Assembly (NCBI GenBank): GCA_000383115.1
Contig: KB910588.1
Span: forward strand, 3,850-67,849
Reading direction: 5' to 3'
DNA from: an alpha proteobacterium SCGC AAA015-N04
GTDB taxonomy: Bacteria; Pseudomonadota; Alphaproteobacteria; Puniceispirillales; Marisalimonadaceae
DNA length: 64,000 bases
Below the pieces are notes generated by a model that saw nothing but the letters and a program-made list of their open reading frames with translations, was not told where the DNA came from and made no database searches. Both the position numbers and the translations under genes were made by a program. Shown one piece after another: positions 1-64,000 of this stretch; the stretch's first letter is position 1; each line of letters begins with the position of its first letter.

Positions 1-187
1 AACACTGCACGGTGCATCTGAAAATGTAAATAAACTTAGCAGAAGAAGAATTTTTTCAGCTAGAATTGTAGGAGATGATGCCTTTTTTGTAGATAGAGGT
101 GGCAAAGGATCACCACCTTTTGAAAATATTAAACTAAAAACTGGTGATAAACTTGTAGGTAAAGAGTTTCCAATAATTTATGAGTAA
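1..187 (+). CDS. Phytanoyl-CoA dioxygenase (PhyH) family protein, C-terminal fragment
   Basis: The window opens inside this gene; only the last 61 codons are present, ending in TAA at 185-187. The readable part starts with a His-Gly-Ala-Ser-x-Asn stretch followed by a run of arginines and then Arg-Ile-Val-Gly-Asp-Asp-Ala. In PhyH-type Fe(II)/2-oxoglutarate dioxygenases this region carries the distal iron-binding histidine and the arginine that holds 2-oxoglutarate. The substrate cannot be told. The gene is convergent with the next one and overlaps its 3' end by about 10 bases. A second, complete PhyH gene lies at 6460-7350, but the two tails are not alike enough to suggest a recent duplication. 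Confidence 0.75.
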   Translation, partial: TLHGASENVNKLSRRRIFSARIVGDDAFFVDRGGKGSPPFENIKLKTGDKLVGKEFPIIYE

Positions 188-1077
188 ATCCTTTCGCAGC
201 GATGATTTTTATCATTATTTAATATAACATTCCGAAGTTGCTCAGCTCCATCTAAAATTCTTAAGGATGGTCTACTAAAATAAGAATTAGAATCAAATGC
301 AAATACTTGCTCATTTTTTATAGCATCTAAATTTTTAATCCTAGTATCTTCATACACCTTTTTTGCAAAATATTTATTCTCTTCCAAATTATAACCACAA
401 CAAATTAGACCAATATAATCAGGATTTATATTATTAATTTCTTCTATGCTTAACTCTACTGATTTTGTTCCTTTTTTTCCTAGACAAACCTCAAAACCTG
501 CCATCTCAATTTGCTCAGGGATCCAATGTCCTGAACTAAAATAAGGATCAATCCATTCCAAAAGTAAGATTTTTTTATTTATTTTTTTTTGCAAAAGATT
601 ATTTTTTCTTTGATAAGCTTTTTTAACCAAATTTTCAGCAGCTTTAACTTTATTTACTTCTTTACCTATCATAATTATTTCTTCACATATTTCGTCAAAC
701 GTAGTGGCGTTTAAAGACATTATTTTAGTTTTATTTGATAAAGTGCATAGGTTGTTTTTTAAAGTTGCTTGAATTTGATTTTCAGAAATTGAACATACTT
801 CACATAAACCTTGCGTGATAATTAAATCAGGATTCATTTTTAAAAGGCGGTTGTTGTCAATTTGGTATAATGAAATATTATTTTTGATCGCATCTTTCAC
901 TAATTGATCAATTATATTTTGATCATTGCACTTAGGGATAATACTTTTTGTAACTTTTGCTTTCTTACTAAGTAAAGGTGGAAAATCACATTCGTGACTA
1001 ACTGCAATTAGACTTTTGGATAATCCTAAGTTACATATTATTTCTGATCCAGCAGGAAACAAGCTTGCTATTTTCAT
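178..1077 (-). CDS. BtuF-like cobalamin/chelate-binding protein without signal peptide
   Basis: This 299-residue protein looks like the periplasmic-binding-protein fold used for vitamin B12 or chelated iron (COG0614). It opens with SLFPAGSEIICNLG and SHECDFP, the usual beginning of the soluble BtuF-like group found in many alphaproteobacteria. A Cys-x-x-Cys pair lies at about residues 92-95, and a Trp-Ile-Pro-Glu-Gln-Ile segment lies mid-protein. No export signal or lipobox is visible, so it may be cytoplasmic, or exported by a route I cannot see. No ABC permease or ATPase is next to it. It overlaps the upstream 76-aa gene by 4 bases, so the two are probably co-translated. The family is clear; the ligand is an inference. 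Confidence 0.75.
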   Translation of the reverse strand: MKIASLFPAGSEIICNLGLSKSLIAVSHECDFPPLLSKKAKVTKSIIPKCNDQNIIDQLVKDAIKNNISLYQIDNNRLLKMNPDLIITQGLCEVCSISENQIQATLKNNLCTLSNKTKIMSLNATTFDEICEEIIMIGKEVNKVKAAENLVKKAYQRKNNLLQKKINKKILLLEWIDPYFSSGHWIPEQIEMAGFEVCLGKKGTKSVELSIEEINNINPDYIGLICCGYNLEENKYFAKKVYEDTRIKNLDAIKNEQVFAFDSNSYFSRPSLRILDGAEQLRNVILNNDKNHRCERIYS

Positions 1078-1304
1078 TTCTTAGAGTTTAACCATGTTAT
1101 TTTTTTACAAGCATTTTCGTAAGCTTCTTTTTGATTAAAATAAATTTTGTCACCGTAATTTCCAATTTTGTACCACCCATTAATATTTTCAGGATCTTTT
1201 CTAAATTCTTCAAAACCAAAAGTTTTGTTTTCTCTAATAAAAATGTCAAGGCAGATGTTTCCTTCATCATTATTTACAGAGAATATTACAGTATTTTTTT
1301 TCAA
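1074..1304 (-). CDS. Small conserved-looking hypothetical protein, 76 aa
   Basis: I do not recognise a family. The protein is soluble and mixed-charge, with several aromatic residues (Trp-Tyr-Lys-Ile-Gly-Asn-Tyr near the middle). It has no membrane segment or signal peptide. Its stop overlaps the start of the BtuF-like gene by 4 bases in the ATGA manner, which supports it as the real first gene of a two-gene unit. That is why I prefer it to the plus-strand reading frame at 1131-1340. Confidence 0.55.
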   Translation of the reverse strand: MKKNTVIFSVNNDEGNICLDIFIRENKTFGFEEFRKDPENINGWYKIGNYGDKIYFNQKEAYENACKKITWLNSKK

Positions 1305-1394
1305 AATAAGACAACCAGTCTAATAAATCCTATTCATTAAATTATTAAAAAGATATACAAATTAAAATATCTAAACAATCATTTGAATTAAATT

Positions 1395-2126
1395 ATGCTT
1401 GAATTATCTTTTTATGACAATTTTCTTCTAACCATACTTTCATTTTTTACAGCAATGATGACTTCTTTGGTTGGGGCAGGTGGTGGTACAGTTTTATTGG
1501 CAGCAATGTTACAATTTATGAATCCATCAGAGGCAATTCCAGTTCATGGTGTAATACAATTTACTTCAAATATTGCAAGAACATGGTTGCTAAGAAAATT
1601 TGTAAAATGGGGAATAATATTAAAATTTTCACTAATGATACCTTTAGGTGTTTATGTAGGCCTAGAGATCTTTCAAAGTATCAATGCAGAAGATATTAAA
1701 AAGCTAATTGGTTCATTCATTATAATTGCACTCATATTACAAAATATAAAATTTATAAAAAAGTTTATCATATCATCAAATTGGTATTACATTGTTGGTT
1801 TTATTACTGGAATTTTAAATATTCTTGTGGGCGTAATTGCACCCCTACTTGCTGTGATTGTTAAACAAAGTATAAATGATAAAAAATCTATTGTTGGAAC
1901 ATTGGGTTATTTTGGGCTAGTTGGAAATTTTACAAAAATCATTGGTTTTTCATTAATTGGTTTTTCATTCATAGAATATATAAATACTTTATTGTTAATG
2001 ATACCTGCCACCCTTTTAGGTAGTAGAATAGGCCAATTTTTATTAGACAAAATTAGCAATAAATTATTTTTTTATGTTTTTCAGATTATTTTGATTGGCT
2101 TGGCCTTAAGGTTATTATTAATTTAA
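1395..2126 (+). CDS. TauE/SafE-family sulfite/anion exporter
   Basis: This 243-residue integral membrane protein has about eight hydrophobic segments. The first is followed by a Gly-Ala-Gly-Gly-Gly loop (about residues 27-31), typical of TauE/SafE (PF01925). Members export sulfite, sulfoacetate or other small organosulfur anions across the inner membrane, often after taurine or sulfonate breakdown. No sulfonate-degrading enzyme adjoins it, so the substrate is unknown. It converges with the CitE-like gene and shares 4 bases with its 3' end, leaving no room for a separate terminator. Confidence 0.8.
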   Translation: MLELSFYDNFLLTILSFFTAMMTSLVGAGGGTVLLAAMLQFMNPSEAIPVHGVIQFTSNIARTWLLRKFVKWGIILKFSLMIPLGVYVGLEIFQSINAEDIKKLIGSFIIIALILQNIKFIKKFIISSNWYYIVGFITGILNILVGVIAPLLAVIVKQSINDKKSIVGTLGYFGLVGNFTKIIGFSLIGFSFIEYINTLLLMIPATLLGSRIGQFLLDKISNKLFFYVFQIILIGLALRLLLI

Positions 2127-2983
2127 TTTTTTATTTTATTAGCAATTGTCAAAATTCTATACATTTCTCTTAATACTGGTTTTTCAATCAGCTTTCCGTC
2201 AATTATGACTAGCCCTGTGTTTGCAGCTTCAAATGTTTCAGTAATTTTCTTAGCTCGTTCAATAGTTTCATTGGTTGGAGTAAAAACTTCATTTAAGATA
2301 GGAATTTGTTTTGGGTGTATTGATCCTTTACCGCTAAATCCAAGCTCCTTTGCTTTAATTGCTTCTTTTTTCATGCCTTCAGGATCTTCCAGGTCTAAAT
2401 ATGGCACATCAATCGCGTCTATTCCTGCTGATGAAGCTGCATGTACTATTCTAGATCTTGCATATAAAAGTGGTTCCCATTTATTTTCACATCTTAACTC
2501 TGCAGACATATCAACTCCTCCAAAAAATAATGCATCTATTCTTTTAGAACAATTTGCGATTTTAAATGCATTTTCTAAACCTTCATTTGTTTCAATTATA
2601 ATATGAAGTCTGCAGTTATGCCCTTTTTCATTAAGTAAATCATCTAAAAGATTAACTTCTTCCGATGTTTTTACTTTTGGTATCATTAAAGCTGGTGGAG
2701 GATTTTTAGCTGATAGAATAGCTTTAACATCTTCTATTCCAAACTTTTCTCTTAAACAATTTATTCTTAATATTCTTTCAACTCCATCATTCTCCTGTTT
2801 TTGTTGAAACAATTTCATGGCTAAATTTCTTGCAATTTCTTTGTCCTGTGGCGCAATACCATCTTCTAATTCAATGCACACCATATCTGTTCCAGATTTT
2901 AGTGCTTTTGGAAACATTTCAGGCTTCAGACCAGGAGTAAATATGAAGCTTCTTCTTGCTTTTATCTTTGTTTTATGATTCAT
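2123..2983 (-). CDS. CitE-like / HpcH-HpaI family CoA-ester lyase
   Basis: This 286-residue TIM-barrel lyase resembles citrate lyase beta subunit-like and malyl-CoA-type lyases. Visible landmarks are Arg-Arg-Ser near residue 11, the Glu-Leu-Glu-Asp-Gly motif at 38-42, Met-Ile-Pro-Lys at 100-103, and an Ile-Glu-Thr-Asn-Glu-Gly segment at 130-135 with the metal-binding glutamate. Further on come Gly-Gly-Val-Asp-Met and Gly-Ser-Ile-His-Pro. Such enzymes cleave or form malyl-, citramalyl- or beta-methylmalyl-CoA with Mg2+. It is the last gene of the minus-strand operon starting at 6370, and its start lies inside the end of the methyltransferase gene (11-base overlap). The exact CoA ester cannot be read from sequence. 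Confidence 0.8.
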   Translation of the reverse strand: MNHKTKIKARRSFIFTPGLKPEMFPKALKSGTDMVCIELEDGIAPQDKEIARNLAMKLFQQKQENDGVERILRINCLREKFGIEDVKAILSAKNPPPALMIPKVKTSEEVNLLDDLLNEKGHNCRLHIIIETNEGLENAFKIANCSKRIDALFFGGVDMSAELRCENKWEPLLYARSRIVHAASSAGIDAIDVPYLDLEDPEGMKKEAIKAKELGFSGKGSIHPKQIPILNEVFTPTNETIERAKKITETFEAANTGLVIIDGKLIEKPVLREMYRILTIANKIKN

Positions 2984-3647
2984 TCTTATTCTTTCTTAAA
3001 TAAATTGCGTGATACCCTTTTTGTACATCTTTTGACTCAATGAATTCTGTTTGAACTGAAAATCCAACTTTTTCAAAAGTTTTGACTATATCTTGCAAAT
3101 TCTTATTAGGAGCAACTTTATTATCAAAATTTTTAATACCCTCGAATTTACATATTAAAAGTCCTAATCCGTTAAACTTTAATATTCTAAGGAATTCCTC
3201 AGCATATTCTTTAATAGGGTGTAAAAAATATATGACATTAACAGCAAGTAATTTATCAAATGTATTATTTTTTACTACATCAGATAGATTTTTTGCGTCA
3301 TTAGAAAAAATAGTAACATTTTGATATTTAAATTTGTGTATTAATTTACTTCGGAAGGAATCACTTACTTCTATTGAAACAATTTTTTTAGTAGTTAGAT
3401 CTAGTAGTTTTTCAATTCCTTGTCCATTTCCAGAACCAATCTCAATTACTTTATCATTTTTTCTAATATTAAGTCTTTTAACTGAATCGTTATAAATAAA
3501 TTCATTAAAAATTATCATTAATTCTCTAGCAATATTTCCTAAAAAACCATTTCCAGGACTTTTCATATTTAGTGTCATAATCTTCGTATGTTTTATTTGA
3601 GAATATATTAATTGATACAGATACAATTTAATTTTATTTAATTTCAT
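2973..3647 (-). CDS. Class I SAM-dependent methyltransferase
   Basis: A Rossmann-type methyltransferase of 224 residues. Motif I (Val-Ile-Glu-Ile-Gly-Ser-Gly-Asn-Gly-Gln) lies at about residues 67-76, and an acidic loop after beta-4 (Asn-Asp-Ala-Lys-Asn) fits SAM binding. The N-terminal 50 residues are basic and hydrophobic and could touch membrane or a lipid-like substrate. The substrate is unknown. It begins directly after the stop of the alpha/beta hydrolase and overlaps the CitE-like gene by 11 bases, so it is translated as part of that operon. Confidence 0.8.
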   Translation of the reverse strand: MKLNKIKLYLYQLIYSQIKHTKIMTLNMKSPGNGFLGNIARELMIIFNEFIYNDSVKRLNIRKNDKVIEIGSGNGQGIEKLLDLTTKKIVSIEVSDSFRSKLIHKFKYQNVTIFSNDAKNLSDVVKNNTFDKLLAVNVIYFLHPIKEYAEEFLRILKFNGLGLLICKFEGIKNFDNKVAPNKNLQDIVKTFEKVGFSVQTEFIESKDVQKGYHAIYLRKNKNES

Positions 3648-4445
3648 TTATTGTTCCAGAAATTCTAATAATTTTTGATTAAATTCTTTTGGATTTTCAA
3701 TATTTATTAAATGTCCTGCATTTGGAATAATTACTAGGGAACTTTCTTTTATTTCTTTCATAATTTCTCTAGACATTGAAGGTGGTGTCAAAGTGTCTAA
3801 TTCTCCAACCATAATAAATGTTGGGACATTAATTGTTTTAAAGACATGACGGTGCTCCGTTCTCATAGATGTTTCAATCGTTTTTAAATAGCTCTCTTTA
3901 TGCAATTGTTCCATTGAGTTTACTAATTTTTCATATGCAGACTTATTATTGATATCACCAATAAGGGTTGAAGCTACTATTGGAGCAATATCTCTTGGTT
4001 CTTTTCCATTTATGAGTGGCTCTTTCCTTAAGTTTATAAATCTATCAACTTCTTTTGGATCAAGATTCGATAGTCCAAAATGAGTATCGCACAGTATTAA
4101 GGATTTCACATAACTTGGATATTTTTCATAAAATAATGTTGCAATTTGTCCACCCATTGAAAGTCCTACTATGTGGGCTTTGTTTCTATTAAAATGTTTA
4201 AAAACTTTAATTAAGTCATCTATAACATCCTCAAAATTTAGATCTCCTTCATAATCATCACTTTCTCCATATCCTCTGGTGTCCCAGGCAACTGAAAGAA
4301 ATTTTTGTGAGAAAAAAATAAGATTATCTGTCCAATTCTTTTTATTTCCACCAATGCCATGTAGAAAGATTATCATTTCACCTTGACCCGCGTAATCAAT
4401 TGAAATACTTGGATTACTTCTAACTTTTGTAGTATTAATTCCCAT
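3648..4445 (-). CDS. Alpha/beta hydrolase, 3-oxoadipate enol-lactonase-like
   Basis: This 265-residue alpha/beta-hydrolase has a complete catalytic set. His-Gly (oxyanion region) is at 29-30, the nucleophile elbow Gly-Leu-Ser-Met-Gly-Gly has Ser96, the acid is probably Asp217, and the base is His245 in Gly-His-Leu. The overall look is that of the PcaD / BioH group that opens lactones or cleaves esters. No other protocatechuate genes are near, so enol-lactonase is only the closest family name. It sits between DUF924 and the methyltransferase with gaps of 5 and 0 bases. Confidence 0.8.
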   Translation of the reverse strand: MGINTTKVRSNPSISIDYAGQGEMIIFLHGIGGNKKNWTDNLIFFSQKFLSVAWDTRGYGESDDYEGDLNFEDVIDDLIKVFKHFNRNKAHIVGLSMGGQIATLFYEKYPSYVKSLILCDTHFGLSNLDPKEVDRFINLRKEPLINGKEPRDIAPIVASTLIGDINNKSAYEKLVNSMEQLHKESYLKTIETSMRTEHRHVFKTINVPTFIMVGELDTLTPPSMSREIMKEIKESSLVIIPNAGHLINIENPKEFNQKLLEFLEQ

Positions 4446-4450
4446 GATAT

Positions 4451-4993
4451 TTAAAATTTACTCCCAGGTAATTTCAAAAATTCTAATTCTGATTTAGTTG
4501 ATATTCTATCTAAAATTTTATTCCTATGAGGAAATCTTGAAAAAGTTTCAATAACTTTTTTATGTCTTTTTGCAGAATTATAAGTTTTTTTACTTGTATA
4601 TTTTTTAAACAAGGGAAGACCTAACTCATGATCTGAAAGTTTTTCACTATGCATAAAGGGCATTAAAAAAAAACTATTATAGTGATCCTCATTATAGATA
4701 AGAAAATTTTTCTTTATTGCAATTTTTGATAACTTGAGAGCTTTTTCATCTCCAGAGAATGATCTAATTTGGTTTCTATAGATGTTTCTACTAAATTGAT
4801 CTAACACAATTATCCATGAAAGATAATTTTCTCTGAAAATGGAATTATTATTAATTTTATTTTTTAGACAATATTCAAATGTTTTTTGAAATTTATTCTT
4901 TATTAAATTATCAAATTCTTGATTTTTTTTGAACCAAATTTTTGGATTACATTCTTTAAACCAAAAATTTAAAATTATTGTAGAATTAATCAT
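4451..4993 (-). CDS. DUF924 family protein
   Basis: A 180-residue helical protein with the typical DUF924 (PF06041) landmarks: Phe-Trp-Phe near the N-terminus, a Trp-Phe-Lys-Lys segment, Leu-Asp-Gln-Phe-Ser-Arg-Asn at about residue 67, and Pro-Phe-Met-His-Ser-Glu further on. The family folds like a tetratricopeptide-type helical solenoid and has no agreed function. It overlaps the 52-aa ORF upstream by 8 bases and is followed by the hydrolase after 5 bases. Confidence 0.8.
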   Translation of the reverse strand: MINSTIILNFWFKECNPKIWFKKNQEFDNLIKNKFQKTFEYCLKNKINNNSIFRENYLSWIIVLDQFSRNIYRNQIRSFSGDEKALKLSKIAIKKNFLIYNEDHYNSFFLMPFMHSEKLSDHELGLPLFKKYTSKKTYNSAKRHKKVIETFSRFPHRNKILDRISTKSELEFLKLPGSKF

Positions 4994-5144
4994 GATTAAT
5001 TTTTTTTAAGATTTTGCTAATTTCATTTCCCATTTGTTTTTGTCCAAAAAAGGGTGCTTTTTCACATGCTTCAGCGAGATATTTCACATCCTTTGTTTCG
5101 AGATATTTTTTCCATAAAACAGACATTAATTGTTCTAATTCCAT
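4986..5144 (-). CDS. Tiny protein (52 aa), translationally coupled to MFS transporter
   Basis: This short reading frame starts with ATG at 5144-5142, where the A of the start is also the last base of the transporter's TGA stop (TGATG overlap). It ends with TAA at 4988-4986, inside the start of DUF924. The peptide is helical-looking and charged, beginning MELEQLMSVLWKKYLE, with a single cysteine. I recognise no domain. The coupling at both ends makes a chance frame unlikely. A role as a small regulator or accessory subunit of the transporter operon is only a guess. Confidence 0.55.
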   Translation of the reverse strand: MELEQLMSVLWKKYLETKDVKYLAEACEKAPFFGQKQMGNEISKILKKINHD

Positions 5145-6370
5145 CAATCATTAATCCTTTTTGAATTCTTATAAACTAAATACAAATAAACCATTATCGA
5201 GACATTTATGATATTCCAAAATATGCCATTTATAAAAGCTAATTTATATGAATTAGTATAATCAAAAATTTCTCCTGATAACCAACCACCTGCTGACATT
5301 CCAATTATAGTTGCTAATATGAGTAATCCAACTCTTTCTGCAACTTCATTTGTGGGTAAAAACTTACTTATGATAACAGTATAAATAGGTACTATTCCTC
5401 CTTGGGATAATCCAAAAAAAATTGCTACGATATAAAGAGATAATTGACTACTAAATGGCAAAAACATTGACAGAGAAACAGCTTGAAGACTTGATCCTAG
5501 TATTAATGTTTGTATAGGGCCTATGTTATCTGATAAAAACCCAAATAATATTCTACTAATCACAGCTGCAAATAACATAAATGATAATATTTCGGTTCCA
5601 ATTGTTAATCCATATCCATAATCAATGCACAAAGGAACTATGTGTACTTGTGGGACTGACATAGCAACACAACATAAAACACCAGCAAACATAAGTAAAA
5701 TTTGAGTTTGTTTATTACTTATTGACAATTTTAGAGTTGAATTAACGTTTTTTTCCTCATCAAAATTTTGGAAGTTTTCTTCTGATTTTGGTTTCTTTTC
5801 CCCTAGAAAAAAAAATAATATTGGAATACAGATACTACATACTACAGCAATAAACAAATGTGCACTCTTCCATTGGCCATCAACTAAGAAGTCTTTGATT
5901 AAAAATGGCCATATTGCACCACATAAATGTTGTCCACTTGCGACCAGAGAAACAGCAAGGCCTTTTCTTTGATAAAAAAATTTAGATATATCTGCCATCA
6001 TTGGTCCAAAAAAAGCTGCAGCAGAAAAACCTAAAAAAAACTGAATAATAGATAACCAAAATACATTTGTTGCTAAAACTGAGAACACATAAGAAGAGAC
6101 TAAAAGTATTAAAGCAAAAATTATTGGTTTTCTAATACCAATTTTGTCTAAAATGCGACCAATTATTACATTGCCTATGCCGTAACCAAACATTGTTGCA
6201 ACATATGGATAGGTAGAAGCTGCTCTATCTAGCCCAAACTCATTTTGAATGTTTGGCATTATTATAACAACTGACCACATACCCGCAGTTCCAATAACAC
6301 TCATAGTAAAAATAATTATTAATCTTAGCCACGCCTGTTTGCTGTCTTGTTCTATTAAATTATTCTTCAT
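5144..6370 (-). CDS. Major facilitator superfamily transporter, OFA-like
   Basis: A 408-residue protein with twelve likely membrane segments and the classic MFS loop 2-3 motif (Gly-Arg-Ile-Leu-Asp-Lys-Ile-Gly-Ile-Arg-Lys, about 71-81). A related sequence Phe-Gly-Phe-Leu-Ser-Asp-Asn-Ile-Gly lies in the second half. The pattern is closest to the oxalate/formate antiporter-like carboxylate carriers. It is the first gene of the minus-strand operon and shares a promoter region (6371-6459) with the divergent PhyH dioxygenase. Together with the CitE-like lyase and hydrolase, import of an organic acid is plausible but inferred. Confidence 0.8.
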   Translation of the reverse strand: MKNNLIEQDSKQAWLRLIIIFTMSVIGTAGMWSVVIIMPNIQNEFGLDRAASTYPYVATMFGYGIGNVIIGRILDKIGIRKPIIFALILLVSSYVFSVLATNVFWLSIIQFFLGFSAAAFFGPMMADISKFFYQRKGLAVSLVASGQHLCGAIWPFLIKDFLVDGQWKSAHLFIAVVCSICIPILFFFLGEKKPKSEENFQNFDEEKNVNSTLKLSISNKQTQILLMFAGVLCCVAMSVPQVHIVPLCIDYGYGLTIGTEILSFMLFAAVISRILFGFLSDNIGPIQTLILGSSLQAVSLSMFLPFSSQLSLYIVAIFFGLSQGGIVPIYTVIISKFLPTNEVAERVGLLILATIIGMSAGGWLSGEIFDYTNSYKLAFINGIFWNIINVSIMVYLYLVYKNSKRIND

Positions 6371-6448
6371 ATTTTGTTGCTCTTAAAAATTATTTAATTA
6401 ACATATAATCCACAAATGAAAAAAATTATCATTAATTTTCTATTCTTC

Positions 6449-6455
6449 AGGAGGT
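6449..6455 (+). promoter_or_regulatory. Perfect consensus Shine-Dalgarno for PhyH gene
   Basis: The seven bases AGGAGGT form a full anti-16S match, four bases before the ATG at 6460. Most genes here have only three or four matching bases, so this one should be translated strongly, and it fixes the start of the dioxygenase. Confidence 0.75.
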
Positions 6456-6459
6456 ATTA

Positions 6460-7350
6460 ATGGCATTAACTAAAGATGAAGTAAATTTTTACAATGACCA
6501 AGGTTATTTACTTGTTGAAGATGTTATTTCAGAAGTTCAACACAAGGAAATGTTGGCTTTAGTAGAAAAATTTTTTGACAAAGCAAAAATGGTTAAAGAA
6601 AATGATAACATTTTCGATCTTGAAGAAGGTCACTCATTTGATAATCCAAGACTAAAAAGAATTAAACAACCACACCAACATTCTCAGTTTTTTTGGGATA
6701 TTATAAAAGAATCAAAAATTGAAGATATTCTTAAAGATCTTCTTGGTGATAATATCTCCTTGAAAACCAGCAAACTAAACACCAAAGCACCTGGTGGGGG
6801 AGCTGCGGTGGAATGGCACCAAGATTGGGCATTTTATCCTCACACTAATGATAATGTTCTAGCTTTAGGATTAATGTTGAATGATGTTGATATGGATAAT
6901 GGGCCATTAATGGTAATACCCGAGAGCCACAAGGGCCCTGTATTAAGCCATTTTAATGATGGTGTTTTTTGTGGTGCAATTGACCCAGATGACACTGATT
7001 TTGATATGAATAAAGCAGTAACTTTAACTGGTAAGGCAAGGTCTATGACCATTCATCATGCAAGGACACTTCATGGTTCATCTCCTAACAACAGCAATAG
7101 AGATAGATTAGTTTTATTTTACGAATGCAATTCAGCAGATGCATGGCCTTTGGTTGGTGCAGGTGCTTATATGAAAAGTACAAATCCTATTCAATTATGT
7201 AACCAATTAGAAAATCAAATGGTATGTGGAAAAGTTAGTTACCAACCTAGAATGGAAAAAGTCCCCGTCATCATACCTCTTCCTCCAGCACCGGATTATG
7301 GATCCATATTCACTTCTCAAAAAACTGGCGGTGCCAAATCAGCATTTTAA
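6460..7350 (+). CDS. Phytanoyl-CoA dioxygenase (PhyH) family protein
   Basis: This 296-residue protein is a complete Fe(II)/2-oxoglutarate-dependent oxygenase of the PhyH family (PF05721). The iron triad is visible: His120 and Asp122 in Trp-His-Gln-Asp, and the distal His205 in Arg-Thr-Leu-His-Gly-Ser-Ser. Arg215 or Arg217 in Asn-Arg-Asp-Arg-Leu is a likely 2-oxoglutarate anchor. It is cytosolic and hydroxylates an unknown substrate. It has a perfect SD and is divergent from the MFS operon. The class II aldolase gene meets it tail to tail with a 4-base overlap. Confidence 0.85.
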   Translation: MALTKDEVNFYNDQGYLLVEDVISEVQHKEMLALVEKFFDKAKMVKENDNIFDLEEGHSFDNPRLKRIKQPHQHSQFFWDIIKESKIEDILKDLLGDNISLKTSKLNTKAPGGGAAVEWHQDWAFYPHTNDNVLALGLMLNDVDMDNGPLMVIPESHKGPVLSHFNDGVFCGAIDPDDTDFDMNKAVTLTGKARSMTIHHARTLHGSSPNNSNRDRLVLFYECNSADAWPLVGAGAYMKSTNPIQLCNQLENQMVCGKVSYQPRMEKVPVIIPLPPAPDYGSIFTSQKTGGAKSAF

Positions 7351-8114
7351 ATTTTATAATCTGGTGAGTGCCTTTCAAGTTTTCTGAGCAATGCTGGCCA
7401 TGCCAGCCTGTCTTTACCTAAATCAAACATTCCTACTGATTGTTCTTGAGTAGTTTTTATAGCTGCTTCTGATGGTAAATTTATTTTGCCAGCAGCCTGT
7501 GCTCGTATTTGAGCTGAACAAGCTCTTTCAAGGAAATAAATTCCCATAAATGCAATTCCACATGTTTGTCCTACAGACAAAGTACCGTGATTACGAAGTA
7601 TAAATAAATTTTTATCTCCTATATCATTAATTAATCTCTCTCTTTCACTATGATCTAATGCAAGACCTTCATAATCATGATACGCAATGTGTGGATGAAT
7701 TAGCATTGACGTCTGACTAATTGGTAACAATCCATCTTCTTGAATAGAAACAGCAACACCATCATTAGTATGAAGATGCAAAACACATTGCGCATCTTCT
7801 CTTGCAGAATGTATTGCACTGTGAATGGTAAAACCAGCAGGATTTACTTCATAAGGTGTCTCTATAACTGCATTTCCATTAAGATCAATTTTTACTAAGC
7901 TTGAGGCAGTAATTTCATCAAACATTAAACCGTATGGATTTATAAGAAAATGATGTTCAGGCCCAGGTATTCTTAAAGACACGTGAGTGTATATTAAGTC
8001 GTCCCAGCCATACATTGCAATTAATCTATAAGTAGCGGCAAGGTCTAATCTTAGTTGCCATTCTTTTTCAGAAATTTGACTTTTTAACTTTTGGGTGTCA
8101 ATCATATGGTTCAT
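7347..8114 (-). CDS. Class II aldolase/adducin family protein
   Basis: A 255-residue member of PF00596. Zinc-binding histidines are visible in Leu-His-Leu-His-Thr-Asn (middle) and in Arg-Asn-His-Gly-Thr-Leu (about two thirds along). A Gly-Trp-Asp-Asp-Leu-Ile-Tyr-Thr-His-Val-Ser stretch near the N-terminus is typical of the branch with unassigned substrates often annotated class II aldolase/adducin. L-fuculose- or ribulose-phosphate aldolases are more distant relatives. The alternative start Met4 (M-N-H-M) is equally possible. Its partner pathway is not evident. Confidence 0.8.
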   Translation of the reverse strand: MNHMIDTQKLKSQISEKEWQLRLDLAATYRLIAMYGWDDLIYTHVSLRIPGPEHHFLINPYGLMFDEITASSLVKIDLNGNAVIETPYEVNPAGFTIHSAIHSAREDAQCVLHLHTNDGVAVSIQEDGLLPISQTSMLIHPHIAYHDYEGLALDHSERERLINDIGDKNLFILRNHGTLSVGQTCGIAFMGIYFLERACSAQIRAQAAGKINLPSEAAIKTTQEQSVGMFDLGKDRLAWPALLRKLERHSPDYKI

Positions 8115-8151
8115 ATTATTTCCTTAATTTAAATAACATTTAAGATTTCAC

Positions 8152-8568
8152 TCATTCTTCTATTATTTCAATTATTCTTCTGAGTGTTTTTTGTACAACT
8201 TTCTTATGTAGTTTTACTTTTAGTATTCCGTTTGTCAATTCAGCCTCATCAACCTGAATGTTCTGTTCTAGTCTGAATACTTGTTTATTAGAATTATTTT
8301 GAATACCTTTATGAATTATATCTAAATTAGATGATAATGGTTTTTGTCTTACATCCAATATTAAAAAATCGTTAACAGTATTAATTGTAATTTGGTCAGG
8401 GGATATACCTGCTAAAGCTACTTTAATTTCATATTTATTCTCATCATATTTTAAAATATCAAATGCGAGGTTAGATGTGTTTTTAATTGAAGATATTTTT
8501 TCAATTTCATCAAAAAAATCATTATAACCAATATAATATTTTAAAAATTTATTTTGTATAAAAGCCAT
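8152..8568 (-). CDS. Small heat-shock protein, Hsp20/IbpA type
   Basis: A 138-residue alpha-crystallin protein. The central domain shows Tyr-Glu-Ile-Lys-Val-Ala-Leu-Ala-Gly and Asn-Gly-Ile-Leu-Lys-Val-Lys-Leu, the standard end of the domain. The C-terminus has an Ile-x-Ile tail motif for oligomer assembly. It acts as an ATP-independent holdase for unfolding proteins. It begins one base after the 94-aa gene stops, so the two form an operon; I see no ROSE-type thermometer because there is no leader between them. Confidence 0.88.
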   Translation of the reverse strand: MAFIQNKFLKYYIGYNDFFDEIEKISSIKNTSNLAFDILKYDENKYEIKVALAGISPDQITINTVNDFLILDVRQKPLSSNLDIIHKGIQNNSNKQVFRLEQNIQVDEAELTNGILKVKLHKKVVQKTLRRIIEIIEE

Positions 8569-8569
8569 T

Positions 8570-8854
8570 TTATCTTTCTATCTTAAAAACTCTTTCACCC
8601 TCAATTAATTTTATTTTAGTATTACCTTTTACTTCATTTAACTCACTTGCCATAATTTTCATTATTTTACTAGCATCACTTTTGTTTTTAAAACATGAAA
8701 TCACAAACCCGGTAGTATCAGAAACTCTAAAAACTTCACAACTTAACTGGCCATTTTTTATATTTCTAGGTATCATGACATTTTGAAAAAAAGCTATTAT
8801 CATGTCACAATTAACTTTGGAAGTGGATTGAAATTCAGCTATTCTAGTGTACAT
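8570..8854 (-). CDS. Hypothetical 94-aa protein, possible ferredoxin-like dimer fold
   Basis: I cannot place this protein firmly. Its alternating pattern (beta strand, Ala-Phe-Phe helix, Leu-Ser-Cys-Glu-Val-Phe-Arg-Val strand, then Val-Ile-Ser-Cys-Phe) recalls the small antibiotic-biosynthesis-monooxygenase-like dimeric barrel. No catalytic residues can be assigned. It is the upstream partner of hsp20 with a one-base gap, so it may be stress-induced along with it. Confidence 0.6.
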   Translation of the reverse strand: MYTRIAEFQSTSKVNCDMIIAFFQNVMIPRNIKNGQLSCEVFRVSDTTGFVISCFKNKSDASKIMKIMASELNEVKGNTKIKLIEGERVFKIER

Positions 8855-8925
8855 TTTTACCTCTTGTTAAATGCATACTTAGTATGTAATTGTATTATGA
8901 TAATTAAATTGCTTAACATAATAAC

Positions 8926-9204
8926 ATGAAGATTATATTTATATCATTTTTTATTTTTATTTCATCCCAAATATCTGCACACGATTGTATTTTGCAAGGT
9001 ACTTCTGCAAAAGAAATTACTATTTATAACGCTTGTAAAGCTGATTTAAAAAAAACAGCTCCCGGTACAGGTTTAAACAATTCTTTATTAAAAGTAAAAA
9101 TTAAAGAATTAAAAAGCGAAAATAAAAATTTAAAAAATCAATTATTAGATCTTAAAATTAGACTTAATTCTTTACTTCAAAGAGTAGATAATTACTTAAA
9201 TTAA
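8926..9204 (+). CDS. Small exported coiled-coil protein
   Basis: A 92-residue protein with a clear signal peptide: Met-Lys-Ile-Ile, a hydrophobic core rich in Ile and Phe, and cleavage probably after Ser-Ala-His at about residue 19. Two cysteines (about 21 and 38) could form a disulfide in the periplasm. From about residue 58 it forms a coiled coil with leucines in heptads. No family is recognised. It lies 14 bases before the SDR gene and may be transcribed with it. Confidence 0.6.
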   Translation: MKIIFISFFIFISSQISAHDCILQGTSAKEITIYNACKADLKKTAPGTGLNNSLLKVKIKELKSENKNLKNQLLDLKIRLNSLLQRVDNYLN

Positions 9205-9218
9205 AAAGAGTGTAAAAG

Positions 9219-9938
9219 ATGAAAAAAGCTTTAGTCATAGGTGTTGGTCCATTGAATGGTTTGGGTGGACAATTATGTAGAAAAATTGCTCAAAATAATT
9301 TCGAAGTTTTTGTTGCTGGTAGAACTAAGCAATCTTTAGATGTTGTGGTTGATAAAATTATAAAAGATGGAAATAAAGCTACACCCCTTGTAGTAGACGC
9401 AACTGATGAAAACCAAATTAAAAATATGATAAAAGATGTTGGCCCAGGTTTAGACTTTGCTATTTATAATGTAGGAAATAGTCGACCAGGTAAGATCATA
9501 GAAATGGATGCCAGCTATTTTCGAGAAAGTTGGGAATCATGTTGTTTTGGAGGTTTCTTATTTGCTAAAGAAGTTGTTAAGTCTTTTTTAAGTGAAAAAA
9601 CTGCTGGGACTATAATTTTTACAGGTGCTAGTGCCTCTTTAAGAGGCAAGTCAAATTTTGGTGCATTTAATTCTGGCAAAGGCGCGTTGCGTAATTTTGC
9701 TCAAGCTTTAGCTAAAGAATATGCTGAATACTCAATTCATGTAAGTCACGTAATTATAGATGGCGGTTTAGCAGGAGAAAGAATAAGACAACGGTTATCG
9801 GATTTTGATCAAAGAGTTAAGGAAGGTAAACTTATTGATATAGAGAATGTTACAGATGCTTATATGTTTTTATATAATCAAAGTAAAGATTCGTGGACAT
9901 TTGAATTAGACTTAAGAACTTTTCAAGAAAATTGGTAA
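9219..9938 (+). CDS. Short-chain dehydrogenase-like protein lacking the catalytic tyrosine
   Basis: This 239-residue Rossmann protein has the SDR cofactor motif as Gly-Val-Gly-Pro-Leu-Asn-Gly-Leu-Gly-Gly (8-17) and Tyr-Asn-Val-Gly in place of Asn-Asn-Ala-Gly. The usual Tyr-x-x-x-Lys is Phe150-Asn-Ser-Gly-Lys154, so the proton-donating tyrosine is a phenylalanine. I recall a recognisable alphaproteobacterial SDR branch with Phe here and a His-Val-Ile-Ile-Asp-Gly-Gly ending, so this is probably a natural subfamily, not damage. Whether it still reduces ketones is unknown. It is followed by another SDR after 22 bases. Confidence 0.75.
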   Translation: MKKALVIGVGPLNGLGGQLCRKIAQNNFEVFVAGRTKQSLDVVVDKIIKDGNKATPLVVDATDENQIKNMIKDVGPGLDFAIYNVGNSRPGKIIEMDASYFRESWESCCFGGFLFAKEVVKSFLSEKTAGTIIFTGASASLRGKSNFGAFNSGKGALRNFAQALAKEYAEYSIHVSHVIIDGGLAGERIRQRLSDFDQRVKEGKLIDIENVTDAYMFLYNQSKDSWTFELDLRTFQENW

Positions 9939-9945
9939 GTAAAAA

Positions 9946-9952
9946 GGGGGGG
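9946..9952 (+). promoter_or_regulatory. G-run forming the ribosome-binding site of the second SDR
   Basis: Seven consecutive G residues, then AG, lie 8 bases before the ATG at 9961 and serve as the Shine-Dalgarno. A homopolymer of G this long is out of character for such AT-rich DNA, and it is prone to slippage. Confidence 0.5.
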
Positions 9953-9960
9953 AGTAAAAT

Positions 9961-10725
9961 ATGAAATTATTTAATTTGACTAATAAGGTGGCTATTATAA
10001 CGGGTGGGAATGGTGGTATAGGTTTTGCTATGGCTAAAGCTATTGGTGAAGCAGGCGCAACTGTTGTGATCGCTGGTAGGAATGAAAACAAAAATAAGAA
10101 ATCAATTGAAGAATTAAATTCTTTGGATATTAAATGTAAATCTTTGGTAGTTGACGTAGTCAATGAAAACTCATGTAATAAACTTATTGAAGATGTAGTT
10201 AAAGAATTTGGAAAGTTAAATATATTAATTAATAACGCTGGAACAAATATAAGAAAAAGACCAGAAGAATATGAGTTAGATGAATGGACGTCAATAATAG
10301 ATACAAATTTAATTAGTACATTTACCTGCTCTAAGGCAGCTTTTAAACATTTCAAAAATGAAAATGGTGGAAAAATAATTAACATTGGATCAATGCATTC
10401 TCTGTTTGGTGCACCTCTTGGAAGCGCATATTCCGCAAGTAAAGGAGGGGTCGTTCAATTAACTAAAAGCCTTGCTAATACTTGGGCTAAAGATAACATC
10501 CAAGTAAACGCAGTATTACCAGGATATATCGATACGACATTAACACGTCAAGCTAGGATTGATATTCCTGAACTACAGTCAAGAGTTGAAGAAAGAACTC
10601 CTGCTGGGCGCTGGGGAGATCCTGATGATTTAGGAGGAATAGCGGTGTTTTTATCTAGTGATGCCTGTAATTATGTCACAGGTACAGCGATTCCTGTTGA
10701 TGGTGGTTATTCAATTAACGGTTAA
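9961..10725 (+). CDS. SDR oxidoreductase, KduD / gluconate 5-dehydrogenase-like
   Basis: A classical 254-residue SDR. Thr-Gly-Gly-Asn-Gly-Gly-Ile-Gly is at 14-21, Asn-Asn-Ala-Gly at 91-94, catalytic Ser144, Tyr157 and Lys161 (Tyr-Ser-Ala-Ser-Lys), and the closing Pro-Val-Asp-Gly-Gly. The set resembles 2-deoxy-D-gluconate 3-dehydrogenase and gluconate 5-dehydrogenase. It sits between the Phe-type SDR and a DapA-like aldolase with gaps of 22 bases each. That would fit a sugar-acid pathway (oxidise, then aldol cleavage), but this is inferred from context. Confidence 0.82.
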   Translation: MKLFNLTNKVAIITGGNGGIGFAMAKAIGEAGATVVIAGRNENKNKKSIEELNSLDIKCKSLVVDVVNENSCNKLIEDVVKEFGKLNILINNAGTNIRKRPEEYELDEWTSIIDTNLISTFTCSKAAFKHFKNENGGKIINIGSMHSLFGAPLGSAYSASKGGVVQLTKSLANTWAKDNIQVNAVLPGYIDTTLTRQARIDIPELQSRVEERTPAGRWGDPDDLGGIAVFLSSDACNYVTGTAIPVDGGYSING

Positions 10726-10747
10726 ATCAAAGTAAAAGGTAGTTAAT

Positions 10748-11677
10748 ATGGAAAATATTTTCAAAGGTTGTATGCCAGCTCTTATGACGCCATGTAACCA
10801 AGATCTTTCTCCAAATTTTGATTTACTCGTGAAAAAAGCTAATGAACTGATGAATTATGGAATGTCAGCCGTAATTTATTGTGGATCAATGGGAGATTGG
10901 CCGTTATTGACTGATGAAGAAAGACAAGAGGGTGTCACTAGATTAGTTAAAGCTGGTATTCCCACAATTGTGGGCACTGGTTCAATTAATTCTAAAAAAG
11001 CAACTGGACATGCAGTGCACGCTCAAGAAGTGGGTGCTTTAGGTCTCATGGTTATCCCAAGAGTTTTATCTAGGGGGCCATCACTTTCAGCTCAAAGAGA
11101 ACATTTTTCATCTATTTTAAGAGGAGCGCCTAAACTTCCTGCTGTTATTTACAATAGTCATTATTATGGGTTTTCAACAAAAGCAGATTTATTTTTTGAT
11201 TTAAGAAAAGAATATCCAAATTTGGTTGGTTTTAAAGAATTTGGGGGTGCTAAAGATCTTAGTTATGCTGCAGAACATATTACTTCCAAAGATAAAAATA
11301 TATCTTTGATGATTGGTGTAGACACAACTGTTTATCATGGCTATGTGAATTGTGGTGCGGTCGGTGCAATAACAGGAGTAGGAAATGCGTTGCCAAAAGA
11401 AGTATTACATTTAATTGATTTATGCGAAAAAGCTACACAAGGCGATTCTTTAGCTAGAGAAAAAGCTAAAGAACTTGAAAGCGCTCTTGCAGTTTTGTCA
11501 TCGTTTGATGAGGGACCAGATCTAGTACTTTATTATAAATATTTAATGGTCCTAAATGGTGAAAAAGAATACGATCTTCATTTTAATCCAACTGATAGCC
11601 TGGGTGAAAGTCAGAAAAAATATGCTGAAAATCAATTTAACTTATTTAAAAACTGGTATCGAAACTGGAATAAGTAA
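10748..11677 (+). CDS. Dihydrodipicolinate synthase / N-acetylneuraminate lyase family aldolase
   Basis: A 309-residue TIM-barrel class I aldolase. The Schiff-base lysine is Lys163 in Gly-Phe-Lys-Glu-Phe, with the family tyrosine at 135 (Tyr-Asn-Ser). The substrate-carboxylate loop reads Cys-Gly-Ser-Met-Gly-Asp-Trp (45-51) instead of the Gly-Thr-Thr-Gly-Glu of lysine-pathway DapA. That difference and the SDR neighbours argue for a catabolic 2-oxo-acid aldolase or dehydratase, not lysine biosynthesis. It ends the plus-strand run; gene-poor DNA follows. Confidence 0.8.
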   Translation: MENIFKGCMPALMTPCNQDLSPNFDLLVKKANELMNYGMSAVIYCGSMGDWPLLTDEERQEGVTRLVKAGIPTIVGTGSINSKKATGHAVHAQEVGALGLMVIPRVLSRGPSLSAQREHFSSILRGAPKLPAVIYNSHYYGFSTKADLFFDLRKEYPNLVGFKEFGGAKDLSYAAEHITSKDKNISLMIGVDTTVYHGYVNCGAVGAITGVGNALPKEVLHLIDLCEKATQGDSLAREKAKELESALAVLSSFDEGPDLVLYYKYLMVLNGEKEYDLHFNPTDSLGESQKKYAENQFNLFKNWYRNWNK

Positions 11678-12228
11678 AAAGCAAATAATTAAATTACATT
11701 AAATACTTCGTTTATTATTATTTAACTTTTGATTTGAAGACTTATTAGATTATTACTATTTTATCATTTAAACTTTACTAGCCTATTTGAATAAAAGACT
11801 AACTAATGTGTCATCTGTTAAGTCTAGACCAACACCTTTTATTAGTCTTAATCCAAATAACTCTATCTATATGGAAATAGTGTTGAAGACGAGAGGACTC
11901 GAACTTCTGACCTACTGTTTAGAAGTATAGGGGTTTATGGTATACTCTTTAAATTTAGTCAATAAAATCACATCTCTACATTATCTCTATAAGAGAATAC
12001 GAAAACATCTCATGCACCTAGACATAGAAATTTAAAATCATCTGTAACAATCCAGATACCATATATTCCGATAACGGGTAAAAATATTACTAATTAAATT
12101 AATAGAAGATTTTTAGGGTATTCTAATATACCTATTTTATAACAAAGACATTAGAGGTAAATGATATTTGATATATATTGTCTTACTTTTAGATTAATCA
12201 ATGCATACTTTAAGTGATAATATTATCT
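11678..12228. other. 551-base gene-poor region holding a tRNA remnant
   Basis: No credible complete gene is visible. The stretch contains the decayed tRNA-Arg 3' half (separate entry). Just 3' of it on the minus strand is a short open stretch ending at about 11790 whose peptide includes GLRLIKGVGLDLTDDTLVSL. That piece looks like old coding sequence but has an in-frame stop shortly upstream and no start. The rest is AT-rich with no strong hairpin. Confidence 0.5.
11881..11930 (-). pseudogene. Decayed 3' half of tRNA-Arg(TCT)
   Basis: Read on the minus strand, these 50 bases align without gaps to bases 15003-15052 of the intact tRNA-Arg. I count 39 matches of 50, and 34 of the last 40. The match covers part of the anticodon loop (TTCTAA), variable region, T arm (TTCGAGTCC) and acceptor 3' strand. 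The T stem carries a G-to-A change that breaks a pair, and the CCA end reads ACA. No 5' half can be found next to it. It is in inverted orientation to the intact gene. Confidence 0.75.
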
Positions 12229-13047
12229 TTAAACTTTTTTTGATATTGCACCAGAGTAAACTTTTTTTATTTTGTTTTCTAGATAATTACTAAGATCTTT
12301 TCTGTTGTTGAAGTTTTTTGTATTTACTACATCTAGATATATTAATCTAACTTTTAAAGACTTCAAATATACTAACGACGATAGGTGAGGTTTAAGATCC
12401 ATATCACCATACCATGCTATAATGGGCCTCAACCATCTATTAATTGGTATTCCATTTAAGTCTGAGTATACTAAAACTATTGGCTGAATGATAAAATTTT
12501 GACCTTCTAAGGCCGAAAAAGAGCTTGATTTGAAATCTAATACTCTATTTCCATCAGAAGTTGTTCCCTCAGGAAAAATAAATATTTTCTCATCAGAGGA
12601 TAATAATTTAAGAATTTTATTTTTTTGATTAAGGGTTTTAGATCTATTTCTACTTATAAATACTGTTCTACCTAACTTAGCTAAAAAACCTAATAATGGC
12701 CAATCTGCAACTTCAGATTTTGCAACAAATCTAACTGGGCAAATAGAACCTAGTATAGGAATATCTAGATAAGAAAGATGGTTACTTATATAGAGATTAG
12801 ACTTGTTTGATTTATCTATTTCACCTTCAAATTCAATTTGAATTGATAAAAGCCATAAAATTAATTTATGAAAAATTACAGGTAAACACTTTCCAAAAAA
12901 AGGAATTAATTTACCAGAAATGACTTCTAGAAATATTAAAGGAATAGAAAATAAGACAAAAAATATTAACTTTAGAATAAAAATAAAATGATCTAGGTAT
13001 GATAGTTTATCAATCGGACTAAAATATGTATTTTGATTAACTATCAT
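12229..13047 (-). CDS. olsA: Lyso-ornithine lipid O-acyltransferase (PlsC family)
   Basis: A 272-residue membrane-associated acyltransferase of the PlsC family. The catalytic His-x4-Asp is Asn-His90-Leu-Ser-Tyr-Leu-Asp95, and the acceptor-binding motif is Phe-Pro-Glu-Gly-Thr-Thr at 158-163. Hydrophobic segments lie at about 20-45. By family alone it could be a phosphatidic acid synthase. Because it follows an OlsB-type N-acyltransferase after 11 bases, the best call is OlsA, which adds the second fatty acid to lyso-ornithine lipid. Ornithine lipids are phosphorus-free and are useful under phosphate limitation. Confidence 0.75.
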   Translation of the reverse strand: MIVNQNTYFSPIDKLSYLDHFIFILKLIFFVLFSIPLIFLEVISGKLIPFFGKCLPVIFHKLILWLLSIQIEFEGEIDKSNKSNLYISNHLSYLDIPILGSICPVRFVAKSEVADWPLLGFLAKLGRTVFISRNRSKTLNQKNKILKLLSSDEKIFIFPEGTTSDGNRVLDFKSSSFSALEGQNFIIQPIVLVYSDLNGIPINRWLRPIIAWYGDMDLKPHLSSLVYLKSLKVRLIYLDVVNTKNFNNRKDLSNYLENKIKKVYSGAISKKV

Positions 13048-13058
13048 ACTCGATCTGA

Positions 13059-13916
13059 TTAATTTAAAAATTTATTCTTATATTTTTGGTTTATGTTGAC
13101 TGTTTGAACAACTACACAAAAGTCAATTGTATTAAATTCATAATCAACAAAAATATCTTTACTTACTTTTCCACCAACTCTAAGGTATCCTTTAAATAAT
13201 GGTGGAAGTTTAGCAAAAATTTTAAAATCATTCTCATTACTGTTATTATTATCGTAAATAATATGATTATTATTGACTATACTTTTAATTGACATTTCTT
13301 CTGGAAGAGAAAAGTTACTTCTCAAATAAGATATCTCTTTTGAAAATTCTTGTACATCTATTCCTGGAAAACTTGCACATCCCAACAAGACTTTTATATC
13401 GTATAATTTAACATATTCAGCAATCGCTTTCCAGAGTAAGTTCATTGTTGTTCCATTTCTGTAATTTTTATGAACACAAGATCTTCCTAATTCTAATATA
13501 TGTCTATGATTGTATGAATTAAGTATATTAGTAAGGTCAAACTCTGATGAAGTATAAAACCCTCCTGAAGACAAAGCTACATCACCACGTATTAATCTAT
13601 AAGTCCCTATAATTTTATTTTTTAAACCTTTTATCTTTTTATCTACTACAATTAAATGATCTGCAAATTTATCGATTTTGTCGTAATCTAATTGCATCAT
13701 TTTTTTCTGAAAATTTGGTATAGCTTTTTTTTCTTTATAAAAAACAGAGTATCTTAGAGCTTGGGCATGTCTTAACTCTGATTTTGTATCTGCTAGTTTA
13801 ATAATGAAATCTCTAAATTCAATTTTTTTAAATATTTTATTTTTAAAAAGAAAATTTATATTTTGACTGTTTGGCCGTTTAAAACCTAAATCTTTAGGTA
13901 CTTTTTCAAGTAACAT
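13059..13916 (-). CDS. olsB: L-ornithine N(alpha)-acyltransferase
   Basis: A 285-residue GNAT-related protein of the OlsB / Acetyltransf_5 type. Characteristic stretches are Ala-Gln-Ala-Leu-Arg-Tyr-Ser-Val-Phe-Tyr-Lys-Glu, Glu-Leu-Gly-Arg-Ser-Cys-Val-His-Lys-Asn-Tyr-Arg, and Leu-Leu-Gly-Cys-Ala-Ser-Phe-Pro-Gly. It transfers a 3-hydroxyacyl chain from acyl carrier protein to ornithine, the first step of ornithine-lipid synthesis. It is upstream of olsA in a two-gene minus-strand operon. I looked for a Pho-box-like repeat upstream and saw none. The pair is surrounded by decaying DNA and tRNA-Arg pieces, so acquisition by transfer is possible. Confidence 0.8.
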   Translation of the reverse strand: MLLEKVPKDLGFKRPNSQNINFLFKNKIFKKIEFRDFIIKLADTKSELRHAQALRYSVFYKEKKAIPNFQKKMMQLDYDKIDKFADHLIVVDKKIKGLKNKIIGTYRLIRGDVALSSGGFYTSSEFDLTNILNSYNHRHILELGRSCVHKNYRNGTTMNLLWKAIAEYVKLYDIKVLLGCASFPGIDVQEFSKEISYLRSNFSLPEEMSIKSIVNNNHIIYDNNNSNENDFKIFAKLPPLFKGYLRVGGKVSKDIFVDYEFNTIDFCVVVQTVNINQKYKNKFLN

Positions 13917-14040
13917 TTTACACCTATTAAATTAATTAAGTTGTGAGTTTCATAATTAATTATTAAATTTATTTTACTTTTATATTAAAATATTTTTACA
14001 TTTTTAGTAAGTACTTAAAGAAGCTGAAAGTGAAAAAAGA

Positions 14041-14167
14041 GTGAAATGGAATAATCTAAGTAGTTTACTTGTTTTTCCAATCGGGTATTTGGGCAACATA
14101 TGAAAATACAAATCAAGCAATAGATGTTGCTAATCAAAGAGAAATGTACTTAAAAGGCATTAAGTAA
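14041..14167 (+). pseudogene. Frameshifted small ORF remnant
   Basis: A GTG-initiated frame at 14041 reads VKWNNLSSLLVFPIGYLGNI and then stops. In the next frame (frame 2) the sequence carries on sensibly through GIWATYENTNQAIDVANQRE to a TAA at 14165-14167. Joined by a single-base shift near 14090 these would give a roughly 45-residue protein with an N-terminal hydrophobic anchor. I recognise no family. A sequencing error is the alternative to decay. Confidence 0.35.
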
Positions 14168-14482
14168 AAAAAGAACTGTGATATAACCAGATAAGCTGTT
14201 ACTTTGAAACACATACATACCACTGAGAGTGATTTATTAAGACAAACTCCATTTCAATAAAGTTTATAAATCTCTTATCAAATTTGTTTCTTGAATAAAA
14301 TTTAAAAAAAATTACTTAATTCGATCCATCCTAAAAAATATAAAATTGCAACTATTATTGAGATAAATATTGTTATTACAATTATCCACATTAGTAGGAC
14401 ATAGGTAAGAACACCTACTTATTAGAGAAGCAATTATAGACCAAACAATATCTACTTCTAATTTATATGTGATATAGTAAAA

Positions 14483-14701
14483 TTAAAAAGCAGCAGCAAT
14501 TAGACCAGCAGGGATTGTAACAGCTTCCCAGGATTGGGCTGTTTAGATTGTATCTACACTGTCGTCATTGTAGCTTTGACTAATATTATATTCATTATTT
14601 ATTCGTCGATGTGCTCGAACAATTTTACATTCATGGCAAATACGATCATGTTTATATTCGTCAGGTAGCAGTGTACCACATTCATTACACCATACAGCTA
14701 A
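14483..14701 (-). pseudogene. Broken small zinc-ribbon protein
   Basis: The minus strand is open from 14701 to a TAA at 14545-14543 and continues in the same frame to a second TAA at 14485-14483. The first part contains Cys-Asn-Glu-Cys followed after 14 residues by Cys-His-Glu-Cys, a clear four-cysteine zinc-ribbon pattern, then basic residues. The second part ends with Pro-Ala-Gly-Leu-Ile-Ala-Ala-Ala-Phe, a hydrophobic tail. There is no ATG, GTG or TTG in the open stretch before the first cysteines and there is an in-frame stop just upstream, so the N-terminus is lost or shifted. Confidence 0.4.
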
Positions 14702-14975
14702 TTATAAGAGACCAACCAACTCAAAATACTTTAAACACAAAAAAATTATTGAAGATTGGTTCCCTAATATTTAAGTATAACCAATATTGATGAACTAATT
14801 AAATATTTAATAACCTAACCCTTTATAAAAATACTACATTCTGGGAATATACAAACGCAAACTGGACTAATTTTTTTTCTATTTTAAAGGATTAAGCCTA
14901 CATTAATTGATATTGTTTGAAAAGAAAATAGATTTATATTGATTTATAATATTTAAAGAATATATTTTTTTGTGT

Positions 14976-15052
14976 GGACGCGTAGCTCAGCTGGATAGAG
15001 CAACTGCCTTCTAAGCAGTAGGTCAGAGGTTCGAATCCTCTCGCGTTCACCA
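14976..15052 (+). tRNA. tRNA-Arg, anticodon TCT
   Basis: This 77-base sequence folds as a full cloverleaf. The acceptor 5' strand GGACGCG pairs with CGCGTTC, and the D arm contains TAGCTCAGCTGG. The anticodon stem ACTGC/GCAGT frames loop CTTCTAA with anticodon TCT at 15010-15012. The T arm AGAGG-TTCGAAT-CCTCT is intact and the CCA is encoded. It reads AGA arginine codons, which are abundant in this AT-rich genome. It is flanked by decayed, inverted pieces of its own sequence. Confidence 0.95.
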
Positions 15053-15274
15053 TTAAATCAACTAAATTTAACTTTCCCAAATCCATTTATACAATTCACA
15101 TAAGACACATATACAGTATCTATGTTAGTAAACTATTGTTTTATTTGCATATTTTAGGGAGCTTCGGTGAAGAGATTTATTAGAATAAGTTTATTTTTCC
15201 AGCTGAGCTACGAAAAAATAATTTGTATTTTTATTACTTAAAAATAATTAAGTCAAAACAAATATTGTAAAAAT
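15053..15274. other. AT-rich spacer after tRNA-Arg
   Basis: No gene is visible. It holds a small hairpin around 15161-15171 (CTTC-GGT-GAAG) and the 15-base inverted copy of the tRNA D arm at 15198-15212. Confidence 0.4.
15198..15212 (-). repeat. Inverted 15-base copy of the tRNA-Arg D arm
   Basis: On the minus strand this reads CGTAGCTCAGCTGGA, identical to 14981-14995 of the intact tRNA-Arg. The match stops on both sides. With the 3' half at 11881-11930 on the same strand, it could be the 5' piece of one interrupted minus-strand tRNA gene. D-arm sequences are shared by many tRNAs, so the parent tRNA is less certain. Confidence 0.5.
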
Positions 15275-15679
15275 TTAGTAATAAAAAATCTTTTGCATAC
15301 ATGTCATTGGTTTTGGTATTTTACTTAAGTCTTCTGTTCCCATTCCTACACTTAATACTATGGATGACAATTTTGAGGTTACTTTATCGAAAGTCCATGC
15401 AAAATCAGTTGTTGTAAAGAAATATTTATCTTCCCAAATGACATAAGCCCCTTGTTTTTCTGCTAACAAATTTCCAATCAATACAAATTTACCTTTTATT
15501 CTTCTATAAACTTTCGGATTATCCATATCTTTCGATCTATCAAATAAAAACTCAAACTTATTATTTGTATCAGAACAATCAAATCCTGCAGATGGAAGAT
15601 GTACATCAATAGCCATAGTTTTAATGGGTAACATAAAAATTATAAAAATCACATAAATCAATTTTTTTTTTGGTAACAC
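15275..15679 (-). CDS. Exported hypothetical protein, 134 aa
   Basis: The protein has a good signal peptide: Met-Leu-Pro-Lys-Lys-Lys, a hydrophobic core of about 15 residues, and probable cleavage at Thr-Met-Ala near residue 23. The mature part is small, mostly beta-like, and has two cysteines (Phe-Asp-Cys-Ser near residue 34 and Met-Thr-Cys-Met near the end) that could pair in the periplasm. No family is recognised. It stands alone between the tRNA-Arg region and the divergent VOC gene. Confidence 0.6.
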   Translation of the reverse strand: MLPKKKLIYVIFIIFMLPIKTMAIDVHLPSAGFDCSDTNNKFEFLFDRSKDMDNPKVYRRIKGKFVLIGNLLAEKQGAYVIWEDKYFFTTTDFAWTFDKVTSKLSSIVLSVGMGTEDLSKIPKPMTCMQKIFYY

Positions 15680-15763
15680 AGCTTATCTAACTTTCTAGTT
15701 AATATTTTTAAATAATTATTGTAAGACATACATAACTTCTTAACTAATATAAAGAAATTTGTT

Positions 15764-16156
15764 ATGTCATTTAATATAGACCATGTTGTAATAACTGTAT
15801 CAGATATAAATAAATCTATATATTTTTATTCAAATATTTTAGGAATGGAATTACAGGAATTTTTATCATCGACGGATAATGTAAATAGAAAATCTCTTAA
15901 ATTTGGTAAACAAAAAATAAATTTACATGAAGCCTCAAAACCTTTTAAACCTCACGCGAATAATCCTATTCCAGGTGCAATGGATATTTGCTTTTTAAGT
16001 GAAATTAATATTGATGACTGGTTAAAAAGATTTAATAAATTCAACATCAAAATTGAAGATGGACCCGTTGAAAAAACTGGTGCTAATGGTCCAATAAGGT
16101 CTTTATATGTAAGAGACCCAGATAAAAACTTAATTGAAATATCCAATCAAATTTAA
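15764..16156 (+). CDS. VOC (glyoxalase/dioxygenase) superfamily protein
   Basis: This 130-residue single-domain protein has two beta-alpha-beta-beta-beta modules. The first begins Ile-Asp-His-Val-Val-Ile-Thr-Val-Ser-Asp with His7 as a likely metal ligand; a second His lies in Asn-Leu-His-Glu. The closing Val-Arg-Asp-Pro-Asp-x-Asn-Leu-Ile-Glu-Ile carries the final glutamate ligand. Relatives include glyoxalase I-like, fosfomycin-resistance and extradiol-dioxygenase-like proteins. The reaction cannot be assigned. It is a single-gene unit. Confidence 0.8.
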   Translation: MSFNIDHVVITVSDINKSIYFYSNILGMELQEFLSSTDNVNRKSLKFGKQKINLHEASKPFKPHANNPIPGAMDICFLSEINIDDWLKRFNKFNIKIEDGPVEKTGANGPIRSLYVRDPDKNLIEISNQI

Positions 16157-16580
16157 CAAATATTTTGCAAATTATTTGGATTAACTCAGTCAATTTTCTT
16201 GTTCTCTTAACTCTGTTATCCCATTTATGATCAAATTTTTTTTGTAAGAATTTCTAAATTTTTAGAATTAATTTTTTCATCATCCTTACTATTTTCAAAT
16301 CGTATATGGCAAGATGGAAATTTGTATTTTTATCCAACCTCTTTTCGTATTTTTAGTCATAAATGCTTTCTTCGTTTAACTTAGATTTTCGTTAGCATAC
16401 CAATTCTCAAACTCTTTTTTATCTACGAGTGTTGTGTATGATTTTACTATTAAGTAACAATTCATTAAGAATTCACATATATAATTATAAATATTAATTA
16501 TTTCGTATGTTGAAAATAAAGTTATTGACAACAGTACAGAATAAATTTTTTAATAGTATTAAATATTAGAGGTTATATTT
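16157..16580. other. 424-base region with traces of decayed coding sequence
   Basis: On the minus strand a 29-codon frame (16376-16465) ends in VDKKEFENWYANENLS and stops. A further piece downstream starts MTKNTKRGWIKIQ and must change frame to continue as FPSCHIRFENSKDDEKINSK, which then ends. Both look like former small genes. No intact gene is supported. The last part should contain the promoter of the hibernation factor. Confidence 0.4.
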
Positions 16581-17180
16581 ATGAATTTTAAAATATTTGG
16601 AAAGCAAGTGAAGGTAGGTGAAACTTTTTCCAAATATTCCAATTTAAATCTTATTCAAGTGGTTAATAAATATTTTCCTAATGCTGTTTCTTCAATAGTA
16701 AGTCTTTCCAAAAAAAATAAAATCTTTTATATCATAATAGTCCTTCATATTACAAAAAAAATGGAATTTACGGCTCAATCAAGTGGTGAAACTGCAAAAT
16801 TAGCATTCGATTCCACTTTAGAGAAACTCTCAAAACAACTAAGACGTTATAAAAGAAAAATTAAAAATTATAAACATAATGAAAATTCGCATAAATCAAA
16901 TGTGTTAGATGCTCAGTTTCAAATAATAAATGAACCCTCATCAAATGATTTAAAAAAAGAACAAAATAATGACGATGAACCACTAATTTTTGCAGAACTA
17001 AATACAGAAATTGAAGAGTTAACAGTTATTGATGCTCTCGAAAAAATGAAACTTGGAAACATATCAGCATTAATGTTCAGAAATAAAAAACATAGTGGAC
17101 TTAATATGATATATAAAAGAGAAGATGGTTTAATTGGTTGGGTGGATCCAAGAGGGAATAGAAATTTAGCTAAAGTTTAA
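16581..17180 (+). CDS. hpf: Ribosome hibernation-promoting factor, long form
   Basis: A 199-residue protein built like long HPF. An N-terminal S30AE-like domain (about 1-100, ending in the basic Arg-Arg-Tyr-Lys-Arg-Lys segment) is followed by a poorly conserved acidic linker. A C-terminal domain from about 148 reads Val-Ile-Asp-Ala-Leu-Glu-Lys-Met-Lys-Leu-Gly, then Ala-Leu-Met-Phe-Arg-Asn. The C-terminal domain lets ribosomes pair as 100S dimers in stationary or starved cells. The N-domain is quite divergent but the arrangement is clear. It converges with msrA and overlaps its stop by 4 bases. Confidence 0.85.
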   Translation: MNFKIFGKQVKVGETFSKYSNLNLIQVVNKYFPNAVSSIVSLSKKNKIFYIIIVLHITKKMEFTAQSSGETAKLAFDSTLEKLSKQLRRYKRKIKNYKHNENSHKSNVLDAQFQIINEPSSNDLKKEQNNDDEPLIFAELNTEIEELTVIDALEKMKLGNISALMFRNKKHSGLNMIYKREDGLIGWVDPRGNRNLAKV

Positions 17181-17743
17181 TTATTATTTAATTGTTCCAA
17201 ACGACTATCTCTTCTGCACATAAATCTGTAATATTCATACTTGTAAGTTTGCTTTTTATAATAATTTTGATGTTCTTCTCTAACTGGATAAAATCTGCTT
17301 TCTTTTTCAACGGGAACAATTGATGATTTTGGAGCTAGAGATAAAATAATTTTTTTTTCTTCATCATTTTTATAATAAATTGCTGGTGTGTAAGATCTTC
17401 CCCTATCACAAAATTGTCCATTATTGTCTTCATAATCAATTGTCTTAAATACATGAGAAACTAGTTCTTTAAATGTAATTCTCTTAGGATCATATATTAC
17501 TAACGCGGCTTCACGATGATCTCCCCACTGTCCGGGTATATATTTTGGATCTTTTGTTGTACCTGCAGTAAATCCGCTTACAACGTCAGACACACCATCA
17601 AGCTTCTCGGTGTCAGCTTCAGTACACCAAAAGCATCCACCAGAATAAATGAAAGTATCTGCATTGGAAGAATAAATGAAGAAAGTGAAAATATTTAGAA
17701 TAAGCAATAAATTGATAAGTGTTTTTTTGAATAAATTTTGCAT
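17177..17743 (-). CDS. msrA: Peptide methionine sulfoxide reductase A, exported form
   Basis: The catalytic motif Gly-Gly-Cys-Phe-Trp-Cys is intact (Cys37 with this start), with His-Arg-Glu-Ala-Ala-Leu-Val-Ile-Tyr-Asp-Pro further on and C-terminal cysteines that can resolve the sulfenate. I chose the ATG at 17743. It gives a lysine-starting signal peptide (hydrophobic to about residue 28, then Asn-Ala-Asp) and a 188-residue protein. A longer frame from 17839 adds 32 residues with no conserved look. The exported form would repair oxidised methionines in periplasmic proteins. Reduction partners are not in this window. Confidence 0.85.
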   Translation of the reverse strand: MQNLFKKTLINLLLILNIFTFFIYSSNADTFIYSGGCFWCTEADTEKLDGVSDVVSGFTAGTTKDPKYIPGQWGDHREAALVIYDPKRITFKELVSHVFKTIDYEDNNGQFCDRGRSYTPAIYYKNDEEKKIILSLAPKSSIVPVEKESRFYPVREEHQNYYKKQTYKYEYYRFMCRRDSRLEQLNNN

Positions 17744-17848
17744 GTTTGTTTTTTGAATTAGATTGGGATTATATATTTGGTTCTTTTTTTTCAAAAAACA
17801 ATGGCTATGATATAAATATTTTAAATAGATTAAGAGCAATCATTATTT

Positions 17849-18899
17849 ATGGAAAAATTTGTTTCAGTTAAAAATCCAACAGTAATAGAAAACCTTAAAT
17901 TACAAATTTTTAATGCTAGAATTATAGATTGGGCAACAGATTTTAACAAAGATGCTGGTATTAGCTATGATAGACTTTTCTTATATTTTAGATTATTAGA
18001 AAAATAAATTTTCATGGGAACAATCTGAAAGAATTAAATTCTTTTAATCAAATTTATTTATTGATAAGGGTGCAAAAACTCATTTTTTACATTTAAAATC
18101 GCCTGAGAAAAATGCGTTACCATTGTTACTTATACATGTTTGGCCGGGATCAATATTTAAATTTTTTGATCTCATACCTTCATTGACCAATCCAAATGAA
18201 AATAGTTTGTCAGGAAGTCAACCTTTTGATCTTATGATTCCATCATTACCAAATGTTGGATTTTTATTTTCTTAAGATCAAAAACCAATCGATCTTATCG
18301 AAATCTCTGAACATTTCATGAAACTTATGAATTATTTAGGCTATAAAAATCATTTTATCCAAGGTGTAGATATAGGTTCCTTTATTGCATCAATTATGTC
18401 TAATAAGGATCCAGATACTATAAGAAGTATGTACCTAAATATGTTACCCCTCCCAAGAGGGTTGGGCAAGTCACCTGAGAACAAAGCAGAAGAAATGTAT
18501 TATCTTAAGCTTAAAAATTTCATTTTATACGAGACTGGATACCAACAACTTCAAGGTGCTAAGACATTTACTCTTGCTTATGCATTAAATGCGTCACCAG
18601 TATCATTATCTCCATATATAAGTGAAAAAATTTATACTTGGACAGATCATGATGGTGATTTATTTTTTAAAAATTAATATAGATTAGTTGTTAGCTAATA
18701 TAACTTTATATTAGATAATTTGATGTGTAGGCGCTTCATTCTGGCCATATTATGATAGACACAGATCAGCTTGGCATCTCAGTTTTATAAAAACATCAAA
18801 GATTGCTCTTCTCATAGTTCTGGAGGACATTTTGCTGCAATGGAAAAACCAAAAACGTTAGCAAAAGACATCAATAAATTTGTCAAAGAGATTTTGTAA
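17849..18899 (+). pseudogene. Epoxide hydrolase pseudogene (alpha/beta fold with EHN domain)
   Basis: Reading across frames gives most of a roughly 350-residue epoxide hydrolase. An N-terminal EHN-like part starts at 17849 and stops at 18005. A frame change follows, then Thr-His-Phe-Leu-His-Leu-Lys-Ser-Pro-Glu, Leu-Leu-Leu-Ile-His-Val-Trp-Pro-Gly-Ser and Gly-Val-Asp-Ile-Gly-Ser (nucleophile Asp). The end Gly-Gly-His-Phe-Ala-Ala-Met-Glu-Lys-Pro carries the base His and terminates at 18897-18899. In-frame stops lie at 18045-18047, 18273-18275 and 18675-18677. The piece 18318-18677 alone is an open frame but lacks both ends. It is dead but still easily recognised, so decay is recent. Confidence 0.85.
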
Positions 18900-18959
18900 T
18901 TTCTTTGTTTTGCTTGTAGTCTATATTTAATTTACATTAATCATAATTGGTAATTCAAA

Positions 18960-19940
18960 ATGCATTTAGAGTTTCTAACAGAAAAATTTCTCTTAAAAGA
19001 GCATAATTTCAAATCACCTGTAATTGTAACGGGTTCAGGTGGTTGTATAGGGAGTTGGATATTATCTATTCTTCACAGATCTGGTATACCTTGCGTCGGT
19101 ATAGATTTATCTAACAAAAAGGATCGTTTAGAGCTTATACTTGGAAAAGAAGCTGCTGAGATCAAATGGGAAGAATGTGATATTACAAATTTTACTATGT
19201 TAAAAGATATCATTATTAATTATAAACCCAGTTCAATTATTCATCTCGCAGGACTACAAGTTCCATTCTGTGCTTCCGACCCTGCTCTAGGTGCACGTGT
19301 AAACGTTGAAGGAACGATTAATATTCTTCAAATTGCAAAAGAAATAAAATTAAAAAGAACAGTTTATGCTTCGTCGGTAGCTGCATTGGCTATGCCACCA
19401 AAAGGACCATGGAAAGAAACTTTGTATGGTGCATATAAGTTAGCCAATGAGCACACTGCTTATGTTTACTGGGCTGATTGGGGTGTTCCTTCAATTGGTA
19501 TTAGGCCAAATATTGTTTATGGTCTGGCAAGAGATCAGGGCATGAGTTCCAAAAATACTTTGGCGATTCAAGCAGCTGTCTTAAATAAAGAATATGAAAT
19601 ACCTTTTAATGGGAAATATAGTTGGTTATACGTTGGAGAAGCAGCTTCAGCTTTTATTAGTGCAATAAGCGGGGATATGTCAGATGCAAAAGTATTTAAT
19701 CTTAATGGTTGTTGTAAAACTATAGAATATGGAGTATCCATATTAAAGCAACTTAAACCAAGTGCTGAAGTTAGATATGTTGATAAACCATTTCCATTTC
19801 CACCTGACTTGGATGACAACCCTTTAAGGACTTATGTAGGAAATTATCCATCAATAACAGTAAAAGAGGGTATTGAAAATACTTTCAAAGCATTTAATAT
19901 CCTAAAGTCAAAGGGGCTCTGCCCACCTCTATATTTGTGA
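18960..19940 (+). CDS. NAD-dependent epimerase/dehydratase (extended SDR)
   Basis: This 326-residue extended SDR has Thr-Gly-Ser-Gly-Gly-Cys-Ile-Gly (24-31), Asp-Ile-Thr-Asn for adenine contact, His-Leu-Ala-Gly (95-98), and Tyr156-Gly-Ala-Tyr-Lys160 as the catalytic pair. Relatives reduce or epimerise nucleotide sugars or act on uronic acids. There is no glycan gene cluster here, so the substrate is open. It is followed by the MATE gene after 21 bases. Confidence 0.82.
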   Translation: MHLEFLTEKFLLKEHNFKSPVIVTGSGGCIGSWILSILHRSGIPCVGIDLSNKKDRLELILGKEAAEIKWEECDITNFTMLKDIIINYKPSSIIHLAGLQVPFCASDPALGARVNVEGTINILQIAKEIKLKRTVYASSVAALAMPPKGPWKETLYGAYKLANEHTAYVYWADWGVPSIGIRPNIVYGLARDQGMSSKNTLAIQAAVLNKEYEIPFNGKYSWLYVGEAASAFISAISGDMSDAKVFNLNGCCKTIEYGVSILKQLKPSAEVRYVDKPFPFPPDLDDNPLRTYVGNYPSITVKEGIENTFKAFNILKSKGLCPPLYL

Positions 19941-19961
19941 TATAAACTTACAACTTACCTT

Positions 19962-21302
19962 ATGAAAAATAACATAGATATTATATTAAAAGGCTCTGTT
20001 TTTAAAATGGTTTGTAAGCTGTCTTTACCAAACTTTTTAGGCGTTTCTTCAATGCCAATAATTATTTTCATGGATGCTTTTTTTATATCTAAGTTAGGAA
20101 ATATAGAATTAGCAAGTTTAGCACTAGTTTTTCCATTTTTATCTTTAATGCAAATGATGTCAGCTGGCGCGATAGGGGGGGCTACCACTTCTTCAATATC
20201 AAGACATTTGGGTAAAAGTAATATCTCAGGGGCCAATTCAGCTGCATGGCATGCAATCATTATCGCAATAGTGCTTTCTCTAATTTACTCAATATTTTTT
20301 TTATTCTTTCCAGATTATATTTTTGTAAAGATGGGGGCCAAAGGGAATGTTCTAGAATATGCTCTATTGTATTCACAGGTGAGTTTTGGAGGTGCTATTT
20401 TTATATGGTTGGTTTATATTCTTTCAGCAATTTTCAGAGCAATTGGTGATGTTGTTACACCTGCAATTGTTCAAATCATTGGTTGTATTTTTCAAATCAT
20501 TTTTGCAGGAACCTTGACTTTAGGATGGTTTGGTTTTTCAAGTATTGGTATTATAGGTCCTGCAGTAGCTATGGTGGTTAGCCATTTTATAATGGCGTTA
20601 TATTTAATTTTTAATTTACAACTTAAACAAAAAATTATCAAACTAACTCCATGTTCAATTAGTTTACGTTCTTTTAAAGACATTATGAAGGTTGGTGGTG
20701 GAGGGCTAATAAATAGTATAACGATAGCTGGGACTGTTGCAGTTGTTACTGCCGCTGTAAGCAAATATGGTGTTGAGGCTCTTGCGGGATACGGATTAGG
20801 AAGTAGATTAGAAATAATTATTACACCGCTTGTATTTGGAATTGGTTCAGTCCTCACTGCATCAGTTGGGATAAATGTAGGTGCACAACAATTACCTAGA
20901 GCAAAAATGATAGCATGGACAGGTGCATTTATCTCTTTTTGTGTTGTTGGATTATTAGGTGCAACTGTAACTATTTTCCCAGATACTTGGTTAAATAATT
21001 TTGATTCAAGCAACCTAATTAGAGATTATGCAACCTCATACTTGATAATTGTTGGACCTTTTTACTGTTTTTTTGCCGCAGGGCAAACTTTGTATTTTGC
21101 AAGTCAAGGTCTAGGAAAGATATTTTATCCTGTGATTGTAGGCATTATTAGATTATTATCAGTTTCAATTATATGTTTTTATGTAATTTTTTATGACTTA
21201 TCATTAAATTTTATTTTTTATGGTGTTAGCTTTGGTCTTTTAGTTACAGGATTAGGTCTATGGATGTGCATGTTAGGCCCAGATTGGAAAAAGAAAATTT
21301 GA
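19962..21302 (+). CDS. MATE family multidrug/toxin efflux transporter
   Basis: A 446-residue protein with twelve predicted membrane segments in two related halves, typical of NorM-like MATE transporters. Landmarks are Gly-Gly-Ala-Thr-Thr-Ser-Ser-Ile-Ser-Arg in the first half and Gly-Gly-Gly-Gly-Leu-Ile-Asn-Ser mid-protein. It exports cationic drugs or metabolites in exchange for Na+ or H+. It probably shares a transcript with the epimerase. Confidence 0.85.
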   Translation: MKNNIDIILKGSVFKMVCKLSLPNFLGVSSMPIIIFMDAFFISKLGNIELASLALVFPFLSLMQMMSAGAIGGATTSSISRHLGKSNISGANSAAWHAIIIAIVLSLIYSIFFLFFPDYIFVKMGAKGNVLEYALLYSQVSFGGAIFIWLVYILSAIFRAIGDVVTPAIVQIIGCIFQIIFAGTLTLGWFGFSSIGIIGPAVAMVVSHFIMALYLIFNLQLKQKIIKLTPCSISLRSFKDIMKVGGGGLINSITIAGTVAVVTAAVSKYGVEALAGYGLGSRLEIIITPLVFGIGSVLTASVGINVGAQQLPRAKMIAWTGAFISFCVVGLLGATVTIFPDTWLNNFDSSNLIRDYATSYLIIVGPFYCFFAAGQTLYFASQGLGKIFYPVIVGIIRLLSVSIICFYVIFYDLSLNFIFYGVSFGLLVTGLGLWMCMLGPDWKKKI

Positions 21303-21559
21303 TATATTTAATGATTTGTATACTATCCAAAAAAAGAGATAGAATACATTGCTATATTAAGCACGCAAAAAAATAGAAATATACCAACAACTAGTTTCAT
21401 ATTTTTTGATAACACAAAATAAAAATTAAGTGAAATGTTGTGTTGAAGAGTACAATAAAATAAGGATTCTTTATATCCAATAATTAACACAATAGTTTTC
21501 TTGACTAATGGTGGTTAAAGTATGAAATTAACAAATTAAAAACTTTTAAGAGTCTACTA
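21303..21559. other. 257-base AT-rich spacer
   Basis: No gene or strong structure is seen. A weak inverted repeat (AACACA ... TGTGTT) spans about 21411-21444. Confidence 0.3.
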
Positions 21560-21712
21560 ATGGAAAATCCATCAGCAATTTTATACTTAATCATAGGTGT
21601 AGGTTGCTTATATCTATATAGAATATTAAAAAAAAGGTGGAATATTCATAGCAGCTCAAAATCAAGTTTGTATAAAATGCTTTTTAAAAATTTTAATGAC
21701 AAAAATAAATGA
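21560..21712 (+). CDS. Tiny single-helix membrane protein (50 aa)
   Basis: ATG at 21560 is preceded by AAGAG seven bases upstream. The peptide has one hydrophobic segment near its start (Ala-Ile-Leu-Tyr-Leu-Ile-Ile-Gly-Val-Gly-Cys-Leu) and a strongly basic tail (Lys-Lys-Arg-Trp). It would therefore sit with its C-terminus in the cytoplasm. Its stop overlaps the start of the hydratase gene by 17 bases. No family is recognised, and a chance frame is possible. Confidence 0.4.
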   Translation: MENPSAILYLIIGVGCLYLYRILKKRWNIHSSSKSSLYKMLFKNFNDKNK

Positions 21713-22508
21713 AAATTTAAATTTTTTATATGGTTATAATTTAATGGAAGCTGCAGAATTAATTTGGAATAGTTGGAAAAATGGTAAAAAAATAGAAACT
21801 TTACCAGATAAAATTATGCCTTATTCTCGAAATGAAGCTTATAAAATTCAAGAAAAGATTGAAGTTTTTAGTAAAAACACAATTTTAGGCTGGAAAATAG
21901 CAGCTACTAGTAAAGATGGTCAAAATCATATAGGGGTGTCAAGTCCTTTAGCAGGAAGAATTTTTAAAGAAAAAGTAACTAATCCAAATAGTACGATAGC
22001 ATTAGGACATAATAAGATGGGAGTTGCTGAACCAGAATTCGCATTTAAGATTGGTTCATTAATTAAACCTAATAAGACTTTATTTAGTGTGGAAGAGGTT
22101 ATGGAATTAGTCGATACTTTACATTTAGCTATTGAATTTCCTGATTCTAGATTCAATAACTTCTCATCTGTTGGCGAACTTAATCTCATAGCTGATAATG
22201 CATGTACTGATCAATTTGTTATTTCTTCACCAATTGAGATAGATTGGAAAAATATAGATTTTTCTAATTTTAAACTTTCAATATCAAATTCAAAATTTTC
22301 ATATCTGGGGATTGGATCAAATGTTTTAGGTGATCCAAGAATTGCATTAACCTGGTTGGTAAATGAATTATCTCAAAATAATATTGTCCTTGAAAAAGAC
22401 ATGATAATATCCACAGGGACATGTTCTAAACCTATACCAGTTGTGACAGGAGATATTGTTACAGCTAATTTTGGTGAATTAGGTGAAATTAGTGTTAATT
22501 TAATATGA
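21696..22508 (+). CDS. 2-keto-4-pentenoate hydratase-like protein (MhpD / FAH superfamily)
   Basis: A 270-residue protein resembling 2-hydroxypenta-2,4-dienoate hydratase and decarboxylase. The metal-binding glutamates lie in Gly-Val-Ala-Glu-Pro-Glu-Phe-Ala-Phe, with His-Leu-Ala-Ile-Glu-Phe-Pro-Asp-Ser-Arg after it. The family adds water to dienols formed in meta-cleavage of aromatics, but also includes broadly used hydrolases. No ring-cleavage dioxygenase is nearby. It overlaps the small ORF at each end, suggesting a three-gene unit. Confidence 0.8.
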   Translation: MTKINENLNFLYGYNLMEAAELIWNSWKNGKKIETLPDKIMPYSRNEAYKIQEKIEVFSKNTILGWKIAATSKDGQNHIGVSSPLAGRIFKEKVTNPNSTIALGHNKMGVAEPEFAFKIGSLIKPNKTLFSVEEVMELVDTLHLAIEFPDSRFNNFSSVGELNLIADNACTDQFVISSPIEIDWKNIDFSNFKLSISNSKFSYLGIGSNVLGDPRIALTWLVNELSQNNIVLEKDMIISTGTCSKPIPVVTGDIVTANFGELGEISVNLI

Positions 22509-22678
22509 TAAAAACGATAATAATTTTTTTTATATTATTTGTAATATTATTGTCATTAAAAAATAAACTTCCACACATCATAAACAAGTTAAAAATTTTA
22601 TTAAGCAACCCATTTTTTCGATCTATAGCTTTAAAAAGATTATTTCGAATAGTAAGGTTTTTGATTTTTAGAAGATAA
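22505..22678 (+). CDS. Tiny basic membrane protein (57 aa)
   Basis: The ATG shares its last two bases with the TGA stop of the hydratase (ATGA overlap), a strong sign of coupled translation. The N-terminal half is one membrane helix rich in Ile and Phe. The C-terminal half has many Lys and Arg and ends Phe-Arg-Arg. No family is recognised. The stop touches the stop of the convergent tesA gene with no gap. Confidence 0.5.
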   Translation: MIKTIIIFFILFVILLSLKNKLPHIINKLKILLSNPFFRSIALKRLFRIVRFLIFRR

Positions 22679-23311
22679 TTACTTTAAATTCTCATAAAAC
22701 TCTAAAAAGTATGGAAAAAAATTGTCTACAATTATTCTTACTCCTTTTTTGTTGGGATGTATCATGTCCTTTTGATTTAATTTAGGTTTTAGAACAACGT
22801 CTTTTAAAAAGAATGGGTAAAAAGCTGTATCATATTGTTTTGATAGCTTAGGATAAATTGAGTTAAACTCATTTACATATTTTTCTCCTAAATTATTGGG
22901 CGCTTTCATACCAATTAACATTGTCGGAATTTTTTTTTCTTTTAAATAACTTAAAATTTTTTCAATATTTTGACTTGTATAACTTGGATCAATTCCTCTT
23001 AATGCATCATTAGCCCCAATTAGAATAATTACACCATCATAATTATCTTCAAGAATCCACTTATATCTATTTAATAAGCCTGTAGATGTTTCTCCTGAAA
23101 CACCACTGTTGAACAAAGTTACATTGTTTATTTTGTTTTCTATGGTTTTTTGCTTTAATTGACTTACAAAATTGTTTTCATTAATTAATCCATACCCTGC
23201 AATTAAACTATCTCCGAAAAAAATAATTTTTGTTGTTTTTGAGTATGCAAGTTCTATAAAAGAAAATACAAATATTAATATATAGAATAATCTTAAAATA
23301 AATTTCATCAT
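22679..23311 (-). CDS. tesA: SGNH/GDSL esterase, TesA-like arylesterase
   Basis: A 210-residue exported esterase with all four SGNH blocks: Gly-Asp-Ser35-Leu, Gly73 in Val-Ser-Gly-Glu, Gly-Ala-Asn101-Asp, and Asp182-Met-Ile-His185. The N-terminus is a signal peptide (hydrophobic to about residue 22). TesA is a periplasmic thioesterase, protease I and lysophospholipase. It is divergent from the ABC ATPase and FtsX-like permease pair (63-base gap), the same association as tesA-ybbA-ybbP in many proteobacteria. Confidence 0.88.
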   Translation of the reverse strand: MMKFILRLFYILIFVFSFIELAYSKTTKIIFFGDSLIAGYGLINENNFVSQLKQKTIENKINNVTLFNSGVSGETSTGLLNRYKWILEDNYDGVIILIGANDALRGIDPSYTSQNIEKILSYLKEKKIPTMLIGMKAPNNLGEKYVNEFNSIYPKLSKQYDTAFYPFFLKDVVLKPKLNQKDMIHPNKKGVRIIVDNFFPYFLEFYENLK

Positions 23312-23374
23312 TTTATTTAACCTGATTAATTTTTTTTAAGAAAGATTATTTTTCAAAATAAAAAGATTTTTTGA

Positions 23375-24067
23375 ATGACATCTAAAATGAAAAATGAAAA
23401 AAACAAACTTATTGAATTAGAAAATATTCATGTAGATCTTAAAAGCTCATTTGAAACAATAAATGTTCTAAAGGGAATTAATCTAAAAATCTTTAAAAAT
23501 GAAAGTGTTGGTATAATTGGGGAAAGTGGAGCAGGAAAATCTACCTTAATTATGTGCATTGCTGGTTTGGAACTGATATCTAAAGGAAAAATTTTTTTTA
23601 ACAATTTGCCTATACATAATCTTAAAGAAGATGACTTAGCTTTATATAGATCAGAAAATATTGGTGTAATTTTTCAATCATTCAACCTTTTACCTTCTAT
23701 GACAGCTCTTGAAAATGTCAATTTACCAATCGAGATATCTGGTAATTTTAAAAATAATGAAATGGCAATAGAGTTATTAACTGCAGTAGGATTAAAAAAC
23801 AGAATTTTTCATTATCCTCATCAACTATCTGGTGGAGAACAGCAAAGGGTCGCTATTGCAAGATCGTTAATATCAAATCCTGAAATCTTAATTGCTGATG
23901 AGCCAACTGGAAATTTAGATAAAAAAAATAGTGAAGATGTGATTAAATTGCTTTTCCAATTAAAAAAAGATTTTGGGTCTACATTAATTTTGGTCACGCA
24001 TGACACGTCTGTGGCGAAATTGTGCGATAGGATTATAAAAATAGATAATGGCTTAATAGTGAAATAA
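23375..24067 (+). CDS. ABC transporter ATPase, YbbA/LolD type
   Basis: A 230-residue ATPase. The Walker A Gly-Glu-Ser-Gly-Ala-Gly-Lys-Ser-Thr is at 49-57, the signature Leu-Ser-Gly-Gly-Glu-Gln-Gln at 151-157, the Walker B Ile-Leu-Ile-Ala-Asp-Glu ends with Glu176, and a switch histidine lies in Val-Thr-His-Asp. It belongs to the MacB/LolD/YbbA group that powers mechanotransmission or extrusion through FtsX-like permeases. It is 9 bases upstream of the permease. The start at ATG 23375 could also be Met5. Confidence 0.9.
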   Translation: MTSKMKNEKNKLIELENIHVDLKSSFETINVLKGINLKIFKNESVGIIGESGAGKSTLIMCIAGLELISKGKIFFNNLPIHNLKEDDLALYRSENIGVIFQSFNLLPSMTALENVNLPIEISGNFKNNEMAIELLTAVGLKNRIFHYPHQLSGGEQQRVAIARSLISNPEILIADEPTGNLDKKNSEDVIKLLFQLKKDFGSTLILVTHDTSVAKLCDRIIKIDNGLIVK

Positions 24068-24076
24068 ATTACCAGG

Positions 24077-26608
24077 ATGTTTAAAGAAACTTTAAAACAC
24101 TTAACTCTATCTCTTAGGGAATTACGAGGATCTTTCAATGAATTTAAAATTGTTGCTGCTTCGATATTTTTAGGCGTATTTATTATTTCAGCTGTAGGCA
24201 GTATTTCTGGAAATCTTAAATCTGAAATCAACAATAAAAGAATAGAGATGTTGGGTGGTAATTTTGAATTATCAACTACTTATCAAGAATTTCCAAATAA
24301 TATTAAAAATTGGTTAGAGAAAAATGGCAGGACTACTCATATAATTGAGTTGAGAACTATGCTTTCTTATAACTCCCAATCTTTACTAAAGCGTCGTATT
24401 GTAGAATTAAAGGCCGTAGACAATAACTACCCCTTAGTTGGCAAAGTTCTAATATCTCCTTATCAGAAAGTTAAGTTGTCTTTAGGAACTAAAAAGAATG
24501 AAAAAAAGATCTTAATTGATAAATCTTTAAAAGATCAACTTGGCATTGACATTGATGATTTCGTCTATTTAGGTAAATCAAAATTCAAAATCAATGGGAT
24601 AATAGAAAAAGAACCTGATCGAATATTTTCTTTTGCTACGTTTGGACCAAGAGTTTTACTTTCTGCAAATGACCTAAAAGGTACAGGCCTAATAAAAGCT
24701 GGATCACTAATTAAATACAAAATAAAATTTATTCCAAATAATGAAAATACAATTAACTTAGCATTTTTAAATGATTTAGTAAAAGGTACGAATGTTTCTA
24801 TAAGGAGTATTGAAAACACTACAAATAATTTTAATAATTTTGTTGATAGAACCTCAATATTCATTTCGTTAGTTGGCTTGATAACTCTTTTGATCTCTGG
24901 TGTAGGAATTTCGAACGGAGTTAAAGGTTACATTATTAAGAAAACTAAAAATATAGCTATAATGAAATCATTAGGAGCAAAAAATTCAAAAATATTAAAT
25001 ATATATCTTAATCAAATTCTAATTATTTTTTTAATAAGTATTATTCCTGCCATAATGCTAGGAGTATCAATTCCGTATTTTTTTTCACCAATTATAAGTC
25101 AAGAACTTTTTAACACATTTGAACCATCAATTTTTTTTCAACCAATTTTAGTTAGTTTTTTATACGGATTAATTACATGTATTTTATTTACTATTTTACC
25201 TCTTTTAAAAACTTATACAATTAAGCCAATAGAGTTAATACGAAATTCATCTGATAATTCATTAAATCAAACAACTAACAAAATAAAAGTTATAATTATT
25301 ATATTAGTATCTATTTTATGTGTTTTAACAATGAATTTAATAAATGATAAAAAATTATCATTTTATATTTTGATATCAATGATAGTCTCTTTTGTACTTA
25401 TTTATGGACTAACAAATTTAAAATTCTATATTTTATCAAAAATTAGATTCAAATTAGGAACAACATTTGAATACGTTAGAAAAGCTATTACTAAAAGCAA
25501 TTCATTTGCACGATCAATAGTTATTTCTTTTAGCATAGGATTATCACTTTTAATTATTTTAAATATAATTGAATCAAGTCTTGATAAAAGAATTACTATT
25601 GCTGTAAATCAACAAGCCCCTAGCCACTTTTTAATTGATATACAGCCCCAGCAAATCGAAAAAATTAAAAACACTGCATTGTCATTTCTAGGGGATAATA
25701 ATTTTAATTCACAACCTATGTTAAGAGGGCGGATTACTGATATAAATAACAAATCAGTACAAGATCTGATAGTAGATAAAGAAGTTGAGTGGGTTTTGAA
25801 AAGAGACAGAGCATTTTCTTGGAGTAATGAAATGCCTAAAAATACTAAATTAATTTCAGGCAAATGGTGGCCAGAAAATTACAATGGGCCTCTTTTAGTT
25901 TCAATTGGTGATAAAATTGCAAAAGGTATGAATTTAAAGATTGGAGATAAAATTAGATTTAATATTCTTGGAAGAAGTTTTGAGGCTCAAATTTTTAATA
26001 CAAGAGAAATTATTTGGGAGAATATGGATATAAATTTTATATTCATATTGAGTAACAGTAATATTGAAAACGCTCCTCATTCATGGATTGCGACTACAAA
26101 AAATGTTGGACAAAATTTGAATAATAGTTTTGTTGAAAAAATAATTTCTGAATTTTCAAATATTTCCTCTATATCAATTGAAGAAAGTTATAAATCTATA
26201 AAGTCTGTTTTAAAACTTTTAATAATTATTATCAATTCTATTGCATTAATTACTCTTTTGTCTGGAATAATAGTCTTAGCAGGTATCATTGATGTGGGTA
26301 AAAAAGATAAATTATATGAAGTTGCCATTTTAAAAATACTTGGTGCTACCCCAAAAAAAGTTGCGTATCTATGGTTTAAAGAATATTTCATAATAGGATT
26401 AATTTCGTCGGTTGTTTCTCTAATTATTGGATTTTTAGTAAGTTATGTTTTGCTAAATTATATATTCAATATTGAAATATATTATGATTTTAAAATGATT
26501 TTTGTTTTGTCACTATTAGTCCCAACTTTGATTACTATTTTTAGTCTTTTAAAAATGTTAGTCTTGTTATTATCTAAACCTTTAATTGTTTTAAGAGAAT
26601 ACTTTTAA
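24077..26608 (+). CDS. FtsX-like ABC permease, YbbP type
   Basis: An 843-residue membrane protein with two FtsX blocks (about 260-400 and 720-840) separated by a large extracytoplasmic region and further helices near 400-500. The topology is that of YbbP/LolC-related permeases with ten membrane segments. It pairs with the ATPase directly upstream. The family moves lipids or lipoproteins, or transmits force to periplasmic proteins. Association with the divergent TesA esterase suggests a role in lipid or hydrophobe handling, which is inferred. Confidence 0.88.
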   Translation: MFKETLKHLTLSLRELRGSFNEFKIVAASIFLGVFIISAVGSISGNLKSEINNKRIEMLGGNFELSTTYQEFPNNIKNWLEKNGRTTHIIELRTMLSYNSQSLLKRRIVELKAVDNNYPLVGKVLISPYQKVKLSLGTKKNEKKILIDKSLKDQLGIDIDDFVYLGKSKFKINGIIEKEPDRIFSFATFGPRVLLSANDLKGTGLIKAGSLIKYKIKFIPNNENTINLAFLNDLVKGTNVSIRSIENTTNNFNNFVDRTSIFISLVGLITLLISGVGISNGVKGYIIKKTKNIAIMKSLGAKNSKILNIYLNQILIIFLISIIPAIMLGVSIPYFFSPIISQELFNTFEPSIFFQPILVSFLYGLITCILFTILPLLKTYTIKPIELIRNSSDNSLNQTTNKIKVIIIILVSILCVLTMNLINDKKLSFYILISMIVSFVLIYGLTNLKFYILSKIRFKLGTTFEYVRKAITKSNSFARSIVISFSIGLSLLIILNIIESSLDKRITIAVNQQAPSHFLIDIQPQQIEKIKNTALSFLGDNNFNSQPMLRGRITDINNKSVQDLIVDKEVEWVLKRDRAFSWSNEMPKNTKLISGKWWPENYNGPLLVSIGDKIAKGMNLKIGDKIRFNILGRSFEAQIFNTREIIWENMDINFIFILSNSNIENAPHSWIATTKNVGQNLNNSFVEKIISEFSNISSISIEESYKSIKSVLKLLIIIINSIALITLLSGIIVLAGIIDVGKKDKLYEVAILKILGATPKKVAYLWFKEYFIIGLISSVVSLIIGFLVSYVLLNYIFNIEIYYDFKMIFVLSLLVPTLITIFSLLKMLVLLLSKPLIVLREYF

Positions 26609-26685
26609 GAAAGTTGATAATAAAAGATTTTATTAATATTTTTATGTATATTTATTAAATGATATTAATTATTATTAAATTTTAA

Positions 26686-26701
26686 CATAGGAATTCCTAT
26701 G
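26686..26701. promoter_or_regulatory. Perfect 16-bp palindrome covering SD and start codon of the aldo/keto reductase
   Basis: CATAGGAATTCCTATG is its own reverse complement. It contains the Shine-Dalgarno AGGAA and the ATG at 26699-26701. As RNA it could fold back and hide the start, or two strands could pair. As DNA it could be an operator. It may also be a coincidence of AT-rich sequence around a common SD. Confidence 0.4.
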
Positions 26702-27745
26702 AAATATAGATTATTAGGTAACTCTGAATTAAAAGTATCTTCATATTGTCTAGGAACTATGACGTTTGGAGAAACAACTTCCGAAGAAGATAGTCATTAT
26801 CAATTAAATGAGTCATTGGCATCTGGCATTAATTTCATTGACACAGCTGAAATGTATCCAACATGTCCATTAAGGCCAGAAACTACGGGTAATACAGAGA
26901 TAATAGTTGGAAATTGGATTAAGAACCATCAATCCAAAAGATCTTCTGTAGTGCTTGCAACAAAAGTCTCTGGCAAAGGTTATAAAGCAGTTAGAAATGG
27001 AGAAGGTATAAATGCTAAATCAGTTAAAATTGCAATTGAAGGAAGTTTAAAAAAACTTCAAACAGATTATATTGACCTTTACCAATTACATTGGCCTGAT
27101 AGAGGATCATATCATTTTAGACAAAATTGGAATTATGATCCTACTAACCAAAAAAATGATGAAATAAAGGATAATCTACAAGGTGTCCTTTACTCTTTAT
27201 CTGCAATACAGAAAGAAGGAAAATTTAGATATTTAGGATTATCTAACGAAACCTGCTGGGGTACACTACAATTTATTAAATATTTGAAAGACTTTCCAAA
27301 TTTAACTTTGGTTTCTACACAAAATGAGTATAGCTTGTTGTGCAGATTATACGACCTTGATATGGCTGAAATGTCTCATCACGAAAATGTAAGTTTACTA
27401 GCATATTCACCACTGGCCGGAGGTCTTTTGACTGGAAAATATAATAATGATAAGTTACCTAAAAATTCAAGAAATACTAGAGTACCGGGTTTGTTTGGAA
27501 GAATTAATAAAAACTCTTTAATAGCAGTATCCAAATATCTATTAATAGCAAAAAAATATCAAATTAATCCAATTCACATGTCTTTAGCATTTTGTAATCA
27601 GAGACCATTCATGGGATCGGTAATATTTGGTGCAACTAATAATTTACAATTTAAAAATATTTTAAAGGGTTTAAATGTTGTTTTATCAGATGAATTAATG
27701 TCAGAGATTAATGATTTATATAAAAAATTTCCAATAACGTTTTAA
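26699..27745 (+). CDS. Aldo/keto reductase, Tas-like
   Basis: A 348-residue NADPH-dependent reductase. The catalytic tetrad is visible as Asp48, Tyr53, Lys89 and His131 (Leu-His-Trp-Pro-Asp). The length and the sequence Asp-Thr-Ala-Glu-Met-Tyr-Pro fit the Tas group (AKR family 11/12-like). It reduces aldehydes or ketones to alcohols; the substrate is unknown. Its start is embedded in a 16-bp palindrome. It is monocistronic and converges with the serine hydrolase gene. Confidence 0.87.
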   Translation: MKYRLLGNSELKVSSYCLGTMTFGETTSEEDSHYQLNESLASGINFIDTAEMYPTCPLRPETTGNTEIIVGNWIKNHQSKRSSVVLATKVSGKGYKAVRNGEGINAKSVKIAIEGSLKKLQTDYIDLYQLHWPDRGSYHFRQNWNYDPTNQKNDEIKDNLQGVLYSLSAIQKEGKFRYLGLSNETCWGTLQFIKYLKDFPNLTLVSTQNEYSLLCRLYDLDMAEMSHHENVSLLAYSPLAGGLLTGKYNNDKLPKNSRNTRVPGLFGRINKNSLIAVSKYLLIAKKYQINPIHMSLAFCNQRPFMGSVIFGATNNLQFKNILKGLNVVLSDELMSEINDLYKKFPITF

Positions 27746-27783
27746 TTTAAATTATTAATAAATATGTTTTACATTTTTTTCAT

Positions 27784-28989
27784 TTAACTAAGAACATTTC
27801 CTATATCTCTAAATACTGAGAACATAAGTTCTTCTGTATTTATATCTATAGGTTCATTAGATGATGACAGTCTAATTATAGTTAATTCTTTTTTTGGATT
27901 GATCCAGATATTTTGCCCGTGAATACCTATTGCACAGAATTCACCTTCTTCAAAACCTGTTTGATACCATTTGGATCTATAATTCCCATTTGGAAACCTT
28001 TTTAAATCATCTTGATTTAAATAACACGAATTATCTTTAAATTCTTTTATGTCTTTTATCCATTCTTCAGGTATTATCTGTCCATTTATATTATATCCAT
28101 TATTGCGAACTAACTCTGAAACTAAAATTAAATCATAGGGTGATATAGAAATTCCTCCTGCAGATCTGGGAGCACCAAATTTGTCTACAGTAACATTTGA
28201 TTCATAATTTATTCCAGATGGCTTAAATAATAACTCAGAAATAATTTTAGAAAATTTTTCTCCTGATGATCTTTCAATAATCCAACCAAGCAAATCACTA
28301 TGAGGAGAACAGTAATGATATTTTTTTCCGTGTTCACCTGAAGATTTTGGCATCTTTGACAGGAAATTATGCAATCCATCAAAAGTGTTATCATTTTCTG
28401 AAGAAAAAACATCCCAACCTGTAGAAGATCTATATCTTTTAAAGATTTCTGCTTCACCGTAATAATCTTCAATAAAATTGGATGCTATATTCATATCAAG
28501 GATATTTCTTATTGTAGCGTTTTCGTAAGCCGAACCAATTGTTTCTGGTAAAATCTTTGATACAAGACTATTAATATTTATAATTTTTTTGTCTATTAAA
28601 ATTCCAGTCAACAAAGAAGTTAATGATTTTGAAATTGAAAATATAATGTGAGGCGTGTCACATTTTGTAAAATTATTAAAATATTCAAAAACAAGAATAC
28701 CTTTGTGCATAACTAGAAGGCTATCAGTATGACAATCAATTAAAATTTCATTTAATATTTTTTCTGAATTATTATGTATGATCTTAATTTCATTAAGGTT
28801 TAACAACTTTTTTTTAAGATTTATTTTTTGTTTTGGGTCAGATTCAATTCGAGATGTAGGAATAAGGCTCTGTATGTTTACAAATGACCAAATATTATAG
28901 GGATATTTTCTCCAGTTTTTTAATGTTACTTGGTATTCAGGCGGTGGAGGACTACCTTTCATGACTTTATTTATATCTAATTTAATCAT
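27784..28989 (-). CDS. Serine hydrolase, beta-lactamase fold (class C-like)
   Basis: A 401-residue protein of the beta-lactamase / penicillin-binding-protein-like superfamily (PF00144). The active-site Ser118-x-x-Lys121 lies in Phe-Ser-Ile-Ser-Lys-Ser. The Tyr-x-Ser/Asn motif is Tyr-Cys-Ser in Tyr-His-Tyr-Cys-Ser-Pro, and a His-Gly stretch takes the KTG place. No signal peptide is visible, which argues against a secreted beta-lactamase and for an esterase or amide hydrolase. It is divergent from ilvA. Confidence 0.82.
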   Translation of the reverse strand: MIKLDINKVMKGSPPPPEYQVTLKNWRKYPYNIWSFVNIQSLIPTSRIESDPKQKINLKKKLLNLNEIKIIHNNSEKILNEILIDCHTDSLLVMHKGILVFEYFNNFTKCDTPHIIFSISKSLTSLLTGILIDKKIININSLVSKILPETIGSAYENATIRNILDMNIASNFIEDYYGEAEIFKRYRSSTGWDVFSSENDNTFDGLHNFLSKMPKSSGEHGKKYHYCSPHSDLLGWIIERSSGEKFSKIISELLFKPSGINYESNVTVDKFGAPRSAGGISISPYDLILVSELVRNNGYNINGQIIPEEWIKDIKEFKDNSCYLNQDDLKRFPNGNYRSKWYQTGFEEGEFCAIGIHGQNIWINPKKELTIIRLSSSNEPIDINTEELMFSVFRDIGNVLS

Positions 28990-29087
28990 TTATTATCTCT
29001 ATAAAACTTTGTAAAAATATAATTACATTTGACAAATATCTAATTTAAACATACCCCATTATAACCCTAATCAGTAAAGAGATACTA

Positions 29088-30299
29088 ATGAATTTAACTT
29101 TTAATGATATTAAAAACGTTCACAAAAGAATAAAAGCTAATGTGAAATGGACTGAAACTACTTTCACGTCTTCTATTTCAGAAAAATTAGGCATAGATAC
29201 TTTTCTGAAGTTAGAAAATAGACAGCACACTGGTGCTTTTAAAATACGAGGCTCATATTCAAAATTGTTGTCATTGTCAGCAGCAGAAAAAAAAGCTGGA
29301 GTGGTTGCCATGTCAGCTGGTAATCATGCACAGGGTTTGGCTTATATTTCCAATAAAATGAATATTAATTCAAACATTGTTATGCCTGAAGGGACACCAT
29401 TTACGAAAATCAGAAGAACACAAAATTTTGGTGGAAATGTAATTATCAAAGGTCAGAATTTAAATGAATCATATCAATATGTTCAAGACTTAATTTTAGA
29501 TAATGGTTATATAGAGGTTCATCCATATAACGATCTTAATGTAATTTCAGGACAAGGCACAATTTCATATGAGATGATTTCTGATTGTAACGAAATTGAT
29601 GTATTATTGGTTCCTGTTGGTGGAGGAGGATTAATTGCTGGTTGCTCATTGGCAGCAAAGCACATGAAAAAAGATATTGAAGTTATAGGTGTAGAATCTG
29701 ATCTTTACCCATCATTGTCTAATAAAATGTTTAATAAGAAATCAAAGTGTAAAGGCTCAACTTTAGCAGAAGGTATAGCAGTATCAGAAATAGGTGAAAT
29801 TCCTTTTTCAATATTAAAGGATTTTGTTGATGATGTTTTCACTGTTTCTGATAAATCTATTGAAAGAGCAATTGCAATGTTAGCAGAGCATGAAAAAATA
29901 GTTGTTGAAGGAGCTGGTGCTGCAGGTTTGGCAGCTTTATTACAACATGGAACAAAGTTTAAAAATAAAAAAATTGGAATTGTCATCTGTGGAGGCAATA
30001 TCGACTCTAAAGTATTATCTTCAATTTTGATGAGAGATCTAGTGAGATCGGGACAAGTAACAACTTTGGGAATCACTATGCCTGACAAACCTGGTCAATT
30101 GCAGATAATTTCTAAAATCTGTGCTGTGAATGGGGCAAACGTCTTACAAGTTGAGCACAGTAGGTTTGCAATGGATCTATCAGCTAGTTTAGCAAAATTA
30201 AATATAACTATTGAAACGCAGAATGCTTCTCATCTGAAAAAAATTATAAAAGAAATTGAGATCAACGATTTGCCAGTTAACATTGAAGGTATAATTTAA
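29088..30299 (+). CDS. ilvA: Threonine ammonia-lyase, short form with ACT domain
   Basis: A 403-residue PLP enzyme. The Schiff-base Lys52 lies in Gly-Ala-Phe-Lys-Ile-Arg-Gly, phosphate-binding Gly-Gly-Gly-Gly-Leu is in the middle, and Ser-Ala-Gly-Asn-His-Ala-Gln is present. A C-terminal ACT-like part starts at about 325. It converts threonine to 2-oxobutyrate for isoleucine synthesis (or catabolic use in the short form). It converges with the metallophosphoesterase gene with one base between them. Confidence 0.92.
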   Translation: MNLTFNDIKNVHKRIKANVKWTETTFTSSISEKLGIDTFLKLENRQHTGAFKIRGSYSKLLSLSAAEKKAGVVAMSAGNHAQGLAYISNKMNINSNIVMPEGTPFTKIRRTQNFGGNVIIKGQNLNESYQYVQDLILDNGYIEVHPYNDLNVISGQGTISYEMISDCNEIDVLLVPVGGGGLIAGCSLAAKHMKKDIEVIGVESDLYPSLSNKMFNKKSKCKGSTLAEGIAVSEIGEIPFSILKDFVDDVFTVSDKSIERAIAMLAEHEKIVVEGAGAAGLAALLQHGTKFKNKKIGIVICGGNIDSKVLSSILMRDLVRSGQVTTLGITMPDKPGQLQIISKICAVNGANVLQVEHSRFAMDLSASLAKLNITIETQNASHLKKIIKEIEINDLPVNIEGII

Positions 30300-30300
30300 C

Positions 30301-31380
30301 TTATATTTTACTTAATTTTAGATGTATAATTTCATTTTTTGAACCAAGTCTTATCTTTGGTCCCCAGCATGCTGCACCTGAACTTACATATAGGTTTGAG
30401 TTATTCATACTATATAAACCATAGATATATTTGAATTTTAATTTAACTATAAAGTTAAAAGGAAAAATTTGTCCATTGTGAGTATGACCAGATAACATAA
30501 GGTAATTTTTACAATTTAATTTTTGCCAAATATCTGGTTTATGACAGATAAACAAATTAAATGAATTATTATCACAAAGCTTGTTTGCAAAATCAATTTT
30601 GGATTTTTCAGTCTGGTTATCATCAATCCCAATCAGATTAATATCGTCAATTTGTATCTTCGTGTTTTTTAAATATTTAACATTAAAGGATGATAGTTGA
30701 CTCATTTTATTTTGAAAATCTTTTAAGTAATATTCATGATTACCACTAACAAAATAAATTGGTTTTTTAATTTCATTTAGAATATTTAGATCTTTAAAAT
30801 TAAAAGAACTAGAGTCGATCAAATCTCCACCGACCAATAAAAAGTCAAAATTAATTTTATTAATTTTTTTAATAATTTTTACTAAGTGGTTTGTGTTGTT
30901 ACTTCCTAGATGAACATCGCTTATAAATAATACTTGATAGTTTTTTACTATATTTGGTGATTTTATATCTATTTTTTTGATATTTATGGTTCTTGCATTA
31001 TATGAACCAAACAAATAAATCAGAATTATTAATATTAGGGAAATTATTCCGATAAAGAATGTGTTAAACTGTAAAATATGATTAAAAACAACACATATTG
31101 ATATTATCATAAAACTGATAAAACCAATCCCTAAACCTTCATAAACAAAAAATTTTAATGGTTTAAAAGTATTATGTGATCTTAAATAGTACAAAATTAA
31201 AATATAAAAAATGAGAGTATTTATTAAAGAATATTGAAATGATTGTGTTTGATTAAACAGTAATTCATTTAATGTTTCGAATGGGAAAATATAAAATAGA
31301 TACGTAATTATTAATAAAATAAAATAAAATAAAAATCTGTAGATTTTTTTATTCATTTTAAGGTTGTTTAGTTTTTGCAA
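30301..31380 (-). CDS. Membrane-anchored metallophosphoesterase
   Basis: A 359-residue protein with about four N-terminal membrane helices (1-145) and a calcineurin-type phosphoesterase domain. All metal motifs are visible: Ile-Ser-Asp-Val-His, Gly-Gly-Asp-Leu, Ser-Gly-Asn-His-Glu, Cys-His-Lys-Pro, and Ser-Gly-His-Thr-His-Asn-Gly-Gln. It is like YkuE/YaeI phosphodiesterases with lipid-like substrates. Its N-terminal Met overlaps the photolyase 3' end by 23 bases; the internal Met9 would shorten this. Confidence 0.85.
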   Translation of the reverse strand: MQKLNNLKMNKKIYRFLFYFILLIITYLFYIFPFETLNELLFNQTQSFQYSLINTLIFYILILYYLRSHNTFKPLKFFVYEGLGIGFISFMIISICVVFNHILQFNTFFIGIISLILIILIYLFGSYNARTINIKKIDIKSPNIVKNYQVLFISDVHLGSNNTNHLVKIIKKINKINFDFLLVGGDLIDSSSFNFKDLNILNEIKKPIYFVSGNHEYYLKDFQNKMSQLSSFNVKYLKNTKIQIDDINLIGIDDNQTEKSKIDFANKLCDNNSFNLFICHKPDIWQKLNCKNYLMLSGHTHNGQIFPFNFIVKLKFKYIYGLYSMNNSNLYVSSGAACWGPKIRLGSKNEIIHLKLSKI

Positions 31381-32800
31381 ACGCGTCTAAAGCAGATTGT
31401 CTTGAACTTTTAATTTCCACAATAGGTTTCGGATAATTTTTACCTAGTTGAACTCCTGCTTTTTCTAAAATTCCATGAGGTGCTTCCCATGGATTAAACA
31501 AGTATTTGTTTGGAACTAATTTCAATTCTGGCACATATTTTCTAGTATAGTCGCCATTAGCGTCAAATTTAATACCTTGTGTAACAGGATTAAAAATTCT
31601 AAAATATGGTGCCGCATCAGCACCGCACCCAGCTACCCATTGCCAACTTGCACTATTGCTTGCTAAATCAGCATCAACTAAACAATCCCAAAACCAGGTT
31701 TCCCCTTCATGCCAATGTGTAAGTAAATTTTTCACTAAAAAAGAACCTACTATCATCCTAAGTCGATTATGCATATATCCTGTGGACCACAGCTCTCTCA
31801 TTCCTGCGTCTACTATAGGATATCCAGTTTGACCAGTTTTCCATGCTAAAAGATATTCCGAATTATTATTCCAAGGAAAATTATCAAATTTTCTTTGTAA
31901 ATTTTTTTTTGGTAATTCTGGATAAAAATATAATAAATAATTTGAAAATTCTCTCCATCCCATTTCAGATAAAAAAACATCAGTATCTTTTTGATGTTTC
32001 ATTCCAATTTGATTTAGGTCTTTAATTGCATACCACACGGTATTGGGAGAAATTTCACCCCAATGTAAATGTGGAGAAAGTCTAGATACATTTTTCTTAT
32101 TTGGAAAATTTCTACCTTCCTTATATCCATCTAATTCATTATTAATAAATTGATTTAATCTGGTACTCGCAGCTTTTTCTCCAATATGCCAACTTTCTAT
32201 TATTTTATTTTTCCAATCATGTCTTGGTAGTAAGTTTAGTTCATCAATTTTTAAGCTTTTAAAATTTTTAACCTCGACGTAATCAATAATTTTTGGTTTT
32301 TCAAAAGGTCTTCTTGGTTCTTTTGCATTTAAACACCCTCTTCTAAAATAAGGAGTAAAAACTTTGTAATTTGTTTTATCATCTTTAAGTATATCCCACG
32401 GTTCCCATAGGAGTGAACCATTAAAAGAGTATGTATCTATTTCCAATTTTTTTAAATTTGTTTTTATTTTTTTATCTCTAGAAATAACCCATGGTTCATA
32501 AACTCTGTTCCAATATATTTTGTTTATTGATTCTAATTGACATATTTTAACTAAAATTTCTTCTGGATTACCTTTAGCTATTATCAATTTATTCTGAAAT
32601 TTTTTATCAAGCTCTTTTAATGATTGGTGAAGCCAAACTCTTCCGGCTTGTCCAATTTTATGATTGTCAGAGTTAACATCATCAAGAATATATATTGGAA
32701 TTATTGAACCATTTTTTACAGAGGCAATTAATGCAGGATTGTCGTGTAATCTTAAATCTTGTCTTATCCAATATAAACTAACGTTTTCATTCATTATCAT
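31358..32800 (-). CDS. phrB: Deoxyribodipyrimidine photolyase
   Basis: A 480-residue cryptochrome/photolyase. The N-terminal antenna domain starts Trp-Ile-Arg-Gln-Asp-Leu-Arg-Leu-His-Asp-Asn-Pro-Ala. The FAD domain has Gly-Tyr-Pro-Ile-Val-Asp-Ala-Gly-Met-Arg, Gly-Tyr-Met-His-Asn-Arg and Trp-Gln-Trp-Val-Ala-Gly-Cys-Gly. It repairs cyclobutane pyrimidine dimers using light, which suits a surface-ocean cell. It is upstream of the phosphoesterase in a two-gene unit. The start could be Met1 or Met3. Confidence 0.95.
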   Translation of the reverse strand: MIMNENVSLYWIRQDLRLHDNPALIASVKNGSIIPIYILDDVNSDNHKIGQAGRVWLHQSLKELDKKFQNKLIIAKGNPEEILVKICQLESINKIYWNRVYEPWVISRDKKIKTNLKKLEIDTYSFNGSLLWEPWDILKDDKTNYKVFTPYFRRGCLNAKEPRRPFEKPKIIDYVEVKNFKSLKIDELNLLPRHDWKNKIIESWHIGEKAASTRLNQFINNELDGYKEGRNFPNKKNVSRLSPHLHWGEISPNTVWYAIKDLNQIGMKHQKDTDVFLSEMGWREFSNYLLYFYPELPKKNLQRKFDNFPWNNNSEYLLAWKTGQTGYPIVDAGMRELWSTGYMHNRLRMIVGSFLVKNLLTHWHEGETWFWDCLVDADLASNSASWQWVAGCGADAAPYFRIFNPVTQGIKFDANGDYTRKYVPELKLVPNKYLFNPWEAPHGILEKAGVQLGKNYPKPIVEIKSSRQSALDAFAKTKQP

Positions 32801-32939
32801 CTACTTTTTGAAATTGTAAGATTTAATTTGTCTTATTGATAAATTAAATTAAGGTTTTGGTTTATTATTGAATATTTGGTGTTTTTTTTACAATTTATCA
32901 ATAGATTATTATTAAAAATTTTGTTTAGAGAGAGATTCC

Positions 32940-34112
32940 ATGTCATATCAAAAACCATTTAAAGGTCTTAAAGTTATTGATTTTTCTCAAGGCGTAGCCG
33001 GTCCATATTGCGGCATGCTTTTAGCACAACATGGCGCAGAGGTAATTAAAGTAGAGCCCAAAGATGGTGATTGGGCAAGAAATCTTGGACAAGAGTATGG
33101 TGAGCATTCTGCTTTTTCAGTAGCTGCAAATTTAGGCAAAAAAAGTATTATAGTCGATTTGAAGAATAGAAAAAGTCAACCTATTTTAGATGCAATTATT
33201 AAACAATCCGATATTTTTATTGAAGGTTTCAGACCAGGTGTAATTAAACGGCTTGACTATGATTATGATAGGTTAAAAAAAATAAATCCAAAGTTGATTT
33301 ATTTGTCTATATCAGGTTTCGGACAAAACGGTCCTATGAGTCATAAACCTGCTATGGACCCTGTCCTTCAGGCATTTACTGGTTTTATGGCCGAAAACAA
33401 AGGCCCAGATAATATCCCTCATAGAACACCTGTTATAATATTTGATATGACTACAGCCTTATACGCAACTCAGTTAATATCAACATCATTATATGCGAGA
33501 ATTAATGAAAAGTTTGGAAGAAAGATAGAAATAAGTCTAATGGAAGCTGCAGCAGCCATTCAATCAATAAGACTTATGAGTGGGTATATGGAAGGGCCTT
33601 ATACTCATGCTTCATCTCCATCTGGTACATTCAAAACAAAAGATGGTTGGATACAAATTATAGTTGTAAAAAATCATGAATTTATTAAATTTTGTAATGC
33701 TGTCGGTTGGAAAAAATTCATCAAAGATGAGCGTTTTGTAAATAATTCTGAAAGAAGAAAGCATGAAACAATTCTTTCAAGAGAAGTTCAGAAACTATTT
33801 ATAAAAGAAAAAACAGATTATTGGAAAAATTTACTTAACAAATATGAAGTCCAAAATGAAAAGGTACAAGACTACAAAGATTTCATAGAAAGTGAGCAAA
33901 CAAAAGCAATAGACCTAATCTCTTGGTTAAAGCAACCAACAACTGAACAAATATGGCCAGTACCAAACATCCCTGGTATGCCCAGATTTGTAGATAATGA
34001 CATATTATCTAAAGCACCATCCTTGGGACAACATACAGAAGAAATACTGATATCTTTGGGTTATTCAAATAATCAAATACAAGACCTTATTAGTGAAGGA
34101 GTAATAAAGTAA
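32940..34112 (+). CDS. CaiB/BaiF family (class III) CoA transferase
   Basis: A 390-residue CoA transferase. The catalytic aspartate is Asp169 in Val-Ile-Ile-Phe-Asp-Met-Thr-Thr-Ala, and the N-terminal Phe-Ser-Gln-Gly-Val-Ala-Gly-Pro motif is standard. It moves CoA between organic acids (formyl/oxalyl, crotonobetainyl, mesaconyl, succinyl groups). It is close to a possible hydroxyacid/choline-type oxidoreductase block, so it may activate the acid product of that pathway. Confidence 0.87.
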   Translation: MSYQKPFKGLKVIDFSQGVAGPYCGMLLAQHGAEVIKVEPKDGDWARNLGQEYGEHSAFSVAANLGKKSIIVDLKNRKSQPILDAIIKQSDIFIEGFRPGVIKRLDYDYDRLKKINPKLIYLSISGFGQNGPMSHKPAMDPVLQAFTGFMAENKGPDNIPHRTPVIIFDMTTALYATQLISTSLYARINEKFGRKIEISLMEAAAAIQSIRLMSGYMEGPYTHASSPSGTFKTKDGWIQIIVVKNHEFIKFCNAVGWKKFIKDERFVNNSERRKHETILSREVQKLFIKEKTDYWKNLLNKYEVQNEKVQDYKDFIESEQTKAIDLISWLKQPTTEQIWPVPNIPGMPRFVDNDILSKAPSLGQHTEEILISLGYSNNQIQDLISEGVIK

Positions 34113-34113
34113 T

Positions 34114-34218
34114 CTATATTATGCCAGTAATAGTAAATAGCAGTGGAAAGAAAAGAATTACCGCTAGAATGGTTTCTGATTTTAAACTTTCAGTAAATGT
34201 GTATTCATCTTTACTCAT
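34114..34218 (-). CDS. Tiny single-helix membrane protein (34 aa)
   Basis: ATG at 34218 is preceded by a good SD (AGAGGA, eight bases upstream). The frame ends TAG at 34116-34114, two bases from the CoA transferase stop. Charged residues fill the first half; one helix rich in Ile, Leu and Phe the second, so the C-terminus would face out. No family recognised. Confidence 0.45.
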   Translation of the reverse strand: MSKDEYTFTESLKSETILAVILFFPLLFTITGII

Positions 34219-34315
34219 TAAATATCCTCTTTCTTTATTAATATTTTATTTTTTTTTTAATAGAATTCAAGTATTTTTAAATTTATTATAAATAAATTTA
34301 TAATAGGGGACAACA

Positions 34316-34438
34316 ATGACTTTTATATTTGGAATAATAATTGCTGCTCTAGTTTTTTTCTTTTCAAATGAAATTCAGGAAATTATGATCTCTACCGGTT
34401 TAAGAGATTATTTGGTAAATTGGCTTCAGTCTTGGTAA
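34316..34438 (+). CDS. Tiny membrane protein (40 aa)
   Basis: ATG at 34316 follows an SD-like AGGGGA with a 5-base gap. The first 18 residues are a membrane helix (Met-Thr-Phe-Ile-Phe-Gly-Ile-Ile), with a short charged tail that ends in Trp. It lies 92 bases upstream of the GMC oxidoreductase gene. Function unknown. Confidence 0.45.
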   Translation: MTFIFGIIIAALVFFFSNEIQEIMISTGLRDYLVNWLQSW

Positions 34439-34529
34439 TTAGATAACACTTTTCTAATTGTATAAAATTTAGCTTTAATTATTATAAACTAATAAATAAA
34501 ACTTAAATCTTCTAAATCGGATACCTTGA

Positions 34530-36170
34530 ATGGCAGATAATTTTGATTACATTATAGTTGGTGCAGGATCTTCTGGTTGCGTTTTGGCAAATAGGCTGAG
34601 CGCAAATCCTAAAAATTCAGTATGTGTATTGGAAGCAGGTCCACCTGACTGGAATCCATTTATACATATACCTGCAGGTTTTATGAAAACTCTTGTTAAT
34701 CCAAATGTAAATTGGTTATTTAAATCCGAACCTAGTTGGGGTACAGATGGGAGAGTAATAGACATTCCAAGAGGTAAAACATTAGGTGGATCAAGTTCGA
34801 TAAATGGTATGGTTTTCAATAGAGGACAAAACCTAGATTTTGATGTTTGGGCTCAAAAGGGTAATAAAGGTTGGAGTTATTCAGATTTACTTCCATATTT
34901 TAAAAAATATGAAAAAAGACTGGGTGAATTTGATGATGTTTATCGAGGAACACAAGGTGAATTGCCAATCACAGATCTTGAATATAGAGATCCCTTATGT
35001 GAAGCATTTATTAAAAGTGCTATAGAACAAGGTATTCCACTTAATAAAGATTATAATGGGAAATTGCAAGAAGGTGTTTCTTACGTACAACGTACTACTC
35101 GAGGTAGATTTAGAGTAAGTGCTGCTAAAGCATTTTTGAAACCAGCCAAGTCTAGAAAAAATCTTCAAATAATAACTAACGCATTCGTCACAAAAATTAA
35201 CTTTAATAATAAAACAGCGATCGGTGTTGAATATTTAATAGGAGGAAGAGGAGGAAAAAAGATTAACCTTATAGCAAATAAGGAAATAATACTGTCATCT
35301 GGTGTTATAAAATCTCCACATATTCTTCACATGTCAGGTGTTGGTCCTGTCGAAGATCTTAAAAAACTTGGAATAGATGTCATTCATGATCTTAAAGGTG
35401 TAGGAATGAACTTAAGAGACCATTTTGCTCCTAGATTAACAGCAAGAGCTAAAAATGTTGAAACGGTAAATGAAAAATCTAGAGGGTTTAAACTTCTAAA
35501 AGAAATTGGAAAATATATAATAGGTAAACAATCTATAGTAAATTTAAGTCCTACGTTAGTATATTGTTTTTGGCATTCTAATGAAGAAATAAGAAATCAT
35601 GATCTCCAAATGACTTTTACTCCAGCATCATATAAAGAAGGTGTTCAATCGACCTTAGATACAGAACCTGGATTTACGGTTACAGCGTGGCAACAAAGAC
35701 CTGAATCACTTGGTTGGATAAAATCAATAACAAATGACCCATTCGATGCTCCATTAATTCAACCTAATTACTTGGACGCCGAAGAAGATAAGAGGGTAGT
35801 TGTTGCGGGACTAAAACTATCTAGAAGACTAATGCATTCTAAAGCTCTTTCACATTACTTTGATTATGAAGTTTATCCTGGAATTGAAAAACAATCAGAT
35901 GAAGAATTACTGCAAGTTGCAAGAGAAAGAGGAACTACAACCTATCATCAGATGGGAACATGTAGAATGGGTCCAAAAAATGACCCAACTGCAGTTGTTG
36001 ATGATAATCTTAAAGTTTATGGTTTAAACAATCTTAGAGTTATCGACGCGTCTATTATGCCAACAATGTTATCTGCAAATTTACATTCTGGCGCCACATT
36101 AATAGGAGAAAAAGGTTCTGATTTAGTACTTGGTAAAGACCCAATTGATCCAATAGTTTTAAATTATTAA
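34530..36170 (+). CDS. GMC family FAD oxidoreductase, choline dehydrogenase-like
   Basis: A 546-residue flavoprotein. The FAD motif Gly-Ala-Gly-Ser-Ser-Gly is at 11-16, and the GMC signature Arg-Gly-Lys-Thr-Leu-Gly-Gly-Ser-Ser-Ser at 81-90. C-terminal Tyr-His-Gln-Met-Gly-Thr-Cys-Arg-Met-Gly and Leu-His-Ser-Gly-Ala-Thr carry the catalytic histidine pair. It oxidises a primary alcohol, passing electrons to the respiratory chain if like choline or alkanol dehydrogenases. No betaine aldehyde dehydrogenase is adjacent. The YghU-like GST gene follows after 25 bases. Confidence 0.9.
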   Translation: MADNFDYIIVGAGSSGCVLANRLSANPKNSVCVLEAGPPDWNPFIHIPAGFMKTLVNPNVNWLFKSEPSWGTDGRVIDIPRGKTLGGSSSINGMVFNRGQNLDFDVWAQKGNKGWSYSDLLPYFKKYEKRLGEFDDVYRGTQGELPITDLEYRDPLCEAFIKSAIEQGIPLNKDYNGKLQEGVSYVQRTTRGRFRVSAAKAFLKPAKSRKNLQIITNAFVTKINFNNKTAIGVEYLIGGRGGKKINLIANKEIILSSGVIKSPHILHMSGVGPVEDLKKLGIDVIHDLKGVGMNLRDHFAPRLTARAKNVETVNEKSRGFKLLKEIGKYIIGKQSIVNLSPTLVYCFWHSNEEIRNHDLQMTFTPASYKEGVQSTLDTEPGFTVTAWQQRPESLGWIKSITNDPFDAPLIQPNYLDAEEDKRVVVAGLKLSRRLMHSKALSHYFDYEVYPGIEKQSDEELLQVARERGTTTYHQMGTCRMGPKNDPTAVVDDNLKVYGLNNLRVIDASIMPTMLSANLHSGATLIGEKGSDLVLGKDPIDPIVLNY

Positions 36171-36195
36171 TTTAAATTTTATAAGAGGAAAAAAA

Positions 36196-37071
36196 GTGAC
36201 AAAATCAGAAAAATATGCACCTCCCAAAAAATGGGAGTGGGATAAAGAAAATGGTGGAAAATTCGCCAACATTAACAGGCCAATCTCAGGTAATACTCAT
36301 GTAAAAGATCTTCCAGTTGGTAAACATCCTTTTCAATTATATTCTCAAGGTACACCCAATGGTGTTAAAATAACCATTATGCTTGAAGAATTAATTGATT
36401 TAGGAATTAAGGAAGCAGAATATGATGCATGGTTAATTAGAATAGGAAATGGAGATCAGTTTAGTTCTGGTTTTGTAGAAATTAATCCTAATTCTAAAAT
36501 ACCTAGTCTTTTAGATAAATCTCTAGATCAGCCAGTAAGGATTTTTGAATCTGGGTCAATTTTATTATATTTAGCAGACAAATTTGATATTTTTATACCT
36601 ACAAAATTTGAAGATAGAACAGAATGTCTCAACTGGTTGTTTTGGCAAATGGCGAGTGCGCCTTATTTAGGAGGTGGCTTTGGCCATTTTTATGCTTATG
36701 CTCCAGAAAAATATGAATATCCAATAAATCGATTTGCTATGGAAGTTAAAAGACAATTAGATGTTTTAGATAAATTATTATCTGATAAAAATTTTATTTG
36801 TTGTGAAGAATATACCATAGCCGATATAGCCATTTGGCCATGGTATGGAGCCTTGGTATTAGGAAGGTTATATGACTCAGAAGAATTTTTGGATGTTAAA
36901 AAATATAAAAATGTATTGAAGTGGGCAAGAAAAATTAACGAGAGACAAGCTGTTAAAAGGGGGATTATGGTAAACAAAATCAAAGGAAAGTTATCATCTC
37001 AACTTCACGAACGACATAGTTCATCTGACTTTATTCATAAAACCCAAGATAAGTTAGAAAAATTATCGTAA
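36196..37071 (+). CDS. yghU: Glutathione S-transferase-like disulfide reductase, YghU family
   Basis: A 291-residue protein with the YghU arrangement. An N-terminal extension is followed by a thioredoxin-like domain with Pro-Phe-Gln-Leu-Tyr-Ser-Gln-Gly-Thr-Pro-Asn-Gly-Val-Lys, then an all-helical GST domain. YghU binds two glutathione molecules and has disulfide-bond reductase activity. It starts with GTG and has a strong SD (AGAGGAA). It is the second gene after the GMC oxidoreductase and converges with an SDR. Confidence 0.85.
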   Translation: MTKSEKYAPPKKWEWDKENGGKFANINRPISGNTHVKDLPVGKHPFQLYSQGTPNGVKITIMLEELIDLGIKEAEYDAWLIRIGNGDQFSSGFVEINPNSKIPSLLDKSLDQPVRIFESGSILLYLADKFDIFIPTKFEDRTECLNWLFWQMASAPYLGGGFGHFYAYAPEKYEYPINRFAMEVKRQLDVLDKLLSDKNFICCEEYTIADIAIWPWYGALVLGRLYDSEEFLDVKKYKNVLKWARKINERQAVKRGIMVNKIKGKLSSQLHERHSSSDFIHKTQDKLEKLS

Positions 37072-37076
37072 GTTAT

Positions 37077-37835
37077 TTATAATTTTTCAATCCCAAGATC
37101 TGCAATATATCTTCGATGCCATGTAGGGCTGATAGTTAATTCGTTAATACATACATGCTTAGGCATTTGACACAAAAATACTATAGTTTGACCTAAATCA
37201 TCTGGTTGAAGCATTTTACTTTTTTGTTCGCTAGAGAGCTTTTTTGGACGTTTGTCTAATATAGCTGTTGCAACTTCTCCTGGACACAATGCAGTAGCCC
37301 TAATACCGAGATTACAATATTTCATATTGATAGTTTCTGTCATAGCATTTAATGCATGTTTAGAAGAGGTATAAGACACACCTGACAATAAACTTACATG
37401 ATTCCCAGACCACGAAGATACGTTAATAATTAATCCATCCTTCTTTTCTTTCATAAGAGGTATGACTGCCTTACAGCAGTAAAATAAACCATTAATATTT
37501 GTTTGTATTACCTGATCCCACTCATTCTCATCTATATTGTCCCAGTCTCTTTTTAAAATATTTATTCCTGCACAATTTACTAAAATATCTACATGTCCAA
37601 TTTCTTTTTTTATTTCGTAAATAATAGCTTTAACATCTGATTTTTTAGAAACATCTACGGGTTTAACTATAGTGTTAGTTTTACATCTCTCTTGAGTATC
37701 TTGTAGAGAGTTTCTATTTCTACCTGACAAAATTACATTCATACCAAGTTTAGATAATTTTATAGCTGCATCTTGTCCAATTCCTGATCCTGCGCCTGTT
37801 ATCCAGACTACTTTTTTTTCTAAATTTCTTATCAT
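37077..37835 (-). CDS. Short-chain dehydrogenase/reductase
   Basis: This 252-residue SDR has Thr-Gly-Ala-Gly-Ser-Gly-Ile-Gly at 13-20, Asn-Cys-Ala-Gly at 87-90, and Tyr155-Thr-Ser-Ser-Lys159. The C-terminal Asn-Glu-Leu-Thr-Ile-Ser-Pro-Thr differs from the common dinucleotide-binding Asp-Gly-Gly ending and resembles the YdfG-like group (which reduces hydroxy-acid semialdehydes). It is downstream of another SDR in the same direction with a 34-base gap. Confidence 0.82.
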   Translation of the reverse strand: MIRNLEKKVVWITGAGSGIGQDAAIKLSKLGMNVILSGRNRNSLQDTQERCKTNTIVKPVDVSKKSDVKAIIYEIKKEIGHVDILVNCAGINILKRDWDNIDENEWDQVIQTNINGLFYCCKAVIPLMKEKKDGLIINVSSWSGNHVSLLSGVSYTSSKHALNAMTETINMKYCNLGIRATALCPGEVATAILDKRPKKLSSEQKSKMLQPDDLGQTIVFLCQMPKHVCINELTISPTWHRRYIADLGIEKL

Positions 37836-37869
37836 TTATTTTGCCTTAATATATTGTGTGTAATTAAAT

Positions 37870-38673
37870 TCACTGTGCTGTTAAGCCACCATCAACAACA
37901 AGACTCGAGCCTGTCATGAAACTTGAAGCGTCTGAGGATAAGAATAAAATTGTTTTAGCAACTTCATCAGCCGTTCCAAGACGACCAATAGGTGTTTGAT
38001 TAATGCCAGCTGAAATAGACTCTTCTGTTGTCATCTCTGGGTTTTGACTAATTCTTGCTTTATATACTTGTGTTCCCATGTCAGTTTCTATAATACCTGG
38101 ATGGACTTGATTAATTCTGATTGGAAATTTATTTTTTCCAAAATATATTGCCATTGATTTTGTGAAAGTAGTTATACCACCTTTTGTCATTGAATATAAT
38201 GGGTCAAGTTGAGAACCAACAAGACCAGCTACAGAACTAAGATTAATTATAGTGCTTCCAAATTTTGTTTTTTTCCCTGCCTCAGTCAAAAAAGGTACTA
38301 AATATTTAATACCAAGAAATACACCAGTTAAATTAATAGATATAAGTCTCTGATATTCTTCTAGCGATACATTATCAATATCTTTACCAATCCAAATACC
38401 CGCATTATTTACTAAAATGTCTATAAGAATTTTCTTATTTTTTAAAAAATTAGAAAATTCAATCCATGAATTATCGTCTGCAACATCTATTTGATAAAAA
38501 CTTACTTCAACATTTAATTTAGCAATTTCTTTCTCGGTCTCTTGTCCCTCGTCTTTATTGATATCTAATATATGTATATTCGCTCCAGCATTAGCTAAGG
38601 CTAGACAAACGCTTTTACCAATGCCTTTAGCACCACCTGTAACTATCGCGTTTTTACCTCTTAAATTTTTCAA
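37870..38673 (-). CDS. Short-chain dehydrogenase/reductase (FabG-like)
   Basis: A 267-residue classical SDR: Thr-Gly-Gly-Ala-Lys-Gly-Ile-Gly at 12-19, Asn-Asn-Ala-Gly at 89-92, Ser146/147, Tyr160-Ser-Met-Thr-Lys164, and a closing Asp-Gly-Gly. Asp37 after the second beta strand suggests NAD(H) over NADP(H). It resembles cyclohexanol, 3-hydroxysteroid or 3-oxoacyl dehydrogenases; the substrate is unknown. Confidence 0.83.
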   Translation of the reverse strand: MKNLRGKNAIVTGGAKGIGKSVCLALANAGANIHILDINKDEGQETEKEIAKLNVEVSFYQIDVADDNSWIEFSNFLKNKKILIDILVNNAGIWIGKDIDNVSLEEYQRLISINLTGVFLGIKYLVPFLTEAGKKTKFGSTIINLSSVAGLVGSQLDPLYSMTKGGITTFTKSMAIYFGKNKFPIRINQVHPGIIETDMGTQVYKARISQNPEMTTEESISAGINQTPIGRLGTADEVAKTILFLSSDASSFMTGSSLVVDGGLTAQ

Positions 38674-38874
38674 TTTAATTCCTTTATAAAAATTTTATTT
38701 TTAAAATAAGAAATTTCTTAATATATCTTATAAGTTTATATAATTTAAAAAATTTTAAAATCTTATTTTATTTTTTATAATTAACCATAATTATAATTTT
38801 TTTTATTATCAAATATACGCATTAATAATATATATTTAGTATATAATTTGTTTGTTAAACTTTGAGTGTGTTTC

Positions 38875-39489
38875 ATGAGTTCTCATAAATTAGAAGTGTT
38901 CACTGATTATGTATGTCCTTGGTGTTACCTTGGTGATTCAAGGGTTAAAAAATTAACCAATATATTTGACATAGAGATCGAAATAATTCATTTTCCTTTA
39001 CACCCTGATACCCCAAAAGAAGGTAAATCCTTAATAGATCTTTTTGGTACCAATCAAGAAGATATTGATAAAAAAAATCAAAATATGAAAATTTTGATGT
39101 CCAATGAAAGTCTTCCTTATAGCAATAGAACTCATACTTTTAACAGTAGATTAGCGCAAGAAATAGGCTCGTGGGCTCAATCTTTAGACATTAAAACATC
39201 AATTCATGATAATTTCTTTGAAGCTTATTTTGTAAAGGGATTAAATATAGGTTTGAAAAAAGTAATATTGGAAATTGTAGCAAAATCAGGATTAGATAAA
39301 AATGAGGCAAATGATATAATAAACAATCGAACATTTAAAAATTCAGTTGATAAAGACTGGGAAAAATCTAGAACTTATGGTGTCACTGGAGTTCCTACTT
39401 ATGTATATAATAATCATAGTATTGTTGGTGCTCAACCGATTGAAAATCTAGTCAAATTTTTAAATCATTTTGGTGTTCCCAAATTATAA
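38875..39489 (+). CDS. DsbA-family oxidoreductase, FrnE-like
   Basis: I chose ATG 38875 (204 residues). An upstream GTG at 38866 adds three unconserved residues. The active site is Cys14-Pro-Trp-Cys17 right after the first strand, and the cis-proline loop is Thr-Gly-Val-Pro-Thr-Tyr. It has no signal peptide, so it is a cytosolic FrnE / 2-hydroxychromene-2-carboxylate-isomerase-like thiol-disulfide protein. The next gene follows after 13 bases. Confidence 0.85.
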   Translation: MSSHKLEVFTDYVCPWCYLGDSRVKKLTNIFDIEIEIIHFPLHPDTPKEGKSLIDLFGTNQEDIDKKNQNMKILMSNESLPYSNRTHTFNSRLAQEIGSWAQSLDIKTSIHDNFFEAYFVKGLNIGLKKVILEIVAKSGLDKNEANDIINNRTFKNSVDKDWEKSRTYGVTGVPTYVYNNHSIVGAQPIENLVKFLNHFGVPKL

Positions 39490-39502
39490 ATATGATTTGA
39501 AT

Positions 39503-39967
39503 ATGATGAAAAAAAACATTTTATTTATTCACCATTCTCCATCTAGAAATACCAAAAAATTATCTAAACTTGTTGAAAATAAGATTAGTACCTTAAGTCC
39601 AAATATAAATTTGAAAACGTCAAATTTGATTGATACAAATTCATCCTCTTTTAGAGAAATTGATGGCCTAATAATTGGAACTATCGAAAACTTTGGATAC
39701 ATGTCAGGTTTAACAAAAGATTTTTTTGATAGATGTTATGATGATTTAAAAGACAAAACAGAAGGACTTCCGATTATTTATTATGTTAGAGCAGGATTGG
39801 ATGGGGAAGGTTGTAAAGTTGCATTAAATAAAATTTTAATTGGTTTACGATGGAGACAAGTTTTACCACCTTTAATACTCAAGGGTTCTTGGCAAAAAGA
39901 TTATTTGAAACAATTAGAAAAATTTGTTTTAACTTTTACCAGTGGGATCGAATTAGGCATTTATTAA
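39503..39967 (+). CDS. Flavodoxin-like / NADPH-dependent FMN reductase family protein
   Basis: With the ATG at 39503 (next to another ATG at 39506) the protein has 154 residues and begins Lys-Lys-Asn-Ile-Leu-Phe-Ile-His-His-Ser-Pro-Ser. That is the flavodoxin phosphate loop (Ser-x-x-x-Asn-Thr-x-Lys). Ile-Gly-Thr-Ile-Glu-Asn-Phe-Gly-Tyr-Met-Ser-Gly forms the second flavin loop. A start at 39470 lies inside the preceding gene and adds no conserved residues. Electron partner unknown. Confidence 0.75.
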   Translation: MMKKNILFIHHSPSRNTKKLSKLVENKISTLSPNINLKTSNLIDTNSSSFREIDGLIIGTIENFGYMSGLTKDFFDRCYDDLKDKTEGLPIIYYVRAGLDGEGCKVALNKILIGLRWRQVLPPLILKGSWQKDYLKQLEKFVLTFTSGIELGIY

Positions 39968-40821
39968 TTATTTGGAAATTTTGGAATATTTTTTAATCCA
40001 TTCAAAAGAGCATTTTGAAAAGTAACCATTGCTTTGTCTGAGCTAGAATTTGAATCAGCCAATCCATCTAAAAAACTTCTTACATCCTTTTCTAAAATTG
40101 CAATTGTATTATCTGTCTCATAGTTTTCTTTAGCCCAATCTATATTTTCTAAATTTTCACTGAACCAAGTTTGACCAGAAGAACTATTTAAAATTTTTAG
40201 CAATTGATCAGTTGTGATGTTTAAATTTTTAGCCTCAGATAGGACATGTCTTACTGCTACAACTGAACAAGATGCTACAAAATTATTTAAAACTTTAACA
40301 GACATCCCAGAACCAAATTCTCCAATATGATAAATTTTATCACCTAAAATATTTAAAATTGGTAAAATTTTTTCAAACTCATTTACCTTAGATCCAACCA
40401 TAAAAGTTAGTGATGCATCTTTTGCTCTCATTGGAGCTCCTGACATTGGCGCTTCTATCATTGTAATATTATCAGGCGATTGTAGAAAAAATTTTTTTAA
40501 AAACGCGGGAGATAATGTTGAACATATTATAAATGTTTTAGGAGTATTTAATTTAAAAAGTCCATTATGGCCTTCACAAAGTTCCAATGTCTGATCTATA
40601 TCTCTAACTGCACTTAAAATAATGTCTGATTTATCAAAAAACTCTGTTTTTGATGAGATAAATTTATTTTTTAAATTAGGAAAATTATCTTTTGATTTTA
40701 TATCGTATCCAAAAGCTTTGATTTTATTTTTTAAAAGAACTTCTAACATAGGTAGTCCCATAGTTCCACATCCTGCAATTCCGATATTTAATTTTAGAAT
40801 TTCGTTCATATTTATCCTCAA
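39964..40821 (-). CDS. Beta-hydroxyacid dehydrogenase (3-hydroxyisobutyrate dehydrogenase family)
   Basis: A 285-residue NAD(P)-dependent enzyme. The Rossmann motif is Gly-Ile-Ala-Gly-Cys-Gly-Thr-Met-Gly, the substrate motif Met-Ser-Gly-Ala-Pro, and the catalytic lysine lies in Val-Lys-Val-Leu-Asn-Asn. It oxidises 3-hydroxyisobutyrate, tartronate semialdehyde-type or related hydroxyacids. Its tail overlaps the flavodoxin-like gene by 4 bases and it is divergent from the MaoC-like gene. Confidence 0.83.
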   Translation of the reverse strand: MRINMNEILKLNIGIAGCGTMGLPMLEVLLKNKIKAFGYDIKSKDNFPNLKNKFISSKTEFFDKSDIILSAVRDIDQTLELCEGHNGLFKLNTPKTFIICSTLSPAFLKKFFLQSPDNITMIEAPMSGAPMRAKDASLTFMVGSKVNEFEKILPILNILGDKIYHIGEFGSGMSVKVLNNFVASCSVVAVRHVLSEAKNLNITTDQLLKILNSSSGQTWFSENLENIDWAKENYETDNTIAILEKDVRSFLDGLADSNSSSDKAMVTFQNALLNGLKNIPKFPNN

Positions 40822-40905
40822 TTATTTGATACAGTTAACTTGTTTTAGATTATAATTTTCAATATATTAAATAAAATTTATTTATAATCACAAAAAGAAA
40901 TCATA

Positions 40906-41754
40906 ATGAAAGTTAATTTGAACGAACTAAAATCTTGGATTGCCAATGAAGAGACTACACTTGACGAAGTAACAAAATCGTTGGAAACCAGGTTTAGAGC
41001 AACGCTTGATATTGATCCTGGTAATCCTGAAAATGGTGAAATAGCCTCATCTGGTATTCATTGGGCACTAGGGCCAGCTGTAGTTAAATCCTCTTTACTT
41101 GGAAAAGATTCTCATCCAAAAAAGGGAGATTTTTTACCTCCTGTCCCCCTCCCTAGAAGAATGTGGGCTGGATGTCGAACACATTTTTTTCATTCATTGA
41201 AAATAGGGGATAAAGTAAAAAAAATATCTAAGGTGGTGGATATCAATTTAAAAAATGGGAAGTCTGGTATGTTATGTTTTGTAACAGCAAAATATCAGTT
41301 TCTTGTAAAAGATAAGTTAATGATCGAAGAAGAGCATGATCTTGTGTACAGAGATATAGAAAAAACAAAAAATAATATGATTATTAAAAATGATTTACCA
41401 TTTGAAAAGGCGGATTACGAAGAAAAAATTTTTACACATCCAACAATGTTATTCAGATATTCAGCAATTACATTTAATGGTCATAGAATTCATTATGATT
41501 ACCCTTATTCGACTGAAGAAGAAGGATATAAAGATTTAGTATTTCATGGACCACTTCAAGCAACTCTTATGCTAAGAGCTGCAGAAAAATATAAAAAAGC
41601 AAAAGCTCATTTTTTCTCACATAGAGGCGTTGCACCTGTATATGCAAATGATAATTTATTTATCAACATTGTTAATAATGAAAATGGTAATCTGAATTGC
41701 TTTACAAGTACAAAAGATACAGGCATGACAATGAAGGGTGAGGCAAAGTTTTAA
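40906..41754 (+). CDS. MaoC-like hydratase/dehydratase, mesaconyl-C4-CoA hydratase-like
   Basis: A 282-residue double hot-dog protein of the FAS1-like dehydratase / HTD2 group. An N-terminal degenerate half has Met-Trp-Ala-Gly, and a C-terminal half has Thr-Phe-Asn-Gly-His-Arg-Ile-His-Tyr-Asp followed by Val-Phe-His-Gly-Pro-Leu. The closest functional relatives are mesaconyl-C4-CoA hydratase and itaconyl-CoA hydratase. The CaiB-type CoA transferase and CitE-like lyase in the window would fit such CoA-ester chemistry, but they are far apart. Confidence 0.8.
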   Translation: MKVNLNELKSWIANEETTLDEVTKSLETRFRATLDIDPGNPENGEIASSGIHWALGPAVVKSSLLGKDSHPKKGDFLPPVPLPRRMWAGCRTHFFHSLKIGDKVKKISKVVDINLKNGKSGMLCFVTAKYQFLVKDKLMIEEEHDLVYRDIEKTKNNMIIKNDLPFEKADYEEKIFTHPTMLFRYSAITFNGHRIHYDYPYSTEEEGYKDLVFHGPLQATLMLRAAEKYKKAKAHFFSHRGVAPVYANDNLFINIVNNENGNLNCFTSTKDTGMTMKGEAKF

Positions 41755-41777
41755 ATAATTTTTTTTCTGGAGATTAT

Positions 41778-43136
41778 ATGTCAGATTTTGATTATGACCT
41801 TATTGTAATTGGTGCTGGTTCAGGTGGGACAAGAACTGCTAGAATTTCAGCATCTTATGGAGCAAAAACTCTTGTCATTGAAGGAGATAGAGCAGGTGGC
41901 ACTTGTGTTTTAAGAGGCTGTGTACCAAAAAAATTACTAGTATATGCATCTCAATTTTCAGAACAAGTATCAGATGCAGAAGGTTTTGGTTGGCAAATTG
42001 ATAACTTTAATAGCAACTGGAATGACTTAATTATAAAAAAAAATAAAGAATTAGATAGACTTCACGAAATTTATGTAAAATTAATTAAAAATTCTGGTTG
42101 TGAACTGATTACAGGTTGGGGGAAGATTGTTGGACCTAATACTGTTTCAATAACAAAAAGTAATAACGAGATCATTGAGTTATCATCAAAAAAAATAATG
42201 ATTGCAGTAGGAGGTGAATCTTCTTTTCCAAGTTTTGATGGTAATCATTTTATGATTAATTCAGATAAAGCTCTAGATTTGAGTGAACTTCCTAAATCGA
42301 TTGTTATATATGGTTCAGGTTATATTGCTGTTGAGTTTGCAGGCATATTTAACGGTTTTGGAGTTGATACTCACCTTGTTTTTAGAGCTGATATGGCTTT
42401 AAGAGGTTTTGATAAAGATATAAGACAGTTTTTGATGACATCTATGAAGCAAAAGGGAATAACAATTCATAATGAAGTTACAATCTCAAAAATTGAAAAG
42501 AATAACATAAACTATAGTGTTAAATTATCAAACGGAAAGAAAATTGAAGTTGAAACTGTTATGGGTGCGACTGGCAGATTGCCAAACGTGTTAAATCTTG
42601 GATTAAATGAGGTTGGTGTAAAAACAGGAAGTCGTGGTGAAATAATAGTAAATAAACATAGCCAAACAAATATTAAATCGATATTTGCAATTGGTGATGT
42701 AACAGACAAAATTACATTGACTCCTGTAGCTATTGCAGAAGGACATAGTTTTGCAGATAGAGAATTTGGGGGATTGAAAAGATTCATTTCTTATGAAAAT
42801 GTTCCTAGTGCTGTATTTAGTCAACCATCCATTGCAGTTGTAGGTCTAAGTTTTGATGAAGCTATAAACAATGGTATAAATGCAAAAGAGTATAAAAGTG
42901 AATTCAGAGCTTTAAAAAATACAATATCTGGAAATCTTGAAAGAACTCTGATGAAACTAGTTGTTAACGAAAAAACTCAAAAAGTTGTTGGAGCTCATAT
43001 GATTGGGCCAGATTCTGCAGAAATAATTCAAGGAATTGCAATAGCAATTAAAGCAGGAGCATTGAAGTCTGATTTTGACAATACTATAGGCATCCATCCC
43101 TCGTCTGCTGAAGAGTTTGTAACTATGAGATCTTAG
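41778..43136 (+). CDS. gor: Glutathione-disulfide reductase
   Basis: A 452-residue pyridine nucleotide-disulfide oxidoreductase. The FAD motif Gly-Ala-Gly-Ser-Gly-Gly is at 12-17, and the redox-active disulfide is Cys43-x4-Cys48 in Gly-Gly-Thr-Cys-Val-Leu-Arg-Gly-Cys-Val. A second GxGxxA-type motif for NADPH lies mid-protein and His-Pro-Ser-Ser-Ala-Glu-Glu near the C-terminus carries the proton-relay His. It keeps glutathione reduced, supporting the YghU and Grx proteins in this window. Confidence 0.92.
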   Translation: MSDFDYDLIVIGAGSGGTRTARISASYGAKTLVIEGDRAGGTCVLRGCVPKKLLVYASQFSEQVSDAEGFGWQIDNFNSNWNDLIIKKNKELDRLHEIYVKLIKNSGCELITGWGKIVGPNTVSITKSNNEIIELSSKKIMIAVGGESSFPSFDGNHFMINSDKALDLSELPKSIVIYGSGYIAVEFAGIFNGFGVDTHLVFRADMALRGFDKDIRQFLMTSMKQKGITIHNEVTISKIEKNNINYSVKLSNGKKIEVETVMGATGRLPNVLNLGLNEVGVKTGSRGEIIVNKHSQTNIKSIFAIGDVTDKITLTPVAIAEGHSFADREFGGLKRFISYENVPSAVFSQPSIAVVGLSFDEAINNGINAKEYKSEFRALKNTISGNLERTLMKLVVNEKTQKVVGAHMIGPDSAEIIQGIAIAIKAGALKSDFDNTIGIHPSSAEEFVTMRS

Positions 43137-43234
43137 TGATAAACTTAACTCATAATTTGAAGAAAAAGTTAAATTCTGTTATGTGAAGATTGTTAATAAA
43201 ATTTTATATTGATTTTGTTTTTAAAGGAAAAGTC

Positions 43235-44620
43235 ATGATTGATTGGAAATTAGATAGCTGGAGAAAACTTCCTATTAAGCAAGTGCCCGAATATAATGAC
43301 CTTGCTAAGGTAAATAGTGTGGAAAAGGAGTTATCTGTTAGACCGCCTTTAGTTTTTGCTGAAGAAGCTAGAAGATTAAGAAAAAGGATGGCTGATGTGG
43401 CTGAAGGTAATGCTTTTTTATTGCAAGGTGGTGATTGCGCTGAGTCGTTTGCTGAACATAACGCTAATAATATAAGAGATAGTTTTAGAGTATTGTTACA
43501 GATGGCTGTTGTTCTCACTTTTGGATCAGCCTTGCCTGTTGTTAAAATAGGTAGATTAGCTGGCCAATATTCTAAGCCTAGATCATCTCCTTTTGAAGAA
43601 ATAAACAATATTTCTTTACCTAGTTATCGCGGTGACATGGTAAACGACATGGCATTCGACAAAAAAGCAAGAGAACCTGACCCAGATCGTCTGATTCAAG
43701 TTTATGATAAATCTGCTTCAACGTTGAACCTATTAAGAGCGTTCGCAAGTGGTGGTATGGCAGATTTAACAAAGTTGCACGAATGGAACCTTGAGTTTGT
43801 TAGAGGTACGAAAGAAGCAGAAAAGTACAAAGAGTTAGCTTCTCAGATAACCGCTTCACTCGAGTTTATGAATGCGTGTGGTATGACACCAGAAAACACT
43901 GTCCAACTTCGTGAAACTGAATTTTATACATCTCATGAGGGATTGTTACTTAATTATGAAGAAGCCCTTACTAGAAAAGACACTATAACTGAAGAGAAAG
44001 GTTGGTTTGCTACATCTGCTCATATGTTATGGATTGGAGATAGAACAAGAAGTATTGATGAGGCTCATGTTGAATATATGAGAGGAATAGCCAATCCCAT
44101 AGGCTTAAAGTGTGGACCATCTACAGAACCCGACGATTTGCTCAGATTAATTGAAAAGCTCAATCCACTTAATCAAGCGGGTAGACTAACTTTGATTGCT
44201 AGAATGGGCTCGTCAGAAATACATAAAAAATTAAAACCATTAATTTCAGCAGTTAAAAGGTCTGGATTGGTTGTAGGTTGGTGCAGTGATCCAATGCATG
44301 GAAATACAGTCAAAGCATCATCAGGATTTAAAACTAGGAAAATGGATGATATTATGATGGAGGTTAAAGGTTTTTTTGAGGTTCACAATGAATTGAATAC
44401 TATACCAGGTGGGGTACATTTTGAAATGACAGGTCAAAATGTAACAGAGTGTGTTGGTGGTGTGTATGAGGTGAATGAAGCAAATTTAGCGGATAGATAT
44501 CATACTCATTGCGATCCTAGACTTAATGCAACTCAATCTCTTGAGCTGGCATTTTTAGTAGCAGACTTGCTTACCGAAAATAGAAATAATCAAAAAAAAC
44601 AAATTGCGGCAGTATCTTAA
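43235..44620 (+). CDS. 3-deoxy-7-phosphoheptulonate synthase, class II
   Basis: I use the ATG at 43235 (461 residues, SD AAAGGAAA nine bases upstream). A frame from 43190 adds a hydrophobic stretch with no conserved meaning. Class II DAHP synthase marks are Leu-Gln-Gly-Gly-Asp-Cys-Ala-Glu-Ser-Phe, Ile-Gly-Arg-Leu-Ala-Gly-Gln-Tyr-Ser-Lys-Pro-Arg, and Gly-Trp-Cys-Ser-Asp-Pro-Met-His-Gly-Asn. It condenses phosphoenolpyruvate and erythrose 4-phosphate as the entry to the shikimate pathway, and needs a metal held by the Cys/His/Glu set. It is followed by the nicotinate phosphoribosyltransferase gene after 9 bases. Confidence 0.93.
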   Translation: MIDWKLDSWRKLPIKQVPEYNDLAKVNSVEKELSVRPPLVFAEEARRLRKRMADVAEGNAFLLQGGDCAESFAEHNANNIRDSFRVLLQMAVVLTFGSALPVVKIGRLAGQYSKPRSSPFEEINNISLPSYRGDMVNDMAFDKKAREPDPDRLIQVYDKSASTLNLLRAFASGGMADLTKLHEWNLEFVRGTKEAEKYKELASQITASLEFMNACGMTPENTVQLRETEFYTSHEGLLLNYEEALTRKDTITEEKGWFATSAHMLWIGDRTRSIDEAHVEYMRGIANPIGLKCGPSTEPDDLLRLIEKLNPLNQAGRLTLIARMGSSEIHKKLKPLISAVKRSGLVVGWCSDPMHGNTVKASSGFKTRKMDDIMMEVKGFFEVHNELNTIPGGVHFEMTGQNVTECVGGVYEVNEANLADRYHTHCDPRLNATQSLELAFLVADLLTENRNNQKKQIAAVS

Positions 44621-44629
44621 GGAAATGTC

Positions 44630-45811
44630 TTGAGTAACCAAAAGAAAAAGCATAGTTTTAAACTTGTCAAAAAAAATAATTGGCCCAGTGATTTAAGACC
44701 AAATCCAAGCCAGTTAGCTTCAGTCACTGACACTTATTTTTTAAGAACAAAGGATATTGTTTCTTCCTTTGGGGACACAGAAGTTACATATGCAATTTTC
44801 ATGAGAAGGCCGGTTATTTCTGCTTTAAACCCAGCTATAGATTGGCTAAACAAAATTATAAAAGAGAGAGAAGGTAGCGTTAATATAAAACGTTGTTTTG
44901 CTGAAGGTTCAGATGTTGGTGCTGGAGAACCTTTATTGTACATATCAGGTTCTTTTTTATTATTAGTTGATTTAGAAACCGCTTTACTTCAAAAAATTGG
45001 AGCTACTTGTGTTGCTGCTTACAATGCAAAAGCAATGGTAGAGAGTTTACCTAAAACATCTTTTTTAGCAATGGATGCAAGACATTGTGCAGGTGCTGAT
45101 ATGGCAGATTTGATGGCTTACGGAGCATTTGTGGGCTCTAAACGGGTTAAATCAGAAGGTGAAGCAATAGGTTTTATAGGATGCGCTACTGACAAAACAG
45201 CGCATTTATTTGAAAACACAAAAGGTTTAGGTACTATGCCTCATGCATTAATTGGTTATGCTGGATCAACATTAAAAGCGGCACAAATGTTTCACTCCAC
45301 TTGGCCAGATGAACCATTAACAGTTCTTATTGATTATTTTGGTAAAGAAATAACAGATGGTTTAACTGTTTGTAGATCATTCAAAAGTTTAGCTGATAAA
45401 TATTCTTTGTCACTAAGAATTGATACTCATGGTGGAAGATATGTTGAAGGACTTGATGTGGCTGGGTCTTATTCAGTTTTAGAACGAAATGCTCCACAAG
45501 CTATTCGTGGTTACAGAACTGAACAAGAACTTCGTTATTTAATTGGCACTGGAGTGTCTGCAGCTGCTGTATGGCATTTGAGAGAAATACTTGATAATGC
45601 TGGTTTTGAAAAAGTTAAAATTGTTGCTTCAAGTGGATTTGGCCCAGAGAAATGTAAGGTTTTTTCACTTGCAAAAGTACCTGTTAATGTTGTAGGTACA
45701 GGTTCGTATCTACCTAGTCGTTGGTCAGAAACCTATGCAACGGCTGATATAATCTCTTATGGTGGCAAGTCACAAGTTAAACTTGGAAGAGAGTTTTTAC
45801 TGAAGCGGTAA
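44630..45811 (+). CDS. pncB: Nicotinate phosphoribosyltransferase
   Basis: A 393-residue PRTase-like enzyme of the nicotinate phosphoribosyltransferase family (COG1488). Landmarks are Asp-Ala-Arg-His-Cys-Ala-Gly-Ala-Asp, Pro-His-Ala-Leu-Ile and Arg-Ile-Asp-Thr-His-Gly-Gly-Arg. It makes nicotinate mononucleotide from nicotinate and PRPP. The start is TTG with an AAGGAA ribosome-binding site. nadE follows 12 bases later, so the two NAD steps are co-expressed. Confidence 0.85.
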   Translation: MSNQKKKHSFKLVKKNNWPSDLRPNPSQLASVTDTYFLRTKDIVSSFGDTEVTYAIFMRRPVISALNPAIDWLNKIIKEREGSVNIKRCFAEGSDVGAGEPLLYISGSFLLLVDLETALLQKIGATCVAAYNAKAMVESLPKTSFLAMDARHCAGADMADLMAYGAFVGSKRVKSEGEAIGFIGCATDKTAHLFENTKGLGTMPHALIGYAGSTLKAAQMFHSTWPDEPLTVLIDYFGKEITDGLTVCRSFKSLADKYSLSLRIDTHGGRYVEGLDVAGSYSVLERNAPQAIRGYRTEQELRYLIGTGVSAAAVWHLREILDNAGFEKVKIVASSGFGPEKCKVFSLAKVPVNVVGTGSYLPSRWSETYATADIISYGGKSQVKLGREFLLKR

Positions 45812-45823
45812 TTATTCTAATAA

Positions 45824-47494
45824 ATGAGTCAATTATTGAAAAATAAAATGAAAATAGCACTTGCCCAATTAAATCCCAAAGTAGGTGACGTTAAAGGAAA
45901 TATATCTAAACTTATTTCTATCAGAAATGATTTGAGTAAGAATGTAGATATAATTGTTGTTCCAGAGTTATATGTTACTGGATATCCAATTGACGATTTA
46001 GTTCTAAGAAATGATTTCTTAGAACTTGTAGAGAATGAAATTAGTGATTTAGCTAAATTAACTAATGATGGTAAAGCTGCTATAATTCTTGGATCTCCAA
46101 GAAAAGATCAAGATAAAATTAGAAATTCCGTTTTTGTTTTGGATCAAGGAAAAATTCTGTCATTTAGGGATAAACATAATCTTCCAAATACTGGAGTATT
46201 TGATGAACAGCGAATTTTTACACCTGGTTCTTTGTCAGGCCCAGTTAAAATTAGAGAAACATTAATTGGATTACCAATATGTGAAGATATTTGGAATGAA
46301 ACAGTTATAGATTGTCTTTCAGAAACAGGAGCTGAGATGATTATTTCAATTAATGCTTCACCATATACAACCAAAAAAATTGATCAAAGAATGTCTGTTG
46401 CTGTTTCAAGAGTTTTTGAATCAAAATTACCTTTAATTTACCTGAATAGGGTAGGAGGACAAGACGAATTAGTTTTTGATGGTTCATCTTTTTGCTTAAG
46501 TGATAGTGGAGAATTAACAGTACAACTAAGTGACTTTAAAGAAGAAATATTGAATATTGATTTATATAAAAATAACAATAAATGGAATTTTCAAAAAAAC
46601 ATTAAAAGTATCTCGTCCAATATTGAGGCGTTGTACAAGTCTCTAGTTGTAAGCGTAAAAGATTATGTTCACAACAACGGTTTTCCAGGTGTTGTACTTG
46701 GGATGTCAGGTGGTGTTGATTCAGCACTAGTAGCTGCGATAGCAACTGATGCTTTGGGACCAAATTTAGTAAAAGCAGTTATGATGCCTAGTCCATATAC
46801 TAGTAAAGAAAGTCTTGAAGATGCTGAAATGGCTTCATCTAATCTTGGAATCGATTACTCATATTTAGATATCAAAGAAGGTATGAAAACTATTGATCAG
46901 ATTTTATTAAATTTTAATGGTCCAATGATACCACCAGGTATAACTGAAGAAAATATTCAATCTAGAATTAGAGGATTAATATTAATGGCAATATCAAATA
47001 AATATGGATCAATGGTATTAGCCACCGGAAATAAGTCAGAATACGCTGTTGGATACGCAACATTATATGGAGATATGTGTGGTGGGTTTGCGGTTATAAA
47101 AGATGTCTGGAAGAGTGATGTTTTCAAATTATGTAAATGGAGAAATTTAAACAAACCATTAGAGTTTTTAGGACCTAAGGGAATAGTAATACCAGATAGA
47201 ATAATTACAAAGCCACCAAGTGCAGAATTAAGAGAAGATCAAAAAGATACAGATAGCTTACCAGAATATGATATCCTTGATATTATTTTAAAGAAATTAG
47301 TTGAAGATGATCAGTCATTAGATGAAATAGTAAGTGAAGGCTTTGATTTAAATGATGTAAAAAAAATCTCAATGTTGTTATCTAGATCTGAGTATAAAAG
47401 ATTTCAGTCTGCACCTGGACCAAAAGTTACAGAAAAAGCTTTTGGTAGGGATAGAAGGTATCCTCTAACTAGTGGTTTTATGAATTGGAATTAA
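45824..47494 (+). CDS. nadE: NAD(+) synthase, glutamine-hydrolysing
   Basis: A 556-residue two-domain enzyme. The N-terminal nitrilase-type glutaminase has Glu in Val-Pro-Glu-Leu, a Lys in Asp-Lys-His-Asn-Leu, and the nucleophile Cys in Leu-Pro-Ile-Cys-Glu-Asp. The C-terminal ATP-pyrophosphatase domain has Gly-Met-Ser-Gly-Gly-Val-Asp-Ser. It amidates nicotinate adenine dinucleotide using glutamine nitrogen. The start could also be Met9 at 45848. It lies directly downstream of pncB. Confidence 0.93.
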   Translation: MSQLLKNKMKIALAQLNPKVGDVKGNISKLISIRNDLSKNVDIIVVPELYVTGYPIDDLVLRNDFLELVENEISDLAKLTNDGKAAIILGSPRKDQDKIRNSVFVLDQGKILSFRDKHNLPNTGVFDEQRIFTPGSLSGPVKIRETLIGLPICEDIWNETVIDCLSETGAEMIISINASPYTTKKIDQRMSVAVSRVFESKLPLIYLNRVGGQDELVFDGSSFCLSDSGELTVQLSDFKEEILNIDLYKNNNKWNFQKNIKSISSNIEALYKSLVVSVKDYVHNNGFPGVVLGMSGGVDSALVAAIATDALGPNLVKAVMMPSPYTSKESLEDAEMASSNLGIDYSYLDIKEGMKTIDQILLNFNGPMIPPGITEENIQSRIRGLILMAISNKYGSMVLATGNKSEYAVGYATLYGDMCGGFAVIKDVWKSDVFKLCKWRNLNKPLEFLGPKGIVIPDRIITKPPSAELREDQKDTDSLPEYDILDIILKKLVEDDQSLDEIVSEGFDLNDVKKISMLLSRSEYKRFQSAPGPKVTEKAFGRDRRYPLTSGFMNWN

Positions 47495-47538
47495 AGTTTA
47501 CTATATTTATTTGAAATTTTTATAAATTAGGAAAATTA

Positions 47539-48870
47539 ATGATTAAAGTTCGATTTGCACCAAGCCCAACGGGATATTTACATATTGGAAATTTTAGAAC
47601 TGCTTTAGTTAACTTCTTATTTGCTAAGAGTAAAAATGGTCACTTTATGCTTAGAATTGACGATACTGACGATGAGAGATCATCCAAAGAATATGAAGAT
47701 GCTATTAAAGAAGATTTAACTTGGATGAATATAAATTGGGATAGTTTAGAAAGGCAATCTTCTAGACTTTTATCTTATAATGAAGCTTTAGAAACTTTAT
47801 TAGAAAAAAAACGTGCATATCCTTGTTTTGAGACGGCGGAAGAATTATCCCTTAAAAGAAAAAGCCAATTGACTTCAGGAAAACCACCTATTTATGATAG
47901 GTCTGCATTGAAATTGTCAGATTCAGATATTGCTGATTTAAAGTCTAAAGGAAAAAAACCACATTATAGATTTTTACTCAATCATGAAGATGTAAATTGG
48001 AATGATCTTGTGAAGGGTGAGAGTAAATACAATATGTCTAATTTGTCAGATCCAGTCATATTAAGAGAAGACGGAAGGGTTATCTATACATTAGCTTCAG
48101 TAGTAGACGACATCCAATTTGAAGTAACAGACATTTTGAGAGGTGAAGATCATATGACAAATTCAGCTGCTCAAATACAATTATTTGAAGCACTAGGATC
48201 ATTGTCACCAAAAATGGGTCATTTGTCACTATTGACTGATAATACTGGATCAGGACTTTCAAAAAGAATTGGAAGTTTATCGCTTCGAGAATTAAGAAGT
48301 CAAGGATTTCAACCAATGGCAATTTCCTCCTTGTTAGCTAAAATTGGGACTTCAGATTCAATTGATATTTTTAAAGACATGAAACAAATTGTTAAAAGTT
48401 TTGATATCTCTAAGTTTGGAAATTCAAAGCCCAAATTTGATAAAACGGAATTATCAGCTTTGAATTCTAAGTTTTTTCAGCTGGTAGATTATAAGGATAT
48501 TAGTCATCAGTTAAATATATTAGATATTAAAATTACTAACGAATTTTGGAATTTAATTAGAGGAAATATAAATAATTTTTATGATGTAAAGTTTTGGTGG
48601 AACATTGTTTATGGGGATATTAAAGAAGTTTCAAATGATCTAGATTTTAAAAAACTAGCGTTGCAAACACTTCCTAAAGAAAGATTTGATAAAAACACTT
48701 GGTCGGTTTGGACTAACTCTCTTATGAAAGAAAGCGGTAAAAAAGGTAAAGAACTTTTCAAGCCACTAAGATTATGCCTTACAGGTCAGAGTAACGGGCC
48801 AGAAATGGCGAATTTAGTGTTAATGATGGGGAAAGATAAAATTAAAGAAAGATTAAATAAAAATAATTAA
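47539..48870 (+). CDS. gltX: Glutamyl-tRNA synthetase
   Basis: A 443-residue class I aminoacyl-tRNA synthetase. The HIGH-type motif is His15-Ile-Gly-Asn, and the KMSKS-type motif is Leu-Ser-Lys-Arg in the middle. Asp-Asp-Thr-Asp-Asp near residue 41 recalls the Glu enzyme. It is shorter than the usual 470-480 residues, and the C-terminal anticodon domain looks compact. Alphaproteobacteria often carry two GltX copies, one charging tRNA-Gln; which type this is cannot be told. Confidence 0.9.
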   Translation: MIKVRFAPSPTGYLHIGNFRTALVNFLFAKSKNGHFMLRIDDTDDERSSKEYEDAIKEDLTWMNINWDSLERQSSRLLSYNEALETLLEKKRAYPCFETAEELSLKRKSQLTSGKPPIYDRSALKLSDSDIADLKSKGKKPHYRFLLNHEDVNWNDLVKGESKYNMSNLSDPVILREDGRVIYTLASVVDDIQFEVTDILRGEDHMTNSAAQIQLFEALGSLSPKMGHLSLLTDNTGSGLSKRIGSLSLRELRSQGFQPMAISSLLAKIGTSDSIDIFKDMKQIVKSFDISKFGNSKPKFDKTELSALNSKFFQLVDYKDISHQLNILDIKITNEFWNLIRGNINNFYDVKFWWNIVYGDIKEVSNDLDFKKLALQTLPKERFDKNTWSVWTNSLMKESGKKGKELFKPLRLCLTGQSNGPEMANLVLMMGKDKIKERLNKNN

Positions 48871-48896
48871 ATTTTTAAAAATGAATAAATCTCAAA

Positions 48897-50270
48897 ATGA
48901 TTAAATTAAATTTATATAATACACTTCAAAGGCGTTTGTCTATTTTTCAGCCTATCGATACCCAAAATGTAAGAATATATGCATGTGGACCCACTGTTTA
49001 TGATTTTATACATATTGGTAATGCAAGACCCTTAGTTGTTTTTGATGTTTTAGTTAGATTACTTAGAAAAATATATCCAAAAGTTACATATGTAAGAAAT
49101 ATAACGGATATTGACGACAAAATTAATAAAAGAGCAATTGAAAAAAAAATAAATATTTCACAATTGACTAATGAAACAATAAAAAATTTTCATAAAGATG
49201 CTCATGCGTTAGGTAATTTGAAACCTGATTTTGAACCAAAAGCCACTGACCATATATCTGAAATGATAGAAATGATAGAAACATTAATTTCAAATGGTTT
49301 TGCTTATGTTTCATCCGGAAATGTTTTGTTTGCTGTTGAAAAATATAATAATTACGGAGCTTTATCAGGCAGGTCACTTGATGAAATGATATCTGGATCA
49401 AGGGTTGAAGTTGCTGAATATAAAAAAAATCCTGGAGACTTTATTTTATGGAAACCATCATCCAAAAAACTTCCTGGATGGGATAGTCCATGGGGTAGAG
49501 GTCGTCCAGGTTGGCATATAGAATGTTCAGCAATGAGTAAAAAGTATTTAGGAACACAATTTGATATACATGCTGGTGGATTAGACTTGATTTTTCCACA
49601 CCATGAAAATGAAATCGCTCAGTCTTGTTGTGCCAATAAATCTGATATTATGGCCAATTACTGGTTGCATAATGGTTACGTTACTTCTGAAGGTGAAAAA
49701 ATGTCAAAATCACTTGGTAATTTTGCTACCATAAATAGTTTGTTGTTAAATTTTAGGGGCGAAGCAATTAGATATGCGTTAATGCAAGCTCAGTACAGGG
49801 CTCCTTTAAATTTTAGTAAGAAATCTTTAGATGAAGCTACTAAATCACTCTCTAGACTTTATAGAGCTGTTGAAGGATTTGATGTAAATGATGGGCAGGA
49901 CATTCAGATAATTGATAATCTTTGTGATGATTTAAATTCACCTAAAGCTCTTGCCAGATTACATTATCTTGCTGATGAAGCTAATAAAGGAAGTAAAGAA
50001 TGTGCTCAAAAGTTAAAAAATTCTTCTAATATTTTAGGAATTTTATGCAATTCTACAGACGAATGGTTTAAATTCGGAGAAGTAAATTCAAACGAAGCAA
50101 TTGAAAACTCTGCCATGACAGAAAAAGAAATCGATGAACTCATAATAAAACGTAAAATTGCAAAAGAAAATAAAGAGTACGAAAAAGCAGATCAGATAAG
50201 AGAACAATTACTAGAAAAGAATATACAATTAGAAGATAAACCAGATAAAACAGTCTGGAGAAGACTTTAA
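48897..50270 (+). CDS. cysS: Cysteinyl-tRNA synthetase
   Basis: A 457-residue class I synthetase. The N-terminal zinc-type motif is Cys-Gly-Pro-Thr-Val-Tyr-Asp-Phe-Ile-His-Ile-Gly-Asn-Ala-Arg (HIGH). A His-Ala-Gly-Gly-Leu-Asp-Leu-Ile-Phe-Pro-His-His-Glu-Asn zinc loop and Lys-Met-Ser-Lys-Ser are present. It charges tRNA-Cys. It follows gltX after 26 bases and precedes trmJ after 14 bases, a translation-related run. Confidence 0.95.
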   Translation: MIKLNLYNTLQRRLSIFQPIDTQNVRIYACGPTVYDFIHIGNARPLVVFDVLVRLLRKIYPKVTYVRNITDIDDKINKRAIEKKINISQLTNETIKNFHKDAHALGNLKPDFEPKATDHISEMIEMIETLISNGFAYVSSGNVLFAVEKYNNYGALSGRSLDEMISGSRVEVAEYKKNPGDFILWKPSSKKLPGWDSPWGRGRPGWHIECSAMSKKYLGTQFDIHAGGLDLIFPHHENEIAQSCCANKSDIMANYWLHNGYVTSEGEKMSKSLGNFATINSLLLNFRGEAIRYALMQAQYRAPLNFSKKSLDEATKSLSRLYRAVEGFDVNDGQDIQIIDNLCDDLNSPKALARLHYLADEANKGSKECAQKLKNSSNILGILCNSTDEWFKFGEVNSNEAIENSAMTEKEIDELIIKRKIAKENKEYEKADQIREQLLEKNIQLEDKPDKTVWRRL

Positions 50271-50284
50271 ACTCAGATGAATTT

Positions 50285-51046
50285 ATGATTGAACTTAATC
50301 CATATATAATTTTATCAAAACCACAACTAGGTGAAAATATTGGTTCTACTGCTCGTGCTATGAAAAATTTTAGTATAAAAAATCTGTTACTAGTTCAGCC
50401 TAGAGATGGTTGGCCTAATAATGCTGCTTTTCCTTCCGCAGCGGGTGCAGACGATGTTTTGAATCAAGCAAATTTGTATGATTCAATAAGTGAAGCTACC
50501 AAAACAATTTCTTTGTTATTTGCAACAACTGCACGAAAACGTGTTATTGGGACAAAATCCTTAAGCATCTTCAAAGCAATAGAGAAATCATTTGAACATG
50601 TTGTTAATGGTGGTAATGTTGGATTTTTATTTGGTCCTGAGCAATCGGGGTTATCCAATGATGATGTTGTCCAAGCAGATTACACAGTTTCAATTCCAAT
50701 TAATAATGAATTTTCATCTTTAAATATATCTCAAGCAGTTTTATTGATCTGTTGGGAATGGAACAAAATAAAAATGTCATTTTTTAATGACGATAAGAAT
50801 TTGGTTAAAATTAATAAAAAATTAAAAAAAAGTACTGAGCTCTCTAATGTTGGTGACAGAGAATATTTTTATAAACATTTAGATGAGCTTTTAACTAAAT
50901 CAGGCTTCTTTTATTCATCTGAAATGGCTCCTGTTGTAAAAAGAAATATCAGAAGTTTATTTAATAGAGCCTCACTAACTCACCAAGATCTAAGAACACT
51001 TCATGGTATTATTAGATCATTATCTGGAACTTCAAATCGTACTTGA
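50285..51046 (+). CDS. trmJ: tRNA (cytidine/uridine-2'-O-)-methyltransferase TrmJ
   Basis: A 253-residue SPOUT methyltransferase. The knot motifs are Glu-Asn-Ile-Gly-Ser-Thr-Ala-Arg-Ala-Met-Lys-Asn-Phe near the N-terminus, Leu-Phe-Gly-Pro-Glu-Gln-Ser-Gly-Leu in the middle, and Ser-Leu-Asn-Ile-Ser-Gln-Ala-Val. The long C-terminal extension (about 170-253) matches TrmJ. It methylates residue 32 of tRNAs in the cytosol. It is the last of the translation run before the rpsD promoter region. Confidence 0.88.
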   Translation: MIELNPYIILSKPQLGENIGSTARAMKNFSIKNLLLVQPRDGWPNNAAFPSAAGADDVLNQANLYDSISEATKTISLLFATTARKRVIGTKSLSIFKAIEKSFEHVVNGGNVGFLFGPEQSGLSNDDVVQADYTVSIPINNEFSSLNISQAVLLICWEWNKIKMSFFNDDKNLVKINKKLKKSTELSNVGDREYFYKHLDELLTKSGFFYSSEMAPVVKRNIRSLFNRASLTHQDLRTLHGIIRSLSGTSNRT

Positions 51047-51145
51047 CATTTTATTTAATAATAGTATTTTGCAATTCAATTCCGATAAAGTGGATTGTAA
51101 CATGGTGTTATTTATCCCGGAACGTATTTCCTAGTTGGAGTAATC

Positions 51146-51161
51146 ACTACATTTATGTAGT
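51146..51161 (+). promoter_or_regulatory. Hairpin in the rpsD leader
   Basis: ACTACAT-TT-ATGTAGT is a perfect 7-bp stem with a 2-base loop (more likely 6 bp with a 4-base loop as RNA), ending 18 bases before the rpsD ATG. Ribosomal protein S4 represses its own mRNA in other bacteria, so this could be an autoregulatory structure. It could equally be a chance AT-rich hairpin. Confidence 0.35.
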
Positions 51162-51178
51162 CACATAAAGGTTTAGAT

Positions 51179-51805
51179 ATGCCTAAGTCAGATCATAAAA
51201 GAACAAGTTCAAAACATAAAATCGACAGAAGATTAGGTGTTAACTTATGGGGAAGGCCTAAATCACCTTTCAATGATAGAGAATATGCTCCTGGTCAGCA
51301 CGGTTTGAGGAGGAAAAAACCCACTGATTATGGTGTCCAATTAATGGCCAAGCAAAAGCTAAAAGGTTATTATGGTAACATAGGTGAAAAGCAATTTAAA
51401 AAGTATTACACAGCTGCTGTTCGACAAAAAGGTGACACTGGAGCTAACTTGATAGGTATATTAGAATGTAGGTTAGACGCTATACTTTACAGGATGAAGT
51501 TAGGTCCAACTATGTTTGCCTGTCGTCAATTAATAAATCATGGACATGTAATGGTTAATGGGGATAGATGTAATATATCTTCAAGGTTAATAAACGTTGG
51601 AGAAATTATTTCATTAAAAGAGAAAGCAAAAAACATTCCTTCTGTTATATTAGCTACAACTCTCGCCGAAAGAGATGTACCAGAGTACGTTGAGGTTGAT
51701 CACTCTAAGTTTACTGGATCATTATTAAGGATTCCAATGCCAGATGATGTTCCTTATCCCGTACAAATGGAAACTAACTTGGTTATCGAATTTTATTCAC
51801 GTTAA
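51179..51805 (+). CDS. rpsD: 30S ribosomal protein S4
   Basis: A 208-residue S4 protein. The N-terminal Arg-Arg-Leu-Gly-Val-Asn-Leu-Trp-Gly and Tyr-Ala-Pro-Gly-Gln-His-Gly are typical, and the S4 RNA-binding domain shows [10 protein letters not shown]. It nucleates 30S assembly at the 5' domain of 16S rRNA. It lies alone on this strand and converges with grxD; a 41-base gap separates the tails. Confidence 0.96.
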
Positions 51806-51846
51806 TAAGTGCAAAAAACAAAGCTTCAAAAATTATAAATAGATTA

Positions 51847-52173
51847 TTATGTGGAAATACCAGATTCTTTGAAATACTGGGTTAATTCCCCACTTTCGTG
51901 CATTTCTCTGATAATATCACAACCACCTACAAATTCTTTCTTTACATATAATTGAGGTATAGTAGGCCAATCTGAAAATTCTTTAATACCCTCTCTTATT
52001 TCAGGATCTTCAAGAACGTTTACACTATTGTATTTAATTCCCATATGGCTTAAAACTCCAACGACTGCTGCAGAAAAACCACATTGAGGCATAACTGGAG
52101 TACCCTTCATGAATAATAAAACATCATTTTCATCGATAATGTTTTGAATTTTATCTTTTGTACTTTTTTCCAC
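51847..52173 (-). CDS. grxD: Monothiol glutaredoxin Grx4
   Basis: A 108-residue glutaredoxin. The active site is Cys-Gly-Phe-Ser in Met-Pro-Gln-Cys-Gly-Phe-Ser, with Trp-Pro-Thr-Ile-Pro-Gln-Leu-Tyr and Gly-Gly-Cys-Asp-Ile for glutathione binding. It holds a bridged [2Fe-2S] cluster and works with BolA in iron-sulfur delivery or iron sensing. It is the last gene of the purine-bolA operon, 11 bases after bolA. Confidence 0.95.
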
Positions 52174-52184
52174 TAAATTCTCCT

Positions 52185-52427
52185 TTATTCACTTGGGGCA
52201 GATGTATTCAAAGCTAAAGCATGTAATTCTTTCCCCATTTTATCACCCATAGCATTATAGACCATTTTATGCTGTTGCACACGAGTTTTACCTCTAAATT
52301 CTTCAGTAATTATTTGAGCTGCATAATGATCTCCATCACCACGTAAATCATCAATTATTACTTCTGCATTTGGAAAAGCTTTAATGATTAGTTCTTTGAT
52401 CTCTGCTTCTGTCATAGCCATTTTCAA
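52185..52427 (-). CDS. bolA: BolA family protein
   Basis: An 80-residue BolA-type protein: Pro-Asn-Ala-Glu-Val, Gly-Asp-Gly-Asp-His-Tyr, Arg-Val-Gln-Gln-His-Lys-Met-Val-Tyr and Leu-His-Ala-Leu-Ala-Leu are clear. The His in Leu-His-Ala is the likely cluster ligand shared with Grx4. It sits between purL and grxD with short gaps (8 and 11 bases). The start could be Met1 or Met3. Confidence 0.92.
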
Positions 52428-52435
52428 GCTTAACC

Positions 52436-54733
52436 TTATTGCTCCATACTCATCATTGAGGGTATGGTTTTTTCACTTAATTTTTTTATATCATTAATAG
52501 ATATAGTAGTAATATCTTTTAAATTCAAGTTACTGGTTGAATTAGTTTTTCCAAGAATAAAGAAGTCAACACTATTTTCTTTTAATATTAATTGTACTTT
52601 TTTAATATCTTTTGTTGCAATAATTACTCTTGCTTGATCCTCTCCAAAACACCAGGATTGAAGTAATGGATCATTACTATCACAATTAATTAGATTACTA
52701 GGTAAATTGATATCTAATCCTAAATTATATTTAAATAACATTTCACAAAGTGTTGTAAGTAATCCACCGTCTGAAATGTCATGAGCAGCTGTTAGAAGTT
52801 TTTGTTCATTCAGTTCCAATAAAATTTCAATAACTTTTTTTTCATCTTCTAAATTTATTGGTGGAGGCGCTCCATCATATTTTTTATTAACAATTTCTTG
52901 ATAGATACTACAACCAACCCAACCTACTTCAAAATTATGAGATTGTCCAAGGGCAATTAACACATTATCTAATTTTGCACTTATCTCTAAAGAATTTTCA
53001 ACCTCTTCTATTGCTCCTACCATGCCAATGACTGGTGTAGGAAGAATACTCTTACCATTAGTTTCATTATAAAGAGAAACATTTCCTGACACAATTGGAG
53101 TACTTAAAAAAGAAGCTGCTTCTGAAATTCCTTTTATAGATCCTACTATTTCTCCCATGACATTTTTCTTATCAGGATTCCCAAAATTTAAGTTGTTTGT
53201 TATAGCTAGTGGTTTTGCCCCTGACGAAGCTATATTTCGTGCTGCCTCACAAACAGCTTGCATACCTCCAATTATTGGGTTTGATTTAACATAACGTGGT
53301 GTGCAATCAGTTGTAATAGCAAGACCTTTTCCGTAAGATTCTTTTTTTTCTGTTCCATGGATTTTTACTATTGAAGCGTCACTATCACCATTTGCAAAAA
53401 TTGTGTCCCCCATTACTGAGCTATCATATTGTTCCCAAATCCATTTCTTACTAGCTATATTTGGATTTTTAAAAATTTCTTTCAATATATCAATTATAGT
53501 AAGACTAGTTTTAAGATCGGATGGTTTAAATACTTTTTTATCAGTTTTTATTTCGTAGGGTTTATTATATTCAGGAGCATCTTCTACAAGTGGTTCAAGA
53601 GGTAAGTTGCATGCTTCAAAACCATCTTTAGTTAAAATTAATCTTCCTGTATTTGTAACTTCACCTATAATAGCAAAATCTAAATCCCATTTATCAAAAA
53701 TCGATTTTGCTGTTTCTTCTGATCCAGGTTTTAAAATCATTAACATTCTTTCTTGACTTTCTGAAAGCATAATTTCGTAGCTGGTCATTTTATCTTCTCT
53801 AGTAGGCACTAAATCTAAATTTAAATTCATACCTAATGATCCCTTAGAAGCCATCTCAACACTAGAGCTTGTTAAACCAGCTGCTCCCATGTCTTGAATT
53901 GATAATACGGCATCTGTATTCATCAATTCTAGACAGGCCTCTAATAGTAATTTCCCTATAAATGGATCTCCAACTTGAACGGTTGGTCTTTTTTCAGTAC
54001 TGTTTTCTGTAAATGCAGCAGAAGCCATTGTAGCTCCATGTATTCCATCTCTTCCTGTTTTTGCACCGACATATATAACTGGGTTGCCAGCGCCTGTTGC
54101 CGCTGAGTAGAATATTCTATCTTTTTTAGCGAGTCCAACTGCCATTGCATTCACAAGGATATTACCATTATAAGATTTATCAAAGTTTGTTTCACCACCA
54201 ACTGTCGGAATTCCAATACAATTACCATATCCACCAATTCCTTTAACTACACCCGATACAAGGTGTTTTGTTAAAGGAAGATCTGCAGTTCCAAATCTCA
54301 ATGCATTCATAATCGCTATAGGTCTAGCACCCATTGTGAAAACATCTCTTAAAATTCCTCCGACACCAGTTGCTGATCCTTGATACGGTTCTATAAATGA
54401 AGGGTGGTTGTGTGACTCTATTTTAAACACAGCAGCTAGATTTTCCCCTATATCAATTACACCAGCATTTTCCCCAGGTCCTTGTATCACATGACTAGCC
54501 TCTGTTGGTAAAATTTTTAGCCATTTTTTTGAGCTTTTATAAGAGCAGTGTTCTGAAAACATGGCAGAAAAAATTCCTAATTCTATCATGTTTGGAATTT
54601 TATCAATTTTTTTACAAATTAAATTATATTCATCTTTTGTTAAACCCATCTCTAAAGCATCTTCAATTTTGCTTTTTTGTTGAGCTAAATACTCATTATT
54701 ATTAATTTTTAAGAGTTGTGATCGTGGTTCCAT
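52436..54733 (-). CDS. purL: Phosphoribosylformylglycinamidine synthase, large subunit
   Basis: A 765-residue small-type PurL that needs separate PurQ and PurS partners, both present upstream. Marks are His-Cys-Ser-Tyr-Lys-Ser-Ser-Lys, [11 protein letters not shown] and Gly-Gly-Ile-Leu-Arg-Asp in the N-half, and Asp-Ile-Ser-Asp-Gly-Gly-Leu in the C-half. It catalyses step four of IMP synthesis, using ATP and PurQ-derived ammonia. It is 6 bases after purQ and 8 bases before bolA. Confidence 0.96.
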
Positions 54734-54739
54734 TATTAT

Positions 54740-55432
54740 CTAACCAATTATTTGTTCAATACAGTTTGAAAGAAGTTTTAACCCATCTGTTCCACCGTGT
54801 AGATGATTTATGGCTCTTTCTGGGTGTGGCATCATTCCTAAAACTCTTCCATTGTTTGATAGAATGCCAGCTATGTCTTCTATTGACCCGTTAGGATTAT
54901 AATTGTTTTCATAATCCTTTTGTCTAGAATATTTTAAAGCAATTCTCCCTTCTTCTTTTAGTTGTTTTAATAAATCTTTAGGAGCAAAATAATTCCCTTC
55001 ATTATGTGCAACTGGAATCTTTAAACATTCACCTATTTTTAAACCTGAGAGAAAAGGGTTTTTCATACAGCTTTGAACTTCTATTGTTGTTTCTCTGCAA
55101 GTAAAAAGGAGTTTTTTATTTCTTATAAGTGATCCAGGGAGTATTTTAGCTTCAATTAAAATTTGAAAACCATTACATACACCTAATACAGTGCCACCAC
55201 GACTTATATGGTTTTTTATTGAACCTATTACTGGAGATCTGGCAGCCAAAGCGCCACACCTTAGATAATCTCCAAAGGTAAACCCACCTGGGATAACAAT
55301 TAAATCTAAACTAGGAATATTATTTTCTTTATGCCAAATTTTAATTGGAGTTTTTCCTGTAATTTGCCTGATTGCGACAATCATATCTCTATCACAATTA
55401 GAACCTGGAAATATCACAACACCTGAACGCAA
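54740..55432 (-). CDS. purQ: Phosphoribosylformylglycinamidine synthase, glutaminase subunit
   Basis: A 230-residue class I glutaminase. The nucleophile is Cys86 in Gly-Val-Cys-Asn-Gly-Phe-Gln, the oxyanion segment is Pro-Gly-Gly-Phe, and the acid-base pair lies in Met-Pro-His-Pro-Glu-Arg. It feeds ammonia to PurL. Gap to purS is 7 bases. Confidence 0.95.
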   Translation of the reverse strand: MRSGVVIFPGSNCDRDMIVAIRQITGKTPIKIWHKENNIPSLDLIVIPGGFTFGDYLRCGALAARSPVIGSIKNHISRGGTVLGVCNGFQILIEAKILPGSLIRNKKLLFTCRETTIEVQSCMKNPFLSGLKIGECLKIPVAHNEGNYFAPKDLLKQLKEEGRIALKYSRQKDYENNYNPNGSIEDIAGILSNNGRVLGMMPHPERAINHLHGGTDGLKLLSNCIEQIIG

Positions 55433-55439
55433 AATTTTT

Positions 55440-55685
55440 TTAATCCTTTAAAATATTGATTTCATAATTTTCAATAACGGTGTTGACTAATAATTCTTCG
55501 CACATTTTCTTGGCTTGTATAAAAACTTCAGATTCACTATTCTGATCCAAATATAGAATTATTTGTTTGCCAATCTTCACATCACTACAATGTTCAAAAC
55601 CAAGATTATTCAAAGAAGACTTTATAGCTTGACCTTCTGGATCTAAAACACCTTCTTTAAGAGATACATTTACTATAACTTTCAT
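55440..55685 (-). CDS. purS: Phosphoribosylformylglycinamidine synthase, PurS subunit
   Basis: An 81-residue protein. Leu-Lys-Glu-Gly-Val-Leu-Asp-Pro-Glu-Gly-Gln-Ala-Ile is the typical N-terminus, and the beta-alpha-beta fold ends with Ile-Glu-Asn-Tyr-Glu-Ile. It bridges PurL and PurQ to form the ammonia channel. It is between purC and purQ with gaps of 11 and 7 bases. Confidence 0.93.
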   Translation of the reverse strand: MKVIVNVSLKEGVLDPEGQAIKSSLNNLGFEHCSDVKIGKQIILYLDQNSESEVFIQAKKMCEELLVNTVIENYEINILKD

Positions 55686-55696
55686 AAAAACTCTCT

Positions 55697-56464
55697 TTAT
55701 TTTACTATTTTGGGTTTTGCGCTAGAATATTTTTTTTCCTTAGGAAAAATACCTAATCTATTTGCAACTTCTTGATAGGCCTCTTTTAAACCACCTAACT
55801 CTTGTCTGAACAAATCTTTATCCATTTTTTTATTAGTTTTAATATCCCATAGTCTACAATTGTCTGGGCTTATTTCATCAGCTAATAGTAAAATTTTATT
55901 ACCATCTTCAGAATAATATCTTCCAAATTCAATTTTAAAATCTACAAGTTTAAGACCTATTCCAAAAAAAAGACCTCTCAAAAAATCGTTAATTCTAAGT
56001 CCATATTCTTGCATTTCATCTAATTCGTCTCGAGTGCCCCACTGGAAATTAATTATATGACCTTCATTTATAAGTGGATCACCCAATTCATCTTTTTTTA
56101 AATAATGTTCAATTAAGGGTTTTGAAAAAACAGTACCTTCTTTTATGCCAAGTCTTTTTACAATCGAGCCAGCAGCAATGTTTCTAACAACAAATTCTAT
56201 AGGTATGATTTCAACTTTTTTTACAAGTTGTTCTCTCATATTTAATTTTTTTATGTAATGTGTCGGTATACCAATCTCATTTATTTTTTTCATCAAGTAG
56301 TCAGAAATGGAATTATTTAAAACTCCTTTACCATTAATAATTGAGTGTTTTTCAGCATTGTTAGCTGTGGCATCATCTTTAAAATATTGTATAATTGTAT
56401 TTGGGGTAATGCCTTCAAATAGAGTTTTAGCTTTCCCATCATATAAAATTTTCTTTTTAGACAT
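55697..56464 (-). CDS. purC: Phosphoribosylaminoimidazole-succinocarboxamide synthase
   Basis: A 255-residue SAICAR synthetase. Tyr-Asp-Gly-Lys-Ala-Lys begins the ATP-binding part; Val-Val-Arg-Asn-Ile-Ala-Ala-Gly-Ser and Leu-Ala-Asp-Glu-Ile-Ser-Pro-Asp-Asn-Cys-Arg-Leu-Trp are diagnostic. It joins aspartate to CAIR in IMP synthesis. It follows purB after 15 bases. Confidence 0.96.
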   Translation of the reverse strand: MSKKKILYDGKAKTLFEGITPNTIIQYFKDDATANNAEKHSIINGKGVLNNSISDYLMKKINEIGIPTHYIKKLNMREQLVKKVEIIPIEFVVRNIAAGSIVKRLGIKEGTVFSKPLIEHYLKKDELGDPLINEGHIINFQWGTRDELDEMQEYGLRINDFLRGLFFGIGLKLVDFKIEFGRYYSEDGNKILLLADEISPDNCRLWDIKTNKKMDKDLFRQELGGLKEAYQEVANRLGIFPKEKKYSSAKPKIVK

Positions 56465-56479
56465 AGACTGATTATCCTT

Positions 56480-57787
56480 TTAGTCAAAAACTCTGTCAAA
56501 TATACGATTAACATGAATAAAATGTTTATCTAAATTGAACAATTCATCTATTTCTTTTTCACTGAGGTATTTAATCACTTTCTTATCATTTTTTAACAAG
56601 TTTTTATAAACATTTTTTCTTTTATGTTCTGGAATTTCCCAAACTTTCATAGCATTTTCTTGAACCATATCATAGGCACTTTCTCTACTAGCACCTTTTT
56701 GAGTTAGTGCAAGTAGTACTTGTTGTGAGTGTACAAGACCACCAAGTTTTTCTAAATTTGTTAACATCTTATCTGGATAAATAAGCAAATTTTCCATTAC
56801 ATTGTTTAGTCTTTGTAAAGCAAAGTCTAAGGTTATTGTTGAATCGGGAGCAATCATCCTTTCTACGGATGAATGAGAAATATCCCGTTCATGCCACAAT
56901 GTAACATTTTCTAAAGCTGGTATAACTGAGGATCTAATTAATCTTGCGAGGCCAGTAAGATTTTCTGTAAGAACAGGGTTTCTCTTATGTGGCATTGCAC
57001 TTGAGCCTTTTTGACCTTGTGAGAAATATTCTTCTACTTCCCTTACCTCGGTTCTTTGTAGATGTCTAATTTCTGTTGCTAACCGTTCAACACTAGATGC
57101 AATTATTGCAAGGGTTGAAAAAAACATTGCATGCCTGTCTCTGGGAATAATTTGTGTGGAAACATCTTCAGGTATTAAATCCATTTTTTTAGATACGTAA
57201 TTTTCTACAAATGGATCAATATGAGCAAAAGTTCCTACTGCTCCTGATATTGCACATGTACTAATTTCTTTTTTCGCTTTAATTAATCTTTGTTTATTAC
57301 GTTTGAATTCAGCGTAGTAACCAGCGAGTTTTAAGCCAAATGTTATTGGTTCTGCGTGAATACCATGTGACCTACCAATTGTAACGGTATGTTTATGTTC
57401 TAAAGATCGTTTTTTTAGTGTTTCAAGTAATTTATCAATATCATTTAATAAAATATCAGATGCGTTTCGTAATTGTATAGAAAGAGTTGTATCCAGAATA
57501 TCAGAAGATGTCATGCCTTGATGAATAAATCTTGCATCCTCTCCTATATATTCTGCTAAATTTGTTAAAAATGCAATTACGTCATGTTTAGTTGTTTTTT
57601 CAATTTCATCAATTTTCTCTATATCAAACTTTCCCTTTTCCCATATTTTTTTCGCAGATTTTTTCGGTATTACACCTAATTCTGCTTGAGCATCACAAGC
57701 ATGAGCTTCAAGTAGGAACCATATATTAAATTTCTCCTCTTGTGACCAAATTTTTACCATCTCTTTTTTTGAGTATCTCTCAATCAT
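56480..57787 (-). CDS. purB: Adenylosuccinate lyase
   Basis: A 435-residue lyase of the fumarase/aspartase superfamily. The family signature Gly-Ser-Ser-Ala-Met-Pro-His-Lys-Arg-Asn-Pro is at about 263-273 and the general acid His lies in Gly-Arg-Ser-His-Gly. It acts in two steps: fumarate release from SAICAR and from adenylosuccinate. It is the first gene of the seven-gene minus-strand purine-bolA-grxD operon. Confidence 0.95.
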   Translation of the reverse strand: MIERYSKKEMVKIWSQEEKFNIWFLLEAHACDAQAELGVIPKKSAKKIWEKGKFDIEKIDEIEKTTKHDVIAFLTNLAEYIGEDARFIHQGMTSSDILDTTLSIQLRNASDILLNDIDKLLETLKKRSLEHKHTVTIGRSHGIHAEPITFGLKLAGYYAEFKRNKQRLIKAKKEISTCAISGAVGTFAHIDPFVENYVSKKMDLIPEDVSTQIIPRDRHAMFFSTLAIIASSVERLATEIRHLQRTEVREVEEYFSQGQKGSSAMPHKRNPVLTENLTGLARLIRSSVIPALENVTLWHERDISHSSVERMIAPDSTITLDFALQRLNNVMENLLIYPDKMLTNLEKLGGLVHSQQVLLALTQKGASRESAYDMVQENAMKVWEIPEHKRKNVYKNLLKNDKKVIKYLSEKEIDELFNLDKHFIHVNRIFDRVFD

Positions 57788-57916
57788 TTCAAAACCTAAA
57801 TCAAATATTTAAGAAATTTTTATTTTTTAACCTTTTTCTTAAACAGTATAAATAAACTTATATACATAATTTTATATATATGTATATTTTGTTTTTAAAT
57901 TTAATACGAGAATAAA

Positions 57917-58087
57917 ATGATTATTGGTACAGTTTTAAAAAATGCGATAAGAATTTTAGCAACTAATCCAGTAGCAAGAAAAAAAGCAGGAGAGTTGGCT
58001 TTTAAAGGTTACAAAAAAGCTAAACCAGCAATCAAAGAAGCTTCAAAATCTGTGAAGAATATTATTAAAAAAAATTTAAAAAAGTAA
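57917..58087 (+). CDS. Tiny basic protein (56 aa)
   Basis: ATG at 57917 to TAA at 58085-58087, with a weak SD (ACGAG). The peptide is Lys- and Ala-rich with amphipathic character: Val-Leu-Lys-Asn-Ala-Ile-Arg-Ile, then Phe-Lys-Gly-Tyr-Lys-Lys-Ala-Lys. It ends in a run of lysines. It could bind nucleic acid or membrane lipids; no family is recognised. It sits alone between divergent purB and convergent map. Confidence 0.5.
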   Translation: MIIGTVLKNAIRILATNPVARKKAGELAFKGYKKAKPAIKEASKSVKNIIKKNLKK

Positions 58088-58102
58088 TTAAAAAATTAGT
58101 TA

Positions 58103-58891
58103 TTAAATTAGATAGTCTGGTTGTGTGTAACCTCTGGGAGAATTTGTGAAAACTTCGTATCCGTTAGATGTTACCCCTATACTATGTTCAAATTGAGCCG
58201 ATAAACTCTTGTCGCGAGTTACCGCAGTCCATCCATCAGACAGAATTTTGACATCATATTTACCTGAATTAATCATAGGTTCAATAGTAAAAATCATGCC
58301 TTCTTCAAGAATATCTCCAGTATTTGGTTGACCATAGTGTAAGATTGTTGGTGGAGCGTGGAATACTTTTCCAAGACCATGGCCTGTAAAATCTCTTACA
58401 ACTGATAATCCATTTTTTTCAGCATGGGTTTGTATTGCATGACCAATATCACCTGTAGTACTTCCGGGTTTGACTGTTTCAATTCCCAACCAAAGGCATT
58501 CATAAGTTACTTTAGTCAAAAATTTTGCTTTTCTAGATGGCTCTCCTACAAAATACATTCTACTTGTATCACCATACCATCCGTCAAGAATTACAGTAAC
58601 ATCAATGTTCAAAATATCTCCCTCATCAAGAATTTTGTCTCCAGGTATACCATGACAAACAACATGATTGACAGAAATACATGTTGATTTAGGAAAACCT
58701 CTATAATTCAATGGTGCTGGGATAGCATTATTTTTTAAAATATAATCATGACATAAATCATTAAGATACCCAGTAGAAACACCGCTTTTCACATAAAATG
58801 TTATATAATCTAGTACTTGTGCAGCGAGTCTGCCAGCAGCATGCATTTTATAAAATGCATCGTTATTATGTTGTACTATTTTGTTTTTCAT
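58103..58891 (-). CDS. map: Type I methionine aminopeptidase
   Basis: A 262-residue pita-bread metallopeptidase. Metal ligands are visible in Asn-Ile-Asp-Val (Asp), Gly-Asp-Thr-Ser-Arg (Asp), Gly-His-Gly-Leu-Gly (His), Thr-Ile-Glu-Pro (Glu) and Ala-Gln-Phe-Glu-His (Glu). It removes the initiator methionine from new proteins. It stands alone. Confidence 0.95.
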   Translation of the reverse strand: MKNKIVQHNNDAFYKMHAAGRLAAQVLDYITFYVKSGVSTGYLNDLCHDYILKNNAIPAPLNYRGFPKSTCISVNHVVCHGIPGDKILDEGDILNIDVTVILDGWYGDTSRMYFVGEPSRKAKFLTKVTYECLWLGIETVKPGSTTGDIGHAIQTHAEKNGLSVVRDFTGHGLGKVFHAPPTILHYGQPNTGDILEEGMIFTIEPMINSGKYDVKILSDGWTAVTRDKSLSAQFEHSIGVTSNGYEVFTNSPRGYTQPDYLI

Positions 58892-58979
58892 TTTAACTAA
58901 ACATTATTTGTATATGATAATTAATAATATATAATTGTAAATATATACGAACAATATTAATTTTTTTTAGGGCTTTTTT

Positions 58980-59753
58980 ATGGTGGCAACGGCAGGTATA
59001 ATAATTATTGGTGACGAAATTTTATCTGGCAGAACTAAAGACACCAATATTAATTGGATTGCGTGTAAATTAGATCACTTAGGTATAAGATTAAAAGAAG
59101 CAAGAATTATTCCTGATAAGTCAGATACAATAATCAAAACAATTCAAGCTTTTACAGGTCAATATACATATGTTTTTTCTTGTGGTGGAATTGGCCCAAC
59201 TCATGATGACATAACCACAGAGTGTGTTGCCAAAGCTTTCAATCAAAAGCTATATAAAGATGCAGAGGCTATGAGAAGATTAAAACTACATTATGAGGGA
59301 ACAAATGTTGAATTTAATGAAGCTCGTCAAAAAATGGCAATTGTACCAACCAATTCTAAATTAATAGATAATCCTGTTTCAGCTGCGCCAGGTTATAGAA
59401 TTGAAAATCTTTTTGTTTTTGCAGGTGTTCCGAAAATAATGTGGGGTATGTTTGACTCAATTCTCACTGAGTTAACAGGTGGTAAAAAACTTAAATCAAA
59501 AACAGTATCAAGCAACGTTGGAGAGGGTCTAATTGCAAAGGACTTAGAAAAAATAGAAAATGATTTTTTTAACGTAAAAATTGGCTCCTACCCATATTTT
59601 AAACCAGGAAGTTTTGGAACATCAATTGTATTAAAATCAGAAGATGAAATATCTCTTCAAAAGGCAGCTGAAGCAATTTTAGAGATTATAATAAAATTAG
59701 GTGGAAAAGGAAAGATTTTTGATGGTAATGAGATTGATGATAGGTCGTTATAA
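58980..59753 (+). CDS. CinA-like competence/damage-inducible domain protein (MoCF-binding)
   Basis: A 257-residue protein with the MoaB/Mog-type domain of CinA: Ile-Ile-Gly-Asp-Glu-Ile-Leu-Ser-Gly-Arg-Thr-Lys-Asp-Thr-Asn at the start and Cys-Gly-Gly-Ile-Gly-Pro-Thr-His-Asp-Asp later. The C-terminal nicotinamide-mononucleotide deamidase part of full-length CinA is absent. Such N-domain-only proteins are common in alphaproteobacteria; they may act as ADP-ribose pyrophosphatase. It meets the rhomboid gene tail to tail with no gap. Confidence 0.85.
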   Translation: MVATAGIIIIGDEILSGRTKDTNINWIACKLDHLGIRLKEARIIPDKSDTIIKTIQAFTGQYTYVFSCGGIGPTHDDITTECVAKAFNQKLYKDAEAMRRLKLHYEGTNVEFNEARQKMAIVPTNSKLIDNPVSAAPGYRIENLFVFAGVPKIMWGMFDSILTELTGGKKLKSKTVSSNVGEGLIAKDLEKIENDFFNVKIGSYPYFKPGSFGTSIVLKSEDEISLQKAAEAILEIIIKLGGKGKIFDGNEIDDRSL

Positions 59754-60473
59754 TTATTTTGAATTAGGGACAGAGCCATCTATGATTTTATTTTTTTTTG
59801 TAGTTTTATTTTTCATTAAATTAATTAAAAATATTCCTGATATAAATCCACCAATATGAGCTGCATATGCTACACCACCAGAATTTAAGTCAGCTCCATT
59901 AAAACTGATAAATTGAATAATTATCCATCCTCCAAGAACAATAAAAGCTCTTATTTTTATTACTTTTATAAAAATTATAAACCAGAATAATACTTTTATC
60001 TTTGCTCTAGGGAATAAAACTAAATAACCGCCTAGTACACCAGAAATGGCTCCTGAGGCACCAATCATTGGTATTGTTGATGTAGGATCAATTATAGCTT
60101 GTGTTAAAGCAGCAACAATACCTGTGAATAAATAAAATATTATAAATTTTAATTTTCCTAACCTTTCTTCAATATTATCTCCAAAAATGTAAAGATAGGT
60201 CATATTTCCAATTATGTGCATCCAACCACCATGTAAAAACATAGAAGTGAAAATTGATAAAAAAGGGGGTATAATTTTAAGAGGTCCAGATAATTCAGAA
60301 TATCCAAATAAAATAGCTGGGATCATTCCAAAGCTTAAAAAAGTCTGTTCGGTTATATAAGTAGGCTCAAAAATTTGGTTAAGAAAAATAGATGAGCAAA
60401 AAAATATTATTAACCATGAAATAATGGGTTTTTTATTAGTAGGATTTTCATCGGCAAATGGAAAAAAAAACAT
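59754..60473 (-). CDS. Rhomboid family intramembrane serine protease
   Basis: A 239-residue protein with six likely helices. The catalytic Ser lies in Gly-Ala-Ser-Gly-Ala-Ile-Ser-Gly and the catalytic His in Tyr-Ala-Ala-His-Ile-Gly-Gly. An N-terminal Met-His-Ile-Ile-Gly-Asn-Met helix is typical. It cleaves within the membrane. It is downstream of panC with adjacent stop and start. Confidence 0.9.
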   Translation of the reverse strand: MFFFPFADENPTNKKPIISWLIIFFCSSIFLNQIFEPTYITEQTFLSFGMIPAILFGYSELSGPLKIIPPFLSIFTSMFLHGGWMHIIGNMTYLYIFGDNIEERLGKLKFIIFYLFTGIVAALTQAIIDPTSTIPMIGASGAISGVLGGYLVLFPRAKIKVLFWFIIFIKVIKIRAFIVLGGWIIIQFISFNGADLNSGGVAYAAHIGGFISGIFLINLMKNKTTKKNKIIDGSVPNSK

Positions 60474-61316
60474 TTAAAATTCAATATTATCAATTAGTCT
60501 AGTGTTATTTATTGTTACTGAGCCAAGAAAAACTTTATTACCTTCAAAATTATTCTTTGAGATAAGATTAAGTTCGCTGTCCCTTAATTCAAAATAATCA
60601 GGAACTAATTTTTTGGATATTAAAAATGACTTAGCATTATTCAATATATTTTTTAACTCTTCATTATTTTTGTAAGAAACAACGCTTTTTTGAAGACATT
60701 TGAATAAATTAGACGCAATATCTACTTCTTTTTCTGACAAATAATTATTTCTAGAAGATAAGGCAACGCCGTTTTTTGATCTAACTATAGGTGCTTTTAT
60801 GAGGGATATCTTTGGGTGTAATGATTTAGCCATTTTTTTGATCAAAATTTGTTGTTGATAATCTTTTGCACCAAAAATAGCTATATCAGGTTTGATTAAT
60901 TCAAATAATTTATTAACTACAGTCAGTACTCCATTAAAATGACCTGGTCTAATTTTTCCACAAAGTTCAGATCCAAGACTCCCAGAATCTATGGTTCTAA
61001 TTTTTTCAAATTTTGAAAATATTTCTTCACCACTCCTAGGAATAAATAGAATATCACAATATTCTTTTTTTAATTTTTCTACATCTAATTTTTCAGTTCT
61101 AGGATATTTTTTATAGTCTTCATTTTCACCGAATTGAAGAGGATTAACAAATATTGTTGCGATTACTTTTGATGCTTTTAATTTAGCTAACCTTACTAAC
61201 GACAAATGTCCATCATGTAAATTACCCATAGTAGGAATTAATGCTAATTTACCTGTTTGTTTAGAAAATCCTTCTAGGGTTTTATATAGTTCTTCTCTTG
61301 TACGAGTAATAACCAT
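60474..61316 (-). CDS. panC: Pantothenate synthetase
   Basis: A 280-residue nucleotidyl-transferase-superfamily ligase. Pro-Thr-Met-Gly-Asn-Leu-His-Asp-Gly-His is the HIGH-type start, with Phe-Gly-Ala-Lys-Asp-Tyr-Gln-Gln and Ser-Ser-Arg-Asn (about 202-205) for ATP and beta-alanine. It joins pantoate and beta-alanine to form vitamin B5, the precursor of CoA. panB is not in the window. Confidence 0.95.
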   Translation of the reverse strand: MVITRTREELYKTLEGFSKQTGKLALIPTMGNLHDGHLSLVRLAKLKASKVIATIFVNPLQFGENEDYKKYPRTEKLDVEKLKKEYCDILFIPRSGEEIFSKFEKIRTIDSGSLGSELCGKIRPGHFNGVLTVVNKLFELIKPDIAIFGAKDYQQQILIKKMAKSLHPKISLIKAPIVRSKNGVALSSRNNYLSEKEVDIASNLFKCLQKSVVSYKNNEELKNILNNAKSFLISKKLVPDYFELRDSELNLISKNNFEGNKVFLGSVTINNTRLIDNIEF

Positions 61317-61363
61317 TTATGTATTGACCTATTTGATTTGTTTAGTAACGAAAACAAATTATA

Positions 61364-61450
61364 TGGTACGAGCGGGGGGACTTGAACCCCCACGTCCTTA
61401 TCGGACTCTGGATTTTAAGTCCAGTGCGTCTACCATTCCGCCACGCTCGC
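61364..61450 (-). tRNA. tRNA-Leu, anticodon TAA
   Basis: On the minus strand the 87-base class II tRNA has acceptor GCGAGCG/CGCTCGT, a long variable arm (GTCCGATAAGGAC), and anticodon TAA at 61417-61415 in loop CTTAAAA. The T arm is GGGGG-TTCAAGT-CCCCC and the CCA is encoded. It reads UUA, a major leucine codon in AT-rich genomes. It lies just upstream of panC on the same strand. Confidence 0.96.
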
Positions 61451-61544
61451 AAAACCATATGTTTGTTGTGTAGCTTAGCTTTTTGGCTAAGGCAAGTTTT
61501 TTATAGCTTTAAATATTAATTTTTATATAGTTTGAGTTATTAAT

Positions 61545-62657
61545 TTGGAGAATGAAATGGTTGAAAATAAATTAGGTAGCAAGATTGAGGGCGAAGAGTA
61601 TTTGGTTCTTCATGAATTTGCTAAAAAGGCTAAATCAAAACTTTCTAAGGAAACTTGGGATTATCTAATTGGAGCTGCTGAAACTGAGACAACTTTTAAA
61701 AGAAACAGGTTTGCTCTTGACAGTATAGCATTTAGACCAAGGGTATTAAGAGATGTTGAAAATGTTGATATTCGGACTAATTTAATTGGTCATACCTTAA
61801 GAATGCCTGTAATTCTTGCACCTATTGGTTCAATGCAAGATTTTGTTGAAGGGGCAGGAATTGCTCCAACAATTGCAGCATCTGAATTTGGAATTTTGCA
61901 CATGATTAGCTCTACTTGTATGCCAGGATTAGAAAAAGTTGCAAAAAGTGTTAATTATCCAAAATTATTTCAATTATATGTTAGAGGTGACCAAAATTGG
62001 GTTGATGATCAGATCAAAAGTGCAATTGACCATAATTATTTAGCTATATGTTTAACTGTTGATTTAGACGCATATGGAAGAAGAGAGAGGGATCTCGCAA
62101 AAAGATATAGGACAACATCTAGACAAAACGCAAGTGGTTTTGAACATCAGATGCGATTTTCATGGAAAGATATCGATAGGATTAAATCTTATTGTGATTT
62201 GCCATTAATAATAAAGGGTATAGCAACTAAAGAGGATGCTTTATTGGCAATTAAACATGGTATTGAAATAATTTATGTTTCCAACCATGGAGGAAGACAA
62301 TTGGATTTTGGAGTTGGTGGTTTAAATGTTTTGCCGGAAATTGTTGAGGCAGTTGAGAAAAAAGCACAAATTATTTTTGATGGAGGTATTATGCGAGGGA
62401 CAGATGTATTAAAAGCAATAGCATTAGGAGCAGATTGTGTTGGCATTGGAAGACTTCAAGGATTTGCTGCAGCTGCTGGAGGATCAAAAGGTATTTTTAG
62501 AATGCTTGAATTATTAGAAACAGAAATACTAACGGGATTAAGGCTCTTAGGATTAGATTCTATATCAGGACTTAATCAGACATATTTAAGCAAAGATTAT
62601 GCGTTTGATTCAAAAAATGTACTAAGTGCTTTTCCTTTAATTGATGAGGGATATTAA
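61545..62657 (+). CDS. FMN-dependent alpha-hydroxy-acid dehydrogenase/oxidase
   Basis: A 370-residue flavin TIM barrel of the LldD/glycolate-oxidase group. The catalytic segment Ser-Asn-His-Gly-Gly-Arg-Gln-Leu-Asp has the base His and binding Arg. Phosphate-binding parts are Phe-Asp-Gly-Gly-Ile-Met-Arg-Gly and Val-Gly-Ile-Gly-Arg. It oxidises L-lactate or another 2-hydroxyacid. It is monocistronic and overlaps the HD gene by 4 bases tail to tail. Start at Met1 (61545) or Met5 are both possible. Confidence 0.88.
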   Translation: MENEMVENKLGSKIEGEEYLVLHEFAKKAKSKLSKETWDYLIGAAETETTFKRNRFALDSIAFRPRVLRDVENVDIRTNLIGHTLRMPVILAPIGSMQDFVEGAGIAPTIAASEFGILHMISSTCMPGLEKVAKSVNYPKLFQLYVRGDQNWVDDQIKSAIDHNYLAICLTVDLDAYGRRERDLAKRYRTTSRQNASGFEHQMRFSWKDIDRIKSYCDLPLIIKGIATKEDALLAIKHGIEIIYVSNHGGRQLDFGVGGLNVLPEIVEAVEKKAQIIFDGGIMRGTDVLKAIALGADCVGIGRLQGFAAAAGGSKGIFRMLELLETEILTGLRLLGLDSISGLNQTYLSKDYAFDSKNVLSAFPLIDEGY

Positions 62658-63274
62658 GAAATTTCTAGTTTTATCTCTTGAAATCTTTTTAAAAACTTTT
62701 TTTCTACGTTTTTAGCTGATTGAACTTCTATAATTTGTTTTTTGAAATTCAAATTTGGTTTTTTTATAATTTGTGATGCTTCTTTATGTTTATAACCAGC
62801 TAAATCAACAGCTTCAAACCATGCTAAAGCCTTGTCAATTTTTTTAATTTTAGATTCTATTTGTTTCGGTAGAACAGCTGGTAATCCAAATCTAATAAAA
62901 ATTGCTTTCATTAAATTATCTTCAACAAATCGATAACTATTGTTAAGAGCGTATTTAAATGGTGTGATTAAGTCTCCAATTACATATTCTGGAGCATCAT
63001 GTAGAAGGGCTGCTAGATTCCACTTTTTATCCATGTTAGGGTATTCAATATTAAAAAGTTCTTCTACAAGAATAGAATGTTGAGCAACAGAGTATGGATG
63101 TTTACCAGTAGTTTGTCCATTCCATCTTGTAACTCTTGACAGTCCCAAAGCAATATCTTCAATTTCTATGTCCAATGGAGAGGGAGATAAAATATCCAGC
63201 TTGCGTCCTGATAACATTCTTTGCCAGGCTCTATGATTTAATTTTTTTATAGGTTTTGTATATTTAATTGTCAT
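62654..63274 (-). CDS. HD-domain phosphohydrolase, YfbR-like 5'-nucleotidase
   Basis: With the ATG at 63274 this is 206 residues. It has His-Ser-Ile-Leu-Val near Val-Ala-Gln, and Leu-Leu-His-Asp-Ala-Pro-Glu-Tyr-Val-Ile-Gly-Asp as the metal-binding HD pair. It resembles deoxynucleotide 5'-nucleotidases such as YfbR. A longer frame from 63388 adds a low-complexity hydrophobic stretch that overlaps the next gene, so I reject it. Confidence 0.82.
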   Translation of the reverse strand: MTIKYTKPIKKLNHRAWQRMLSGRKLDILSPSPLDIEIEDIALGLSRVTRWNGQTTGKHPYSVAQHSILVEELFNIEYPNMDKKWNLAALLHDAPEYVIGDLITPFKYALNNSYRFVEDNLMKAIFIRFGLPAVLPKQIESKIKKIDKALAWFEAVDLAGYKHKEASQIIKKPNLNFKKQIIEVQSAKNVEKKFLKRFQEIKLEIS

Positions 63275-63346
63275 TAATAAAAAATATATTGATTTATTAT
63301 AGATTAAATATAAAAGAGAAAAAAAAATTTTTTCAAGGTTTAAATT

Positions 63347-64000
63347 TTGGATTTTTATCAGGCACAAAATAAGTATAGACAAAAACAATTAAAAGTTATT
63401 TTTAATTCAGTTTTCAAATTAATATTATTTTGTTTTGTTTTTTTATGTGGTTGGTGGTTCGGTAATAGGGATAATTTAATTTTAATACAAGAGAACGAGA
63501 AAATTATTAATGAGTTTAATGAAAAAAAAAATAAGCTTGAAATACAATTAACTGACATAAGATTGAAATTGAAAGAAGCTAATTTGTCTCTTAGCACCCA
63601 AAATATTAGAGATAAAAACTCTAATTACGGAAGGGATGCTAAAAATATACTTGCATCTAGTTTGGCTAAAGGAGTTCCAGAAAAAATTATTATTGATAAT
63701 CTAAGATCATTGAGTAGTAACAAAATTTGTAATAATTTTAAGTATGAAGAATTAGCTGTATCAACTCAATCTTTTATACCTCCTCAAAACACATTAATAT
63801 TATTGTCAGGCAGTTTAAAGATTAAAGCAGAGGGAAACATTGACAATGAATTTGATACTTCACCTTACTTTATGCCTTCCAAACCTGTAAGAGTTGTCTT
63901 CATTTATTTAGGTAATAATGACATTGTTGAAGGAAATCTACCTATAAAAAAGGATATAATTGCAGGAAAATTTTCAGTAAAATTAGAAATTTTGAAATCT
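63347..64000 (+). CDS. Membrane-anchored coiled-coil protein, 5' part only
   Basis: The frame opens at TTG 63347 (SD AAGG eight bases upstream, stop at 63341-63343 just before) and runs off the window end. A membrane helix at about residues 20-33 (Leu-Ile-Leu-Phe-Cys-Phe-Val-Phe-Leu-Cys-Gly) is followed by a coiled coil of about 45 residues, then a mixed domain with Gly-Val-Pro-Glu-Lys-Ile. A short cytoplasmic tail and extracytoplasmic bulk are likely. I recognise no family; it is on the opposite strand and head to head with the HD gene. Confidence 0.65.
   Translation, partial: MDFYQAQNKYRQKQLKVIFNSVFKLILFCFVFLCGWWFGNRDNLILIQENEKIINEFNEKKNKLEIQLTDIRLKLKEANLSLSTQNIRDKNSNYGRDAKNILASSLAKGVPEKIIIDNLRSLSSNKICNNFKYEELAVSTQSFIPPQNTLILLSGSLKIKAEGNIDNEFDTSPYFMPSKPVRVVFIYLGNNDIVEGNLPIKKDIIAGKFSVKLEILKS

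Follow-up and report, generated by a model that had tools for sequence, protein, structure and literature searches.

A split tRNA-Arg gene beside an inverted intact copy points to a decayed integrative element carrying its own tRNA

Introduction

How does a bacterial chromosome come to hold two pieces of one tRNA gene on one strand and, between them, a complete gene for the same tRNA on the other? The question is raised by the window analysed here, a stretch of 64,000 nt from the marine alphaproteobacterium SCGC AAA015-N04, in which the pieces also enclose the gene pair olsBA. The locus was compared with sister genomes of the same genus, with more distant relatives and with known elements that integrate at tRNA genes.

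Results

Two stretches of the window, 11881-11925 (-) and 15180-15212 (-), are respectively the 3′ half and the 5′ half of a single tRNA-Arg(TCT) gene on the minus strand, broken in the anticodon loop at a 7-bp core, CTTCTAA. The 3′ half (attR, tRNA positions 33-77) is decayed, with 39/45 identity, and holds the core at 11919-11925; its alignment score of 66 compares with a best score of 33.5 in 30 shuffled 64-kb windows. The original prediction had drawn this remnant as 11881-11930 (39/50); the half is real but its extent was overstated, as positions 11926-11939 form the end of an element. The 5′ half (attL), also decayed, scores 37 against the shuffle maximum of 33.5 and holds TTCTAA of the core at 15180-15185. 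It had been recorded as a 15-base D-arm copy at 15198-15212 (-), again real but too short, as the match runs from 15212 to the core at 15180. The remaining coordinates, strands and order were correct, including the complete tRNA-Arg(TCT) at 14976-15052 (+; ARAGORN; Rfam, 72.2 bits), which is inverted relative to the split gene. On the outer sides lie the two host neighbors of the target tRNA, a DHDPS-family gene at 10748-11677 (+; Pfam DHDPS, synteny), found in 29 of 40 genus genomes, and a conserved gene for a 134-aa hypothetical protein at 15275-15679 (-; synteny in 27 genomes). A counterpart of the 3′ half occupies the equivalent position in five sister genomes (G035, G009, G014, G023 and G003), and 5′ halves of 97-100% identity stand at the position equivalent to attL in G035 and G009. 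That the pieces are decayed, and one of them short, might suggest chance or unrelated tRNA-like debris; their scores above all shuffles, their exact spacing to both host genes, their position against the element ends and their perfect counterparts in sister genomes already refute this reading, to which we give practically no weight.

In 20 sister genomes the site is empty and holds one intact tRNA between the DHDPS gene, about 200 bp away, and the hypothetical gene, about 62 bp away; the joined flanks of the window match such a site at 277 of 320 bases across the junction in one genome. Other sister genomes are occupied at exactly the window site. G035 and G009 each carry a larger element between the same tRNA halves, in the order 5′ half (positions 1-39), inverted intact tRNA, 3′ half (33-77). 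The halves overlap only in positions 33-39, the core CTTCTAA, which is too short to restore the gene, so the host tRNA was split rather than rebuilt. Both elements have genes for a ParB-methylase and for two recombinases, one of the tyrosine and one of the serine type, the latter truncated in G009; in both, the complete inverted tRNA-Arg(TCT) lies about 160 bp inside the end that adjoins the 5′ half. Both comparisons that the original prediction had proposed, for an empty site with one tRNA-Arg and for relatives with olsBA plus an integrase, thus gave positive results, and empty and occupied sites together bear out its suggestion of a single minus-strand tRNA gene split by insertion. G007 and G019, with 11-13 kb between tRNA and DHDPS gene, were rejected as occupied sites; there the native tRNA is intact, its neighbor is a metabolic gene cluster and no related integrase is present.

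At the equivalent position G035 and G009 carry copies that agree with the intact tRNA at 77 of 77 positions, and the element's left end in the window, 15053-15179 (-), which lies between the 5′ half and this tRNA, is 49/53 and 56/76 identical to theirs. Among 40 genomes the left-end sequence was found only in G035, G009 and G000 and partly in G006, besides two short weak matches. Arm-type sites, repeats of TATGTGAAT, occur at both ends of the elements, and one of them survives in the window's left end at 15094-15102. The intact gene on the other strand is thus a part of the element, its rescue gene, and is now the only intact tRNA-Arg(TCT) found. Each genome of this genus, in incomplete drafts, has one full-length perfect tRNA-Arg(TCT); the genome that contains the window, at 67% completeness, may hold a second elsewhere. 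AGA makes up 73% of Arg codons. A promoter-like site, TTGATT-16-TATATT, stands 9 bases before the rescue tRNA at 14939-14966 (+), a call from a consensus scan only that is near background. The immediate 5′ flank of the gene is alike at only 23 of 60 positions between the window and G035/G009, suggesting that a promoter module was exchanged or has diverged.

Duplications of tRNA genes are common in general, and the host might have had two tRNA-Arg(TCT) genes, one of them inverted, before the element entered the other. The intact copy lies, however, between both element ends and within the same left-end sequence in three lineages, and empty sites have a single copy, with an inverted second one in none of 20; we consider such a history the least probable of the readings still open. 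Hardly more credible is an ordinary tRNA-site island, with the gene rebuilt at one end and a 3′ fragment at the other, whose rebuilt end was later inverted. It can draw on G014, which proves the ordinary arrangement at this very site with a nearly identical integrase, and on a documented inversion that affected a split tRNA-Arg(TCT) island of Thermococcus kodakarensis (PMC9897764). An ordinary island, however, contains one 5′ half and two 3′ halves, whereas the window, G035 and G009 contain two of each, which is beyond any inversion, and the 5′ half stands at its native distance from the host neighbor and continues straight into element sequence. Of the three explanations first offered for the arrangement, replacement of the tRNA is therefore the one retained; two insertions are unneeded and inversion alone fails the count of halves.

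At its right end, 11926-11939 (-), the window has CATAAACCCCTATA beside the core, which matches the GATAAACCC(C/T)TTTA found at the same place in five sister elements; the window sequence itself is common to the elements of G035, G009 and G014. Two gene scraps follow. One, at 11966-12088 (+), comes from a ParB-N6/N4 methylase fusion gene (residues 345-384; tblastn E=1e-9), in the order and on the strand seen in G014. The other, at 14009-14191 (+), comes from the element's 105-aa lipoprotein gene (residues 45-105, with stops present; tblastn E=5e-18 to the gene in the G003 element). Both are collinear with the live elements. A tyrosine integrase is encoded in G035, G009, G014, G023 and G003 and is deleted in the window, where no recombinase gene is left, so that assignment to the element rests on its ends, scraps and relatives. 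By these marks the window holds a decayed copy in which both ends, two gene pieces, the inverted tRNA and olsBA persist.

Hosts that share 80% identity in the flanking DHDPS protein have integrases 97-100% identical and left ends 97% identical, consistent with mobility. In G014 the nearly identical integrase serves an element at which the tRNA is rebuilt in the ordinary way. Since one enzyme (97-100% identical) is found with both ordinary and tRNA-carrying sites, the change of mode would be a matter of the attachment site rather than of the integrase. In three more distant relatives a tRNA-Arg(CCT) gene is split. Joining the halves in G048 and G051 gives the sequence of a tRNA-Arg(CCT), and each of these elements carries, some 120-170 bp in from its end, a tRNA-Arg(CCT) that differs from it; in G042 the replacement is an inverted, intron-bearing tRNA-Arg(CCT). 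Searches for viral kin gave no match: no structural phage families were found among 10 element proteins scanned, the integrase was absent from 50,697 phage records and from an IMG/VR scan, and a viral scan with a 235-aa protein gave no hit. Plasmid records returned only integrases of 25-32% identity.

Both olsBA genes are still open and under purifying selection. The olsA-like acyltransferase gene (12229-13047, -; Pfam Acyltransferase) has a dN/dS of 0.18-0.23, and the olsB-like N-acyltransferase gene (13059-13916, -; Pfam Acetyltransf_5) one of 0.21-0.22. Their identity as OlsA and OlsB is by homology; each is the best-matching NCBIfam family, at 214 bits for OlsA and 220.9 for OlsB, below the equivalog cut-offs of 300 and 350. 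The pair lies inside the element in G014, G023 and G035, with a fragment in G009, and the native pair has a separate conserved locus, tsaB-rimI-olsB-olsA-miaB. In a tree, the native OlsB proteins of the window's closest relatives form a clade with 99/99 support that does not include the window OlsB, and this exclusion argues that the pair came with the element, in agreement with the original suggestion that it arrived on a now-dead element. Alternatively, a host pair may have moved here or been inserted later into the dead element. In the G003 element the lipoprotein gene comes directly after the methylase and olsBA is missing, which makes the pair optional; the window OlsB is only 77% identical to the element OlsB of G014 and G023 and is not joined to them in the tree. 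Against this stand the element-internal copies, the native pair's own conserved place and the position of the window OlsB outside the native clade; we judge it improbable that the pair is not cargo. Loss of the native olsBA from this organism was considered and is not claimed. On contig C13 of the same bin rimI adjoins miaB without olsBA, but its MiaB is 72-77% identical to all others and the GyrA of contig C3 86-89%, in disagreement with the window contig, whose DHDPS and PurB are 95% and 93% identical to those of the G014 group; the bin may therefore be mixed.

Discussion

The best explanation overall, to which we assign a probability of roughly 0.9, is that an element split the host tRNA-Arg(TCT) gene, brought a rescue tRNA and then decayed, keeping olsBA. 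An integrative element would have entered the anticodon loop of an apparently single-copy gene by way of the 7-bp core, joined presumably by its tyrosine recombinase. With an attachment site that holds the core only, integration would split the host gene without rebuilding it, the loss being compensated by the element's own complete tRNA-Arg(TCT), in reverse orientation some 130-160 bp inside one end. The element in the window would then have died: its recombinases were deleted, only scraps of its methylase and lipoprotein genes survived, and both tRNA halves were left to decay. The rescue tRNA remains perfect, as it should if no other gene supplies tRNA-Arg(TCT); it is probably expressed and essential, and dependence on it may keep the remnant from being lost.

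Rather more tentatively, though we lean towards it, a family of non-phage integrative elements takes over tRNA-Arg genes in SAR116-type bacteria. As insertion destroys the host gene and the element's copy replaces it, the host could not lose the tRNA module even after the element's death; in the window the takeover would be complete and fixed, with the switch of mode residing in the attachment site. Integration dependent on a carried tRNA, until now worked out for temperate phages, would thus reach elements of ocean bacteria without recognisable phage genes and extend to two tRNA-Arg types.

Several known systems resemble this one in part. Tycheposons, as far as the descriptions seen go, likewise carry cargo and a tyrosine recombinase and occupy tRNA genes in aquatic bacteria; splitting of the host gene together with a rescue tRNA is absent from those descriptions (PMC10872708). 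Lo5R7ANS-like elements of Sinorhizobium, also alphaproteobacterial, are reported to replace the host tRNA gene by their own, a likeness drawn from their description; they are prophages (PMC11476347, PMC12429752). Ordinary islands of the Islander type (PMC4383910) share the site in a tRNA gene, the crossover in the anticodon loop and the tyrosine recombinase, and G014, at the same site as the window, is such an island, with a rebuilt tRNA and a displaced fragment in the same orientation. In the window, G035 and G009, in contrast, the gene stays split and the intact tRNA has the opposite orientation. The Islander method discards candidates in which fragment and tRNA are wrongly oriented (PMC4383910) and would miss this form; the pattern is rejected by island finders that require the tRNA to be rebuilt and the fragment to lie on the same strand, and may therefore be under-counted.

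The closest parallel is the tRNA-dependent lysogeny of mycobacteriophages such as Fionnbharth and Gaia (Guerrero-Bustamante & Hatfull 2024, PMC10865867). In both systems the integrase is of the tyrosine type, attB lies within a tRNA gene, the common core is so short (8-17 bp in the phages, 7 bp here) that the tRNA is left unrebuilt, and the element brings a complete tRNA of matching isotype. The elements described here differ in having no recognised phage structural genes, in their SAR116-type marine alphaproteobacterial hosts and in their tRNA-Arg target, and dependence on the tRNA, demonstrated by experiment in the phages, is here a prediction. Close relatives switch between rebuilding and carrying the tRNA in both systems, and G014 against G009 and G035 forms a natural, near-identical pair that bears on the relation between the tRNA-carrying and ordinary modes, a point left open by the 2024 paper. 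The window copy, unlike the mycobacteriophage cases, is a fossil, with no intact copy found besides its rescue tRNA, and it would represent the lasting outcome of such integration, the permanent replacement of an apparently essential host gene by the copy of a mobile element.

Results

An intact tRNA-Arg(TCT) is present in the window at 14976-15052(+). Two decayed pieces lie on the minus strand: a 3′ half at 11881-11925 that matches tRNA positions 33-77 at 39/45 bases, and a 5′ half at 15180-15212 whose best-preserved stretch is the 15-base D-arm match reported in the original prediction. The 3′ and 5′ halves gave alignment scores of 66 and 37, respectively, against a maximum of 33.5 among 30 shuffled 64-kb windows.

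In 20/40 genomes of the genus, a DHDPS-family gene (10748..11677 in the window) and a gene for a conserved 134-aa hypothetical protein (15275..15679) flank one intact tRNA-Arg(TCT), with spacing of ∼200 bp on the DHDPS side and ∼62 bp on the 134-aa side. Distances to both host genes in the window are nearly equal to those at these empty sites, and the window flanks, when joined at the core CTTCTAA, are identical to the empty site of one relative (G025) at 277/320 aligned bases, with the junction spanned. Synteny, spacing and the joined-flank match together indicate a native minus-strand tRNA-Arg(TCT) gene that was interrupted within the anticodon loop. In G007 and G019, the DHDPS gene is separated from the intact tRNA by a large catabolic/ABC-transporter gene cluster (L066:3075-16092; L067:1525-12297).

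Live elements occupy the same site in several relatives. In G035 and G009 the order is 5′ half (1-39), ∼160 bp, a complete inverted tRNA-Arg(TCT), the element, and 3′ half (33-77), CTTCTAA being the only sequence common to both halves. These elements encode two recombinases, one of the tyrosine type and one of the serine type (the latter truncated in G009), as well as a ParB-methylase fusion. The same recombinases adjoin the 3′ half in G023 and G003, where the opposite element end lies beyond the contig. G014 has the same recombinase set, yet shows the ordinary form, in which the native position keeps an intact tRNA and a 3′ half marks the far end. TATGTGAAT repeats are present at both element ends, as expected for integrase arm sites. 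Between hosts, the integrases share 97-100% identity, and the left ends of the G035 and G009 elements are 97% identical compared with 80% for the flanking DHDPS proteins, a disparity indicating that the element moved between hosts.

Other features of these elements were noted. G006 (L062:1187-1567) has a 5′ half, a related left end, a tRNA-Arg(TCT) of another sequence in direct orientation and then a left end of the G014 type; this order may mean that the rescue tRNA (the complete tRNA that an element carries) of one element was entered by another. A Methylobacterium-1 RNA (Rfam RF01712, 77.8 bits) lies near the left end of the G014 element (L061:14602-14703). Three H-x-H element proteins (L059:6684-7391, L105:8487-8984 and L106:16676-17158) resemble, by eye, rolling-circle replication (HUH) proteins; the first, the only one scanned, had no match in Pfam, PHROG or PDB. 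An 86-aa element protein (L059:8587-8847) has weak similarity to phage clamp-loader proteins (PHROG 225, E=1e-6), which hints at contact with phages.

In the window, the element's right end adjoins the 3′ half and its left end adjoins the 5′ half; after the left end comes the inverted tRNA of the live relatives (77/77 identical; 3′ flank 49/53). Remnants of two element genes keep the order and orientation of live elements: the ParB-methylase (11966-12088, E=1e-9) and a lipoprotein that the G003 element also encodes (14009-14191, E=5e-18). The recombinase genes are lost. By sequence comparison, this stretch is a fossil of the element seen live in relatives. Inside the dead element, 14540-14700(-) looks by eye like the terminal part of a gene for a small zinc-ribbon protein (CNECGTLL...CHEC), which was matched to no element gene.

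The location of the intact tRNA between the element ends, amid conserved element sequence, indicates that it belongs to the element. Inversion of an ordinary island was considered as another source of this arrangement; an ordinary island has one 5′ and two 3′ halves, the window, G035 and G009 each have two of both, and inversion cannot supply the additional 5′ half. The intact gene is probably essential, because no more than one perfect full-length tRNA-Arg(TCT) was seen in any genome, the second-best full-length match in the window's genome is tRNA-Lys, and AGA makes up 73% of arginine codons in 19 window genes. The promoter-like site 9 bases upstream of it comes from a scan that is near background.

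The same design recurs on tRNA-Arg(CCT) with distant integrases (43-58% identical) from another family of the order. In G048 and G051 the host tRNA-Arg(CCT) is split, its rejoined halves are called tRNA-Arg(CCT) by ARAGORN, and a different tRNA-Arg(CCT) lies in direct orientation ∼120-170 bp inside the element. The tRNA-Arg(CCT) gene of G042 is split by 16 kb of sequence. Within the anticodon loop of its inverted rescue tRNA (L108:4963-5252 = G042:C1:1512962-1513251) sits a 213-base insert that matches group I introns (Rfam E=7e-10; 42.9 bits, short of the gathering score of 50). As a guess, this intron could shield the element's tRNA from serving as an integration target.

Native olsBA of the genus lies in the gene order tsaB-rimI-olsB-olsA-miaB. 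Element-borne olsBA occurs in G014, G023 and G035, with a fragment only in G009. Element OlsB of G014 and G023 is 92-96% identical to native OlsB of G001, G035 and G016, versus only 68-74% to that of the G014 group, the window's closest relatives. Window OlsB falls outside the native clade of that group (support 99/99), unlike the window's chromosomal genes, which group within it. Since window OlsB is also not joined with the G014 pair in the tree, there may have been two captures or a single old one. Window OlsB and OlsA have OlsB/OlsA as best families, with scores below the NCBIfam equivalog cut-offs, and comparison with relatives gives dN/dS of ∼0.2 for each gene, consistent with purifying selection. 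G014 has a disrupted native olsB (L080:3364-4253), and the native locus on contig C13 of the window's own genome bin, G000, is without olsBA (L079:4017-4119); an element copy may take the place of native olsBA. Within G000 (contigs C68, C13 and C3), the window contig goes with the G014 clade at 93-95%, and MiaB (C13) and GyrA (C3) are roughly equidistant from all relatives. This pattern may reflect a mixed bin, which leaves loss of native olsBA by the window's own organism no more than a possibility.

Discussion

The hosts of these elements are presumably SAR116, an assignment that draws on one named relative (L021). A literature search of partial coverage found no paper describing SAR116 elements of this kind. 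Standard island finding presumes a rebuilt gene and discards the opposite orientation (PMC4383910). The present elements follow the design of tRNA-dependent lysogeny (PMC10865867), to which Sinorhizobium prophages offer a parallel among alphaproteobacteria. The novel aspects are the setting in elements where no phage genes were recognised, the choice of target tRNA, the fossil as an outcome, and the differing modes among elements with nearly identical integrases.
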